The notes beneath the pieces are model-generated. The model saw only the letters and a list, made by a program, of their open reading frames with translations. It had not been told where the DNA came from and searched no databases. 64,000 nucleotides of DNA from Paramacrobiotus metropolitanus (lineage: Eukaryota > Tardigrada > Eutardigrada > Parachela > Macrobiotidae), in contig NW_026570241.1 of the NCBI RefSeq assembly GCF_019649055.1, positions 1 to 64,000 of the forward strand, written 5' to 3'. This document shows positions 1 to 64,000 of this stretch, piece by piece. Each line of letters begins with the position of its first letter. Within the stretch, counting starts at the first letter, position 1. A program made the position numbers and the translations under genes.

Positions 1-1079
1 TACTTTAAAATGCTAATTTTTTTAAGTAACTCCACAGTCCATATAACACCTTTGTGGGAAAACATCTCCTGATCCTGACTAAGTTACGGCCAGGTACTAC
101 TGAATCAAGGCCCGTGTTATGTGATAATCTTGATTATCTTGTTACATGCCGTTTGAACCCTTTGTTTTCTGATTTGATTTTCTTTTACTATTCCGTCTTC
201 CATTAATTATAAATTTCCCAGTTGAGCTCACGATCAGTTCTGCCTGAACTTTGTCACAGCCAGTAGCCACCGACTCAGTGAACAGGATTTGACTGTTCCA
301 TACCACGTTGCGAACAATAATTAGAAAAGAGCGCCGAATCGTTGGAGTTTGCCATCGAACACAATGTGAGCCATAAACACGAAGTCAGATTGTGTATCTC
401 CATTCTCTTTTTTTTGACTATTTTCGGAAAATCTACCAATTTACAAAATCTGTTTATCAACGTCAGAAAGATTGAGAAAATAGTTAGTGTTGCGTCGAGC
501 CCTTCAATAAATTTTCGCGATGATTATTACTTTTTGTAAAGCTGCTGAGCGTTGGGTGCCCTTATTACATTTAAAACCTGGAGAGTTAATGAAATATGAG
601 TTAAATCTTTAGTCTTTGCAACAAGACGTGGTTCCCTTAAGGCATTTGGCAAAAAAAATGCATGCTGACGCCCCTGACGCTGCTAATCGTGCCGGCACGT
701 TGTAAAGGGTCCCTAAATCTGATGTTATAGCGGTGTTTCCTCTACACCTTCCTAATCCAATAGTAAAACCCACGAAGTGATATTTTGCTGGTCCCAGCTG
801 TTTCCAACATGGTTAAATTTACATAGTGTTACGTAATGTTTGACAATATACGAGCAGGTCCTTCGCATTCCCCTCAGGCCGTCGGAGCAACTATATGCTG
901 ATATTTCACACCGGCACAGTCCACACCGTTCACCCGAAAACTGGCTATCTTTGTAGGCAGCAGGCTCCAAGCTTCGTATACAGCAAGCAATTTTTATGTT
1001 ATGTTTTCGGAATGTAAATGAAATTATACTCAATTGTATATCAAAGCAAGCTACTGCTAATAAATAATTCACATTCGCA
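1..1079. other. Intergenic, no supported gene
   Basis: Open frames here are short and lack a recognisable domain, a conserved splice pattern or a paralogue in the window. The 752-1210 minus-strand frame overlaps the start of the receptor copy on the plus strand and reads as its antisense shadow. No RNA gene or repeat was recognised. Confidence 0.5.
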
Positions 1080-2636
1080 ATGTTTCCAAGCATACAACAA
1101 ACGATCAGCAAAGCCGATTCTTGTTCATGGTTTGTCGACGACTGGACTCGCATATTCGCTGTCTTCCTAAAAGTATAGGTACCACCCTGATCACGGACGC
1201 CAATGGGCAAAAGTTCTCATGGCGCGCTATATTTCCCGGGCTGCTTTTGTCGATTTCGGTGTTCTTGGCCAACTTAATTGCTGTAAGCGATACCCTGGTG
1301 AAAACTATATCGTCAATGTCGAGTTCCCAAACCGATAAGGCAACTATAATTATGGTTGCCGCATTATTCTTCCAGTTCTCAATTTGTGGATTGATGCGAT
1401 TAATGACGTTTCCCTTTACTGCGCGCCTTTAGATAGCTACATCGGTGAACTACATGAAATGTTACCTCTTTTTGACATCCGTGCAGGCAATCGCCGGAAA
1501 TTACTTTTAGCATCAGCGTTGCAGTTTACCGCTGTTTTAGGTGTTTGTGTTATCGTGTTCACTCTACATTTCCAGCAGAATTTTCCCGGCCCAACTGTTG
1601 ATTTTCTATGGTATCCGATAAATACCAACACTTTCATCACCGTATTCCAGATGGTTCCAATGCTATTAGCTGCTGCCGGACAATCGGCGTTTACATACGC
1701 GTTTTTATATATCGCCGGTATTATCAGTTTTGCATTTCAGGCCAATAACAAGCAAGTTGACAAGATCATTCACAATTTCGAAAACGAAAACAACATGGAA
1801 GTTTTCGCTGAAGAGCTAGCAAAATCTCGTCTGCATCACTGGAAGTTGTCAATCGTCACAGAAAAGCTGGATCGCGTGTTCGCCCGGTGATGTTGATCCA
1901 AACCGGCTTCGACATCCTGGCGATCACATTGCTAATCGGTATCGCGATGGGTGGGGCGCTTAAATTCTCAATGGGCGTCTTTGCTACAACCAATGTGGAA
2001 GACTTTTGTTGTTAATTATTATTGCGATGGGAAACTTTCTGCTGTTCTTCAGTCGCATTGTGATGGCGAGTTATCTCAAAAGCCAGGTAAAACGCGTAAA
2101 TTATCATAAAAGACACATCACCTTAGTAGTTTGTACTTTGCTGTGCAGGCACATGGAATTGTGTCTCTGTACCATCAGTGCGATGAGGTATCGGAAGGTA
2201 ACGACCGTATCAGAAAGGTCACTGTTTGCACTGTGCAGCGCTTGCGAGACAATCCGGTTGGATTTACCGTCGGAAAGCTCTTGGTCCTCGATACAAGTTT
2301 TATTCTGACGGTAAGCGATATGTTTTATATTGTATTACATGACACAAATCTTGTTCATAGAAGAGCAGTTTGTCTGATATTGCAGTTTCATACAGTATTA
2401 AATTATTCTTTTAGGTATTTGGGCTGCTGCTTACCTATTTCATCGTGATCTATGAAATCACATCTCGTAACGACCAAAAGCCATTACATGTAACAACAGC
2501 ACATTTGCTGAACATACCGATTATAAGTAACCATACCACCTACAGACAATTAAAACAGCTGCTGTTAGCACTAATACAAAGGTTTTCACCATTATTTTTG
2601 AGGATTACCGTTTTGCACTACCAGTTAACAAGTTGA
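1080..2636 (+). pseudogene. Gustatory-receptor-like 7TM gene, copy A, frameshifted
   Basis: Relative of the copies at 5.2, 7.2 and 10.1 kb. Exons run 1080-2086, 2149-2310 and 2415 to about 2636, the same three-exon plan as those copies. The middle exon is 162 bp and phase 0 at both ends. The last exon begins VFGLLLTYFIVIYE, the TM7 signature of the insect-type gustatory receptor family (7tm_7; TY followed by hydrophobics). The first exon holds TM1-TM6 but changes frame about four times: after SWFVDDW (~1175), after FPFTARL (~1430), at LDRVFAR (~1885) and at NVEDF (~2006, one base short in TTTTG-TTG). The last exon runs about 60 codons past the point where the relatives stop. Family proteins are ligand-gated chemosensory channels in the plasma membrane. 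The breaks suggest a pseudogene, though base-calling errors could explain some. Confidence 0.65.
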
Positions 2637-2771
2637 CCTTAACAAAAGACTACAGCAGTTACGCCGAGCAAGAATGTAATCGTGTATTAGACTAATTTTT
2701 GACAGCATTCTTGATCGCATTATTCCGTACGTGTCTACGTGAATATCACGATGTGTCCGAAAAAGCAGTCT

Positions 2772-3024
2772 TTAGCATTGCGTGTTCGTTTCTTCTTCTT
2801 CAACGTTCGCACTTCGCAATGTCTTGTCATGAATGCTTTGACAGCATCCGTTACTACAGACCGCATCTCCACAATCTCGGTCGATTTTGCACCGTCGGTA
2901 CTCCTCACACGGTCGGCACTGTCCAAAAATACCATTTGCTCCATATGTGGATCGAAATCACCACACAGTGTTCCCAGGAACAGTCGCTATCTTTCGCGCA
3001 CAAATACGTCTGGTTTGTCGTTGG
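2772..3024 (-). pseudogene. Possible cysteine-rich secreted-domain exon, frame broken
   Basis: A plausible acceptor (CTCTCTGCAG) at 3025 opens a frame with CAKDSDCSWEHC. It then changes frame near 2963, and the new frame reads QCRPC, RRCKIDRDCG and SNGCC before a TAA at 2772. Ten or more cysteines in about 80 residues, with repeated C-x4-D-C and CC spacing, is unlike the surrounding sequence. It resembles small disulfide-rich secreted modules in general, but I cannot name a family. No signal-peptide exon was confidently joined to it. It could be a decayed gene, a gene with one sequencing error, or chance. Confidence 0.3.
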
Positions 3025-5240
3025 CTGCAGAGAGTCTATAAAACGAAATTAGACGACTGGATTAGCTTTCGGGTGTCCTGCACCTGCAGAACGGTACATA
3101 CCGGTGCCTATCTTCGGTACACTACCTATCTTCGGTGTACGGTACATACCGGTGCCTATCTCCTTATTGCATACAGCATATTTACCTTCATCCGTTGATG
3201 GAGACGATGTCGAGGTCTCGTTATCAGTTAATTTCTTATCTGAAGTTTTACCTGCACCAGATGCAAAGCACTGAACAAATGTACAAGACGTTGCAAAGAA
3301 AACAAATTATTCACGAAATCAGCAGGCCGGGCTTTAGAAGTAAAACCAAAAGCTGTCACCTATTCTGGAGATGAATAGAATAATATCTTTTGTATACAGC
3401 TCCAGGACAAAATGATGGAATGTGGTGGCACCACTTTAGTGGTGCTAACCGAGACAGCTTCACTTCGGTAAACTGGTGCACGTACCGGAATTCGTGATAA
3501 TTATTGCCGTTGCCGCCACTGTAACCGCCAAGATAATCACCGTTGTTACGATGCAGAAAGCGATCTACAACAAGCACGTAATCAAAATATACTGCTTATG
3601 CTTTTAACGTTGCTCAACCATGTTAAAAACAATACTTCTCACCAAGTACAGATATCGCTGAACGCCGGTGGCGTGATATTCGAGACTTATACACCACTAT
3701 TCAGCTGTTAAGATTTTTGTAGTATTTTTTATATCACCAAATGAATTATACTACAATATTCGCTAACCAAAAGAATGCCGGACTGATGAATCGGTGCAAC
3801 ACAATAACGGTACCGCTAGAACCTTTGGTGGTGTAACAATCATTATATAAAAGCTATGACAGCAAAGTGCTGAGTTATGGCACTCAGTGCGGCAGCTTAT
3901 GTTACGAAAATTCAACAATTTACTGGATAAAAACTTGATTAAGCACAAACACACCATGCAGCAACGTGCGGTACAGCAAACGGAACACTTCTTGTGATTT
4001 CGTTGCACATCCCGTTGCAAAATTCAGTTGATTCTCGATGAGATGTTTTGATCAGTAATTTCGCCGATCCGCACCGACTGCACTGCTGACTGCTTGCGCA
4101 CGAAGCGCTGTCCATTGATCCACACAATACCGTTGGATGGAACGATAAACTGATCCTGTTTAGCTTTACCGTTCAGTTAGTGATGCATAAAAGATGAATT
4201 ATCTTGCGAATTTAAATTACATTTTTTAATGTGCGGCCACGCTGTGTACACGCAAAAATTTGAGCGGATAATGCGACATTCATTTTTCTATCGAAATTTT
4301 GTAAGTTTGTACTCAAAACTAGTGAATCAAGGTACAACACTAAGATTTCAATATCCATCGTGCATAGGTTATAAAATTTGATGGGAAATTATTGTTTACG
4401 TTCACAGCGCTGGACCGGTCTGCTTCGCAGGTGTTTACACGTCGTCAGTGGAATGCACATGATCGCACCATTCTAACTCAGAACTGCTGTTCGAATATGT
4501 TATTAATGTCATGGAAAGCCTGGGTGTTCCTCTGCTTTACCAACTTTGTTATCTTCTCTAACTCAGTTCGATAATACATCCAGCAAATATGTCAAAGCAA
4601 AACGCAAACAAAACAAAACTGACAGTTCGCACAACAAACACCGGCAACATCAAAGAACGAAGTGTACTGAATGCGCTTGATTGAATTACGCTAGGAAAAT
4701 CACCGAACTCCGATCTTGGTCACTGGCAGACTGGAGCGCAGCTCCTACCTTTTTCAAAATGCTTTTACGCCGCCCTACCGTTTGTTTTATTTTAAGTCAT
4801 TCCGGCATACGTTAGTTCAATTAAAGTCGAAATATAATTATAACGGAAACACAAGTAAATTATGCACAAGTACTGGAATAAGTACATTGAAATTAGAGGC
4901 GCGCATCCCAGAAAGAGCATATCTATCCAGTCGGTTAACTACATGAAAGTTGTACATGTGCTGTACATTGTTCAATAACTATCTTAAAGCAAGGGCGCCG
5001 TAGGCTATGAACATTATAAACAACCATGTACTGTACAGTCACTAAAGATGTACAAAATCCAAAGTACCTGACTGCCTATGCTGTCCGCGTGATTTGTTGC
5101 TATTTTTGGAAATAAACAGCTGAAGTTAATCCTTGTTACATATAACCTTTCAGAAGAAAATCCCAACGAATAAAGGTAAATCAGTTATCAAAGTAAACCT
5201 GTAGGTTTGGTCAGCTACCCAGTGACAGCTACCCAGCTAC
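3025..5240. other. Intergenic with weak exon-like pieces
   Basis: No complete gene is supported. Two minus-strand stretches look exon-like: a hydrophobic stretch near 3490-3565, with an acceptor-like TTGTTGTAG before it and a GGTACGT donor after it, and an open stretch near 4030-4165. Neither could be joined to a gene. A short imperfect tandem repeat (GGTACATACCGGTGCCTATC) occurs at about 3095 and 3142. Confidence 0.35.
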
Positions 5241-6682
5241 CTAGTCGACAGTGAAGTTGAGGCATGTGCCACACTGACAGCACGATCTACCATAATTCTT
5301 AGGCGAGGCCAGTTCGTGGATGACCAACAGGTACGTCACCAACAGGCCAAACATCTGAAAAGATTCGCTGTTCTGATAAGCCAAAATTATAAATTCCCGA
5401 TTGCACAATAAGCTATCCGTTATAACGATGGGCATTTCAAATTTGACCAACCGTTACAACAAATTCTGTGTCGAGAAGAAGGATCTTAGCCGCCGTGAAC
5501 CCCACAGCTATATCTTGTAATCGCCGCACGGTGGGCCTCGTCAAGAGTTCCGCTTTCTTGGAGTAGTGTTCTGGTACGGCATTACAAACATCATGAAAAA
5601 CTGTAGCGATATCGTGCGCCTGCAAAGTTAAATACGCGCAGTTGGATTTTGGTATTCGTATCGTAACTCTAAGACGATCGTACTTGGCTTTTAGCGTAGC
5701 TTGCAGCAATCAGTCGAAAAAAGCACTGTAAAAACCGGCACCACGCAACCGCTCCCACGAGCCAAAAATCTTCCACGTTTGTCGTTATGAAAACTCCCAA
5801 AGAAACGCCCATTGATCCGTTCAAGACAATGCCGATTAACAGAACTACGGCGAGGATATCTGAACCCGTTTGCAGCAATTGCAATGGACAGAAGACATCG
5901 TCCAAAGCTTTCGTGATCTTGGACAACATGAAATGGACTTGTCGACCTTTTCGTATGGCGTCGAATGCACTGTTTCGTGCAGATTCTTCCACTTCTTCCG
6001 TATTCTCCAAAACGGTGACTGCATTTCTAATACGTTTATTATTAGAAGCAAATGCCGCCCCGATAACAAAGGCTAAGTAGACGAAAGAGCAAGTAAAGAG
6101 CATCTGTGAGTTAGCGCCGAGTATTATCGGTGCCAATTGGAAGACGATCTGGTAGATGTGTGCCCGCATCTTCCATCCAAAGAAATATGCGTATTCCGTA
6201 GGCAGCGGTTGAGTAAAATGGAAATGCATCACTGTTATGCTAGAAACAGCCATCACAACTAGGAGACCGCCAACGGCAGTATGAATGCGATACCGTGCCG
6301 TCATTGGCAGATTGACATGAATCGACAAAACACGTTCAAGTTGGCAAATACTCTGGTCCAGTTGGCGGGACGTAAAGGGAAGATACCAAGCAAAACAATT
6401 GCACCGCCGAGAAACTGCGCGTAGACTACGGCCATCATATACAATGTCATCGTTTCCTGATGCTCTTCTAGTTGCGATACGGTCTGGATTAACGTCTCGC
6501 TGAAGGCAATCAAGCCGGCAGCTATCGGCACAGTCAAAAGAAAACCACTAATTAAAATCGATAAGAAAATTCCTGATCATTCCAGGAGAATATCCGTGCC
6601 CCTCAGTAAAATAGAGTAGACGTTCCAATCGTACGCGAACCAGGAAGTAGAAGCGAACAGGTGGCCTTTTGGGCTGCTCCAT
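5241..6682 (-). pseudogene. Gustatory-receptor-like 7TM gene, copy B, frameshifted
   Basis: Close relative of copy D (10.1 kb). Exon 1 runs from the ATG at 6682 to 5684, exon 2 5619-5452 (168 bp, phase 0 both ends) and exon 3 5354-5241. Exon 3 encodes MFGLLVTYLLVIHE, the TM7 signature of the 7tm_7 family. The long frame 6328-5684 carries TM3-TM6, including GVSLGVF and RLIAASYAKSQ, shared almost word for word with D. The N-terminal part is broken. SWFAYDWNVYSILL is out of frame with the ATG, an in-frame TGA follows near 6575, and FPLR near 6382 is one T short of the frame giving FPFTSR. At least three breaks make a pseudogene likely. B and C lie on the minus strand between A and D on the plus strand. 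Confidence 0.7.
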
Positions 6683-7199
6683 TTGGTAATGAATTATCAA
6701 TTATTACGCCTTATGTTGCTAACTGTTACAAATACAATCCCATACTTTCTTGCTCTTACAATATGTTCACAATGAGTAAAAGAACCGTATCAAGCACGGT
6801 ACTCATGCACGTACAGAGTAAACTTCTAAAACTATGGCATCGGTTAACATGTAACATGTTGACGAAACTGGATTGGGCTCGGTTGACAGTTGACAGTTGC
6901 GTCCATAAAACGTACACGGTGTAAAGTTGACCAAAACCTGCTCCATCTATGTAAATTCGACAAGGTGTCAGGATTATGGACTAATGAGAAAGCCGTTGTT
7001 GTCGCTCTTAGGTAAGTTACAATTAGAGGAAGAATCACGCGCAGCGCGATAATATTGAACGATAATATACTACTGTTTGCCTGTCTACTACGAGTACGAG
7101 TACATTATTAAATCACGCAGTGCAGCAGGATTCGTCTTCACTCTATTAGAGTAATGACACTTAACGTTATTACAGGACAGAGTAGCGAACAAAACCCAG
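6683..7199. other. Spacer between GRL copies B and C
   Basis: 517 bp with no supported gene. The two flanking receptor copies are both on the minus strand, so this holds the 3' flank of copy C and the 5' flank of copy B. Confidence 0.5.
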
Positions 7200-8700
7200 C
7201 TAAAGATGAATCAAGTGTGCTGTAGCGTTGGGCGGTTCCGTCTTACAGATGCCATCGCTGCGGGATGTACTTTCATGGACCACTAGCAAATATGTGGCCA
7301 ACACACCAGTGGTCTGCAAAACCAAAGAGATGTGGAAACCGCCATCCGTCAATATTTCATAAGTTTACGACATGCAGGCAGACTTTATGATCACATGCAG
7401 TCGTTGTATCAGGGCAACGTCTGTTTCGATGCAACAGAGGAAACTGACTAGTACTTTCACTTACAGTTACGACAAAGTTCGTATCCAGGTTCACTAAGCC
7501 CCATCCGGTCAGTACAACCGGGTTCTCCGTCAGTCGACGAAGCGTCGCACTCATCTGGTTTCGAACAGCCGTATTCCAGTGTAACTTCTCCATAACATCG
7601 TGGTAAATCGGGACAACACTGTGCGCCTAAAATTAAATTCACCGTAGAACATTTTCGTGACGCAATACTCATCGTCAATAGAGTAGTGTTCCAGTAAAAA
7701 GGTGAATTGCAAAATAGTCACTAACTTGATTATTCAGCCAGCTCGCGGAAAGTAGGCAGCCAGCCAGTAGGCTTGCGACACCAACTGCCGAAATTATCAT
7801 GGATGCAAAATCCTCATCATTGGGTGTTAGCGCAAACCCCATGGACGCGGTCAGACGCCCTTCCATGACCAAACCCACCATCAGAATGACCTCCAGCGTG
7901 GCACTGCACACCAAGATAAACACGCCGGGTGCGAAGACGGTATCAAAGCGCCGGACGATCTTTGTTAAGCGATGATGGCGCGATCGAATCCGCTCCAAAC
8001 AGCTGGTGAACTCCTCCACTCCGATGACCCCATTTTCTAGCTGTTCGAAATTTTGTGCAACGCCGGATGCTATACTGCGGAAAGCGTATCCCGTTGTCCC
8101 GACCATGTACAAGTAAACGGTGCTCAGGATACCTCGACAACAACGCCGGACATAAGAGGAATCCTTGAAATATGACGATGGCGAAAATCGTACGAATGAA
8201 TGTAAACCATAAGCGTCTGTATGGAAGGCGTCATTATATTTCCATGAAGGCGACAGTACATCCACAATGCGCCGCAGATGGCGATAAAGGCGTTAAACAA
8301 AAGCGTGATTTTGGATAGCTTCTTGATTTTATCCGGGAAAAGTGGATGCTCGCCTATGTAACTCGCCAATTCCTGCACGATTTGGTGGATGTGTCGGGTC
8401 TGACGGGTAGTCACTACGATTGTGGCGATCGCTGCCACATCGAACGAAAAGATCATCAGCGCGACAAACAAGAGCTTGGTAATCTCTTCGGTGGAATGGC
8501 CGCTTTGCTGGCCTTTAGATATTCTTCTGTCACGGTAACTGTCCAGAAGGAGGGCGCATACATACACCACACCATACGGATGCGATAAACGACCGCTTCG
8601 GTGAAGGTCCGTCCTGCCATACGCTGAGACCGCCTAATCGCAATAATGTACGGAGTCCCTTACTGCGCCTGTCAAAGGAAGAACCAGTTTTCTTTTGCAT
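7200..8700 (-). pseudogene. Gustatory-receptor-like 7TM gene, copy C, frameshifted
   Basis: The most divergent of the four clustered copies. Exon 1 runs from the ATG at 8700 to 7726, exon 2 7626-7465 (162 bp, phase 0 both ends, GTAAGT donor) and exon 3 7313-7200. Exon 3 encodes GVLATYLLVVHES, the family TM7 signature. TM1-TM6 occur in the expected order but in changing frames. The start changes frame near 8560. The TM4 region is best read in a third frame (WFTFIRTIFAIVIFQ, about 8225-8145), out of frame with both VAAIATIVVTT before it and STVYLYMVGTTG after it. Three breaks argue for a pseudogene. The long frame 8265-7675 covers TM4-TM6. Confidence 0.6.
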
Positions 8701-10081
8701 TTTGCAAATATTTATCATATGCTTATAATAGTTATTTTGGACTTCTAAAAACTATTTGAACTATTTTGAACTTCATTTAGTGGTGAAAGACAAACTCTCG
8801 CGATGCAAAGTTGACTGCATTTGCATCGCCTAAACGGTACGTTCACAATACAAACTTGTTGATCAGCTAATTTTGTAGCGATTCCACGGAAGTATGTACG
8901 TTCCACTTGCAGCAATCATTCAAATAATGGAGAACAGTTTGATGTAGGCAAGGGAATTCATCCTTTCCCAAATGCTAACAAATATTAAGTAAAAGAGAAT
9001 CATATATTGAACCTTAAAAATAGTATACATTGTACGTCGACAAAAACATTCTGCTGAAGTAGCACGCTTGAGACGCATCACCATCAGCGTTAGTACCAAC
9101 GGATCGCTTACAGCGGAATGCATCCAGGATGACCTCAGTGTTAGAGTACATGGACAAAGTACATCTTTACTACGGACGTCAATGCCGCTGCGCTATGGTC
9201 AAAAGGCCATTGTGTGCAGCGTGCAAAAAGGTCAAAATAATATGATTACAACATTATTTTGTCGATCAGTAATGCGGCTAAAGCCAGTAAGTTAAAAAGC
9301 ACAGTTTCTAACTACAAGCCTGCTGCTGTATGCGCAGTTTAATAGCGGTAATACGCTTCGTTATTTCCTAGGTAGTCATGTAACAAAGCCAAATCTAATG
9401 GTAAGCGTTGCAGTTTATAGTGCAAATGAATTACACGCGGTACCTTCATGTTACTATCGGTATTTGTAAAGCACATGCAGTTTTTTGGTTACTGGGATAG
9501 AGGAAAGAAAAGCAAATTTTAATTGTGGCAGGTCTCACAGAGTTGATGTTACCGGTCAGACCATTCCCAGTAAACGCAACGCGTTAATAAACGTCAAATG
9601 CGTTAATAAACGTAACGCATTTGATCTGGATAGCGAATAACAGGGTAACACAACTTACGATGCACACAAGAATTCCAGAATTTGCCAAAACTATTTCCAG
9701 TGCCACTGGTCTGGTTTTACCGATAGGCATCTAATTTCTTAGGTGAAGTTCGCAACATGCGACGTTTTCGTTTCACCTTATTAATATCTGGAATTAAAAT
9801 TGAAAATTTCAGAACATTGACACTTCGATCGAATTAATAGATGGTGACGGTTCTTATTGGCTTTATAAGCAGCTGCTTGCACGTCAGCCTGACTTGTGTA
9901 TACGGCTGTCACATGTCATACAAGTCTACCATATGGGGAGACTTTATAGTGACAGACTTTGTTAGTGTCCTGGACAAAAAGAATTTTGCCAGTTACGTAC
10001 TGTAGAAGTTATCGCAGTAATACGACAATTCGTCAATACAGTCACACTAATCAAGGGATTTCGACGCATAATCTTTCGTCA
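8701..10081. other. Intergenic, upstream of GRL copies C and D
   Basis: Nothing coding is supported. Copies C and D diverge from this 1.4-kb spacer, so it should hold both promoters. A short nested repeat of GCGTTAATAAACG occurs near 9580-9612. Confidence 0.45.
9862..9869 (+). promoter_or_regulatory. Possible TATA element of GRL copy D
   Basis: CTTTATAAGCAGC lies about 220 bp upstream of the copy D start codon, in the only TATA-like context of that spacer close to the gene. Assigned by position only. Confidence 0.25.
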
Positions 10082-11590
10082 ATGGAAGGTTCCAAAAGCG
10101 TAGCTGGTACTATCTCCTGGTTTGCACACGACTGGAACGTTTACTCGATCTTACTGCGGCGCATCGGTTACGTTCCTTGGATTGACAAACAGTTCTCCTT
10201 TCGGTCGTTGATTAGCGGTGTACTCCTAACGGTACCCGTAGCCGCCGGCTTGATAGCCTTTACCGAGACTTTTGGCAAAACCATGTCGGGACTTCCGGAA
10301 GAGCAGGAGAAGCTGACCTTATACATGGTCGCCGTCGTTTACGCGCAATTTCAGTTCGGCATTTTCATTTTACTCGTTGTCTTTCCTTTCCAGTCCCGCA
10401 TCCTGAATCAACACGCTGGTGACCTTGAACGTATTCTGTCGCATCATGTCAGTATCCCTGCTGTGACACGCTCTCGCATCAACACAACCATTGTCGGGCT
10501 GCTCGTTGTACTGACGATTTGCAACATAGTTGGATTGTATTTCCATTTCACGCAGAAGCTACCAGTGGAATATGTGTGCCTATTTAGATGGAAATGCGGG
10601 TTAAGATTTATCAGGCAGTGTTCCAGCTTATACCGATAATGTTCGGAGCGAGTACTTCCGGCATCTTTACCTACTCTTTCGTTTATCTTGCTTTTGTAAT
10701 CGGAGCGGCGTTTTCTTGTAACAACCAAAACATCAAGAAAGCAATCGTTGCACTGGAAACCGCAGTTGACGATTCAGTACCGCTCGATCTAAATGCAATC
10801 CGGCAAGTTCGAAAAGTTCACTGGATGCTGTCAAAGGTTACTCTCGTTTTAGATGATGTTTTCTGCCCGCTGCAACTGTTGCAGACGGGTTCAGATATCT
10901 TCGCTATAATTTTGCTAATCGGAATAGTTCTGAACGGATCCATGGGTGTTTCTCTGGGAGTTTTCGTAACAACGAATACCGAAGATATGTGGTTTCTTGC
11001 AACGGTTGCGTTGTGTCGCTTTTCGATGTGCTTCCTTCGGCTAATTGCTGCAAGCTACGTTAAAAGCCAGGTACGAGTTGCACATACGTAGTTACCTGTA
11101 CCAAAATTGCATGCTCTTTTATACTTACATTGCAGGCGCACGATACCGCTTCGGCGTTTAATGACCTTTGTGAAGTGACACCAGAGCAAGACTCCAAAGA
11201 AGTGGAACGCCTGACAATGCCGACGGTGCGCCGACTACATGGGAGTTTTGTTGGATTCACCGCGTGGAAAGTCCTATCTCTTGACAAGGAATTTATTGTA
11301 ACGGTACGTCTGCAGCCTAAACACTGAGCGCAGAATTAACCATAAGAACACTGGCTTATATACCGCTGTGTAAATTCTACTGGGCCTTTTATCTTTATCG
11401 TGGTACTGGTATTTGCTTCTTTAAGATGAAGACTTGCTACCTTTGATCGATGAAGAAATAACTAATTTTGTAGGTGTTCGGGTTACTGGTGACCTATCTG
11501 TTGGTCATCCACGAATTCACGTCACCCAAGAATTCCGGGATCAAGTCGTGTTGTCATTGTTGTGATAACTGGAATTTCACGACTGAGTAG
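10082..11590 (+). CDS. Gustatory-receptor-like 7TM protein, copy D, one frameshift
   Basis: Seven-transmembrane chemoreceptor of the 7tm_7 type, expected to form a ligand-gated cation channel in sensory-cell membranes. Exons are 10082-11070, 11136-11303 and 11474-11590, with GT-AG introns in phase 0. Hydrophobic segments appear in order: SLISGVLLTVPVAAG, a segment around VVYAQFQFGIFIL, TIVGLLVVLTI, FTYSFVYLAFVIG, IFAIILLIGIVL, RFSMCFLRLIAAS, and the TM7 exon VFGLLVTYLLVIHEF matching the family TYhhhhhQF motif. The frame breaks once, near 10593, where TGGAAATGCGG is one A short of giving WKMRV as in copy B. Restoring one base gives 424 residues, normal for the family. It is therefore either a very young pseudogene or an intact gene with an assembly error in an A run. 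Confidence 0.72.
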
Positions 11591-12601
11591 TAGGAGTACC
11601 CAATCGCTACCATAAGCTCGGTGTGAATGTACGATTAGTGTGTCCATTGTCCAATGTTCCTTCGGATCGGCTGGTCAAATTAGAGAACACGCGCAGTAGT
11701 ACAAATGTACGAATAAAACTATGAGCAGCATCGTTTTCATTACTGATGTCAAACTGCTAATTTCCGAAGCCTTTGTGTCAAAGTGCTGAATTATTTACAG
11801 CTATTTGTTTGTACTGTACTTTTTAGTTGGTTGTGTGCAACTAAGGCTAAGACATCAGCCCACTGGAAACTGGAGCGTCTGCCCAGCAAGCGCTTTATTT
11901 CAGCCGCATTTCTTCTCTTCATGTAATTTTATATGAAGAGAATTACAACTCATGAATCAAGATTAAAGACTCTTAACAGGATTCCAAACTTCAGCTCCCC
12001 GCTTTCCTAGTTCTCGTGAGGTGTATGGTAGTATGGTACTATGTTAATTGTAATCAAAATGAAAGTAACAAGTAAGAAGCACGATATATTATAACAGGTA
12101 TGATAGAGTTTTGTTATGGATCAGAAGTACTTCGATTTAGGGCACATTATTCAACAGCTTAAAGCACCACGAGCATGTGCAGCGCCGCGAGAAAAATTTT
12201 CGAGCGAACAGTATTTACTGTACATATTAATATATCTATATTGCAGAAAAGGCATCACAAATGCTCAAACGATAGCAAAATTGCAGTAAGTAAATTTTAT
12301 TTTTTTGTACTTGTAATCAATACTGACGAGTACTTACGTTGGGTACGTTCTTATTCCAGTCGCTTTCATCCTACTGTACCTGCAGCTTATGGGACTATAT
12401 AGTCTATACTCTTATACTGTACATACCGTATGGTTTTCATTACGTACCCTTTTTTATGACCTATCTACGTTTTATTTACCTTGTTAATAATTATTGCTTG
12501 CTCTAATGTACATGTATGATAGTATTCTACCATGCCATGATTCTACTGTACTTTTACATGTACATTAACTGTACTAGTTTATTATTATTATTATTATTGT
12601 T

Positions 12602-12684
12602 ATTATTATTATCGAACCAACAGTAGCCAAACTCCACTTGGGAGACTTTTAAGGCTATTGGAAATTATTTTTGGTATTTTGAAA
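12602..12684 (+). repeat. 83-bp direct repeat, left copy
   Basis: Runs from ATTATTATTATCGAACC to GGTATTTTGAAA and recurs identically at 12812-12894, 210 bp downstream. The pair brackets a tRNA-like sequence, as expected for a duplicated or inserted unit. Confidence 0.8.
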
Positions 12685-12723
12685 TTTTTATACTTTTTTT
12701 GGTTTGATTTTATGAGATAAAAG

Positions 12724-12797
12724 TTACTCATCTGGGAATCGAACCCAGGCTATACAGTTCAAAAGCCGAACGTATTACCACCAGGCTGTGAGCAGAT
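12724..12797 (-). tRNA. tRNA-like sequence, probably a pseudo-tRNA or SINE head
   Basis: On the minus strand a perfect T arm is visible: stem CTGGG/CCCAG around loop TTCGATT. A B-box-like GGTTCGATTCC and an A-box-like GCCTGGTGGTAATACG are also present. TGCTCA and TGAGTA give a partial acceptor stem of six pairs with one wobble. The anticodon arm folds poorly (GTTC/GAAC only, no U33), so I do not assign an amino acid. Confidence 0.45.
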
Positions 12798-12811
12798 TAA
12801 CATAATATATA

Positions 12812-12894
12812 ATTATTATTATCGAACCAACAGTAGCCAAACTCCACTTGGGAGACTTTTAAGGCTATTGGAAATTATTTTTGGTATTTTGAAA
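12812..12894 (+). repeat. 83-bp direct repeat, right copy
   Basis: Identical to 12602-12684. The two copies diverge immediately after GGTATTTTGAAA. Confidence 0.8.
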
Positions 12895-14166
12895 ATTTGT
12901 ATACATTACAGATGCATACTTTAGCATGTCATAATGACATTAGCGATCAAATTTTAATGTTTGAAATTTTCACTGTTCCCTGCAGCATCAAATAATATTC
13001 TCTTATAAAAGAGGAATAGAGAAACCAGCGAATGAATTATAATTATGGGTATTTGACGAAGCGGAAGCCCGACTGATTGGTGCACTGACTGTGATCAGAC
13101 GTACCTTATACTATACTGTATACGTTGTTAAGCTGTTAATAAATAACTGGCCCCATCCGGTGGTCATTTGGTCACAGTTTTGGTGAATGTTTGTATTCAA
13201 CAAATTGTACATAATTCATGTAGTACACGTAGATACTCCTAACAACGTAATGCAAGTAAATAATAAGTAAAATGCCCTAATATTATTTAGAATTCTTTGA
13301 AATAATTAAAATATTCTATGTAACAATTATACTAGTTAATTTGAATGTTCTCTTTCGTTCCAGAACACTGAACATTCAACGTAATAATAATAAATAAAAA
13401 ATACACAGTACATAATTAATCGGAAAGTAGTCCTCTTCTGTCTCGGAAGTCAATACCGTACCTAACACAAATTTTGGGTTTGCTTCGCAACAACAAAAAT
13501 TAAGCGAAGCTGTACTTACATGTAGAGCCATAGAGATACAGTAAGTCAAGTACGTTGTGCACTTGACAAAAGGATGAAAATAAAACAAGTACTTACCGCT
13601 TACCGTAAGCGGCTTACGCATTTGCAAAAAGCAAAAATTAGCATAAAAATATTTGTTTCCAGCACGATTTGAGCGGGAATATAGGTTTAACTCGTTGCGC
13701 CGCTGTTGTGACTGGTAGAAATGTGGCGCCGGAAGTCAGGTCTATGTTGCGAATGTTGAAATTAAAACGTGGCGCAGTTTCTTCGCTTCCTGTTCAGCGC
13801 TGTGATCATTAACCTATGGCTATGACGTTGTAATGTTGTCACGGATTTCCGTCACAAAAAGTTAAAAGTTTCCTATCTTCCTTAGTTTCTCTTTTTCTTA
13901 GCGATAGAAAATTAAAGAGTGTTTCCATTTTCCGTTTGTTTTCCCTCAAACTGAATATAATCTCCAACACGTTCATAAGAATTATACTTCTATTCGTTTT
14001 CAGAGCTGGCGCACAGCTGTGGCAGAAGATGCTCTGTTTCTGAATTTTGATCAGTATGTGTACGAATATCGGAATATGCACTGATTTATCCGTTTGATTG
14101 AGTTGTTCAGTTTGTTGATGATGTCTGCATGATCTCCCATGTCCGTCCATCACTCTCCATGTGATC

Positions 14167-17100
14167 ATGAGCAACGATGACGAGGGCCGGACTTTGGAGA
14201 AGGAGTTGGAAAGTGTTAAGCGGAGAAATCAGGATCTGCTGCGGGAAACAGAGACGCTGCGTGCCAAGGTTGGTTGTGCTTGTGCAGAAGTCAGAACTTC
14301 GTTGCACTGACACACGCACCATCTGGGCTCTTACAGCTAAAGTATTTCGTCGTGTCCTGCAAATTATTCCACATTTTTATTTTGTATCAGGTGATATGTC
14401 TGGAGAGTGAGAAGGGTGAATATATCCGCGAACTGCGCAAGTACAAGGATGCCTTGCTGGCCCATAAGAAAGAGCTGGCTAATTTCCACGAGCATAAACA
14501 TGCTAAAAAAGAACTGGAGAACCAAGTTGACAAGTAAGTGCAGACGGAGTAAAACAGGTGTCGCATTTCCGGAAATTAACGGTTAACACAATCTGGGGCA
14601 TCAGCTGATTTTACAGCAGGAAACAGTTGCTCAGGAATCACTGATCACTAATGCAGTATTTTATCAGAAATAAGGTTGGTTGTCCGTATTCAAAACACTT
14701 TTTGAATCTTATTTAAGAAATTTTAAAATGTAAGATCTTTAGAACGTTTAACAGTTTTAAATGGGGACCATTTCTTAGTTGAATTTTCAATTTTTTCTGT
14801 CTGTTGTAATGGCATTTTGTAAATGTCTGGTGTGAAATAAATAGTAGGTAAATAATTTTTTTCAGGTTTTATGTAGACAAGTTTAAATGAGTTATTTAAA
14901 ACGGCCCTTGAATTTCAACAGCTAACTGTTAGATATTCGTGTGTGAATTGTGTTGCATTATTGTTAGTTGAGAGTCTGTTTTCTTGTCTTCGTTCGTTTT
15001 CTTATTTTTTATAATGTTATTATTGTTTTCCTTATGATTGCGTTTCGTGGTGCCTTGTTTATGCTCCCTACGATTTTGTTGTGACAGCTCTTATTGTCTG
15101 TGCGTTTATCTTACATGTTCAGTGTTGTAATGTTTTGCGGTGGAGATTTTGCCGAGTAAGTGCAAATATTTGAGCTGACATCCACAGAATTTTTTAAAGA
15201 ATACATCAACAGCCTTAACCATATATCTGTAAATTTTACTTAAATGGTTACGCACGACTACACGGTGAAGTACAAGATACGTGGCAGATCTTTGAAACAG
15301 GTGTTATCCTTCGATTTCTTTTACACTTTTGAACATTTTTCTAAACCTTGGACAGCATGCTGCTGTGTGGAAATGGATCGTTCGCTCCGGTGCGAGAATT
15401 GATGCTAAAGTTTTGTATTTAATTGGCTTGTAATTTTTAATATTCAAGTATTTGGATGAAAAATTGCGGTTAAAGCTGTCATAAATGGATGGCTAATGAT
15501 AAGTGTATTTTTTTCCATGGCAGTCATAAACGGCAGATTCTGGAGCTGCAGGCCGACCTGGATCGATTACGTGATTTGCTCAAAGAAACCGAAACGGATA
15601 TGCGAAAATATCAGAGCCAGTATCAGGATTCCATGGACTTGATCGAGAAACTCACCGCCAACAATGTTGATCTCAAAATCAAAGTTTCCGCTTTTTCTTC
15701 CGAGGTAAGTGCCACTGCCGATGCAGTTCTTTCGATTTCGTTGGCGGTATAGAAATTGTGATAACGTAGTGAAGGGGTTGGAGTCATCGTTTCCTTGTCA
15801 TCAAAGTGCAGACTTGGGCTCTACATATACTATTATTAGAAACGTAATAATTGAATTTGCGAGAGTTTAAGCTGAAATTTTTTTGCCTATTGTATGCAAA
15901 CCTAATTTTTTTACCAACACTCCACTCAGCATGTCGTGAAAGTTTTGCTGTTATTGGGAATTCTGTTTTTATTTTTTGTACTCGTGTTACAGGTATCCGT
16001 AGTCGCCTGTTTGGTAAAGTTGATAAACAGCATATAGTCATTCTTTACACTCTTATTTATCTCCGTCTTGTATTCCGTTTTGGTAAATGTCACTGGCCAA
16101 TTTTTTTTTAAATAAGATTGATTTGTGCATTGATTTGTTCAGATAAAAGGATAGTGATACTTGAACAGTTTGGCGTAGTTTGTTAAATTTATGGTTTAAT
16201 AAATCTGAAAATAGTAAACGAAGAAGGTTCTTATAGTGCCTAGTCATATCATTTTCGTAGACTTGAGTGTCGAGAGTCCAGACTTTGGTAAAGTTTTATT
16301 TATAATTTTGTTAGTTGGATTCCTTACAAGTTTCTTATGCCGCGCTGCAAAGCGATCACGCCACTCTCCTGTCGCGATCGGAGCGCGTGTCCAGCGACCA
16401 TGACCTCCTGAACACCCAACTGGAAGCGGAACGGTCCTCCCGCGTTAGCGACGCCGAGACTCTCCAGCGTCAGCTGGAAGAGCGCGACGCGGAGATGCAG
16501 CGCTTACGGCTGGATTATGAGAACGCGCAGAATGAGAAACGACTCCTTTCCAGGACGTATCATGCCACTTTGAAGGATCTGAAACGGCAGCTGGCGGCGG
16601 CGGCCAAGGCGCATTGTAATGGATCGGAGAACGGGAAGGGTGATCCGGAGAATGTTGAACAGATCAGTCTTAAGTCGCGGGCCAGTTCGTCGTCGTCGCT
16701 GGATGCCTCGCCGGTGCTGCTGCACTGTGTGACCAATCATAATACATTCTCCCACAGTGAAGATTCAGCGGTAAGCACACCTGTATTTGTGCTGTATTCT
16801 GTAACTTTTTCAAAGAGAACTAATGGTGAAAATTCTGTAGAGTTTTTGTAGAAAAAAATGGTCCAAAATGGATTCCATAAAATATCGGAAGCTTCGTAGT
16901 GTAGTGGCAATGAACAAAGTGCCAAAATGTTGCATGGAGTAATGCGTGTAGCCGCACTCGTGTAGAAACCATTTTGAACGAAAGCCGTGCAGTGCAGGCA
17001 ATTTTTTAACGAGTGCGTTTGTTCCTAGTGTCGTTAAAAGGTATCATGGATTTTAATAGGAATTCGAAGATGCTTATATTTTTAATATTTTACTATCTTG

Positions 17101-17501
17101 CAAGTGGGCTCATGGATAACACTATTACTATTCTCGTTTGCTTAAGCTTACCGTTAACTGTTAAAATGTTTCTGGCTTATGGGTGAGGCAGAAGCCTTTT
17201 GATGCTTCCGTAAAAATAAAATTTAATTTTTTTTAGCGAATTGTGGACTCGTTGTGCCAGCAGCAGTAATGTCGTTTTCCCAGTAATGTGATGTAAATTC
17301 TTAATGGGTTTTAATTCGTTGCTTACCTTTTTGCAGGCGCCCTCGCCACAAGCCAGTGCGGATATCGACAAAGCCTTGTTAATCGAAAAGATTGTGAATC
17401 TCCAGCGTGAATTAGCACGGAAGGATGAAAAGTGCGATTTCCTCGAGGACCACATTGCGTTATTAACGGCAGAATTAAAGAAAGCCAAACTGCACAGATA
17501 G
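14167..17501 (+). CDS. CCDC186-like coiled-coil protein
   Basis: Five exons join in frame: 14167-14268, 14391-14533, 15524-15704, 16315-16770 and 17337-17501, giving 348 residues. The start is the first ATG after an in-frame stop at 14119. Almost all of it is heptad-rich coiled coil (ESVKRRNQDLLRETETL, QLEERDAEMQRLRLDYE). A serine-rich break (about residues 262-295) separates this from a short last segment, ALLIEKIVNLQRELARKDEK then FLEDHI. That segment matches my memory of the conserved C-terminal block of CCDC186 (C. elegans CCCP-1). CCDC186 proteins act with RAB2 and HID1 at the trans-Golgi in dense-core-vesicle maturation. Human CCDC186 is about 900 residues, so this is a short form or lacks exons not recognised here. 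A generic coiled-coil protein is the alternative. Confidence 0.65.
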
Positions 17502-17997
17502 AATTTGATCATTCCGCGTTGTATAGCGGTGTTTTCTCTACTGATTAAAACTGTCTCCACTCTGTCCGGGCAACCCGGTGTATGAATCTGTTGTTTGAAT
17601 CTTCTTACCAGTTTTTCGTTTTATGATAGAATTTTAATTTAACTTACAGATTCTCATGGGCTTGTGCGTTTTTGTGCTCTGTTTAGAGATGTTCAAAGAG
17701 TATTGTTGAATTCGTAATCTGGCTGACAGTCCACCCTGAGTGATGAATTTTTTATAATTCAGTCTTGATTGAACTGATAAAATTCGATTGAATCAGTAAT
17801 GATTTATGAAAGATAAAGATTTGGTAAGCGTATTTACAGGCTGTATAGTATACAGAATTTCGCAAACACTTCAAAGTACCGAAACTTCTGAGTTGAATCT
17901 GCTGAGAAAGGTTTCTCCTCTGTGGTTCATTCTTGTCAACAAAAACTGCGGTTTGGATTTTATGGTTAGCCTTATTTGTCAATGTTTTGCCGAAAAA

Positions 17998-19074
17998 ATG
18001 TCGGGAAATTTACTATACATTTGTCTCGCTTTTGTTTTTTGGGCGGTAAGTTCCGTATGTACACGTAAGTACTTATGTATTTTGTACGATATTCAGCTAC
18101 TCCATTAATTTTTACCATGTAGGTCTATTTTATTGTATCTTTTCTAAACTTAAGTTTTTGAATTAGTATTATTTGCATTTAAGCAGACTGACGCGCACCA
18201 CCTACATATATCTTCTAAAATTCATGACACATACATGACTTACATAGTAAAATTATGTTACTGTATTCGTATCTTACACTACCGTACTTCATATGTCCAA
18301 TAATTATAACTACATATTATATATAGAAATATTCCATTTCGCGACCCTGCAGTTAAAAATCTTTATTATGAATTTTGGTTCGTAATTTTAATTTTGCTGA
18401 TGGAACTGCGAAGTAGTGCCAGCGATTTTATATCAATTGAGTTACTGTACGTGTATTGTTTGTACGAAAATGCAGCTGCCGTGCCACAGTGAGCAAGCGT
18501 CGGACACCGATGTAAACCGTATCCGGATTACTTCCCGGAATTTCGGGGGCCCCCTGTACCGGATCACCATACCACACGGGACATCCTACACCATCGTCTG
18601 TCCACAGACTAGACAGGAATTGAACAATCCTGCACTGCCAATAACCGAAAATATCCAGTCGTACCTGGACACCGTCAACCACTTATCGTGTCAGCATCCC
18701 TTTCCCGATTTCCGCACGGCACAGACACCGGACCGCGGCATCACCGTCCTGATTATGAGTGCCCGCTACGCCGCGACCGCCCCGGTGGGCATCTGCATGG
18801 ATACTTTTGTCTGTGATACGGAGATGACCAGTCAGTGTGACCGCTACATCCACCACAACTGCACGCTGGACGCCCGCGATCCCCTGGAATTGCCCGGGTG
18901 TCAGGGACGATCGCTGTTTGTGGAGTACGACTGCCGGCCGGCACGTAAGTTGAGATTATATTCCTCAGTGCATCCCCAGTCAGTATAGTAAATTCAGTGT
19001 ATACGTGTACTATGACTTAGTGATATATATATAACGATATAAATTATTAATTTGCAGCGGTGATGATCAACTAA
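17998..19074 (+). CDS. Secreted protein with SUEL-lectin-like domain
   Basis: Three exons, 17998-18045, 18476-18944 and 19058-19074, join in frame to 177 residues. Exon 1 is a short signal-peptide exon (MSGNLLYICLAFVFWA) ending in a GTAAGT donor. Exon 2 carries eight cysteines. Its second half (ITVLIMSARYAAT, then cysteines, then DPLELPGCQGRSLFVEYDC) resembles the SUEL/rhamnose-binding lectin pattern of an I-x-I-x-x-A-x-Y strand, central cysteines and a closing L-x-V-x-Y-x-C. The last exon adds five residues. An AATAAA lies near 19306. Such proteins bind galactose or rhamnose outside the cell in immunity or adhesion. The usual YGR motif is not conserved (ARYAAT), so sugar binding is uncertain, and another small Cys-rich fold is possible. 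Confidence 0.5.
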
Positions 19075-19603
19075 TACGAACGGGATCGCGGCGGACGGAT
19101 TTGGATTGCTACTTTCAACGTATAAAGTTTAATGCATATATTCAGTCAATATTGGGATGGGCTGATCATGAGTCTTACGGTGAACTCGCGCCACTTCGAA
19201 GTTTGTTTGTTTGATATTCTTTTACGTAGTACGTAATAATATCTAATCATGTAATTATCGCAGTTCGCAGCCATGTGTGCTCGATCTTGTTTCTCTACGA
19301 TACACAATAAATTATTATTATTACTGTGATAATTATTGGATGATCTTTATGGATGACCTTTCGGTTTATTTACATACTCGTATATACGGTGCATGCGCGG
19401 TATTTAAGCATGCAGTTCAGCACTGTTCGTTCGCTTGGGAAATCATAACGTCATCACTGTAGCAGTATATCTGACTACAATACTAACCTGTAAGTATTCT
19501 GCTGTTAACTACGCATATGACGTAGTTGATTGTCGCAAAAGTAAATAGTTGTTACATAAATAAAACAATTAAACATACAAAAATAATTATGTCGCTTGAA
19601 CGT
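19075..19603. other. Intergenic
   Basis: 529 bp holding the 3' flank of the lectin-like gene and, on the other strand, the 3' flank of the small secreted-peptide ORF. Nothing else is supported. Confidence 0.4.
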
Positions 19604-19822
19604 TCAGACATGAGCAGGCATTCCGGGCCACGGCATCCTATTAAAACCGCGCCGTGTCCGCTGCAGCTGGTACATAAAAGGACTGTACGAATCCAAATCC
19701 CAATCATGCTGCGGATAGCGATTGAAGTTGTAGGTGGAAACGGCTTCCGTAAGCACCGCCAAACATAACACACAGCACAAGTACAGGGACATAACTATCC
19801 ATCCGTGATGCTTCCTTTGCAT
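19604..19822 (-). CDS. Short secreted peptide, neuropeptide-precursor-like
   Basis: Single-exon frame of 72 codons with ATG and stop. Residues 10-28 form a clear signal peptide (IVMSLYLCCVLCLAVLTEAVS). After it comes an aromatic- and proline-rich segment, YNFNRYPQHDWDLDSYSPF, then a basic site RTRR followed by GFNRMPWPGMPAHV. Signal peptide, short length and a dibasic site are what a peptide-hormone precursor looks like. I recognise no known neuropeptide, and only one possible cleavage product is present. It could also be a small cuticle or antimicrobial-type peptide, or a chance frame. Confidence 0.35.
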   Translation of the reverse strand: MQRKHHGWIVMSLYLCCVLCLAVLTEAVSTYNFNRYPQHDWDLDSYSPFMYQLQRTRRGFNRMPWPGMPAHV

Positions 19823-20921
19823 GGCTATAGAAAAGTTGCACAGAGTATGACAATTTTACAAATTGCTCTTTCAAGTCATCAATCAAAATATTGACTGTCA
19901 GGCAGGAGATAAGACGAACTGCCGTTGGTTCGCGTTAAAATAAGTTAAATAAATATGTGAGTGAGTAATAAATAAATAAGTGACGTTGCAGAAATTCTGT
20001 AATAAACAATAATGTATAAGTATGTACGAATACTCGTATAGACATAATAATTATAATGTACCGAAACCTACCCGAGTATTAAAGAGATCATTATGTGAGT
20101 GGTTAACTCTTGGGGCGAGTATCTCTACGGGTAGATTCTCTAGGGTACTTAATTAAGTACTGTAACTAAAGTCATCAATTAAATTTCGAAAACCTCCTGC
20201 GATGTATTACGCTATGCTTATATTGTAATTGCGTACTGCATAGCAAATTTTTATGATCACCGATACGAGCAAACTAAAAATTATAATTATACAGTTATAT
20301 TTGTTCGGTTTGCCTTCTTCCGGTGCTTAGTTAAAGTGAATCAAACGATTTGAAAACTGATACTTACTGAATATGTATACAATTCTGTTACAGTAAAACA
20401 TAATACTTACTATTAAGTCTTTTTTAACTGTAAAGTAAGTACAGGTAGAACCTTCTCCGACTCTCATCGTTGTCATGGCTCTGTTAGCTAAATATGCCCG
20501 CTGTTTGTTGAAATCTGTTACCGAAAATACGGCATGCGTAGGAAACAAAAATATTACCGCAAATAATTCCAACGCAACGCTGTCAACGCGGTTTTTACTC
20601 AAACACTGACCTAAAGAAAACATATAGTTGCAGAAACTGAAACAAATCAATTGAGGAATTTTCTATTCAGCTAGCCATATAATTGGTAAACCGGAACGCT
20701 TAAACACCAATACCTGCTCACTGCCAGAAGAGCACATATTATCTGCGCTTACACAATAAAAATCCGAACAGTTAACAAAAACTATGAGACGTCAGACAAA
20801 GCGCACAACCGCAAGATCCATCACCAGTTATGAGAAAACTCCCGTAATTATCCTTCGAAAATGAACGACAGGCAAGCAGCGATAAACAGAGAGCGGAGAT
20901 AATGAGATGCATTTGTGCCGT
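19823..20921. other. Intergenic with one weak minus-strand exon candidate
   Basis: A minus-strand frame near 20605-20410 begins MFSLGQC, has a hydrophobic stretch (LELFAVIFLFPTHAVFS) and ends in a good GTAAGT donor. No partner exon could be joined in frame. The rest is AT-rich and unremarkable. Confidence 0.3.
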
Positions 20922-23261
20922 TTACAGTCCGATATCGTAGTTGGCTTTGCCATCCACGTAGGCGCTCTTGATGAACGGCACCATGATTTCCGACGGAAAG
21001 ACGATGTCGGCGATGGCCGGCTCCTTCAGCATCTTCTGCATCCAGGCGTGCAGTTTAGGATAGTCGCGCTCCATCTTCAGATCGACACTGCGCACTTCAC
21101 ACCGGCGCGATACGTTCGAACCACGGCCAAATCATCACGTCCACGAAACCCATCTTGTCGCCTGCAGATAACAACGAAGTTATAGAACGACAAAAACTGG
21201 GAACGAATAAGTTGAATGTAACGTGTACATGCATGAGAATCTAATTCAACCAACAGAAATTAATCCATGTAAACTAATACTCAGATATTATAGATTCATT
21301 TATTTATTTATCTTTGGGACAGAAATCAATTCAGTTATTGGCTCATCAAAACCGACGTACAGTACAAGAAAACTGAAAAGTCAACAGAACTGTTTATCTA
21401 AAAAATTAAAAGAATCTGAAAGTCTAAAAATTAAAAGGTAAATCGCGCAAAAATAAGATCAGAATAAATCTGTGAATATACGATAGAAATGAAAGAACAG
21501 GATGCAACTCGAACGGGAACAGTGCTCACAGATACGTTCACAACGCTTACCTGCGAAATATTGACCAGTCAATGATTCCTCCACTTCTTTCAGGCCCTTT
21601 TTCAGCTCCTCGACTTTCTCTTTGTCACCCTTAGCGCCAACGGCGTTCAAATTGTTGATAAACTATAACACAATTCAAATAAATCGATATAATAACTAAA
21701 TAACTTGGAAAGGGAGGATGATATGCCGCATTCAAGTGTTGCCGACGAAACAATTTCGAATATACAGCATACAGACTAATCTATACTAATGTAAAAGCAC
21801 AGAGAAACCGCTTAAATTTTAGTCATGAAGTTCACCAGAAAACAACAGATTCCACGAGATGCTCATAAAACTGTGATATATTAGCCAGGATTATTTTCTT
21901 ATTCTGATAATCATTAAGAAAGAACTTCTTTCGATACGGCAAATGTTTTAAAACAGAAAAGTTTATTCATCATTCGTTAGAATGATACCTTCTGAGTAAT
22001 GACTTCGATAGCCACTTTCTGACGAGCCTTTTCGTACTCGTCTTTCGGCAACAGTTTCGGCTCATTGGGGAAATGCTCATCGACGTACTCGGCGACGATC
22101 AGCGACTCAAAGACCGGTTTCGGCTTCCCGGGCTCATGCAGTGTCGGCACCTTGCCCAGTGGGTTGTGATGGGCCATGTACCATTCCGGTTTCTCGGTCA
22201 AGTTGATATTTACAATTTCATACCTGCAGCGACCAAAACACGTCAACAACAAGTTAACAACATCAGTTCGAAGCGCCGACATTCCTGAAAATCCGCATAA
22301 TATGAACACAACCTTCAAGTTTTGACAAACGATGATTTTCTACCAATTTGCTGCCATTCAACAGAGTATTAGAAAATAAAGCAGTACTAATGACATTCGA
22401 ATAATACGAAAAAAAAACGAAAATAATGAGTGCGTTCAGTACTTGAATGCAATTGTCCAAGATAAAAATATCCGGATTTAATTCGAAAAATAATGAACCT
22501 ATTTTTCCAATACACTCATATACACTGATACGAATACTTCCGTATTGAATGATAATTATGCGCAATATAATTCAATCGCAATCATAATCATTCCAATTTT
22601 TAATCAATTTCACTGCGTTTTTTTTACTGTTTCTGCGGAATGGAAAAATTATAAACAGATCCAATCCGCGTCACTGATACAGCTAGAACAGTATACTGCA
22701 TGCAGTTTTAATTTTAAAATTACTTATTACCATTAGAAAAATAAAAACCTAATTTTACCAAAAATACTGGAGAAACTAAAATATAATGTTAATAATATGG
22801 CCTTATATGGGTTAAGATTCTGGATTTCTCGGTCTCTGGTTTCCTGATGATACAGCTTAGATTGTTAAAAATTCAAAAACAAGGCTGCGTTGCGAAAAGA
22901 TGAAAACAAAGGTTGACCTTGACCCCCGCAATTTCAAGGTTAAAGATGATTGACATTCGACAGTGAATAAAAAGGGCGAGCTAGACAAGGTACGATAAAA
23001 AGACACTATGGAAAACGGGGAGCGCACACTTACGGGATTTTCTTGATGTTCAGCGTCAGGCGAGCCCGCTCGGCGTACGGGCAGAATCGCATGCTGAAAA
23101 GACGCAGTTGGTTTTCGTCCAGTTTGGGTTCCGATGAACCTACAACGACCAGTCATGTCAACAATTCCAAGAAGCCGTGGAAAAGGATCTCCGGTGTTTT
23201 AAATGCGCGTCGCCTCGTTACCTTTCCCGAAATGCTTCTTTTCACCGTTAGCAGCAGGCAT
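20922..23261 (-). pseudogene. Omega-class glutathione S-transferase, copy 1, one frameshift
   Basis: Five exons: 23261-23222, 23139-23034, 22223-21989, 21662-21551 and 21161-20922. Their lengths (40, 106, 235, 112 bp) match copy 2 exactly for the first four. Starts MPAANGEKKHFGKG. The catalytic-cysteine motif FSMRFCPYAER shows the omega class, where Cys rather than Ser or Tyr attacks glutathione disulfides. NPLGKVPTLHEPG holds the cis-Pro and FESLIVAEYVDE the helix-3 glutathione site. The all-helical C-terminal domain ends in KANYDIGL. Near 21099 one extra base creates an immediate TGA after FERIAPV; removing it gives 243 residues aligned with the other copies. The product would lose its last 60 or so residues, so this is a recent pseudogene or an assembly error. 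It is head-to-head with copy 2, with 447 bp between start codons. Confidence 0.85.
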
Positions 23262-23708
23262 TTTCAGAGAGGAGTGTGTAGAGAAATAACGAGGATGAAG
23301 AATGGGTCGGAAAAATCTAAACGGCATAAACTGATAAACAGTGAGAAGCACAGAATGACTAGCGAAATTTCAGCAGCAAAATGGAAAAACAACTCGAAAT
23401 TTCTGTCATCGATCGACTGTATTCACGGCAGGGCTGGTGGCCAGGTAAAAGAAATGTTTTCGCCGTGCTTCACGCATTTCCGGTTTGTATGTTGCGAGAC
23501 GAGGTATGCACCGTATCTTCGCCTCGCTACCCGCCGAGCAAAAGCCTTGCCTATTGTTGGATGCAGGCAGCAGGCCTGATGGTGAATTTTTTTTTCTTGA
23601 TTTTTCAACTGTGCTTTTCGAAACCTTCTTCAGTTTTTCAGTTTAGTCTTTTCCCTTGCATAACTATTGCAGTTCCTCTTCGGACCACTCGTATAGAATT
23701 TGGGAAAC
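23262..23708. promoter_or_regulatory. Shared spacer of divergent GST copies 1 and 2
   Basis: 447 bp between two divergent start codons, so it must contain both 5' UTRs and both promoters. No specific factor site is asserted. A co-regulated bidirectional promoter is an inference from arrangement only. Confidence 0.45.
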
Positions 23709-25809
23709 ATGCCTCTACCAAGCGGAGAATCGAAACATCTTACGATTGGTACATCTTCCAAATTTCCAATAGTCTGCGTCATTTGCTGTTTTGAGAGCTG
23801 CTTCGCTGAAGCATACATAGAAGGCAGCTTCGGGTTGACTGGGCAGTTTTGAACTGTTTGTCGCTGGTTCCACTTTGATTCGTCAGTGGCATTTCCCGAA
23901 TAGCAGTATTCATAATTATTTCGTATTATCGTGAACGGGTTATTAATTGTGTGTGATAATCCGTCGTCCATTTCTGCAGGTTCTCCGGAGCCGCAGCTGG
24001 ACGCATCCACGTTGACGGTGTACAGTATGCGATTCTGCCCCTATTCCAGACGGGTCTTGCTGGTTCTGCATAAGAAAAAAATCCCGTACGTGCTGCAGTG
24101 TGTGTAATGATGGATCGAGTAAATTTGACTTGATCGACATCGACGACATGTGAGAAAAACCTTCCTAATCTGAACTGGCGTTGCTGACAGATCTGTTGCA
24201 TGCATGATGCAGGCACAAGATCGTCAACATCAACCTGAAGGCGAAACCCGAGTGGTACTTGGAGCATGTCAACCCGCTGGGAAGGGTGCCCACCCTGTAT
24301 GCACCGGGTCGGAATGATCCGCTCTTTGAGTCGCTGATCGGGGCGGAGTATTTGGATGGACAATATCCGGGCGACGGCGCACTGCTGCCGCGGGATGCAT
24401 ACGAAGCAGCCCAGCAGAGGATCCTCATTGAAGTGATTACGCAGAAGGTAGTTTGCAATTGCGCTGTTTTAATTCTGCAGAAAAGAAGTGACAGAGTATC
24501 GTTAATCTTCTTAGCAAACGAGCCTACTACTTGCTGTACGAAACATAAATTATTTGCCGTTCGATGCATTTGTGGAAACTGGTTGCAGATTAATACTGTA
24601 GTAAGAAAAAATATAATAGCGAAAAATCAAGCAAGCAATCTGCAACTGTATTACAGTTTTTGAAATTATAAAAGAGATAATTGTGAATTGTTGCATTTCA
24701 TTACCGAATCTTCGGCTTTTACAGTACTCGTACTCGTCTCTTATGTTTACTGATTTACATATTTACTATTCAGTAGTATTTCCAGAGACGCTTCGTCGAC
24801 GACAGTATTTATGCTTTTTTGAATACAGTACTGTATTGTATTGCCGTGCCATCCCTTATGTATTGTATTATATGAAAAACGGTTACACTTTTGGCTGTAT
24901 TTTGTGACTGGTTTGAATGTAAGTGATTGTAGATGTATAATAATGTGCGCTGTAGCAATCTTTGCTTGAGCACTTTTTCTGTCGTTTGCGTCGTTGACCG
25001 TATTCGTAATTAAAGTACTCGTACAATACATCTTACGAAGTATGGACGTAACTGATTTTGTATTATTTTGAAGGTGATAAACCATTTGAACGTTTTGGGA
25101 GTGACGGGAGATACCAGCAGAATGGGCGAACTGTCGAGCGGCTTATCCGATGTGGAGAAACTGCTGACGAGTGATTATTTCGCAGGTAAATTGCAGATTG
25201 GTATACTCGTATAGATATGTATCTGTACAGCTTTTTGTCAGTATGCATTATGTACATAATTAGTCTTCCTGTATTTCTTGTTGCGCCATTATCGCTCATA
25301 CTTTACAGAGATTTTATATCGCATTCATAATTAAGTTCACTATTTGCGATAAGGAAATCATTCACTGCATTCCAGAAAAATATTTAGTTACACCATTTAA
25401 TCATTCTTAATTGAATTTACCGGTAATCATTTGTAATCATGTCCGAGTATCTGTACTTTCCATTTCTGCATTATAGTATTGTCGTTATACCAGCCGTCAG
25501 CAGTTGGTTCTGCATTTTGCATGCCATTAAGCGCTAATAATTCTTTTTAATTATTTTATTGCAGGAAGCAGATTAGGATTTGTGGACTTGATGATATGGC
25601 CGTTCTTCGAGCGTCTACCGTTTATCAGTGATATGCGACAAGCGGGCGTGAATCTGGAGAAGGATCATCCCAAGTTGTTCGCCTGGACGCAGCGGATGCT
25701 GTCCGACGTGACAATTCAAGAAGCATCTTTTCCACCAGATATTATGACTAGATTTACTAAGAGCGCCTACATTGACCAAAAACCTGATTATGACATTGGC
25801 TTGCAGTAG
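23709..25809 (+). CDS. Omega-class glutathione S-transferase, copy 2
   Basis: Intact, 245 residues. Exons are 23709-23748, 23980-24085, 24213-24447, 25074-25185 and 25565-25809, all with GT-AG introns and the same phases as its relatives. The first exon, MPLPSGESKHLTIG, is only 40 bp and was found by analogy with the other copies. Cys33 sits in YSMRFCPYSRR, the omega active site; the usual A after CPY is S here. VNPLGRVPTLYAPG supplies the cis-Pro loop and FESLIGAEYLD the glutathione carboxylate site. Omega GSTs are cytosolic thioltransferases and dehydroascorbate reductases that act in redox and xenobiotic defence. The gene is divergent from copy 1, shares its intron layout, and is the most distant of the three plus-strand copies. 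Confidence 0.88.
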
Positions 25810-26532
25810 CCTGTACACCACTAATTGGATAGTGAACTCGTTAGATGTGTATTGTGTGATAAAATTGATTTGCAATTTTACATGCTTTTTCGTTTCTTAA
25901 AGTTTATAAAACGAGTTAGAATAAAATTTATTGTCGGTTTTGGACGTTTTCTAAAGAATTTCGTTTTGTATACGGTAACTGTACAATACACAGTGTACTG
26001 TGCAGTGCCAAATTTTAGGTACAAGTGGACTTTTGTATTACGTATTAATTTGTACCGGTGACTGTGTGCAAAGTTGCAAACTGCAGTTTTATAATAATAT
26101 TAGATTTCGAAGGCGACGACATTGTCTTTCCGACTGCATATAAAAAAAAATTGTCAGAAATCCTGAAGTTTGACAAAGTATCGAAGAAAGTATGAGTAAA
26201 TTGTTTTATGTATTGTAATGATATGTGTTAACCATAAGACTGCTGAATCATTTTATGTTGGAAAATCATTAACGGTAAGAGAAGGTGAGAATAAAAATTG
26301 ATATTTTCGTCCGTACGTGTTTCACCGACTTCTGCAAAAGTGCCAAGTCACCACCGTCGCTGTAGGAAGCAGCATAGCGCTGACGTCACGCAATGCAGTA
26401 CGCTGTTTGTTTGAATAAAATTTGAGAGTATGCAAGATTGTGCAAACCTGAGCAAACTTGGATTCTCGTTTATTTGCATTATCATCAGCTGTTGCACCGA
26501 CAGATTGCTTAAGATTCTCTGATTACTTTCTT
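25810..26532. other. Intergenic between GST copies 2 and 3
   Basis: 3' flank of copy 2, with no additional gene supported. AT-rich, with short frames only. Confidence 0.45.
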
Positions 26533-26792
26533 TTGGTACGAGTACTGCCGCTGAACGTATTCTGTACCTCGTGAAATATCGGTGATAAAGTGATTTGCGA
26601 GTGATATCAGCCAGCTGCAAGGGCCAAACGAGTGCGCATTACGCAGTTTTCCAGGCATACAGCAGCAAACGCACAGCGGAAAACCGTATTCGGGATAAAA
26701 TCATCCAAGGGTTCTCTGCATTCATATTCTGCCATTTATCCGGTAGATTGCGGTGGTTTCGTCTTATTCTTGGGACATAGAACGCAGATAAA
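26533..26792 (+). repeat. Duplicated 5' flank of GST copy 3
   Basis: Resembles 30369-30622 upstream of copy 4: GAGTACTGCCG / GAGTATTGCCG, TATCGGTGATAAAGTG / ATCGGTGATGATAAAGTG, and GATATCAGCCAG / GATATCCGCCAG. The similarity shows the duplication that made copies 3 and 4 included the proximal promoter and 5' UTR. Confidence 0.6.
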
Positions 26793-28905
26793 ATGCCCGA
26801 CGCCAAAGGAGAATCCAAATGCTTTTCGGCTGGTAAGATTGTGTGGGGATCTTGAAAGAGCATGTTTCGCTTTCGTCGTCTTGTGGCGAGCTGTGTTTCT
26901 TGATTTACGCATGCCGCCATGCGCAAAAGTTTTTCTGCATCTGTTCTGTGACAACATATCTGCCTATACATTTGTTTTTCAGGTTCACAACAGCCCAAGC
27001 TGGATGAGAAGCGCATGGCCGTGTTCAGCATGCGCTTGTGTCCGTACGCCGAACGCGTTCGTTTGATTCTCAACAAGAAGAACATACCGTAAGTCATAAG
27101 TGATAAATCGGAATAGCAGAATATTCGTACGGTACCTTAGCCAAAATGACAAAACTTCGCCGTGGCTTGATGAACGATGGTCCGTTTAGTTTATTCCGCG
27201 ATATTCCCGAATGCAACATGTCTTTCGCAGATCAAGCAGACGCTAATGAAAATGCTTGATGGAAAAAGTACTATATAAATATTCGAAAATTTTGATAATT
27301 AGTTTCTATGAAGAATTATAGTAAAATGTAAATTCTCGTACAAATAACAAGTTAAACGTTTCGTTCCCTAATTTTTTATGAATTTATTATAAACGATTGA
27401 TGCGATACATTAGCGGGAGTGATTAGCCGATTGTGAGAGGGTTTGTTAGTTTGTAAAAGTGATTTTCTCAAGTAAAAGTGAAGGTAAAGGTTATGAAAAT
27501 CATTTTTAATTGATCAGAGAAAACTTTGGATGAAAAAATGACTGAATATGATAATTGATAAATACTGATGCCTAATTCTGATGAATTGCATTTTCCTGAT
27601 TTGTGATTAAATCACAATTAAAGTTTAATCAATTAATATCATACCTAAAAAATGTTTTGTATAATTGGATATTCACTTCAGTCGCGTGGGAAGATTAATT
27701 TCAGGTTTTTTTTAAGATGGGGTACATACTAATTTTCTTGTACACCACTACTCCGTAAACCAAAATTAATTATGTTTTGCATATGAAGCGTGACAAAGAG
27801 TGTGAGCTCTTTTGTGGTCTCCATTTCCGGAAACACCGAGAAGTCTTAACCAGAGGGTGGTGCTAACTTTGCAGGCACGACATCATTAACATCAACCTGA
27901 AATCCAAACCCGACTGGTTCCTGCAGCGCAATCCCTTGGGCAAAGTGCCGGCCATCGAGGAACCGGGCAAACCGGCGTTGTTTGAGTCACTGATTGTTGC
28001 AGAGTATCTGGATGATAAATATCCCGAGAATCGAATTATGCCCACCGATCCGTTTGAGCGCGCCCAGCAGAAAGTCCTCATCGAAGTCATTGCCCAAAAG
28101 GTACCGTTAAACGTTGATCGTAATGACGCTAGTTGTGTGTAAACTTTGCATGGGACGACGCGATCATGCTGGTGATGCTGTGCATGGTATATCCGTTTGG
28201 AATTGTGTGGAAAATTCAGTTTGTTGTTACAGCTTACAACCGCGTTTTACGGCGTGGTTTTGAAAGGTGGACCGGAAGCCAGTGAAAATCTGTACAAGGG
28301 ATTGGCTGAGGTGGAGAAGATGCTGAAGGGAAAGTTTTTTGCTGGTGTGTAAGAAATTTCTGATTAAGCAAAAATTTGATTGAATTTTTTATACTTTTAT
28401 AATTTTGTTTTCGGCATGTATATGCAGTTGCAAAATACGGTGTAATGGTATGTTAGATCACCAGTTTCCACTGCACTACGATATGTGTTGATGATTTTAG
28501 GCAGATACAGGACACCATTTTACAGTTAGCCTGAGTTAGGCCGATTTAATATGTCAGCTTTAAAACAAACTTATTTTATGTGCCCAAAATGCATTGATAG
28601 CTCTGTTTTGTTTTCCAAATGTTTGTTTGTATACATTTGGTTTAGAAATATGAAAAATGATTTTAGGAGATAAAATGGGCTTTGTGGATTTGATGGTGTG
28701 GCCGTGGTTTGAGCGTCTGCCGGCGTTGAAAGAGATGAAAGAACTGGACATTACCAAAGAACGTTTTCCAAAATTAGCCGCCTGGGCGGAGGCCATGTTG
28801 AGCGACCCGGTCGTGAAGGAGATCACTTATCCTAAGGAGACATTCCAGGAATTCTTGAAGGGTGCTATGGATAACGGCAATTACGATTGCGATGCCGGGT
28901 TGTAA
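26793..28905 (+). CDS. Omega-class glutathione S-transferase, copy 3
   Basis: Intact, 240 residues. Exons are 26793-26832, 26983-27088, 27875-28100, 28233-28344 and 28667-28905. Starts MPDAKGESKCFSAG. The active-site Cys33 is in FSMRLCPYAER. The cis-Pro loop is NPLGKVPAIEEPG and the helix-3 motif FESLIVAEYLD. The C-terminal domain contains GDKMGFVDLMVWPWFERLP, the conserved omega signature around the hydrophobic substrate pocket. Exon 3 is 9 bp shorter than in copies 1 and 2, a deletion shared with copy 4, so 3 and 4 are sisters. Predicted to be a soluble cytosolic glutathione-dependent thioltransferase. A decayed GPCR copy lies immediately downstream. Confidence 0.9.
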
Positions 28906-29384
28906 ACACAAAAGACTATTTTTTACCACTGATTAACTTTTCCTGGTGTTAAATTTTCTATGATTTTTATTGACGATTTTATATTTATTTTAGAAACTAC
29001 ACATGCTGGATGCATTTTATGAGTCGGTTTGGCAGGTTTTCTCTGTTTTAGATTCCTTTTTAAATTTGTTCCTTTTGTTTACTGAATTTGGTTATAATTG
29101 GTAATGGGAAAGGTTTTCAGTAAAAACTGCGTGTGCATTGGGAGTTGGTAGTTGAAACACATCATCACACTTACGAGTTAAGAAACGAAGCCAACATTCA
29201 AGCGTGCTTGATACTTGAATCCAATTTAACTCAGAAAATCCACAAATATTTGTGAATAACGACTATTTGTGACTCGTAAGTTATGATGAAACATGGAACA
29301 TTTGCCGGAAATTTCATTTACGCTGCCTCCGAACTGGTAGATCTAGTCAGTACACAGTAGTAGTACATTGTTAATTAGTTTTGA

Positions 29385-30285
29385 TTCGCAGTTGACTGGC
29401 AGTTGAGCAACTTTGTTAACCGTTGCACGGTACTGTGGAAGCTCCCACACCCTCGGTATGCAATATTTTGTTCAGAGTCAGCCTTCAGAGGTATTCACGG
29501 CTCACAAGTCAGAGGTTGCCCCCAGTTGTATGCATTATGCCGGTACGTAAAAATCTGTTCAGGATTCAGAAATGTTCATCGCTCAGTTGTGTTCAAACTC
29601 GGAGGTTCCACTGTAACTAGAATTATTAAATGATCATGATCCGCTGTAGCAGCAAGTGCCAGATTGCCAGTAACCATCCCAAAAATATCAGCACAATGGC
29701 CGTTCAAAGCCTGATCAATTAACGCTCGCGACTGTCGCGTTCCGCGGAGATTTGAGAAGAATGAATTTTTTGGGCGGACCATGATCTGTTTTTTTTTCAA
29801 ACTGTCCTGATCTTCTGCACTTCCACATCACCAGCGGGAACGCCGCCACGGTAACTGTGAAACAAATCCCACTCATTATTTTGGTGAAACAAACGCAGCT
29901 GTCTTGTAAAAATCCTCAAACGGTTTTGATGTACATAGCACTGACTAAGTAATTCTGGTCGGCCGATGAGAGATGACAACGTCCACTATGGAGTGCCGCT
30001 AGCCAAACTCCCACCTTGACCAGTCAGGCGAAGCGGAAGTTACGAACGTTGGGAAAGATTATTTGTTTCCAAGATTACAAAAGGTCACCGGCATCCATCG
30101 GCAAATTTGTTAGATTGTGTTGCATTGTATTGTATACCATGTACATATGACGTGCTGACCAGACTTTTGAGTACCCGGCATGGTTTTTTCTGCTGATAAA
30201 CTAAATTACTACCTTAAACCAACAAGCAGAGCGTACACGTGGTAGTCCAACCCGACATACCGGTAACTGTTGTTTGATAAACGAT
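29385..30285 (-). pseudogene. Decayed rhodopsin-like GPCR, relative of the 39.1-kb gene
   Basis: Nucleotide similarity to the minus-strand receptor at 39117-40072 is obvious although no frame survives. Shared words include GGCGAAGCGGAAGTTA, CAGAGCGTACACGT, AAGGTCACCGGCATCCA and CTCGCGACTGYCG, in the same order over about 0.85 kb. In the region matching the receptor's fifth helix the best frame has two adjacent stops (TAATGA, near 29874). A stretch of about 195 bp with no counterpart (29435-29630) interrupts the match. The relic sits between GST copies 3 and 4, so it was either inserted with or trapped by the GST duplication. Confidence 0.75.
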
Positions 30286-30368
30286 GATCCATTAATTATC
30301 GACAGTTGTGCGGCGCGGACGGAATACTATGTACTTATTATAAAATGTACCCATTAATTAAGTAATCG

Positions 30369-30622
30369 CCTTTGGTGCGAGTATTGCCGTTCTAAACTTG
30401 CTGTACCTTTGTGCTCCATCGGTGATGATAAAGTGGTTAATTTTTCAAATGATATCCGCCAGTGGCAAGGTCAGACTGCGCGCTCATTAATTACGCATTT
30501 TTTCAGACAATCGACAGCCGCAGCCAGCACAGCAGCTAAAATCAGCCAAGTTTATTCTGAATTTTGCTCGGCAGCTTACGGTAATTGTACTTTCTTCTTG
30601 TTACATTGGAAACGTAGGTAAA
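30369..30622 (+). repeat. Duplicated 5' flank of GST copy 4
   Basis: Counterpart of 26533-26792. It diverges mainly by short indels and ends at the copy 4 start codon. Confidence 0.55.
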
Positions 30623-32470
30623 ATGCCGGACGCGAAAGGAGAATCTAAATGCTTTTCTGCTGGTAAGATTTTGTGGATTCTGTGGGCAGTCTTTTTTTTT
30701 AGATTTTTTATGCGCGCTAAAAACTTTAGCTTTCTATTTGCGCTTTGGAACCATCTATCCACAAATAATCAAGTTTGATCTGCAGGTTCACAGCAACCCA
30801 ACCTGGATGAGAAGCGCTTAACTGCGTTTAGCATGCGCTTGTGTCCATACGCTGAACGGGTTCGTTTGATCCTCAACAAGAAGAATATACCGTAAGTGAT
30901 AAATCGGGACATATGTATGTACGTAGGGTCCGTGATAAACAATGATATGCGGATTTCTGACTGCTTACTTCACTTACTGTTTACGATTGCAGAATGTTAA
31001 TCATGCTAATGAAAATAAATATCAATCAAAGAGGAAAAGTCATTAAATTTATTTTAAAAGTTGGCATGCGTGTCTGAAATTTGTTCCGCGAAATTTGTAA
31101 TTCCAGTAGGTCAAATTATCTATCCCCGTGTGAAATAAAATTTGTGTTTCCTAAGAGAATAATTCTTTTGTATTACTGAGCGCAAAATATACATACAGCA
31201 AATAATTGATGAACCCTTTCTTCTGATTTGTGCTTATGTACCATTAGGAAATGTTTCCCACGATAACATACGTACATACTTTCAGACTTCAGTATTGAGT
31301 TTATTTGTTTTTGATATGCGCATAAAGCGCCTTAAAGTCTTACTGATATGCGCTGCCATTGGGTCGAGCAATTGTGCAAAACAAAAAAGTTTCACCCAGC
31401 TAATAAGGTAGTTAACTTTGCAGGCACGATATCGTCAACATCGACCTGAAATCCAAACCCGACTGGTTCCTGCAACACAATCCCTTAGCCAAAGTGCCGG
31501 CCATCAAAGAACCGGGTAAACCGGCACTGTTTGAATCGCTCATTTGTGCAGAGTATCTGGATGAAAAATATCCCGAGGCCAGAATTCTGCCTACTGATCC
31601 TTTTGAGCGCGCCCAGCAGAAAGTCCTCATCGAAATCATTGCCCAAAAGGTGCCGTTAAATATAGAGCATACGTTGACCTTCATCATATTTACGTAGGGC
31701 CTCCGTGCCGATTCTCGGGTGATTTTTGTATAGAGCACATCCGTTTGAGATTTGTTACGAAGGAATCCTTTGGATTCTTATTACAGGTTATCCAACCGTT
31801 TTACGCAGTGTTGAAAGGCGGGCCGGAATCCAAGGAAACCTTGTACAATGGATTGGCTGATGTGGAGAAAATGGTTAAGGGAAAGTTTTTTGCTGGTGAT
31901 TAGAGAACATTTTTTGAATTCTTCGACGTATCAACATTTAACTATTTACTCGAGAATGAAATTTAACGAGTGATGGTTCTCGTGACACGACGTATAGTAC
32001 AGATGTACAATACTTCCGTATAATACAAATGTACAGACTGTAGAGTAGGTACTGTACTTGTGCTATAATTTAACTGGCCTGCGAATGTGCGATATGTAAA
32101 TGGCCTTGTGCAGATAAAGCGCAGAATATCTCGTGAGTTTTATTTAATTTACGCAGTACTTCTGTTGAATTTGTGATTTTTGATTATTACTTAAGATTTA
32201 CTGTACATATGTACTTTTTAAATGATTGCAGGAGATAAAATGGGCTTTGTGGATTTGATGGTGTGGCCGTGGTTTGAGCGTTTGCCGGCGTTGAGCGATA
32301 TGAAAGAACTGGACATCACCAAAGAACGCTATCCGAAAGTAGCCGCTTGGGCACAGGCCATGTTAAGCGACCCGGTCGCGCAGGAGATCACTTATCCTAA
32401 GGAGACATTCCAGGAATTCCTCAAAGGTTTAATGAATAACGGCAATGTGAATTGCGATGTCGGACTATAG
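30623..32470 (+). CDS. Omega-class glutathione S-transferase, copy 4
   Basis: Intact, 239 residues. Exons are 30623-30662, 30786-30891, 31424-31649, 31787-31895 and 32232-32470. Near-identical to copy 3 over the first exon (MPDAKGESKCFSAG) and the last (GDKMGFVDLMVWPWFERLP). Cys33 is in FSMRLCPYAER. Exon 4 is one codon shorter than in copy 3 (VIQPFYAVLKGG). The loop NPLAKVPAIKEPG has Ala in place of the usual Gly before the lysine. Same predicted role as copy 3. The Helitron begins about 160 bp after its stop codon. Confidence 0.9.
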
Positions 32471-33021
32471 AAAGTCTATGCAACCTTTTCTCACTTAACA
32501 ATCTGTTCCCGGTTTCCAAAATTTGTTCTGCTTTTCTGATGTTGGGCTGCATCAATGAAACTAGTACTGTACCTCACAAGGCTCATATAATTACTTACTA
32601 GTATAAAGGTCGTAACCGCCCTTAGTGCAAGCGAGCGAGCGTGTAAATTTTTCTCTTATAAAACCCATAATATGGAAGCGTTAGTCCGTTGCATACCGCT
32701 ATTGACAAAATTCTGACTTAACCATGCAAAGGCCAACTGAAACTTTATTCAGATTATGTAGGAACACTATATTTAAACGGTAAATACTGTACGTGGAATT
32801 ATCCAAATCCGCCTATTTGCATACAACATACTCAGTAAAACAACAAAGGAGACTCAGATTTTTTATTAGATTTAAAACAAACAGGCATGATTGTCCTACA
32901 CAAATTCACCGAAAGGGAAGAAAATAATTCACGAAAACTGAAAAGTACTAAGTTGAAGCGATAGTGCCTATTACATCAGCGGAAATATATCTCAACCGGA
33001 AATTCAACATCAGATACAGAG

Positions 33022-36000
33022 GTGCCTAAATCGATGAGGCAAGTCAACCTAAAGAAAAATCCAATTATTGTTGCCTGGTTTTTCCAAGAAAGACTAAAGC
33101 TCTTTTTCGACAAAATTTTGAAGCCACTTTTCAAAGTAAAAGATTTTTGGGGTCGATATGAAGACCAACATAGAGGGTCTTTGCATTTTCATGGCTTTCT
33201 TTGGCTGGAGGACGCTCCTTCTGCAAAGTCTATGGACAGCCGATCTGAAGAAGAGCTAAAGCAAGTTGCTACCTACTTTGATAAACTTATAACTGCGGTA
33301 AACGACATGAATAGGGTGAGCAAGGATATGCAGATTCATCCGTGCGCACGACCTTTATTAGAAGTGGACAACTCGATGGAGGATTTGTACACAATGCTCA
33401 CTCTTGTACAGAGGCATACACAGCATGGAAGTCATTGTTTCAAAAAAGAAAAATCCGGAAATCTTATTTGTCGCTTTCGTTTCCCAAGGGAGAATCGAGA
33501 TGCGGCCGTTGTTATCCGGGACGATAAAGGTTATTGGCAGTTTGAACCAGAGCGGAACGACACACTGATGACTCCCTATAATCCAACAGTTTCACAAAAC
33601 TGGAGAGCTAACACTGATGTCACCGCAATCCTGAGCATGCGTTTGCTTATGTCATACCTGACGAAGTACGTGACCAAGGCGGCAAAAAGATCGGAAAGCT
33701 TCGCCGAGATGCTTGCAAAATTTGTATCCCGTGCAGATGAGCAAGATCCTGCTAGGAAGCCGCTACAGCAGCTGCTAATGGCGACTTTCGGAGAACGCGA
33801 TGTTTCAGCCCAGGAAGTAGCAGTTCTCGTTATGGGTTGGCGATTAGTGGAATCCAGCAGAACCTTTATCGTTATAAACTTGTACGAAGCTCGCCGTAGT
33901 CAGCACTTACGGAAACCGAAACACGCATCCGATGAAACTGTATCCGATCCAAACGTAATATCTCGATACAAAAACCGTCCTGAAGATCTTGAAGCCGTTT
34001 CACTAAAGGTGTTTGCCACTGCATTTCAGTATAACAAAAAGACTAATACATATCAGAAAAGAATTCCTGGAAAGGAATACATCGCGCGCGTCATACCCGT
34101 TTTACCTGTAGACATAAATTCAGAACTGTATTGTCGTCAGTGGCTTCTTTTGAACGTGCCGTTTAGAGCAGAGGGTGACTGTAAATTGTCGCCTGAAGAA
34201 ACATACCAAGAAGCTTTTGCCCGCTTGCGTCCGCAAGGTTTGGCTGGAGAAAACATTGAAACAGACTTGGACAAAGACCCAGAAGATGAATTAGAAAGTT
34301 TGGAATTACCAGAAAATGAGCAACTCAACTGGATGCAAGCAGCAGCTATGGCGCCGACTGAAATGGTTGATCCGAAATCGGCCACCGAGCTAGGCAGGCG
34401 CGAAATCGATCTGGCAGAAGATTGGGGCAAAGCACTACGGGTTTTTCCTCCAGACGTTTGTCCCAAAAATTTCATCGAAGTGGTCAAAGCCGACGGAATA
34501 TCACAGTTCCGACGAGTTGCTATAAGCTACGACACCTTAAGTACAGAACAGAAACAAGTGGCGGATCTTTTTTCCCATCATTTTACAGCCGTTTCTCAAA
34601 AACGAGTTCTACGACCGTTGCGACTGATAGTTAATGGCAATGCAGGTAAATTACGCATTATTATTTAAATTTTACGGCACGTTTGCTTAATCATCATTGC
34701 TGCAGGAACGGGAAAGTCATACATCATAAACTGGATCATGGAAGCGACGCAGAAGATGAATACATCCACAAGTCCAAAGGCAGTTCTCTGTGCACCTTCT
34801 GGAGTTGCAGCTTTTTTAGTAAACGGCCAAACAATTCATTCGAAATTTCATATACCACCTCGAAAGGGAGGAAAACCAATACGTGATCTTTCAGGAGAAA
34901 ATTTACGACAATTTCAAGAAGGTTTCGCAAATACTGATTACATAATTATTGACGAATACGGGATGGTGGGTTGTCGACTGTTCGCCATGCTCGATAAACG
35001 GTGTCGGGAAGCGAAGCCGTTGAAATGCGCAGAGCCATTTGGCGGAATGTCTGTCATTCTCGTTGGTGATCACGGGCAACTGGGTCCTGTCATGGACCTT
35101 CCACTATTTGTGTCAACAAATTACGGCAGTACAAACATGGAAGTTCAGCATGCAATGCGTCTCTACAGAGGCTTCGACCAAGCTGTAATATTGAAAACAC
35201 CCCAGCGGCAGATTGGACAGGACCACACAGCCGAACGATACAGGCAGTGTCTTTTGAATATGCGCGTTGGTCGAACAACAATAGACGACTGGAAACTTCT
35301 TTGCTCTCGGTTCATAGACAACCTTAGTGATGCAGAAAAATCGGAGTTTTTGGACTATCCTCGAATTTATTCGATCAACGATAAGGCTGATGAATACAAT
35401 TTACGCAAACTTTCGGAGTTAAATGTGCCCGTTGCTCGGATAGAAGCGTCACACAAAGGCCCTAACGCAAAAGCAGCTTCATACGATGATGCAGGTGGAC
35501 TGGACCCAGTTATTTCTTTGTCTGTAGGTGCTGTAGTTATGCTAAACTGTAATTTGTGGACGGAAGCAGGTTTAGTCAACGGCGCCACGGGAACTTTTTT
35601 AGCCCTGTTATACGAAACTGATTTTGCGCCGCCATCGATTCCGCTGGCAGTTCTGGTGAAATTTCCTGGATATCGCGGACCAAGCTTTGGTGGTATCGAA
35701 AATTGTGTGCCTGTTCCTCCGGTGGTTCGCAGCTGGGACTCAAGTGACAATAAGCCATGCTCCCGAACACAAATTCCGTTGTCACTGGCGTTTGCGCGAA
35801 CAATACACAAAACCCAAGGTGCGACTTTAGGAACAGTGAACATATTCCTCGGCGAAAAGGAATTCGCTTGCGGATTAAGCTTTGTCGGATCTTCGCGCGT
35901 CAAGCGTTTGACAGACATGGTTTTTGGTGAACCGTTTAATTTTGATCGCTTGCCTCAAATTGCTAAAAGTAAGGCTTTGCAACAACGGGTTGCTGAAGAT

Positions 36001-37015
36001 GCACGACTGATGCAGTTAGGATACTCTGTCCAACGGCTAGAGCTTATCCTAGAAGAACCTCGGAACAAATCTGCACCAGTTACCGGTAAGGTTTTATCTT
36101 CCAGGACTATTTAAACTTTCCAAAATATTATTACTGCATATAAATGAATTAAGCTTTCCATCCACTGAGCGTTGTAAGTACACATGGTTTATAGGTTTAT
36201 AAAAAACGATTTTTGTAGGGTTGCATCAGGATGCCCATATGAAATCCCCAGAAAAATCACCAAGAAACATCAGTGCGGTATCGCAAGGTAATTAGTTACC
36301 CTAGGCAGAAGCGTACACACACAAACAAAACAAAAGTTTCATTCCAACTTAATTTTCAGAAAAGTCAAAGAGCAAACGCTCCTTCGCAAACGTTCTCACA
36401 ACTCCGTTTAAAGAATGTGTGGGAACAAAGTCTCGCAGGCGAAGTAGTCCTCCAAGGCTGTTACTCCCATCTTTTGAGCCAAATTCAAGGCAAGCGCACG
36501 AAGGACTTCCAAGGTTGCCGTTACAACATGGAAACCTTCCGCTTTTACGTGGAGCAGGCCAGCAGAATGTCGACCTTGCGGAATCCGAGCTTGCGAGACT
36601 GGGACTACGACGCATCCCAGTTGATGGCGACGGAAACTGCTTATTCAGAGCGGTGGCTTACGCAGTATACGGAGATGCAGCAAAATACAGGAAGGTTCGG
36701 GATGACGCTGTCCGCATTATGTGTCAAAACGCTGCAGAGCTGCATAATTTTTACGCATATGAAACGGGAGACCGTTTGGAGTCAGGCCACCATCGAGAAC
36801 CAAGAAGCATCGCGGATGACCTGGACGCTGTGAGACAGCCTGGACAATGGGCATCGCATATTCAGCTTTTTGCCTTATCCCGAGCGTATGAGAGAACAAT
36901 ATTTGTCATCAATGGTCGAGTTACCGAACAAGTAACTGAACCTTTTTCTGGCGAGCCAATTTATTTAATTTACAACGGTCGAGACCATTATTCTGCAACC
37001 CGTTTAAACCGCTAA
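33022..37015 (+). CDS. Helitron transposase: HUH Rep, PIF1 helicase, OTU protease
   Basis: Four exons, 33022-34645, 34706-36085, 36219-36287 and 36360-37015, join in frame to 1242 codons. The first exon stays open back to a stop at 32962, and I see no upstream ATG in it. The Rep HUH motif is SLHFHGFLW (His55, His57). The two-tyrosine motif YLTKYVTK begins at about residue 211. The PIF1 helicase Walker A GNAGTGKS (near residue 542) is split by the 60-bp first intron. Walker B YIIIDEYGM, VGDHGQLGP and the late AFARTIHKTQGAT motif follow. The C-terminal OTU domain shows DGDGNCLFRA (Asp1113, Cys1118) and HYSATRL (His1234), a complete catalytic set. Rep nicks and joins single strands during rolling-circle transposition, the helicase unwinds, and the role of OTU is unknown. 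N-terminal truncation makes autonomy doubtful. Confidence 0.85.
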
Positions 37016-37159
37016 ACTCGTTTTCGAATTTCGCCGTCTTTTAGTACTTCAGCTATTTTATCATTAAAGCCAAATTAAAAAATAAGGCGTACTTGAACAA
37101 TCAAAGGCATGATCAGAATACAACAAAATTGTAATGCGGTATCAGCTGGTCTGAATTAC

Positions 37160-38455
37160 CGGACCCCCCGTATATTACTACGGCGGGTTCGTCAATAATG
37201 ACCCGGTTATAATTTACGTTACGGTTCCCCAAAACTGCACCAACCGGGGGCCGTTAAAAAAATCCGGACCGGGTCCAAATTTCCGGACCCCCCGTATATT
37301 ACTACGGCGGGTTCGTCAATAATGACCCGGTTATAATTTGCGTTACGGTTCACCAAAACTGCACCAACTGAGGGCCGTTAAAAAAATCCGGACCGGGTCC
37401 AAATTTCCGGACCCCCCGTATATTACTACGGCGGGTTCGTCAATAATGACCCAGTTATAATTTACGTTACGGTTCCCCAAAACTGCACCAACCGGGGGCC
37501 GTTAAAAAAATCCGGACCGGGTCCAAATTTCCGGACCCCCGTATACTACTACGGCGGGTTCGTCAATAATGACCCGGTTATAATTTACGTTACGGTTCCC
37601 CAAAACTGCACCAACCGGGGGCCGTTAAAAAAATCCGGACCGGGTCCAAATTTCCGGACCCCCGTATATTACTACGGCGGGTTCGTCAATAATGACCCAG
37701 TTATAATTTACGTTACGGTTCCCCAAAACTGCACCAACCGGGGGCCGTTAAAAAAATCCGGACCGGGTCCAAATTTCCGGACCCCCCGCATATTACTACG
37801 GCGGGTTCGTCAATAATGACCCAGTTATAATTTACGTTACGGTTCCCCAAAACTGCACCAACCGGGGGCCGTTAAAAAAATCCGGACCGGGTCCAAATTC
37901 CGGACCCCGTATATTACTACGGCGGGTTCGTCAATAATGACCCGGTTATAATTTACGTTACGGTTCCCCCAAAACTGCACCAACCGGGGCCGTTAAAAAA
38001 TCCGGACCGGGTCCAAATTTCCGGACCCCGTATATTACTACGGCGGGTTCGTCAATAATGACCCAGTTATAATTTACGTTACGGTTCCCCAAAACTGCAC
38101 CAACCGGGGCCGTTAAAAAAATCCGGACCGGGTCCAATTTCCGGACCCCGTATATTACTACGGCGGGTTCGTCAATAATGACCCGGTTATAATTTACGTT
38201 ACGGTTCCCCAAAACTGCACCAACCGGGGGCCGTTAAAAAAATCCGGACCGGGTCCAAATTTCCGGACCCCCCGTATATTACTACGGCGGGTTCGTCAAT
38301 AATGACCCAGTTATAATTTACGTTACGGTTCCCCAAAACGGCACCAACCGGGGGCCGTTAAAAAAATCCGGACCGGGTCCAAATTTCCGGACCCCCCGTA
38401 TATCACTACGGCGGGTTCGTCAATAATGACCCGGTTATAATTTACGTTACGGTTT
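37160..38455 (+). repeat. Tandem array, about 11 units of roughly 122 bp
   Basis: Units start with GGACCCCCCGTATATTACTA and contain GGCGGGTTCGTCAATAATGA, CGTTACGGTTCCCCAAAACT and GGCCGTTAAAAAAATCCGGA. The GTTCGTCAATAATG word recurs at intervals of 119-126 bp from about 37187 to 38415. Units are nearly identical, differing by single bases and C-run length. A strongly diverged partial unit follows to about 38570. It lies between the OTU stop codon and the hairpins, inside the Helitron, where tandem arrays are known in non-autonomous Helentron relatives. Confidence 0.9.
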
Positions 38456-38596
38456 CTTAAAAAAGCCACCACACGGACCGGTCTAAGCGTTTGTACTGGG
38501 TCAAAATTTACGGTCGAACACACATTCCCCCATTGGGTCCGTCAATTATAACCCGGTTAGGTCTTTGATTTTAAACTACCTTCTCACTTGCTTCAG

Positions 38597-38743
38597 CGGG
38601 GGGCTGCGCCCCGCATATATTGGGGCTCTGCCCCAAACCCCGGCCAGGGGCTTCGCCCCTGGACCCCGGGAACCCGGTTCGCCGGTTCGCCCCGTTACAC
38701 ACTTTAAATTAAAAACGCTTCGCTCGCTTCGCTCGCTCGCTTG
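38597..38743 (+). repeat. GC-rich hairpin series at the Helitron 3' end
   Basis: Consecutive palindromes: GCGGGG/CCCCGC (38597-38615), TTGGGGCTCTGCCCCAA (38622-38638), CCAGGGGCTTCGCCCCTGG (38645-38663) and a repeated CCGGTTCG. The stretch ends with iterated CGCTTCGCTCGC (38716-38743). Subterminal hairpins act as transposition terminators in Helitrons. Several in series is unusual. Confidence 0.75.
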
Positions 38744-39116
38744 ATTATATTATTAGATGTGATAATGATGATTGCACCCGGCTTTGATAAATGAACAACG
38801 TATCACAGGTTTCCTCATTTTAATATAACTACGTGTTTTTCACTTTGCATAAATATGACGAGTCAATCTCAGACATTTGTTCATATCTATATAAAATACG
38901 TTTATTCGCTATAATTATGAAAGCGTGAAGTTTTCACTATTCACTAAAACATAAAAAAATTGTGTGGCGAAATTTCTTATGCTACAAAATTACCATACAG
39001 TAACTGCGCTACGCTAATTGTATTTATGCTTTGAATTCAGCAAACAAAAATAAGATTTATCAAGCATGGGTGTTCCATATTTTCGCCAAAAATACCAGAA
39101 AACATGTATTGCAAAA
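38744..39116. other. Spacer after the Helitron
   Basis: 373 bp, AT-rich, holding the 3' flank of the minus-strand receptor. No gene seen. Confidence 0.4.
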
Positions 39117-40072
39117 TTAATCACGGAGCGTCAAACATTCTCCAACAATTTCGTTGACGCATTCTCTCCAAACTGGCAGGGCCAGGATAATCAATATGGG
39201 GTCCGCAATCGACTGACAGTTGAACAATATCGTTAACACTTGCACGACCATCAAATTGTCATAATCCGCTATGGCAGCTAATGCCAAATATCCGATAACC
39301 GGTCCCCAGCATATCAGTATACTGGCCGTTAGAATCCCCATCAGAACTCGCGACTGCCGTTCTGTTGAACTGTCAGTCGATTGGATTTTCAAACGAATCG
39401 TGATCTGTTTCTTCCAAACCGCCCTGACCTTTTGTTTCCACATCACTAACGGAAACGCCGCGACGATAACCACAAAGCAAATCACATTCAGTATTTCGTT
39501 GATGGACAGCGCAGCTGTTTTGTACGAATCCTCGCCCGCCTCGTGGAAAAAGCACTGGCTGATGATGGTCGGCCGGTGGGAGATGACAATGTCAGCTATA
39601 GTGGGCGGCACGCCGATGACGTGTGCCGCTAGCCAGATTCCCATTACCACCAGCCAGGCGAAGCGGAAGTTATGAACATTGTGAAAGGTCACCGGCATCC
39701 ACAGCGCCCAGATGCGGTTAAGGGCGATCGCCGCATGGGTCAGCATCTGGATTGCGGATATGACAGACAGAGCGTACACGTTGATTGTACAACCGGCGAT
39801 GCCGATAAACAGATTTGGGTGCAGTTCCCGTAATGTGTTGAACGGACCCAGTAATCCGTGAAATGCGATGTTGGATGCGCATAGGCCGATAAAATACGCG
39901 TCGAAAGCGGTCCACAGTCGGATACGGAGAGAAATACTCCCAATAAAGCGGCATTGAGAGTGAAGGGAATGACAGAAAAGGTCACGGCTATAACAGCATG
40001 GGCAATCACTTCTGTTTCGCTGATATGCACTGCGAATGCCGAAGCATTTTTATCGTGGAAAGTTGAGTTCAT
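39117..40072 (-). pseudogene. Rhodopsin-like 7TM receptor 1, one frameshift
   Basis: Single-exon class A receptor of the same local family as those at 41.0, 58.4 and 60.5 kb. It starts MNSTFHDKNASAF and ends LTLRD. Seven hydrophobic segments follow the family pattern: WTAFDAYFIGL (TM2 entry), AALNRIWALW (end of TM3, where DRY would be), LICWGPVIGYLAL (TM6) and NCQSIADPILIILAL (TM7, in place of NPxxY). Near 39928-39934 the (CT)n stretch is one base short, so the frame changes between GVFLS and WTAFDAYF. One added base gives 318 residues, within the 317-326 range of the intact members. It is a very recent pseudogene or an assembly error. A second, fully decayed relative is at 29.4-30.3 kb. Confidence 0.75.
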
Positions 40073-41039
40073 GGTCGAATTAAAGTTGGCGGGACAAAAG
40101 GAAGAATTGAATAATATACTGTGTGTAAAGCAGAATGCCCGGAAATACCAGTGCTACAACTCAGCCACTTTTCCCTAGAATCCCTACGCCTACAAGTTTA
40201 CAGCCATGTGTACTTTTAATTTCCCTCTAGGCTTTTACACGAAACATAATCGGTCTCGGAGTCTCAGTGCCACTTCAGTGCTCCCTTGGCGGTACAGGAA
40301 GTGTTTATTATCGGCTGGTCTTTCATTGTTTGTTTACCAGTAAATTCACGGAAGGCACGTTTACTAACCACAAGTACTGCTGTAATACGGCAAGTACGGG
40401 TAGTTGTACGCACGAACGTGCTGTAGCGACTACTCATTCTGTAGAGTACGTACAATTGTAGTCCTCACTTGTGACATATACTATACAAATGTTAATAATT
40501 ATGTACCTATTGTATATCAAAAGGACAACCTCCGAATTTTCATTAGCAATTTCCTGTGTTTTCGTCCTGAAAATTCCCTAGATGATCTTTTCCACACGAT
40601 CTGTGCGAGGTCTGGGAGTACTACTGAACAAAACCGGCACTTTTATGGATATATGGGTGTTTTTTTTCTACATAGTTTCAGTGGGAATTACAGGATGTTG
40701 CCTAAACAAAATTACTGAATGAACTGAAGGAGAGTAACTGCACCTCTTCAAACAAGAGTGCGTGCCGTTACTGTTTTGTTTAATGGCCGACCGAAACTCC
40801 GAAACTACGCATTGCTTCTGCAAATATAGCAAAATGTGGCGTGCTGAAGATTATCACTCCATATAAGTTCCGTTCCGTCAGCACAAATTGCGATACACCT
40901 TGAGGCTTCGGTCCCTTTTCGCGTAATCAAGCTAGTCCTCTGCGAAACATATTTGTGCTATTTTACTGGCTGTTGCAAACAGCATTGTACTCTTCTCGCC
41001 TTATGAAAGTACGTATCCTGTGTAAAATGATCGGAAGCC
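40073..41039. other. Divergent spacer between two receptors
   Basis: 967 bp between receptor 1 (minus) and receptor 2 (plus). It contains both 5' flanks, and no additional gene is supported. Confidence 0.45.
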
Positions 41040-42020
41040 ATGAATCCATCTGGAAGCAATACCTACATCAATAATTGTACCAGCTCAAATAACGAAACAA
41101 CTCTCTCCGACGTTTCTCCTGGTTCGAAAGATGCGATACTTGTTTTTACGCCCTTGTTGTCCTGTTCTGCTTTCATTCTCAATTGTAGCTTATTGATGAC
41201 CTTCGTTGCAGGGCGAAGTGTGTGGACGCCGTTTGACACATATTTTATTAGTCTCAGTGCAGCCAATGTAATTTTCCACTTGCTACTTGGACCTTTCCAT
41301 ACACTGGTCTTAATTTATCCAGACTTGAATATCGGCATTTTCGGATGCATGGTTTACGTATACCCAGTTGTGGTCGTGGCACTCATTCAGATTCTCGTTC
41401 ATGGGTTCGTTGCGCTGAACCGTATATTTGCTCTCTGGTTGCCGGTATCCTTTCATCACTTCCATACTTTTCGATCCGCTTGTTTAGCGAACGTGCTCAT
41501 GTGGATATTGGCGCATGCCGTGGCGCTGCCTGGTGCAGTCATTAATGTCGTGTTTAACAGAAAACCCGTTGCGATTTCTCACTGCTTTGTCGGTGGAGAC
41601 AAAAATATACCGACTTTAAGATCTGCATTAATCGGTGTCAATGAGATTGTCGGAATAATTTCTTTCTGCGTTATTATGGTAACGTTCCCCCTTATTATCT
41701 GCAAACAGAAAGCGAGATCACTGTGGAAAAAGCAGCAGATGATCCAACCGCAATCGCCAGGTGATGCAAGAAGCCGATCCGCTGAACGCCAATCACGCAT
41801 CTTAATGGCCGCGCTGACCTTTAGCATATTATGCTGCTGGGGTCCAACCATTGTTTATCTGGCATATATTGTCGCATCCGGAAACGCAGATACATTCACG
41901 AGAGATATCATAGGCATGTTATTTAATAGTCAAGCCATTGCTGACCCAATTCTGCTCCTGTTTTCTCTTCCGATTTGGAGGCAACGATTCAAGCTCTTAT
42001 TTTGCAAGTGTTTGTTCTAG
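41040..42020 (+). CDS. Rhodopsin-like 7TM receptor 2
   Basis: Intact single-exon gene of 326 residues. The extracellular N terminus carries several N-x-S/T glycosylation sites (NNCTSSNNETT). Seven hydrophobic helices are clear. Landmarks: TM1 AFILNCSLL, with the family Asn; WTPFDTYFISL before TM2; VALNRIFALW at the TM3 end, an NRF in place of DRY; cysteines in GCMVYVY and SHCFVGG for the usual TM3-ECL2 disulfide; CCWGPTIVYLAY (TM6); and NSQAIADPILLLFSLPIW (TM7), with DP in place of NP. It is expected to be a plasma-membrane G-protein-coupled receptor. Ligand and clade are unknown, and I do not match it to a characterised receptor. Closest local relative is receptor 4 at 60.5 kb. Confidence 0.82.
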   Translation: MNPSGSNTYINNCTSSNNETTLSDVSPGSKDAILVFTPLLSCSAFILNCSLLMTFVAGRSVWTPFDTYFISLSAANVIFHLLLGPFHTLVLIYPDLNIGIFGCMVYVYPVVVVALIQILVHGFVALNRIFALWLPVSFHHFHTFRSACLANVLMWILAHAVALPGAVINVVFNRKPVAISHCFVGGDKNIPTLRSALIGVNEIVGIISFCVIMVTFPLIICKQKARSLWKKQQMIQPQSPGDARSRSAERQSRILMAALTFSILCCWGPTIVYLAYIVASGNADTFTRDIIGMLFNSQAIADPILLLFSLPIWRQRFKLLFCKCLF

Positions 42021-42684
42021 TGATGAAGTTTGTGCAATGTGCAGACCATGAGAACCGCATCTCAAGTTCTAAACCATGAGGATTACATTGTAATAATAAA
42101 ATCTGGTCGTTTTTATTATGAGTAGCACTGACCAATCATAATATCAAGGTTCAAATAACAACTAGGGTGTTAAGTGTTAACTACAACAAGAGAGACAATA
42201 AAAATCCATACGTACACAACAACTTCCTTCCGTAACAAAATTAGTTCGGTGTGTTTTGTGTACAAAGTTATTATTCATAAGGCAGCATAGAAAATATCAA
42301 CACAGAAAAAGCAGTGATTACTGTTATCGACATCCGTCATCTCCTGGACATTTGTAGATTTGTAGTCCACTTCATTAATCGAACGTCAGATTCTCTTAAC
42401 CGCTGGAATCAACTAAACGCATACCTGGAAGGACAAACAAACAGTACAGAGAAAATCACTATACAGCCAAGTCCACAGTTATCAACTTGCTACGATCCAA
42501 TACAGATAGCGACTGCTGCTGCCAGAAGTTCAAGCGTCAGCTTGCTTTACGTGCATGACTGACGCATTAAAGTATATTTTATATCTACATTCATGCTGAG
42601 CGCGGGTGCATTTTATTATAGCAAATTTCACCCATATACAATAAATATAAAATGGTAAAAGCTAATAATGGGCACCTTTAAGAT
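42021..42684. other. Intergenic
   Basis: 664 bp between the 3' ends of receptor 2 and the Kelch gene. A minus-strand AATAAA near 42610-42615 is the likely polyadenylation signal of the Kelch gene. Nothing else is supported. Confidence 0.45.
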
Positions 42685-45600
42685 TTATATCAAGCTGTGA
42701 CAAGTTTCAGCGCCGCTGGACAACTTACCTTTCTTTAACGCTATCACCGCACAACCGAAAGCGCTCTTCGCCTTTGGCAGTCCGACTCCATGCAGAGTCC
42801 ATGTGTCCATAGCTTCATCGTAGACCTCAATCGAGCTATTACAGTTACTGGCTGCAGGGTTCGTAGTGTTCTTAGACCACCCCCCGAAAATGTACATCTT
42901 GCCGTCCACGAACGCGCTTCCAGGCTGATTACGCCTCTTGATGATATTACCTAAATCAGAAGGATACATTTGTACAGTTTCAGCTGAACCAGACGCCATT
43001 TCGGTTTATCTGGGACGGAAGCCGGCTGACAATGAGCGTGGTAAGTGCAGTGCCTAACCGCTGTCACACGGTAATCGCCCAGCTGTTAAAATCCAACCAG
43101 CCTAAATTTTTAGGTTGCTCTTAGATAAGTACTTCTGTATTTCTCCGTGGAGAGTGGAGACGCGCTATGCTTTTTAGTTTCGTTAAAACATTTTGTACTA
43201 CTTGAACGCCGGCAAGGATCTAACCGATTGTCAGCCGTTGCCGTCAGCCTATTTTGTGCTGATGCAGTTCAAAGGAACCTTAGAAGCTGAAAACGCAAAA
43301 CTAACCTTTCTTCAGCCATTTATTAGCGCTTGGATCGAAGGCTTCTGTGCAGCGCAAACATTCCCTCGGTTCCCCAGCATTTCCACCTAAACAGCGTATA
43401 CGAAGACATCGTCAACTGTTATTTTTGGTGCGCTTTTGATCTTTTTCGTACCCATCACATAAATCAATTCCTTCGGGCCAACACAAGCAGTGCACCACCG
43501 TCGACCGGTGGGCATATCGGCCATTTGACTCCAAGCTTCCACAACTGGATCGTAGCAGAAGACTTTATTGCTAATTCCGGAATGCGACTCTCCTCCGAAT
43601 AAATACAGCCGATCCTTGAATGCAACCATAGCGACATCCTCCAAGGCAAGCGGTAAGTTGGGCATTAACTGCCAAGAGTTTCTTCGAGGATTGAAGCATT
43701 CCACCGAATACAACTTAGACCACTGATGAATCTCATTATAATGACTTCCCCCCACAGCATAAATGCGACCGTTGAGCGCAGCCACACCGTGGCAGGAGCG
43801 TCGATGAATCATTGGCGCCACATCCTTCCACTCATTGCTGGTTGCATCGTATCGCCAGACTTCTTGTGTACTGTCCATGTTTGCCCGTTGCATTCCTCCG
43901 CATACGAAGATCGAGGTGTCGTCCAATACCGCTACACCGCAGTGTGTGACTGTACCCGGCAGTCGTTTGAGGCAACTTATTGTTGACATCGAGGGACTGA
44001 ATACAACCACTTCGTCCAGAGGTCGCTCTTTCTTGTCGTCGCCACCAAGACACACAATCAGTTTAGGCAAACCTTAAACAACAAAAAAGCAATTACTCGC
44101 AACCGCTGCACACGGTACGATGTTTTTGGAGAGGACTTATAAGAAACGGTCCACTCAATTCCTCAAGCAGAGAAGTACTGCTTTAATGCGTGGTAATGCT
44201 GCTTCGGTACAGCAGACGTTCTGTACTGGTAAGAGCAAGAACTTACTATAGGTAGAACTTACTCTCACACTATATAATAGTAAGTACTTGGTAAGAGGTA
44301 TGAAAACGCGTAATTTCGTGTTAAACCATATGTTTGCTCACTTGAATAACCCAATAAAATGTCCCGTAACAGTAGATTACGGAGATCGCTGGCAGCAGTA
44401 CCACCTTCTTACCGTACGATTCTCTCGGTCGGCATCGGGACGCTGCTGCTTCCCCTCGTCGACCCGGTAATTCACTGATGTTCCCGGCTCGAATTGACGA
44501 TTCTGCGCCTGGTGCCATAAGGAAGCCATTCAGAAGAGCCAAGAAATATTCCTCAAGACACTGGGGATCGAGAAAGGTCACTCGAACAAACTGCATAATG
44601 TCTGACAAATGCTGCTTTCGTCCAGCGGGATCGTGATCAAACCAACGCTTGACAGCATGAAAAACTTCATCTTCCTTCTCCACGTGCAGAGCATCACATT
44701 CGATTAGCTCGGAAATCTACAGTCAGCCGCAACGCAATGATTTTGACACTTGGTTTGATTAAAAACCACTTTTAGCTACAAATCTGATTACAGTACTTTG
44801 ATCTCTATGTCTATTTGTGGCAGTGCCGGTTCACCTTCTCGGCGTCCACCAATAAAAAATCTACGCTCTGTGAAACGGGAACGAAGTGGCGAAGGACAAT
44901 GGTTCTAGATTTCTCTGCCAGATCATGATTATTATGCTTTTCCGCCATACAGTGCACCAACAAACAACTGGAGGCATCCAGGTGACGTTCCACAAAATCC
45001 CAGCACATTTGGGCCACCGGGGCGATATTCAGGAACAATGCTGCAGTTAGGACGTGCTGGACATTCTCATCGTGAATACTGATTTCCATCGTGTAGGAAT
45101 AACTTATCAACCTAAAAAAACACATAGGGCTGTTCAAAAATACAGCTGGAATACTTCAGAGTATAGGTACAAACTGATACGACCAATACAGTGCGAGCGC
45201 TATGTCACCAGAGGCTGGCGGATTCAGGTATTTTCAAGGAGCCAAATGGCCACCGTTTCTGAAAAACCAACCCATTTTGTTGTGATTATAGGCTCAGAAT
45301 CTTTTAATTTTCTACAGATACTTATTGCAGTTATTGTTGTAAGATCTGACGAAAATTATTCCGGACATTTTACAAAAATGCTAAAATCCGTCTCTGTATG
45401 TCAGAGTGTCGTACATGAGTCAAAAATTCGTGTCAGACACCTACGCAGGAACTTCGCTTTTGCGCTTTCCAGAAAGCGTTTCGAATGTTATATAACATTC
45501 TGCACCCAATAATTTGTGTACTGTATATAAATATGCGTGAAAGCCGTTTGTGAGCGCAGAATCCGGTTACGGAGATATGGGTGAAAGCCGTGCAACCAAA

Positions 45601-45987
45601 ACCAAATTCCAAATGCCGTAAACGCAAACAGGTGCATCAAAATCACCCAAAACGCTGCATCAACCAGATGCTGCGCGTCCCAACAGCTCTAGAATTTTTG
45701 CTGTCTACCAAAGTTCCAAGTACTCACTCGTTGAGCGTGCGGTGGGGAATGTTCTTTAGCTGGATCTCCGACTGGCACCTCTCTTTCCACTCGGATGTGA
45801 ACATGGTGCGAAAATAACTGCTGTGTGCGCTGAGGACGACACGATGGCATGGAATGCCAATGGCGCCTTCCTCCAGTCCTTTCAAAATCACATCGCACAG
45901 AGTCCCAGTGGATTTCAAATCTGTCAACCCCCGAAGAAATTCCTCATTGACAGTCTGGCGTAAACGGGCATTTCTAGAAGAATCCAT
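42685..45987 (-). CDS. BTB-BACK-Kelch (KLHL-type) Cullin-3 adaptor
   Basis: Six exons join in frame to 602 residues, the usual KLHL length: 45987-45728, 45111-44835, 44716-44413, 44072-43452, 43386-43306 and 42950-42685. The BTB domain (about residues 1-130) shows LCDVILKGLEEG, HRVVLSAHSSYFRTMF and the dimer helix VLTAALFLNI. The BACK domain (about 130-270) includes EDEVFHAVKRWFDHD. Six Kelch blades follow, with paired glycines and Tyr/Trp landmarks: IFVCGG, IYAVGG, LYLFGG, IYVMGG, MYIFGG, and W after DxxxNEW, FNPRRNSW, VVEAW, SANKW, AMDTW. The 81-bp fifth exon carries the short piece FDPSANKW and is easily missed. Family members recruit a substrate through the propeller to CUL3 for ubiquitination in the cytosol. 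The specific orthologue is not assigned. The last exon reads to TAA at 42685, past a GTAAGT that could allow an alternative end. Confidence 0.88.
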
Positions 45988-47015
45988 GTCAGGTTTTGCG
46001 AGGGGCTCAATCAATGCAAATGATGGGCAACTCAATGCACATGAAACGAGGTTATTACGTATGCTAACGTTATCACAAAAAAATTAAAACTAACTGGTAA
46101 ATTAACTACTTATCAAAAGTAGTTTTGTTTTGATATTTAAAAGATATTCAACTGTACGGGTGTGACGGTGTCCGCTCCAAACTTCCAAACGAATAGAGTT
46201 CAATAGACGACGCTATTATCGGAAAAAAAATTAATTTAAGCGACCCGGATGTGCAGTAGTACATACTCGCAATTTCGCCAATTTGGAAGCAGGTAGAACA
46301 TAGTCAGTCGAAGCTACTCTAGTAAGTAGAAGGAAAACACAAAGTAGGTTATTGTAGTCTCTAATGGTAATCAAGAAAGAGTTTATCATTTACTATTAAC
46401 GGGAATTTAACCCTGTTGTCATCTACTGGCAATGGCCAATGGTGAACCAGTAAAATTGATTTAAGCTACTGAATCACGGATGATTAATTTCAGTGCAAAG
46501 GTTTTGTAGTCATAACTCATAAGCAAGAATACGACCGTATGAGCCACCCGATCAAAACTTGTTGATTTTTTTCGACTATTCCAACCGTTCTACTGTTTTG
46601 GCATACTACTGCAATATGTAATAAATTATTTTTACGGGCTGATAAAGTGTGGAGATTGCGTAGAACGGAATATGTATACCGGCATATGCATTATTAAGCA
46701 TTTAAAGTAGCATTTCCTTACTACGTATTACTTATTGGATTCTCCATCTACTCGTATGTACGCACCACGCAGTGAGTACTAATAAAGGTAAGTTCTAACA
46801 ATAATAATAATTGTCATACAGTGTAAGTACTAGTAACATTGCACAACCGCAAGACCTCCACCAAGCAAACAAATCGATTGACCAGAAATAACTTTCTTTT
46901 TAAGATTAAACACCTTGTACAAGCCTACCTAATGTGTTGAGGATCGGTGTTAGCTGAGCCGTAAAGTACTATATATAGTATAGTATGTGAACGTGTAGTA
47001 TAGTATGTGAACGTG
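45988..47015. other. Intergenic between the Kelch gene and the MULE
   Basis: About 1 kb including the Kelch promoter side. No gene is supported. AACGTGTAGTATAGTATGTG-type short repeats lie just outside the MULE target duplication. Confidence 0.45.
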
Positions 47016-47024
47016 TTCGGTTGG
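47016..47024 (+). repeat. 9-bp target-site duplication, left
   Basis: TTCGGTTGG, repeated exactly at 52618-52626 on the other side of the MULE. The 9-bp length is characteristic of Mutator-like transposition. Confidence 0.88.
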
Positions 47025-47234
47025 GGCCCGCGCCGAAGCTCGGACTTGGATTCGGAGTCGGATTACTCAAACTTGGACTTGGATTACTCAAACTTGGACT
47101 TGGATTCGGAGTCGGATTACTCAAACTTGAACTTGGATTACTCAAACTTGGACTTGGATTCGGAGTCGGATTACTCAAACTTGGACTTGGATTACTCAAA
47201 CTTGGACTTGGATTCGGAGTCGGATTACTCAAAC
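47025..47234 (+). repeat. MULE left terminal inverted repeat (54-bp minisatellite)
   Basis: The unit is GATTCGGAGTCG followed by two copies of GATTACTCAAACTTGGACTTG. It matches the reverse complement of 52408-52617 at 209 of 210 positions, including a shared variant AACTTGAACTTG in one unit. The minisatellite continues a little further on this side only, to about 47277. Confidence 0.92.
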
Positions 47235-47280
47235 TTGGACTTGGATTACTCAAACTTGGATTTGGAGTCGGATTACTCGG

Positions 47281-48477
47281 ATTTCTTATGCTTAACTACG
47301 CAAGTTCGTAACATAGATTTCTTTAGGGACGCTGTTCCTCAAGCACGACACTTGCTGTGCGTGTTACACGTCAAGGAAAATCTCAAAAGAGTGCTCGCCA
47401 ATGATTTTTCTTTCTGTGACGAGGAAGAACGGAAAAAAACTGTTGATGACATTTTTGGTGTTACTTTAACGCGGCAGAATACGTATACCGAAGGGCTGGG
47501 TTGATGCAGTTTCCACTCAAGATTTCAATGAGCGGCTTGAATTTTTGAAAACAGTCTGGGAAGAAAGACCTCCTGGGTTTAGTGCCCGGTATTTCACTCC
47601 GGAGCGTGAATCCAATTACATCCATAAGGTAATACTGGAAGCACGTCAGCCAGCTGGATTTGGGGACAGACTCTCTCATAACAACACCACTGAGGCGGCC
47701 AATTCCATGATAAGACAAAAACTTGAACCGAAAGCGAAAAATGCTCTGACCGATTTGGAAATTATTCGTGAACTCAAGCGCTTATTTCTGCATCACGAGC
47801 GTTCAATGGCAGAGAGCATTGTTGGTCGAGGAGAATACCGCCGAAAAAATGTCGACTTAATGACCTGCAGTACATCGTTGCTGTTTCAGAACCGCGCACT
47901 CAAAACGTGTTACATGGAGATTTTTGGTATGATCCCAGACACCGATTTATTACAACATCTAAAGCCAGCAACGGCGGATATAGTTGCCATATCGGATTCT
48001 GTAAGCGAATTTCCCATCGCTTTCCACGAGTCGAATTTGTCAGAAGATTACCGTTCGCATTGGAACGCTGCACGCATGATTCATCAGCATCGGCGCATTA
48101 ACAAAAAAGCAGAAACGCGTACTGGCAACACCGTTAGTGTTGATTATGCCATTCAGGGGCCGAAGGAACGCGTGGAGCGGGTAGTCACCTGGAAGTGCGG
48201 GCCATGCGAAGTTGGCTGTCGGTGCGATCAATTTCGGTCAAAAGGCATGTGTTGCCATTCACTTGCGGTGGCAGCGGCTGCATACAGTTTGACCGATTAT
48301 TTGGAAAGTTTCAGCAAGAGAAAGAGACTGTATCGAGCTGTTGTTCGCCCAACTTCGAAAAATGCCGGAAGCAAACCGAAGGGCACTCGTCGTAGGGTGA
48401 AGGACCGGAAAGCAGCGGAAGGTGCACTCATCCGCAAAGGGCGAATCGGCCGTAAGGGCATCTTCAGAGTACTCTAA
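47281..48477 (+). pseudogene. MULE transposase C-terminal part with SWIM zinc finger
   Basis: The end of a MULE DDE transposase: ARHLLCVLHVKENLKRVL is the conserved cysteine/histidine segment late in the catalytic domain. About 280 residues later comes the SWIM finger CRCDQFRSKGMCCHSLAVA (CxC...CxH), then a basic tail. The upstream DDE core and DNA-binding N terminus are absent; the frame runs straight out of the left inverted repeat, which points to an internal deletion. At 47498-47502 one extra G in CTGGGTTG stops the frame after YTEGL; without it the frame continues VDAVSTQDF to the stop at 48477. The transposase would cut and rejoin the inverted repeats, but this copy looks inactive. Confidence 0.8.
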
Positions 48478-51400
48478 CGCTACTTCGCTGAGTACAAGTT
48501 GACTGCTGCACTTATTATACATACTTTAGTACGTGGGTATTCTGTCGCTCTGATGAATACAGTTCCTATATTCTCCATTTCCAAATTTCGCTATTACTGA
48601 AATAGGAAACAGACAGTGTTGCGATCTCAGACAACTTTTAATAAATTTAACAAACCAAAAATATGTTTCTGATAAATAACTTATTTTTATTGAAGTTCTA
48701 ACGTTTTCTGGGCAAACAGCATCGTCAGATTCGCGCTTCGCGCGACGTCTCCGACTCTCCATTGACCCAACGAAATGTTTACTATCATTTGCAAACTACC
48801 TAACTGACGCACGCACGCCACAATAAAATCAGCAGTAGATTGGTAGCTGGACATTCAAAACTTTCACAATGCAAGCTAGTACGAAAGTATCAAAATAGTC
48901 AATTATGCTTTGCTGTTATCCATATTCGTTGCAGTTTGCAGCGAACTATGATACGGGACGCCGATTGCTGTTCAATACTACGTTTTGCAAGGCAGCTCTT
49001 GGTATTCTAAAGAGATTTTGATTTAGGTCATGTCTTTCTTTGTAAATAGTAGGCGCATCCAGTTGTAAATTTTGAACTGTAATGTAATAACGTACTCGTA
49101 ATTGTGGAACAAATCATGTACGACAGAAGAGCTTATAACAAAGTGCATACCGTGTTACTGTCGGCGTCCGTGACTACGCACATAGGCACTGCACGGTGAA
49201 CACAAAACTGGCCGGATTTTACTTTGGTACGAAATTGACCATAGGTGTAGTTTAGTTCTACACAGGATGAATTTCCGTAGGATTGTTAGTCAGGAAAAAC
49301 TGAAAAATGTCCACGTTACCTATACGTAGTATCCTTGTTACTGTGAAACTTACTCACTTAACCCATAATTTATCAGCGAAAAGACAGTTAATTACAGTAC
49401 GGGTTCTGCGAATTTTGTTTAACAAAATGACTACTCTACCAAGTACTAATTTACCAGCTATCGCTTGTTAGTGCAGTACATGATGTGCTAGAAAGCCAAG
49501 AAAAAATGAACAGACGCGAGGATCTCTGTAATACAGCCGATTCTGTGAAATGAAGTCACGTGAGAATTTGTGTAAAACAATTACAATATTTCTGGATTTC
49601 TGTAATACAGCCATGACTACCGCGTTCGTTTTCGGGATGGATCCTGGAGCGGCCACTTATGAGGAGGGTCTGATGGCGGTGGCCGCCCATGAAAGCATGC
49701 AACTGACACCATTTCAACTTGCATCACGCACCGTAGAAAAAACTGTGCGCCGCAGGATTAATATCTGTAACTATTCCAAAATTATGGCACATGAAAAAAT
49801 CTGTCAGAAACCGGTCGGTTGCATAAAAGCTGGGAAACTATAAAAGTTACGATCAATTCAAAATTATAAAGAAAATTCAAATTAAAACGCCGTGCTCACA
49901 GCCAACACCCGTGCGGACCCAAGAAAAGGTCACCCGTGCACACAGTCATACACCCGCGCCCGAACTCCGTGCACACAGCCAACACCAGTGCAAGCACCTG
50001 TGCACGCAGCATCGATCTATCAATTCTTATACATCCTGTATAAGCAGCTGTATATTATGTCTCGTATGTATGTAGCGTATTTTTGTGAGCGAGTCTCGTC
50101 TCTGCAACTTTAGATATTGCATGTTAATAATGTTAGTGTGCCGCATTATGATTTTTGCTATGTACACTAACAATAAACTTATTTAAACGGTAGTATTCTT
50201 TATTAGCTTGAAGCGCGCTCCAGAATTGTACGGCAATCATGTATTCAACCAATTACTTCGCATCGCATTGTAGCGGACAAGCCTCCTTGGGAAACGAGTG
50301 TCGGACCCTTCATGCTTTGCGGCGTTAGCGGTGGCGATGGCTTGAAGTTATACGCTGGATACCAATGTTGCGGCTGCCGCACGCCATTTTCCCAACAAGC
50401 ACCGCAACTCGGACTTATTCTCGTAAGAAGCGAGCCGAATTTTGTTCATGGAAAAACTGCCATATCGCCGCCAAGGGATTGCGCCCACCACCTGCAGATT
50501 GGACGTGTGCGACGTCGTCATCTGGAGATTAGCCTGGATAATCATCGATTCGGCGAAGGGATCGTGAAGGAAATTGCCTTGACCGAAGAGCAAAAGAATT
50601 TGGTCATGATTTTTATGGAAAGCATTCCATCTGTCGTGCCGTTCCGCACATGAGTCTTCAGGAAATGCAGTGTTTCGTATGCCTTTTGATACGTTGACAG
50701 TTGGGAGTATCGTGCACCATAGGTTTCTTGCTTTGTATCAACCATAATTTCTGTCTTCAGTTAATATTTTTTTAAAAATGCCAAAAAATCAGTTAAGTTT
50801 AAAATTTAGGAGGGCCAGCGTGTTTTATTATAGCGGCCGTTGCTTAAGCTTGCTTTCAAAATTTCCGCAGCAGATTAATTTACGCGTGCCTTTTCCCCTC
50901 ATTTGTAGGATGGGTTTTTTGCCGCATAAAACGCCAATAGAAAAGATAAAGGTGAATACGAGTATGTATTATGCTTATTTAGAATTTCTGATTTTCATGT
51001 AGGTATAGACCTTGTACAATTACGGTAGCTGGCTCGGTTGGCCACGAAAGAGCGATTGACTCGGTGAACCCTTTAAGCTGGGCGACACCGTTTGCATTCG
51101 CTGATCTGGAAATGTTTGGAAAAGTTAAACCGACTCGAGAAAAATTGTAGTAAGACTTCATTACACTCACATGCATATCGAGAATTGTTTACGTGGTCAG
51201 GAAGAGCCGTAGCTGTGCCGGGAAAACCAATGCTGCAGCCCCACATGTACAGCGACGTTAAAATGTTGTATTGTAGTCCCTCGCGAGGGTGGCTAAAGGG
51301 ATTTGGGACGGTACAAAGGACCAAATTTGTGTACAATCTGAGCTTCTGTACAACCTAAGTTTGCCCAGTCTGTACAACTTGAGTTCGCCCAGTCCCGAAC

Positions 51401-52407
51401 ACGTTTTTGTATTGTTTTCTGATTTATCATATTTTGTAGCCGAAAGAGTTGCATACATAGGAGCGAAATCTGTTTGCGCGAGCAACATCCGGCTGGAAAG
51501 TCATGGTTGAATCAAAATGCCAAACCAAACGAAAAACAGGAACTAGCCCAGGTGCAATGCAAAAGAACCGCTTTTTCACGTTCGAAAATTTTGAAATTTC
51601 GAATTTCAACATTTTGAATTTTGTTTTGATCACTACAGACCACTGAAAAACCAATAAAAACACGTTGTGACATCTGCAGCTGTTCATCTCGCACGCTTTA
51701 TGGCAGGGCGGTGTAAGTGACCGGTTACCAAAATACGAAGCCGCGTACTTACAGTGACCGAAAAATGAATATCAGAATTTTGACTTCCTCGCCGTAAAAA
51801 ACAACAGGTTTGGAGTGACAATTTTGCTTAATTTTTTCCTTAACTTTTGACTCAGCGCTTAGGTGATCGTGTTTCGAAACGCTTCCAGCATGTGCGTTTG
51901 AGCTTAAAAAGCAGTCTGTAAAGATTACCGCAGAAGTGATCAGCAAAGTTTAAGACAAAAAAGTTTAAAGTCAGCAAAGTTCAAAACATCAGCAAAGTTT
52001 AAAGTTTAACATTGTGACAAAGTAACCTGCCACATTGCGGCGGTTCTTTACTCAGAATGCGCAGCAGACTTGAGCCGTTGTTTAAAAAATTCGAACCGAC
52101 TCTGTATTAAGCTGGCTGATGAAAAGTGTAACGTATTCTTAAAACTTACAACGAGCGGCGACAATTTGGTATTACAAGACGGCTAAAGTGCGTCCTCACG
52201 TACTTCAGCCGTTCAGCGAAGCTTCGCACATTCCGTAGCGTATGTGTATGTCTCCTGTTCGCGTTTCGCCCGATGCGAAATTTCTGTAATTGGCAATTTT
52301 GCGACATGCAATGGAACGTCTGTGACGGCCGGATCAGTTGTCCCAGAGTGCAAGCTGAGTGGTCCAAGTCCGAGTTAGCAGTCCAAGTCCAAGTAATCGG
52401 ATTCAAA
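48478..52407. other. MULE interior without recognised cargo
   Basis: 3.9 kb. The longest plausible frames are 49550-49843 (97 codons) and 50312-50653 (113 codons, with CCGCRTPF). Neither matches a family I know. Low-complexity spots include CACACAGCCAACACC repeats near 49897-49995 and AGCAAAGTTTAAA repeats near 51940-52010. It could be filler captured by the element, or remnants of the missing transposase half. Confidence 0.4.
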
Positions 52408-52617
52408 GTTTGAGTAATCCGACTCCGAATCCAAGTCCAAGTTTGAGTAATCCAAGTCCAAGTTTGAGTAATCCGACTCCGAATCCAAGTCCAAGTTTGA
52501 GTAATCCAAGTTCAAGTTTGAGTAATCCGACTCCGAATCCAAGTCCAAGTTTGAGTAATCCAAGTCCAAGTTTGAGTAATCCGACTCCGAATCCAAGTCC
52601 GAGCTTCAGCGCGGGCC
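52408..52617 (-). repeat. MULE right terminal inverted repeat (54-bp minisatellite)
   Basis: Reverse complement of 47025-47234 with one mismatch (T for C at position 10 from the outer end). Just inside it the two ends lose similarity abruptly. Confidence 0.92.
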
Positions 52618-52626
52618 TTCGGTTGG
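52618..52626 (+). repeat. 9-bp target-site duplication, right
   Basis: TTCGGTTGG, identical to 47016-47024 and directly abutting the outer end GCGCGGGCC of the right inverted repeat. Confidence 0.88.
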
Positions 52627-53591
52627 CGAGCGGAATCCAAGTATCTGAAGCTGTGGGAATTTTCGCCTCTTAATGGATGGACACGTCCGCTATACCGCCC
52701 ATAGCGGTCCTAGGACTAGCGGTCCCGCCCATAGGACTGCACGTAGCAGTCCTTCTGATGATCTACAGAGCTAGCCATGCTACTGATCATCATATTGACC
52801 AGTCCGGAAAGCGGAAAGCTGGAATCTGTGAACATGCAGAAATGTCATCAGCATCACCTCTGCCCAGATAAATGCGAATAAAGGCATCTGGTAAATAGGC
52901 AACGGTGGCGTGTGTCAACAGCTACGCAATTCCACAGACAGAAAAGGAGTATTTGCACGTACTTTGTAGCATTCTGGTGATACAGATTGCCGATTTAAAC
53001 AACTACCGAGTACCCGTCAGCATAGGGAACAGTTCGAGTGATGCATGAACGGTGTTGAACCCATAAAAGATGATGGTAGTTGCATGAGGTCAATGATACA
53101 ATATGTCGAACGGCCTAGAATCAAATGCAAAAGAGAACCATCCCAATAAAGCGTCGAAGAGATTGAAGGAATGACGGTTGATAAGTTCGCGTTATATAAT
53201 GTCGACTTTATTTCACAGGTTGTTCAGTTCATCGAAAGTGTTCCGTGTTTAACATTAGGGAACTAATTAAGCATTAAGTTTGTGTAGAAGTATGCGTCCC
53301 AATATGCGCACCATCGCGCATGGTACGTCAATACAGCCAGGCAAGCGTGCTTCACTCCGCACCGATTAGATGCTGTACTGTGTGCAGCACACATCTGAAG
53401 CGGATCAATTTATTCGGCGGGAATTGTAGTTAAATTGGGCAAAGATATAAGGTCACCAATTTAGGTGTTACTGCACTTACCGAAATCACGAATACATAGG
53501 ATTATACGCTTTCAGCATGTTCTGTAGTTTCAAAATCTTAAGAACAAATGGTCCGAACTCCAAAACTAACGTCAGATTAAAAATAGTCAAC
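52627..53591. other. Intergenic between MULE and Harbinger elements
   Basis: 965 bp without a supported gene. Short overlapping palindromes (CCATAGCGGTCCTAGGACTA and GGACTGCACGTAGCAGTCC) lie near 52698-52755. Confidence 0.45.
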
Positions 53592-54017
53592 TAAAGCCGC
53601 TTTCATAGTTGATGTTCGGATCTGTCTTGAACAAAAATTGCGAAAAGACAGCTTGAACTATGAACGACTTGTTCGCGAACAGAAAACTGTTCGCAAGATC
53701 AAACTGTGAAAGCTTCCCGATCAGTGACAAAAAGACAAGAAAAGACATGTAAAAAGACGGTTCGGGCTGGACGGTCCCCCCGCTACAAAAAAGACAGTTC
53801 GGAGGCTTGTAGCCAATAGTTTTCATCTGACCGCTATGACGCACAAGCGGATGCGATGTACTGTACACGGATACATAAAATGTATACAAATATGTTATTT
53901 TAAACCGCGCAAAGTGAATCATTTTCTAACCACGCTCGCTGCTGTATATTCTGATTTTATTTTTATTGAAAACTTTGAATAAATTGAACTGATTGATTCC
54001 CCCACATTAATTTCATA

Positions 54018-54793
54018 ATGCCGCCCAAAAAGTCAACTTCTACACGTAGTAAGAAATCCACGCAGGTGTCCCAAGTGGTTAGCCCATCGCCAGTGGTGAA
54101 CTCCACTTCCGCCCAGAGACCGAAACTGGAGTTCACCAACGATGAAATTGCCGTTCTAATCGAAACTGTACGAGCTGATGCCATATTGTGGGACCGCAAA
54201 GAAACTGCCTACAGGAACCACGACAAAACTCCCAACTGGAATGGTGTAGCGGATACAGTCAATAGCTGTTGCGGAAATGGCTGGACGGGTGCTAACTGTC
54301 TGAAGAAGTGGGAATCTCTGCTGCAGTCTTATCGCCGACTTTTGCGAACCATCAAGCCAAGTGGTGATGAAGGAGATGGGTACCGCAAGCCAAAGTGGAA
54401 TTGGTTCGAAAACATCTCTTTCACGAAAGACAACGTTTCGTGCCGAGATTCGAAAGGTAACGCCGCGGAAACCGGAGATGCCGAACAGAAGGACGTTGAT
54501 TTGTCCAGCGACGGGGACGAAGAGGAAATCGGGTCTACTCAGAATCGGGAGAAAGATGCGGTCAGAATCGACAGTGATTTTTGGTACTGATACAGGATTC
54601 GAAGCGCGATGAACTGGGTGCATTGGCAAACCACCCTGAGGAGTCGGAAAAGGCTTTCTGCATCAGTGTTCTTGGCCGCATTGCTGAGTTTCCTGAGTTT
54701 GTTCGCGGGAGTATCAAGAACGAAATTCGCGGAATCCTTCTCGCTATGAAAGTATTTATCTATGCGGATCAGTGCAGCTTCCTCCCGTTATGA
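54018..54793 (+). pseudogene. Harbinger MADF/Myb-SANT-like accessory protein, one frameshift
   Basis: Starts MPPKKSTSTRSKKS, a basic N terminus. A Myb/SANT-like domain follows (about residues 38-125), with LIETVRADAILWD, WNGVADTVN and CLKKWESLLQSYRR, the spacing of Trp/Leu residues seen in Harbinger DNA-binding proteins. After an acidic stretch the frame breaks in the TTTTT run near 54579. The next frame carries the C-terminal helix typical of these proteins (EKAFCISVLGRI, RGSIKNEIRGILLAM). One base restores about 258 residues. The protein normally brings the transposase to the nucleus and to its ends. Confidence 0.72.
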
Positions 54794-54870
54794 CGCCAGC
54801 GGAAGTAATCACTGGCAGTACTAGCATTCTGAATACAAGCGGGGATATTTTTCAAGGTTTGTAGTGCATG

Positions 54871-55337
54871 TCAGTTGAAAAGGCACTTTAGAGCACTCCA
54901 AATGGCCTTAACAGTTTGATGAAATATATTCGAAACGGTACTAACGCCCACCCGGTATCGAATCGCAATATTTGTTAAAGACGCTCCTGTGGCTAAAATC
55001 TGTAAAGTCATGTGCAACCTTTCTTGATCGGATATTGGGAAACGATGATTGTTAGTTTGTTACCATGGCGTAACTTGGGTTTCACCATCGCAAACAGCTG
55101 GTCGAACGTGTCCACAGACATACGGCAATATTGAAAATGACGTTGTGGATCCGAATTCCGTAAGTCAGTCACCAGTCTGTGGAATTCGCCATAACGACGG
55201 CGACTGAGATTAACCGGTCGAATGTACCACTCCCGCTGGGTCAAAATATTTAGGTTTGTTAACACCAGTCGAGCTAAAGCGAGAAATGCAAGCAAAGCCG
55301 GCAGGTTTTTCTTCACGATATCCTTTTTTGGCAGCAT
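54871..55337 (-). pseudogene. HARBI1-like transposase N-terminal fragment, frameshifted
   Basis: From ATG 55337. REWYIRPVNLSRRRYGEFHR, HFQYCRMSVDTFDQLF and KLRHGN reproduce the conserved N-terminal region of Harbinger nucleases. Near 55050 the frame changes, and the other frame continues with ISDQERLHMTLQILATGAS and IRYRVGVSTVSNIF, the helix-turn-helix of the family, to a TGA at 54871. The DDE catalytic domain that should follow is not present, so no active nuclease can be made. Confidence 0.78.
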
Positions 55338-55842
55338 TTTTGACAGTGTTTGGAAACTCAAAAATTTTAATTAGAATAAAAACTGGAAACTGGCAGTTAT
55401 GTGCATGCCTGATAATTTACGTATGCACAACTGTACTTTGTTGTCGTAAAAAATGAAGGAGGAGCGACATTTGGCGAACCATTTCTCAGTATGAACGATT
55501 ACGTTCATGATCATAATCGAAAAAGACAAAAAACTCTGTTCGGTTCGCCCAACTGTCTTGAACACTTTTATGTCAAAATTGTCTTTTAATGTTCGGTCTT
55601 TTGATTTTTGTTCTGTCTTTTGCCTGAACATCAACTATGGCAGCGGCTTAAGGCTGAACGGATTGTCTTTGACACAAGTGCTCGGCAAACAGCTGCACTC
55701 GTAAAACCATGAAAATCAGTCAATCACGAAAAACGGTTCGGCATCGGCCTTTCGAAGTTTAACGACCACTGGTTTGCACTCCAGCCTTAATTTTGGTTCC
55801 CGCAAAAAGGTGTCCAGGCGTATTTTAATGTACCAGACGTCG

Positions 55843-57463
55843 TTAGCGATGTTTATCGATAATTTCCGTTAAGACGAGAGTGTATCCTAATATGGCACAC
55901 ACAATCTGAAAAAAAGTGTAAAGTTAGAGTGATCATGAGACGATTTTTGAATGTAGAAATTCCTTGTGGGGGGGGGGGGCAGGAGGCACCTTGTGAGTGC
56001 TAGCCATGGACGCACTCTTGCATCATTGTTTCTTGTTGTTCAGTTATTTGCTAGTACGACATTCTCTGACCATGGTGAGTAAGTACGTAAGTTATTACCA
56101 ATTGCCCATTAGTAAATAAGTTACGCTTCTGTTGAGAAGAGTTTTTCGGGCGTTGTGTATACTACGTACGGGCTGCGCATTTATCCGAACGCAACCAGTA
56201 AGCAACATGGTGAAGTAGAAGGGCCTATTATGATACCCTTACTTGAATCGCTGTTTCACGATTGACAGCCATCCCAGCTAACGTCGCCTGTGGTCGTATC
56301 GAAGAAACACGTTCTAAATGACGTTTGAATGTAGCAGTCAAAAGCGCCGACGGTCTGCGAAATGCCATTTCGGTTCTGATGGCGACTACCGAAGATTCTC
56401 CCTATAAATCACAATAATAATTATTTACTACCATGACGATGTATTTCGATTAATTAAAATTTAATGGTACAAAATGCAGATGCATCAAAGTGAAGGCCAT
56501 GGAGACAGTAAACGTTTAAGTCTGTAATCGTTTGTAGCGCAGTACCTTCTCATTGACCAATATCATGGACATCAGTTGGATCAAAAGAGTTGTTATACCA
56601 GAAATCACCAATAACAACGTCAGAATATCGATTACAGCTCCTTGCGATAATTTATCTAGGATATCCTGCAAGTTTGCCATTGTAATAAGCAGTGCTTCGG
56701 AAAAGGTCAGCAGATTCACCAGCGACATGTGCTTTTCATATTCGCTGAGGCGTTGAGATATGAAGAAATGCATCTGCAGCAGCTTCGTGCAATCAGCACT
56801 ACCATACGAAACAGACGCAAAGTGGGACTGAATGTGGTCTAATTGGAGCGCTTCGATATAAGGAAAAATTTTGAGGACACATTGTACTACTCGAAAACCT
56901 ATTTCGCTCATATCGATCAGAATTTCTATAAGTATTGACAGTGGTTTGGCAAAAGCGCCTAAAGCGTGCAAAAATTGTTCATTCTCTGATGCATAAACGC
57001 CCAAATTCATTACATCGATAACCAATGTTACCCCGGGAAGCGAAATGAAAAGAAACACAGATAAGCTGATGACATTGGTTGTTAGCGTCCGTGTCAAGAA
57101 AGATCCAAATGCCTTCAGGGATCGTTTTGCATGTGCAAGTAAGAATCCATCTAGACGCCATATTTTAATAGCGCAGCCCGAGCGAGCCAGCGGAAAGAAT
57201 AATAATACGGGAAAATTCAGTATCATGCGGGACATACTTCCTTTTTTAAGCGGGAGCACAAGGTTTGTTACAGCGACAAAAGCGTTGCAACAAAACTGCA
57301 AAACGATGGACGCTGCCACTGCGCATCCTGCGATTCTAATGACCGATGCTCTTTTACTAAAGACGGCGAGCGGGATACTGAAATAACCGCACATCACCAT
57401 TGCACAAAACCAAAAGCCATTATTGATCTCCAAGAACAATAAGCCGGGTCGTGGCGCTGGCAT
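55843..57463 (-). CDS. Gustatory-receptor-like 7TM protein, copy E, intact
   Basis: Three exons, 57463-56546, 56401-56243 and 55905-55843, join in frame to 379 residues, normal for the family. Gene plan and intron phases match copies A-D: a long first exon, a 159-bp phase-0 second exon, and a short last exon with TM7 (ICAILGYTLVLTEIID), where the family TYhhhhhQF motif is relaxed. The first exon has hydrophobic segments near residues 18-38, 43-70, 85-100, 133-157, 245-262 and 275-300. Sequence identity to A-D is low, so this is an older paralogue or a different subfamily. Expected to be a chemosensory membrane channel. The recognition rests on intron structure plus topology rather than strong motifs. 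Confidence 0.55.
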
Positions 57464-58370
57464 CTTACCTCTGTATTAGTGCAATTACTACAGCATATTA
57501 TGTATACCTGCAGACTTGCGTTAAAGTTAAAAGTTAAGTAGCAGTATTTGAAGTTACACAAAGAACACAAATTATTCATGCATTCATTTATTAATATAAT
57601 GCGCTGACGTACAGAGTATGTTTGGAAAAAAGTTTGGAGTGCTTGGTGAAACATTAGATGAACAAACGGGAACACATTGCTTAAATAATTTAATATCCTT
57701 CCGCGTCAGATAACTGGTTATTATGGCAGCTCAGACCACATGGTGACAGTCTTCATGAAAGACCAAACACGTGTGAAAGAATTTGAAATTTGCAGAATAT
57801 TAATACCGGTACAATGGTTTATGCCAATTCCACCGCAGTGAAAATAACTCAAATTACCGCAAAACAAGTCTTTCCATTGTCCCTTGTCAGTTTTCACTAT
57901 GACGTTTACCTAATCCACTCCACATGCACAGCAAATCAAACTACCCGATCTTTTGCTCTGACACACACATTTTTGTACTATGTCACGTCGTATTCCGGCA
58001 CTTGACAGGTTGACAGGTTACATAACTTTTGGGGATGGTAAGTTGGTACCGGCTGCCTATTTGACTCTGTGTTACGTTTCTTGGCTTTAAGGTTCCAGTA
58101 AATTAGTAATGAGGAATACTTCTGGTAGTCTCTTTCAGGAACGTTGTTCAACTGAACCCGCCGGCTTAGCCAAATCAAAAGTAGCCAACGGTACTCAGTA
58201 AAGAAAATAGCAACTGACCGTAAATTGCAGTACTTTGCACATTATCGTATCTGACAGTACGTCAAGTCTGCAGAGCGTTGTGTACGTAGTATTGCACAAT
58301 TGTTATTCGTAATAAAGCGATATTAAAGAACATTTTTTCGAACGCGAAGATTGTTCACAAACAGCCGACC
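57464..58370. other. Divergent spacer between GRL E and receptor 3
   Basis: 907 bp containing the 5' flanks of both genes. No further gene is supported. Confidence 0.45.
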
Positions 58371-59330
58371 ATGGGCGAAGTTTATTGGAACATTTCCTCC
58401 TCTAATTTGACGCAGATTTATGGCTCATTGACGTTACCCGCACAATTAACGGGAATTGTGGGCACCGCCTCTCTTCTGTTAAACGCAGCGCTGCTGTCCT
58501 TGTTCCTGTTAAAGAGAAATCTCTGGACCCCGTTCGATCTCTACTTCCTCGCTTTGGTGTCAAATAATGTCCTTCTTCATGGAATCGCTACTCCACTCAC
58601 GGTGATGCTGGAGCTAGATGATGGGTGGCCCGTTAATATTGCTGGTTGTCTGGTTTACGCGTACGCCGTCTTCATCCTTCTCCTAAACCAACTAGCCATT
58701 CATTCCTGCATCGCCATCAACCGTATTTGGGCCATGGTAGCACCTGTATCGTTCCGTAACTTCCACACATTTCGCTCCGCCGGTTGCTTAGCGGTGGCCA
58801 TTGTCGTCGTATCGCACGTTGTCGGACTTCCGCTGATTTTGGTGGACATCCTACAGCGCCAACCAGTTCAACTTGGACACTGCTTTTTCGGTGACCCCAA
58901 CTATTCGTTGGTCGAACAGGTTTCTACCATGATCAACCGCATTCTTTTGTTCGCTTGTTTTATGATTATGGTAATTTCCATGCCGGTTATTGTTTGGAAA
59001 CGCTGGCAGAGGCTGCGGCTGAAACATCAGATTGTCCTCCGCCCAAATGCCAAAAAAAGATTTGTTCCTAATGCCGACATTACCCGCGCTCGAGAAGGCC
59101 AAAGTGCGATTTTGATAATCGCCTTCGGAGCGAGCATTGTCGTCTGCTGGGGTCCGTATGTCACATATTACGTAGTGGCCAGCGGATATGATCTTCAGAT
59201 AGTGCAGTATCTTGTTGTTCTTTTCAACTGCCAATCCGTAGCTGATCCCATTATCCTGGTGTGTGCCTTGCCGGTGTGGAGAAATGCACTGCATGAAGCT
59301 GTCTGTCGGTACAATCGCGCAAAGAAGTAA
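58371..59330 (+). CDS. Rhodopsin-like 7TM receptor 3
   Basis: Intact, single exon, 319 residues. The N terminus has NISSSN glycosylation sites. Family landmarks are LWTPFDLYFLAL (TM2 entry), AINRIWAMVAPVSF (TM3 end), GCLVYAY and GHCFFGD (disulfide cysteines), VVCWGPYVTYYVV (TM6) and NCQSVADPIILVCALPVW (TM7). Intracellular loop 3 has a basic cluster (RWQRLRLKHQ), as expected for G-protein contact. Its N terminus resembles the partial receptor at 63.9 kb more than receptors 2 and 4, so at least two subfamilies are present. Ligand unknown. Confidence 0.82.
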   Translation: MGEVYWNISSSNLTQIYGSLTLPAQLTGIVGTASLLLNAALLSLFLLKRNLWTPFDLYFLALVSNNVLLHGIATPLTVMLELDDGWPVNIAGCLVYAYAVFILLLNQLAIHSCIAINRIWAMVAPVSFRNFHTFRSAGCLAVAIVVVSHVVGLPLILVDILQRQPVQLGHCFFGDPNYSLVEQVSTMINRILLFACFMIMVISMPVIVWKRWQRLRLKHQIVLRPNAKKRFVPNADITRAREGQSAILIIAFGASIVVCWGPYVTYYVVASGYDLQIVQYLVVLFNCQSVADPIILVCALPVWRNALHEAVCRYNRAKK

Positions 59331-59717
59331 TCGATGATTCAAGCAGTTCACTACTTTGCAAGTTTTTTTGTGGTGCGAGTATTAGCCGTACCCTGTACAT
59401 AGGACATAGGTTTAAAGAAAGCATGGATAATTATTCTTACCGCATATTGCGCAAACTGGCGCTGCTCTTTTTCGAAATACTATTATGTATTTGTACTAGA
59501 GAACTATATGCACTGAATGTTGGTGTTGCTGACATCCTGTTGCACAGTGTTTATTAGTTACATCAGTAAATTTTTGAACCGCCAACGGACTGGCCGATTT
59601 CTGCCTTTTTTTAATTATCGCTTTTCATGTAATTAGTCCGACTGCCCGATTTGAACTTCTCAGTCGTCCTTGACGCTTATGTAATGTAGCTTGTAATTTG
59701 GTATTAATTTCTTTCGT
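59331..59717. other. Intergenic
   Basis: 387 bp between receptor 3 and the minus-strand ORF. Nothing supported. Confidence 0.4.
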
Positions 59718-60122
59718 TTACTTTTCGCGGAGTTGCGCACATGCGTTTTCGATGGTCTGGCTGGAAAGAATCTCGGCGAGCATAGTACTATACGTAGTGA
59801 TGATAAACTGCCTTTTTTCTGTGATCGAGAGTGTTAAGAATCGAGTTAAATTTGACCGAGGCTGCTGGCCTGTTGCCTTATACTGCTGGCAGAACAACAG
59901 AGGCACGGCCATTTCTGTACTGCACCCATGCGGAATCAAGAAGGTCACGATTCTGATGATCGCTTTCGGAGTGAGCACAAGAATTCCGTTTTTGATAGCG
60001 TCGTTAACGCATTTATCAATAACTGTTTTATCTTTTACCAAATACTTTTTGCAATAAGTAGGAAACGGCACCACAGATACTTGTATAACAGTCCCGTCTT
60101 CCTCGGTTATCTCCAGTTTCAT
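59718..60122 (-). CDS. Hypothetical 134-residue protein
   Basis: Single uninterrupted frame with ATG (MKLEITEEDGTVIQV) and stop. Composition is that of an ordinary soluble protein, with mixed charged and hydrophobic residues and no low complexity. It has no signal peptide or strong membrane segment. I recognise no domain. Located between receptors 3 and 4 on the opposite strand. It is longer than chance frames nearby, but with no paralogue or splice evidence it could still be spurious. Confidence 0.35.
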   Translation of the reverse strand: MKLEITEEDGTVIQVSVVPFPTYCKKYLVKDKTVIDKCVNDAIKNGILVLTPKAIIRIVTFLIPHGCSTEMAVPLLFCQQYKATGQQPRSNLTRFLTLSITEKRQFIITTYSTMLAEILSSQTIENACAQLREK

Positions 60123-60486
60123 TAGTCACAGTATTATACCATGGTAAATGTGATAATTCATACCATAAGCGGAAAGGTAAAGACGCTTACATGTTAAACG
60201 GAAAACATCCTCTCCGCATGCCTGGTTTAATGTTTCAGCGGATCGCTTGTACAAATATAAACAGGGCGCTCTAACATGAGGATATCCCAAAGTGCAAATG
60301 CTCGCACCGCGTAACAGTTGCAGCGATACATGACTAAACCATGACGTACGTCTGTATTGGCGCAGCGCTAAACAAAGTATCCATATCCATCTCAAAGAAT
60401 TGATCCATCATCCAACTGTGAAAAAAAACTAGCCTCTGCTAATCGTCTCTCGCCATTTTCAAAACCATCAAAGTCTGTGTGCAAAA
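60123..60486. other. Spacer upstream of receptor 4
   Basis: 364 bp. No gene is supported. It contains the presumed promoters of receptor 4 and of the minus-strand ORF. Confidence 0.4.
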
Positions 60487-61440
60487 ATGAATCTTTCGAT
60501 AGATGTCATGCGTAATACCTCGTCAGAAACGTTTTCGTACACGTCAAGAGACATAAAAGTCACATTTTCGATCGTGCTGTCTGTAATTCCTTTTATACTC
60601 AATTCCGGTTTGCTGATTACCTTTCTCTTATGGTTCCGCACGTGGACGCCCTTTGACACGTATTTCATCGGTTTATGCACAGCTAATGTCATCTTCCAAG
60701 GTATTCTCGGTCCCTTTAACACCTTGGTTCTACTGCATCCCAGTCTGTGGGTCGGCGTATCCGCATGTATGATCTATGTGTATCCGATCGCTGTCATCGC
60801 TATAATCCAAACCGCGATGCATGGTCTTATTGCTCTCAATCGCATATGGATGCCGGTATCATTTCACCATCTGCACACCATAAAAACCGCTGGATTAGCA
60901 AATTTGTCCGTTTGGTTGTTGGTCCATGTTATAGCGCTGCCGGTACTTATAAAAAATCTCGTCATCCGGCAGCCGATGGAAATTTCTCACTGCTTTTCCG
61001 GAGGAAACACAGGATCATTTTCTTGGAACCCGAAATCAGAATCAATAGCTGTTAACGAGATATTTAATTTTATTTCTTTCTGCATTATTTTAAGCGCATT
61101 TCCTTTGGTTCTGTGGAAGCAGCGAGCAAGAGCGTTGTGGAGAAAGCAGCAAACCGTTCAGCCACAAACTGAAGGGACACGGGTCACGGCGCACCATGTG
61201 GTAGAGCGGCAGTCATATGTCTTAATGGGAGCTTTGACATTAAGTATCACGTTGTGCTGGGGACCAACTATGGTTTATTTGGCATACACGGTGCTAACGG
61301 GGCATTCGGTTCCCATAATGAAAGACATTATAGAAGCACTTTTTAACTTCCAGCCCATTGCTGATCCCATTCTTCTAATTTTATCGTTTCCCATCTGGAA
61401 GCAGCGAGTTTTGCGGCTTTATTTTAGATGTTTAATGTGA
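60487..61440 (+). CDS. Rhodopsin-like 7TM receptor 4
   Basis: Intact, single exon, 317 residues. Closest to receptor 2: WTPFDTYFIGL, GCMIYVYPIAVIA / ACMIYVY, SHCFSGG, LCWGPTMVYLAYT and NFQPIADPILLILSFPIW are shared with small changes. It reads LNRIWMPVSFHH where the other members have LNRIWALW(M/L)PVSF. Three residues (ALW) are therefore missing in frame at the start of intracellular loop 2, next to the position of the DRY motif, which normally contacts the G protein. Signalling could be altered. Glycosylation site NTS lies in the N terminus. Confidence 0.82.
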   Translation: MNLSIDVMRNTSSETFSYTSRDIKVTFSIVLSVIPFILNSGLLITFLLWFRTWTPFDTYFIGLCTANVIFQGILGPFNTLVLLHPSLWVGVSACMIYVYPIAVIAIIQTAMHGLIALNRIWMPVSFHHLHTIKTAGLANLSVWLLVHVIALPVLIKNLVIRQPMEISHCFSGGNTGSFSWNPKSESIAVNEIFNFISFCIILSAFPLVLWKQRARALWRKQQTVQPQTEGTRVTAHHVVERQSYVLMGALTLSITLCWGPTMVYLAYTVLTGHSVPIMKDIIEALFNFQPIADPILLILSFPIWKQRVLRLYFRCLM

Positions 61441-62024
61441 CATGTTCAGAATTACAAATTAATGCAGCATGATTCATAGTGAACAAAACTTTGTTGGCGT
61501 CATTGTCAGTGGTATCACTGGTTTTAATAATGATTTTAAATGATGTCAGTATTACAGCTTTGTTGCACGCTTTGTCGCACTTGCGGCGTATTGCTTCCCC
61601 GTACTGTATCTGTACTCGTATTTCTTTACAAAGCGTAGAACTACCAACTGTCAACACCCAGTGGTATACTAAAATACGTTAGTTTTGCGCAGTAATTTGG
61701 ATTATGAAACTGGAACTATCTGTATCTCCTGGGAGTGTAGATTTGTTCGGCTACATTTTTCTTGTTACCTGTGAAAATGTAACGTAGAAACAAACAACTC
61801 TTACATACAGTTTACCAGATGCGCCGGTTCCATTACAAGGTTCAGTGTGCTTCGGTGTTCTACGCTAGTGTTCAAAGTCACAGGTTTTACTGCACTTAAT
61901 CAAGCCGTGAAAGTGTCATTTCCTCTGGTTACATGGTATGCAACGCATACTTGCCGGTTAGGTAACTCAATGTGCAAGCGTCCCTGCATTGTTTTTCGTA
62001 TACAGTTTTACATACAAATAAGTA
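61441..62024. other. Intergenic
   Basis: 584 bp downstream of receptor 4. Only short frames, no repeat or RNA gene recognised. Confidence 0.45.
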
Positions 62025-62113
62025 CAGTGGACTTCATAAATGTGGTTACACGTAGCCACCCGCATGCACAGTGCTATCGGCTTTAAGTGTAACCACATTT
62101 ATGAAGTCCATTG
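62025..62113. mobile_element. 89-bp foldback MITE with TA duplication
   Basis: CAGTGGACTTCATAAATGTG plus GTTACAC on the left is repeated in inverted orientation on the right, ending in GTCCATTG. 26 of 27 positions pair, around a 35-bp centre. TA flanks both ends (62023-62024 and 62114-62115), the target duplication of Tc1/mariner-type elements, and CAGTGG is a plausible mariner-type end. It is too short to encode anything. Confidence 0.75.
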
Positions 62114-63879
62114 TAACTGTCTGTATATGTCCACTACGAGTATATTGGATCAGCAGCAACAAACGTCCTGCAACCGAGACCCTGCGTCACTAACTTTAAT
62201 TACTGTACTAAACTTTCTTACCAGTTGGTGGAGACTGATTGTTAAGCCAGCTTACCGCAAACAAACAGCAAATAAAGATTAGTTAACGTGGCCTTATAGT
62301 TCCCCTGAGTGCAGTCGATTAAATATTTAAATTACAGTAAACTTGCACTTTGAGTTATGACAAATGTTATATACGTAGTAGGCAGCTTACATCCACGCAT
62401 TCAGCAACCTAGACAGCCTGTTTTTGTGCCCGCGGGTACGCAATTAGCAATGAAACGCGAAGCTCATCAATTTCCAGTAATTCATTGTACAGTTTCTTTT
62501 GTGGTGGGAACTGTATTAATAACTTTTAATTTTGGTGTTTCGTTTACATTACAATGTTTTAAGTTTGGAGCTCTCGCTGCGAAGGCGTCTGTAAATCAAC
62601 AGATGTCTCATGCTGCCTGGGTGCCCTCATAACTACATCTCTCATTGCAGCTTGACCATGTAGGAACAGCTAACAAGATTAGCAGCAGCAGTTATGCGGC
62701 GACTTTTGTCTGCTTCCGGTAAATGGTGATTGGGCTGCAGGACGAGATAAGATAGATGAAAGCTTATGGTACATACATATGTATATTCCTCCCAGCCGAA
62801 TAAAAACTGCAACCCCGCTTTTGCATTTCCCAGAAGATGCTGCAACAGAGACCACTAAAACTATCATTTTCAGCTAGTACTGTTTTTTACATTTCGTGAT
62901 ATTGCTGATAAAACGTGTGATCCATAAGGTCAAGAGGAGACATTGTTAGCATTGTTAGTAGAACACTTACAAACTCGTGTGAATGAAAGGGATAACGGGC
63001 TAATTGATTAATTGATTTCTGCAATATAACTCATCCTGCTCCAATTTATCATGATTAATGCTTTCATTTCCTGCCACCTTCGGCGATTTTCACTTTCGTA
63101 TGTAGCACTGTGAGCGCAGCTGTGTTTTCGGGCAGCACAGTTGAGAGTACATGTATCCGGCGGAAGTAGCACGCAACTGGTTCGCTGGGTCGCGATGTGT
63201 GGCACAAGTGACTCAGAGGGTCTTCGTAAATTTGCTCATCATGACAATCAGGCGGTCATGATTTGCGTGTCGCGGTCATGTTGTGCGTGTTGTGAAGTAC
63301 TAACTTCACAACAGTTAAATTCCGCCTTTTTTCAAAGCCATGAAATTTAGGTCCAGTGGCGGTAGAAAGGAAAACGGGCTATGTTACTGTGCTGGCGCTG
63401 CACTTCCGACAATGATTAATTTCTGTGCTGGTTTTTATCATGTATGAGTATAAATCTATCTTCTAACCACACTCTTGCTCTTATGCAAAAATGACCTGCT
63501 TCGTTTGACAGCTTCCGTTTTTCTACCCTCAATCAATTAGGGTTGCTTCCATGTGCAGTAATACCGCGTGACTGTGGGCACTATGCCAATTATGCCATCA
63601 TTCCGCTTCATCCGACTCTCGTTTCTTTTATAACTTTTACTTATCTGTATTAATTTCTTAGCGCAAAGGTGGATCATACATTAATGACCGCCTTCCTCTG
63701 GCCAGTTCAGCGTATTGTTTACTTGTCCAAATAAAAGGAGGCGATGTCGTGTTCAATGGTTAATTTGTTGCCGTTCTCTGCACAGATAAGTAATGTAATT
63801 CGTCTCAAATTTTACTAAACGAACAGTTCGATCTCATAATCCGTCTTTAAAACCGAGATTCAATGCATAACAACTGAAC
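62114..63879. other. Intergenic
   Basis: About 1.8 kb. Short frames at 62040-62640 and 63141-63350 show no recognisable domain. The 3' part is the upstream region of receptor 5. Confidence 0.45.
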
Positions 63880-64000
63880 ATGAGCGGACATTATGGCAAC
63901 ATGTCACTTGTTAATGTGACACTCCCTGCTTCATCCACATTACAAGCGTCCCTAAACGGAACTGTTGGTACCGTTGCGTTCCTGTTGAATTCAGTGCTGG
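63880..64000 (+). CDS. Rhodopsin-like 7TM receptor 5, cut by window end
   Basis: Starts MSGHYGNMSLVNVTLPASS and continues open into the first helix (GTVGTVAFLLNSVL) to the last base of the window. The pattern of N-glycosylation sites, a TLPA stretch and a Gly-x-x-Gly helix start matches the N terminus of receptor 3 (LTLPAQLTGIVGTASLLLNA). It is therefore very probably another member of the same family, in the same orientation. Confidence 0.65.
   Translation, partial: MSGHYGNMSLVNVTLPASSTLQASLNGTVGTVAFLLNSVL

What the first reader, a model, noticed from the sequence alone, without database searches (positions are those of the whole stretch)
47016..52626. Recent MULE with 210-bp inverted ends made of a 54-bp minisatellite
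A perfect 9-bp duplication (TTCGGTTGG) directly abuts inverted repeats that agree at 209 of 210 positions. Beyond an 18-bp outer end, the inverted repeats are entirely a 54-bp minisatellite built from a 21-bp and a 12-bp word. Even an internal variant unit (AACTTGAACTTG) is shared, so the ends are copied or homogenised together. Tandem repeats as terminal inverted repeats could offer several transposase-binding sites and allow ends to change length.
Basis: partly seen in the sequence, partly recalled or inferred. Interest (0 to 1): 0.75.

Follow-up and report, generated by a model that had tools for sequence, protein, structure and literature searches.

The report
Foldback-type Mutator transposon, deletion derivative
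This is a shortened copy of a jumping gene of the Mutator/Foldback kind, whose two mirror-image ends are built from repeated short words that may act as landing sites for its enzyme; the kind is already known from insects and nematodes, and this family is a well-preserved new example.

Summary
A 5,593-bp element (47025-52617) is flanked by a perfect 9-bp duplication. Its arms agree at 211 of the first 212 positions and are tandem words beyond the outer end. The outer end occurs 594 times in the host genome against 17 for the reversed control. Of 48 two-ended copies, 30 have a perfect 9-bp duplication and 36 at most one mismatch. All 68 places found for the 26-bp repeat word lie 29-263 bp from an outer end. 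Unit number varies between copies and arms. Two relatives of 17.7 and 19.8 kb carry an upstream transposase exon that the window copy lost with about 10.5 kb; the window copy is non-autonomous, and both long copies have broken frames too. Arm homogenisation is real here but exceptional: partner arms are nearest in 3 of 16 elements. The MULE link is indirect, through relatives. This is a Mutator/Foldback family like Tm1 of root-knot nematodes (PMC3169594): a new member of a known kind. Its best feature is a short core word (AACTTGGA) in 91 of 96 arms, although groups of copies space it differently.

The parts
47016..47024 (.). left target site duplication TTCGGTTGG
52618..52626 (.). right target site duplication TTCGGTTGG
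47025..47041 (+). left outer end GGCCCGCGCCGAAGCTC (other copies mostly have T at position 10)
47042..47272 (+). left arm, 54-bp tandem array of 15-, 6- and 12-bp words
47025..47236 (+). stretch of the left arm matching the right arm at 211 of 212 positions (homogenised tract)
47306..47306 (.). junction of the ~10.5-kb internal deletion relative to C59:505443-523167 (C59a)
47306..48445 (+). transposase exon B: C..H and SWIM-type CxC..CxH region, frame shifted near 47500 (ORFs 47004-47504 and 47470-48477)
48447..48903 (+). dispersed repeat nested in the element, absent from C59a; the reading frame runs into it
50207..50650 (+). conserved downstream coding segment (CxxC...HH), probably a late exon of the transposase gene
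52380..52600 (-). right arm, 54-bp tandem array
52601..52617 (-). right outer end GGCCCGCGCTGAAGCTC

Best explanation
A non-autonomous deletion derivative of a Mutator-superfamily (MULE) cut-and-paste transposon of Foldback architecture. A transposase encoded by the longer relatives (17.7 and 19.8 kb, themselves with broken frames in this assembly) recognised the outer end together with an array of a repeated core word (AACTTGGA) in each arm, cut, and inserted with a 9-bp staggered target, leaving a 9-bp duplication. Because the arms are tandem arrays, slippage, unequal exchange and conversion change unit number; in this copy one arm was copied onto the other. Shown: structure, 9-bp duplications at many copies, unit-number variation, the coding relatives, the missing exon. 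Inferred: mobilisation in trans, binding to the core word, and conversion as the cause of arm identity.
For: Perfect 9-bp duplications in 30 of 48 two-ended copies, 36 with at most one mismatch; in the 32-copy set exact matches occur at 9 bp only, none at 7, 8 or 10-12. 594 outer ends against 17 in the control. All 68 word places lie 29-263 bp from an outer end. Colinear with C59:505443-523167 and C59:239980-259778, with about 10.5 kb missing here. Those two carry an upstream exon with two MULE-like acidic positions (read by eye); exon B carries a C..H and a glutamate. Distant relatives found with the same exons match PF10551 MULE (E 2.8e-5, 6.7e-5, 2e-4), and at C253 the six-frame search gives 28.4 bits, over the cut-off. 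dN 0.033 against dS 0.258 between window and C59b exon B. AACTTGGA in 91 of 96 arms.
Against: Exons of this very family give no Pfam MULE match, and SWIM only below the cut-off at E 0.21; none of the 39 PF10551 matches in the genome lies in the window element or its C59 relatives. The link is through relatives at 23-35% identity; single ORFs of these score below the MULE cut-off, and the C253 match over the cut-off reads through a stop. 12 of 48 copies lack a duplication within one mismatch. No plainly intact coding copy was seen. No empty site was found. No binding data exist for this transposase.
Confidence: 0.86

Rival explanations
1. A Foldback-like element driven by a non-Mutator transposase, as Galileo is by a P-type transposase; the MULE-like exons are merely cargo.
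For: Foldback ends arise in several superfamilies (PMC3169594 discussion part read). Own exons lack a direct Pfam MULE match.
Against: Both long copies carry the same exons in the same order; transposase codons are constrained; duplications are 9 bp, within the 8-11 bp given for MULEs (passage of PMC6446971).
Confidence: 0.08
2. The arms are so alike because the element is newly inserted and was formed with identical ends, without conversion.
For: Perfect duplication and one mismatch in 212.
Against: The inner flanks of the two arms are arm-specific and match opposite ends of C59a, whose own arms agree at 184 of 212 alignment columns; the near-identity falls off after position 212.
Confidence: 0.25
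3. An independent minisatellite that happened to expand at transposon ends, with no role in transposition.
For: Tandem arrays expand by themselves; copy number of the word differs between the two arms in 11 of 16 and 25 of 32 elements.
Against: All 68 word places found are 29-263 bp from outer ends, and AACTTGGA survives in 91 of 96 arms while its spacing differs between groups of copies.
Confidence: 0.2

Closest known systems
Tm1 Mutator/Foldback family of Meloidogyne (PMC3169594)
   Same: 9-bp duplications; composite arms of a short end motif plus 1-9 units of a tandem word; unit number differs between ends; MITE-like and deletion derivatives; MULE transposase; arms of one element average 93% identity
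   Different: Tm1 word is about 14 bp, its putative autonomous copy 2.6 kb with a FLYWCH domain, 39 and 22 elements in two species; here the words form a 54-bp unit, long copies are 17.7-19.8 kb, a SWIM-type motif, 594 outer ends
Rehavkus (table and passages of PMC6446971)
   Same: 9-bp duplication, inverted ends of 26-400 bp, minisatellite
   Different: [quoted passage not shown] here it forms both arms, and no PHD match was found in the exons scanned
Tetris of Drosophila virilis (PMC4079207, passages)
   Same: Foldback structure with internal tandem repeats, 8-10 bp duplications, repeats grouping by element in two of three complete copies
   Different: TIR-220 repeats, no transposase known
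Galileo (PMC3688188 abstract; PMC3573991 passages)
   Same: long internally repetitive ends, repeat-number differences between the two ends, multiple transposase-binding sites located in the tandem repeats
   Different: P-superfamily transposase with a THAP domain
Drosophila FB/NOF (recalled; FB seen only as cited in the papers read)
   Same: tandem-repeat inverted ends, 9-bp duplication (recalled)
   Different: sequence relation to NOF not tested

Membership tests
Mutator superfamily (MULE) | 8-11 bp, commonly 9 bp, target site duplication | tested here: met
   30 of 48 perfect at 9 bp, 36 with at most one mismatch; in the 32-copy set none exact at 7, 8, 10-12
Mutator superfamily (MULE) | MULE DDE transposase domain (PF10551) | tested here: inconclusive
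   no match in own exons or at the window/C59 loci; relatives E 2.8e-5 to 2e-4, below cut-off; C253 over cut-off in a frame with one stop
Mutator superfamily (MULE) | long terminal inverted repeats | tested here: met
Foldback-type architecture | inverted repeats built of tandem repeats, length varying between copies and between the two ends | tested here: met
   2-10 core words per arm in 16 close copies, arms differ in 11 of 16; arms differ in 25 of 32 others; word strings
Phantom / Tm1 | N-terminal FLYWCH zinc finger | tested here: inconclusive
   not matched in the exon A ORF; further upstream exons not delimited
Rehavkus | PHD finger in the transposase | tested here: inconclusive
   no PHD match in exons A, B or the downstream segment; unmapped exons remain possible
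Galileo / P superfamily | THAP domain and P-type transposase | tested here: inconclusive
   no such match in exons A, B and the downstream segment; unmapped exons remain possible
Autonomous element | complete transposase gene in the window copy | tested here: not met
   exon A absent, frame shifted near 47500, nested repeat at 48447

The most novel reading that the evidence does not exclude
The arms are arrays of transposase-binding sites under selection for number, not for unit sequence: groups of copies keep one short core word (AACTTGGA, running on as AACTTGGACTTGG in 62 of 96 arms) but repackage it into different tandem units (commonest spacings 21 and 33 bp in one group, 31, 25 and 22 in another), while arm-to-arm conversion occasionally resets both ends. 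Binding-site number at each end would then set which copies are mobilised.
Probability: 0.35. Interest if true: 0.5.

Novelty: new member of a known kind. Interest (0 to 1): 0.36.

Why it matters
Foldback elements were first described in 1980 (as cited in PMC4079207), but a family with long coding copies, hundreds of outer ends and several forms of the end in one assembly is useful. It lets one ask whether tandem ends are kept because they hold several transposase-binding sites, as footprinting indicated for Galileo (PMC3688188 abstract), and how often the two ends convert each other.

Tried and rejected
Pfam on the window ORFs gave no MULE hit; the link came only through longer copies and distant relatives. 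The search for an empty site with joined flanks found only the two flanks themselves; a single assembly cannot show polymorphism. General homogenisation of arms was tested and rejected as a family rule: partner nearest in 3 of 16. A minisatellite living apart from the transposon was rejected. Rfam gave no match in the window. No relation to Drosophila NOF could be tested, as no NOF sequence is held. The host species was not established.

Rows and choices: the 16 first copies are the window copy plus 15 chosen because one search listed both ends. The 40 additional loci were picked by me from the roughly 100 listed of 594 ends, all with 0-1 mismatches at the listed end and 7 of them with both ends listed, so intact copies are over-represented. 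8 of these 40 had no second end in the fetched stretch. L059/L060 and L075/L076 are duplicated loci sharing one duplication each: in the 48 copies counted for duplications L059 and L060 count as two and L075/L076 are left out; in the 48 elements one of each pair is used. The shuffle is a single composition shuffle of each arm.

Full report
What is there. The element spans 47025-52617 (5,593 bp) between two copies of TTCGGTTGG. The arms agree at 211 of the first 212 positions; seven further mismatches follow by position 236. Inside a 17-bp outer end, GGCCCGCGCYGAAGCTC, the arms are made of three words of 15, 6 and 12 bases that form the 54-bp unit.

It is a family. The 19-base outer end with up to three mismatches occurs 307+287 times in the 169.8-Mb host assembly, against 10+7 for the reversed pattern. 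I examined 16 two-ended copies: the window copy and 15 whose two ends were both in the list. I added 40 loci picked from the listing, of which 32 had a second end in the fetched stretch. Perfect 9-bp duplications flank 11 of the 16 and 19 of the 32; allowing one mismatch, 13 of 16 and 23 of 32. Together that is 30 and 36 of 48, the duplicated pair L059/L060 counting as two. In the set of 32, exact agreement next to the ends occurs at 9 bp only, not at 7, 8, 10, 11 or 12. Pairing left flanks with right flanks of other copies gave 2 perfect matches in 992, both from the duplicated pair.

The repeat word stays with the ends. A 26-base word with up to one mismatch occurs at 68 places, 0 in the control. 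All 68 lie 29-263 bp from an outer end: 61 inside the 16 copies above, 2 in the two C240 copies, and 5 beside a single detected end at C5, C41, C58 and C205.

Length changes while the duplication does not. In 16 close copies (the set above with L075 in place of L017) an arm carries 2 to 10 copies of AACTTGGA, and the two arms differ in 11 of 16; in the other 32 copies, mostly with a slightly different outer end, an arm carries 0 to 8 and the arms differ in 25. Within positions 20-200 of each arm, AACTTGGA is found in 91 of 96 arms of 48 elements, against 1 of 96 in one composition shuffle; the longer AACTTGGACTTGG is in 62 of 96. The commonest spacings differ: 21 and 33 bp in the first set, 31, 25 and 22 bp in the second. 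So the short core is kept while the larger unit is rebuilt. That it is a transposase-binding site is inference; for Galileo, binding sites in such repeats were reported after footprinting (abstract of PMC3688188).

Homogenisation. In most copies the partner arm is not the closest arm. It is so in 3 of 16: the window copy, L017 and L024. Several small copies keep two distinct arm types, each closer to arms of other copies. In the window copy the tract of near-identity is bounded. Beyond it, the left arm matches one end of C59a and the right arm the other, and C59a's own arms agree at 184 of 212 alignment columns. I therefore read the identity as a copying of one arm onto the other. It dates that event, not the insertion.

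The coding part. Two copies on contig C59, 17,725 and 19,799 bp, are colinear with the window copy. They carry an upstream exon with two acidic positions in MULE-like surroundings (YFDVLYTVS and VFVSDEQPAL, read by eye), missing here: about 10.5 kb between C59a positions 234 and 10738 is gone, with the junction at window 47306. Neither long copy is plainly intact: the upstream exon is one open frame in C59a but split in C59b, and exon B is one open frame in C59b but split in C59a. The window keeps exon B, with C..H, a glutamate in NNTTEAAN and a SWIM-type CxC..CxH pattern (motif names recalled). Its frame is shifted near 47500 and runs into a nested repeat at 48447-48903. A third coding segment at 50207-50650 recurs at 17 places, the window included; at 12 of the 17 it lies 0.4-2.9 kb downstream of a transposase match on the same strand, and it is probably a late exon. 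Between window and C59b, dN is 0.033 and dS 0.258 over 318 codons of exon B, with 15, 9 and 47 differences at codon positions 1, 2 and 3, so these copies descend from a lineage with a working transposase. In the third segment the constraint is weaker: dN/dS 0.047/0.189 against C59b and only 0.030/0.061 against C59a.

Membership. Direct Pfam scans of this family's exons give no MULE match and a SWIM match below the cut-off, and none of the 39 PF10551 matches in the genome lies in the window element or the C59 copies. More distant relatives found with the same exons (23-35% identity) match PF10551 in 3 of 8 pieces scanned, at 2.8e-5, 6.7e-5 and 2e-4, all below the curated cut-off. One of them, C253, exceeds it at 28.4 bits in the six-frame search, in a frame with one stop, and its SWIM match exceeds the cut-off. 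With the 9-bp duplication and the long ends I file it as Mutator superfamily with Foldback architecture; on rechecking the calls I lowered that confidence slightly, from 0.88 to 0.86.

Comparison. The closest described case is Tm1 of root-knot nematodes, with 1-9 tandem units per arm, unequal ends, 9-bp duplications, MITE-like and deletion derivatives (PMC3169594: abstract, section 9, parts of Results and Discussion). The Discussion part read also says that Foldback ends arise with different classes of transposase. Rehavkus also combines a 9-bp duplication with a minisatellite (passages of PMC6446971), but a PHD finger was not found in the exons scanned. A 2026 survey gives 1.4-10.0 kb for arthropod MULEs (abstract of PMC13359780), so the two long copies are large; how much of that is nested repeats I did not measure.

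What is not shown. There is no empty site, no binding or mobility data, and no species name. My six literature searches listed no paper that I recognised as describing this family, but without the host name that is weak evidence.

Noticed in passing
window 32965-37015: Helitron-type ORFs (PF14214, PF05970) followed by an OTU protease ORF (PF02338), ending just before a 124-bp tandem array at 37154-38454.
   Followed up: no
window 48447-48903 and 49596-50015: Two dispersed repeats inside the element, each matching many other contigs at about 69-91% identity; the first is absent from C59a.
   Followed up: partly
L059 and L060 (C38); L075 and L076 (C240): Pairs of copies sharing the same 9-bp duplication, so probably duplicated with their surroundings and not separately inserted.
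   Followed up: partly
L014 and L016: Copies with two different outer ends, GAACCTTGG on one side and GAAGCTCGG on the other, both with perfect duplications: mixed ends seem able to transpose together.
   Followed up: no
window 50207-50650: A conserved CxxC...HH coding segment without a Pfam match, at 12 of 17 places downstream of a transposase match in this genome.
   Followed up: partly
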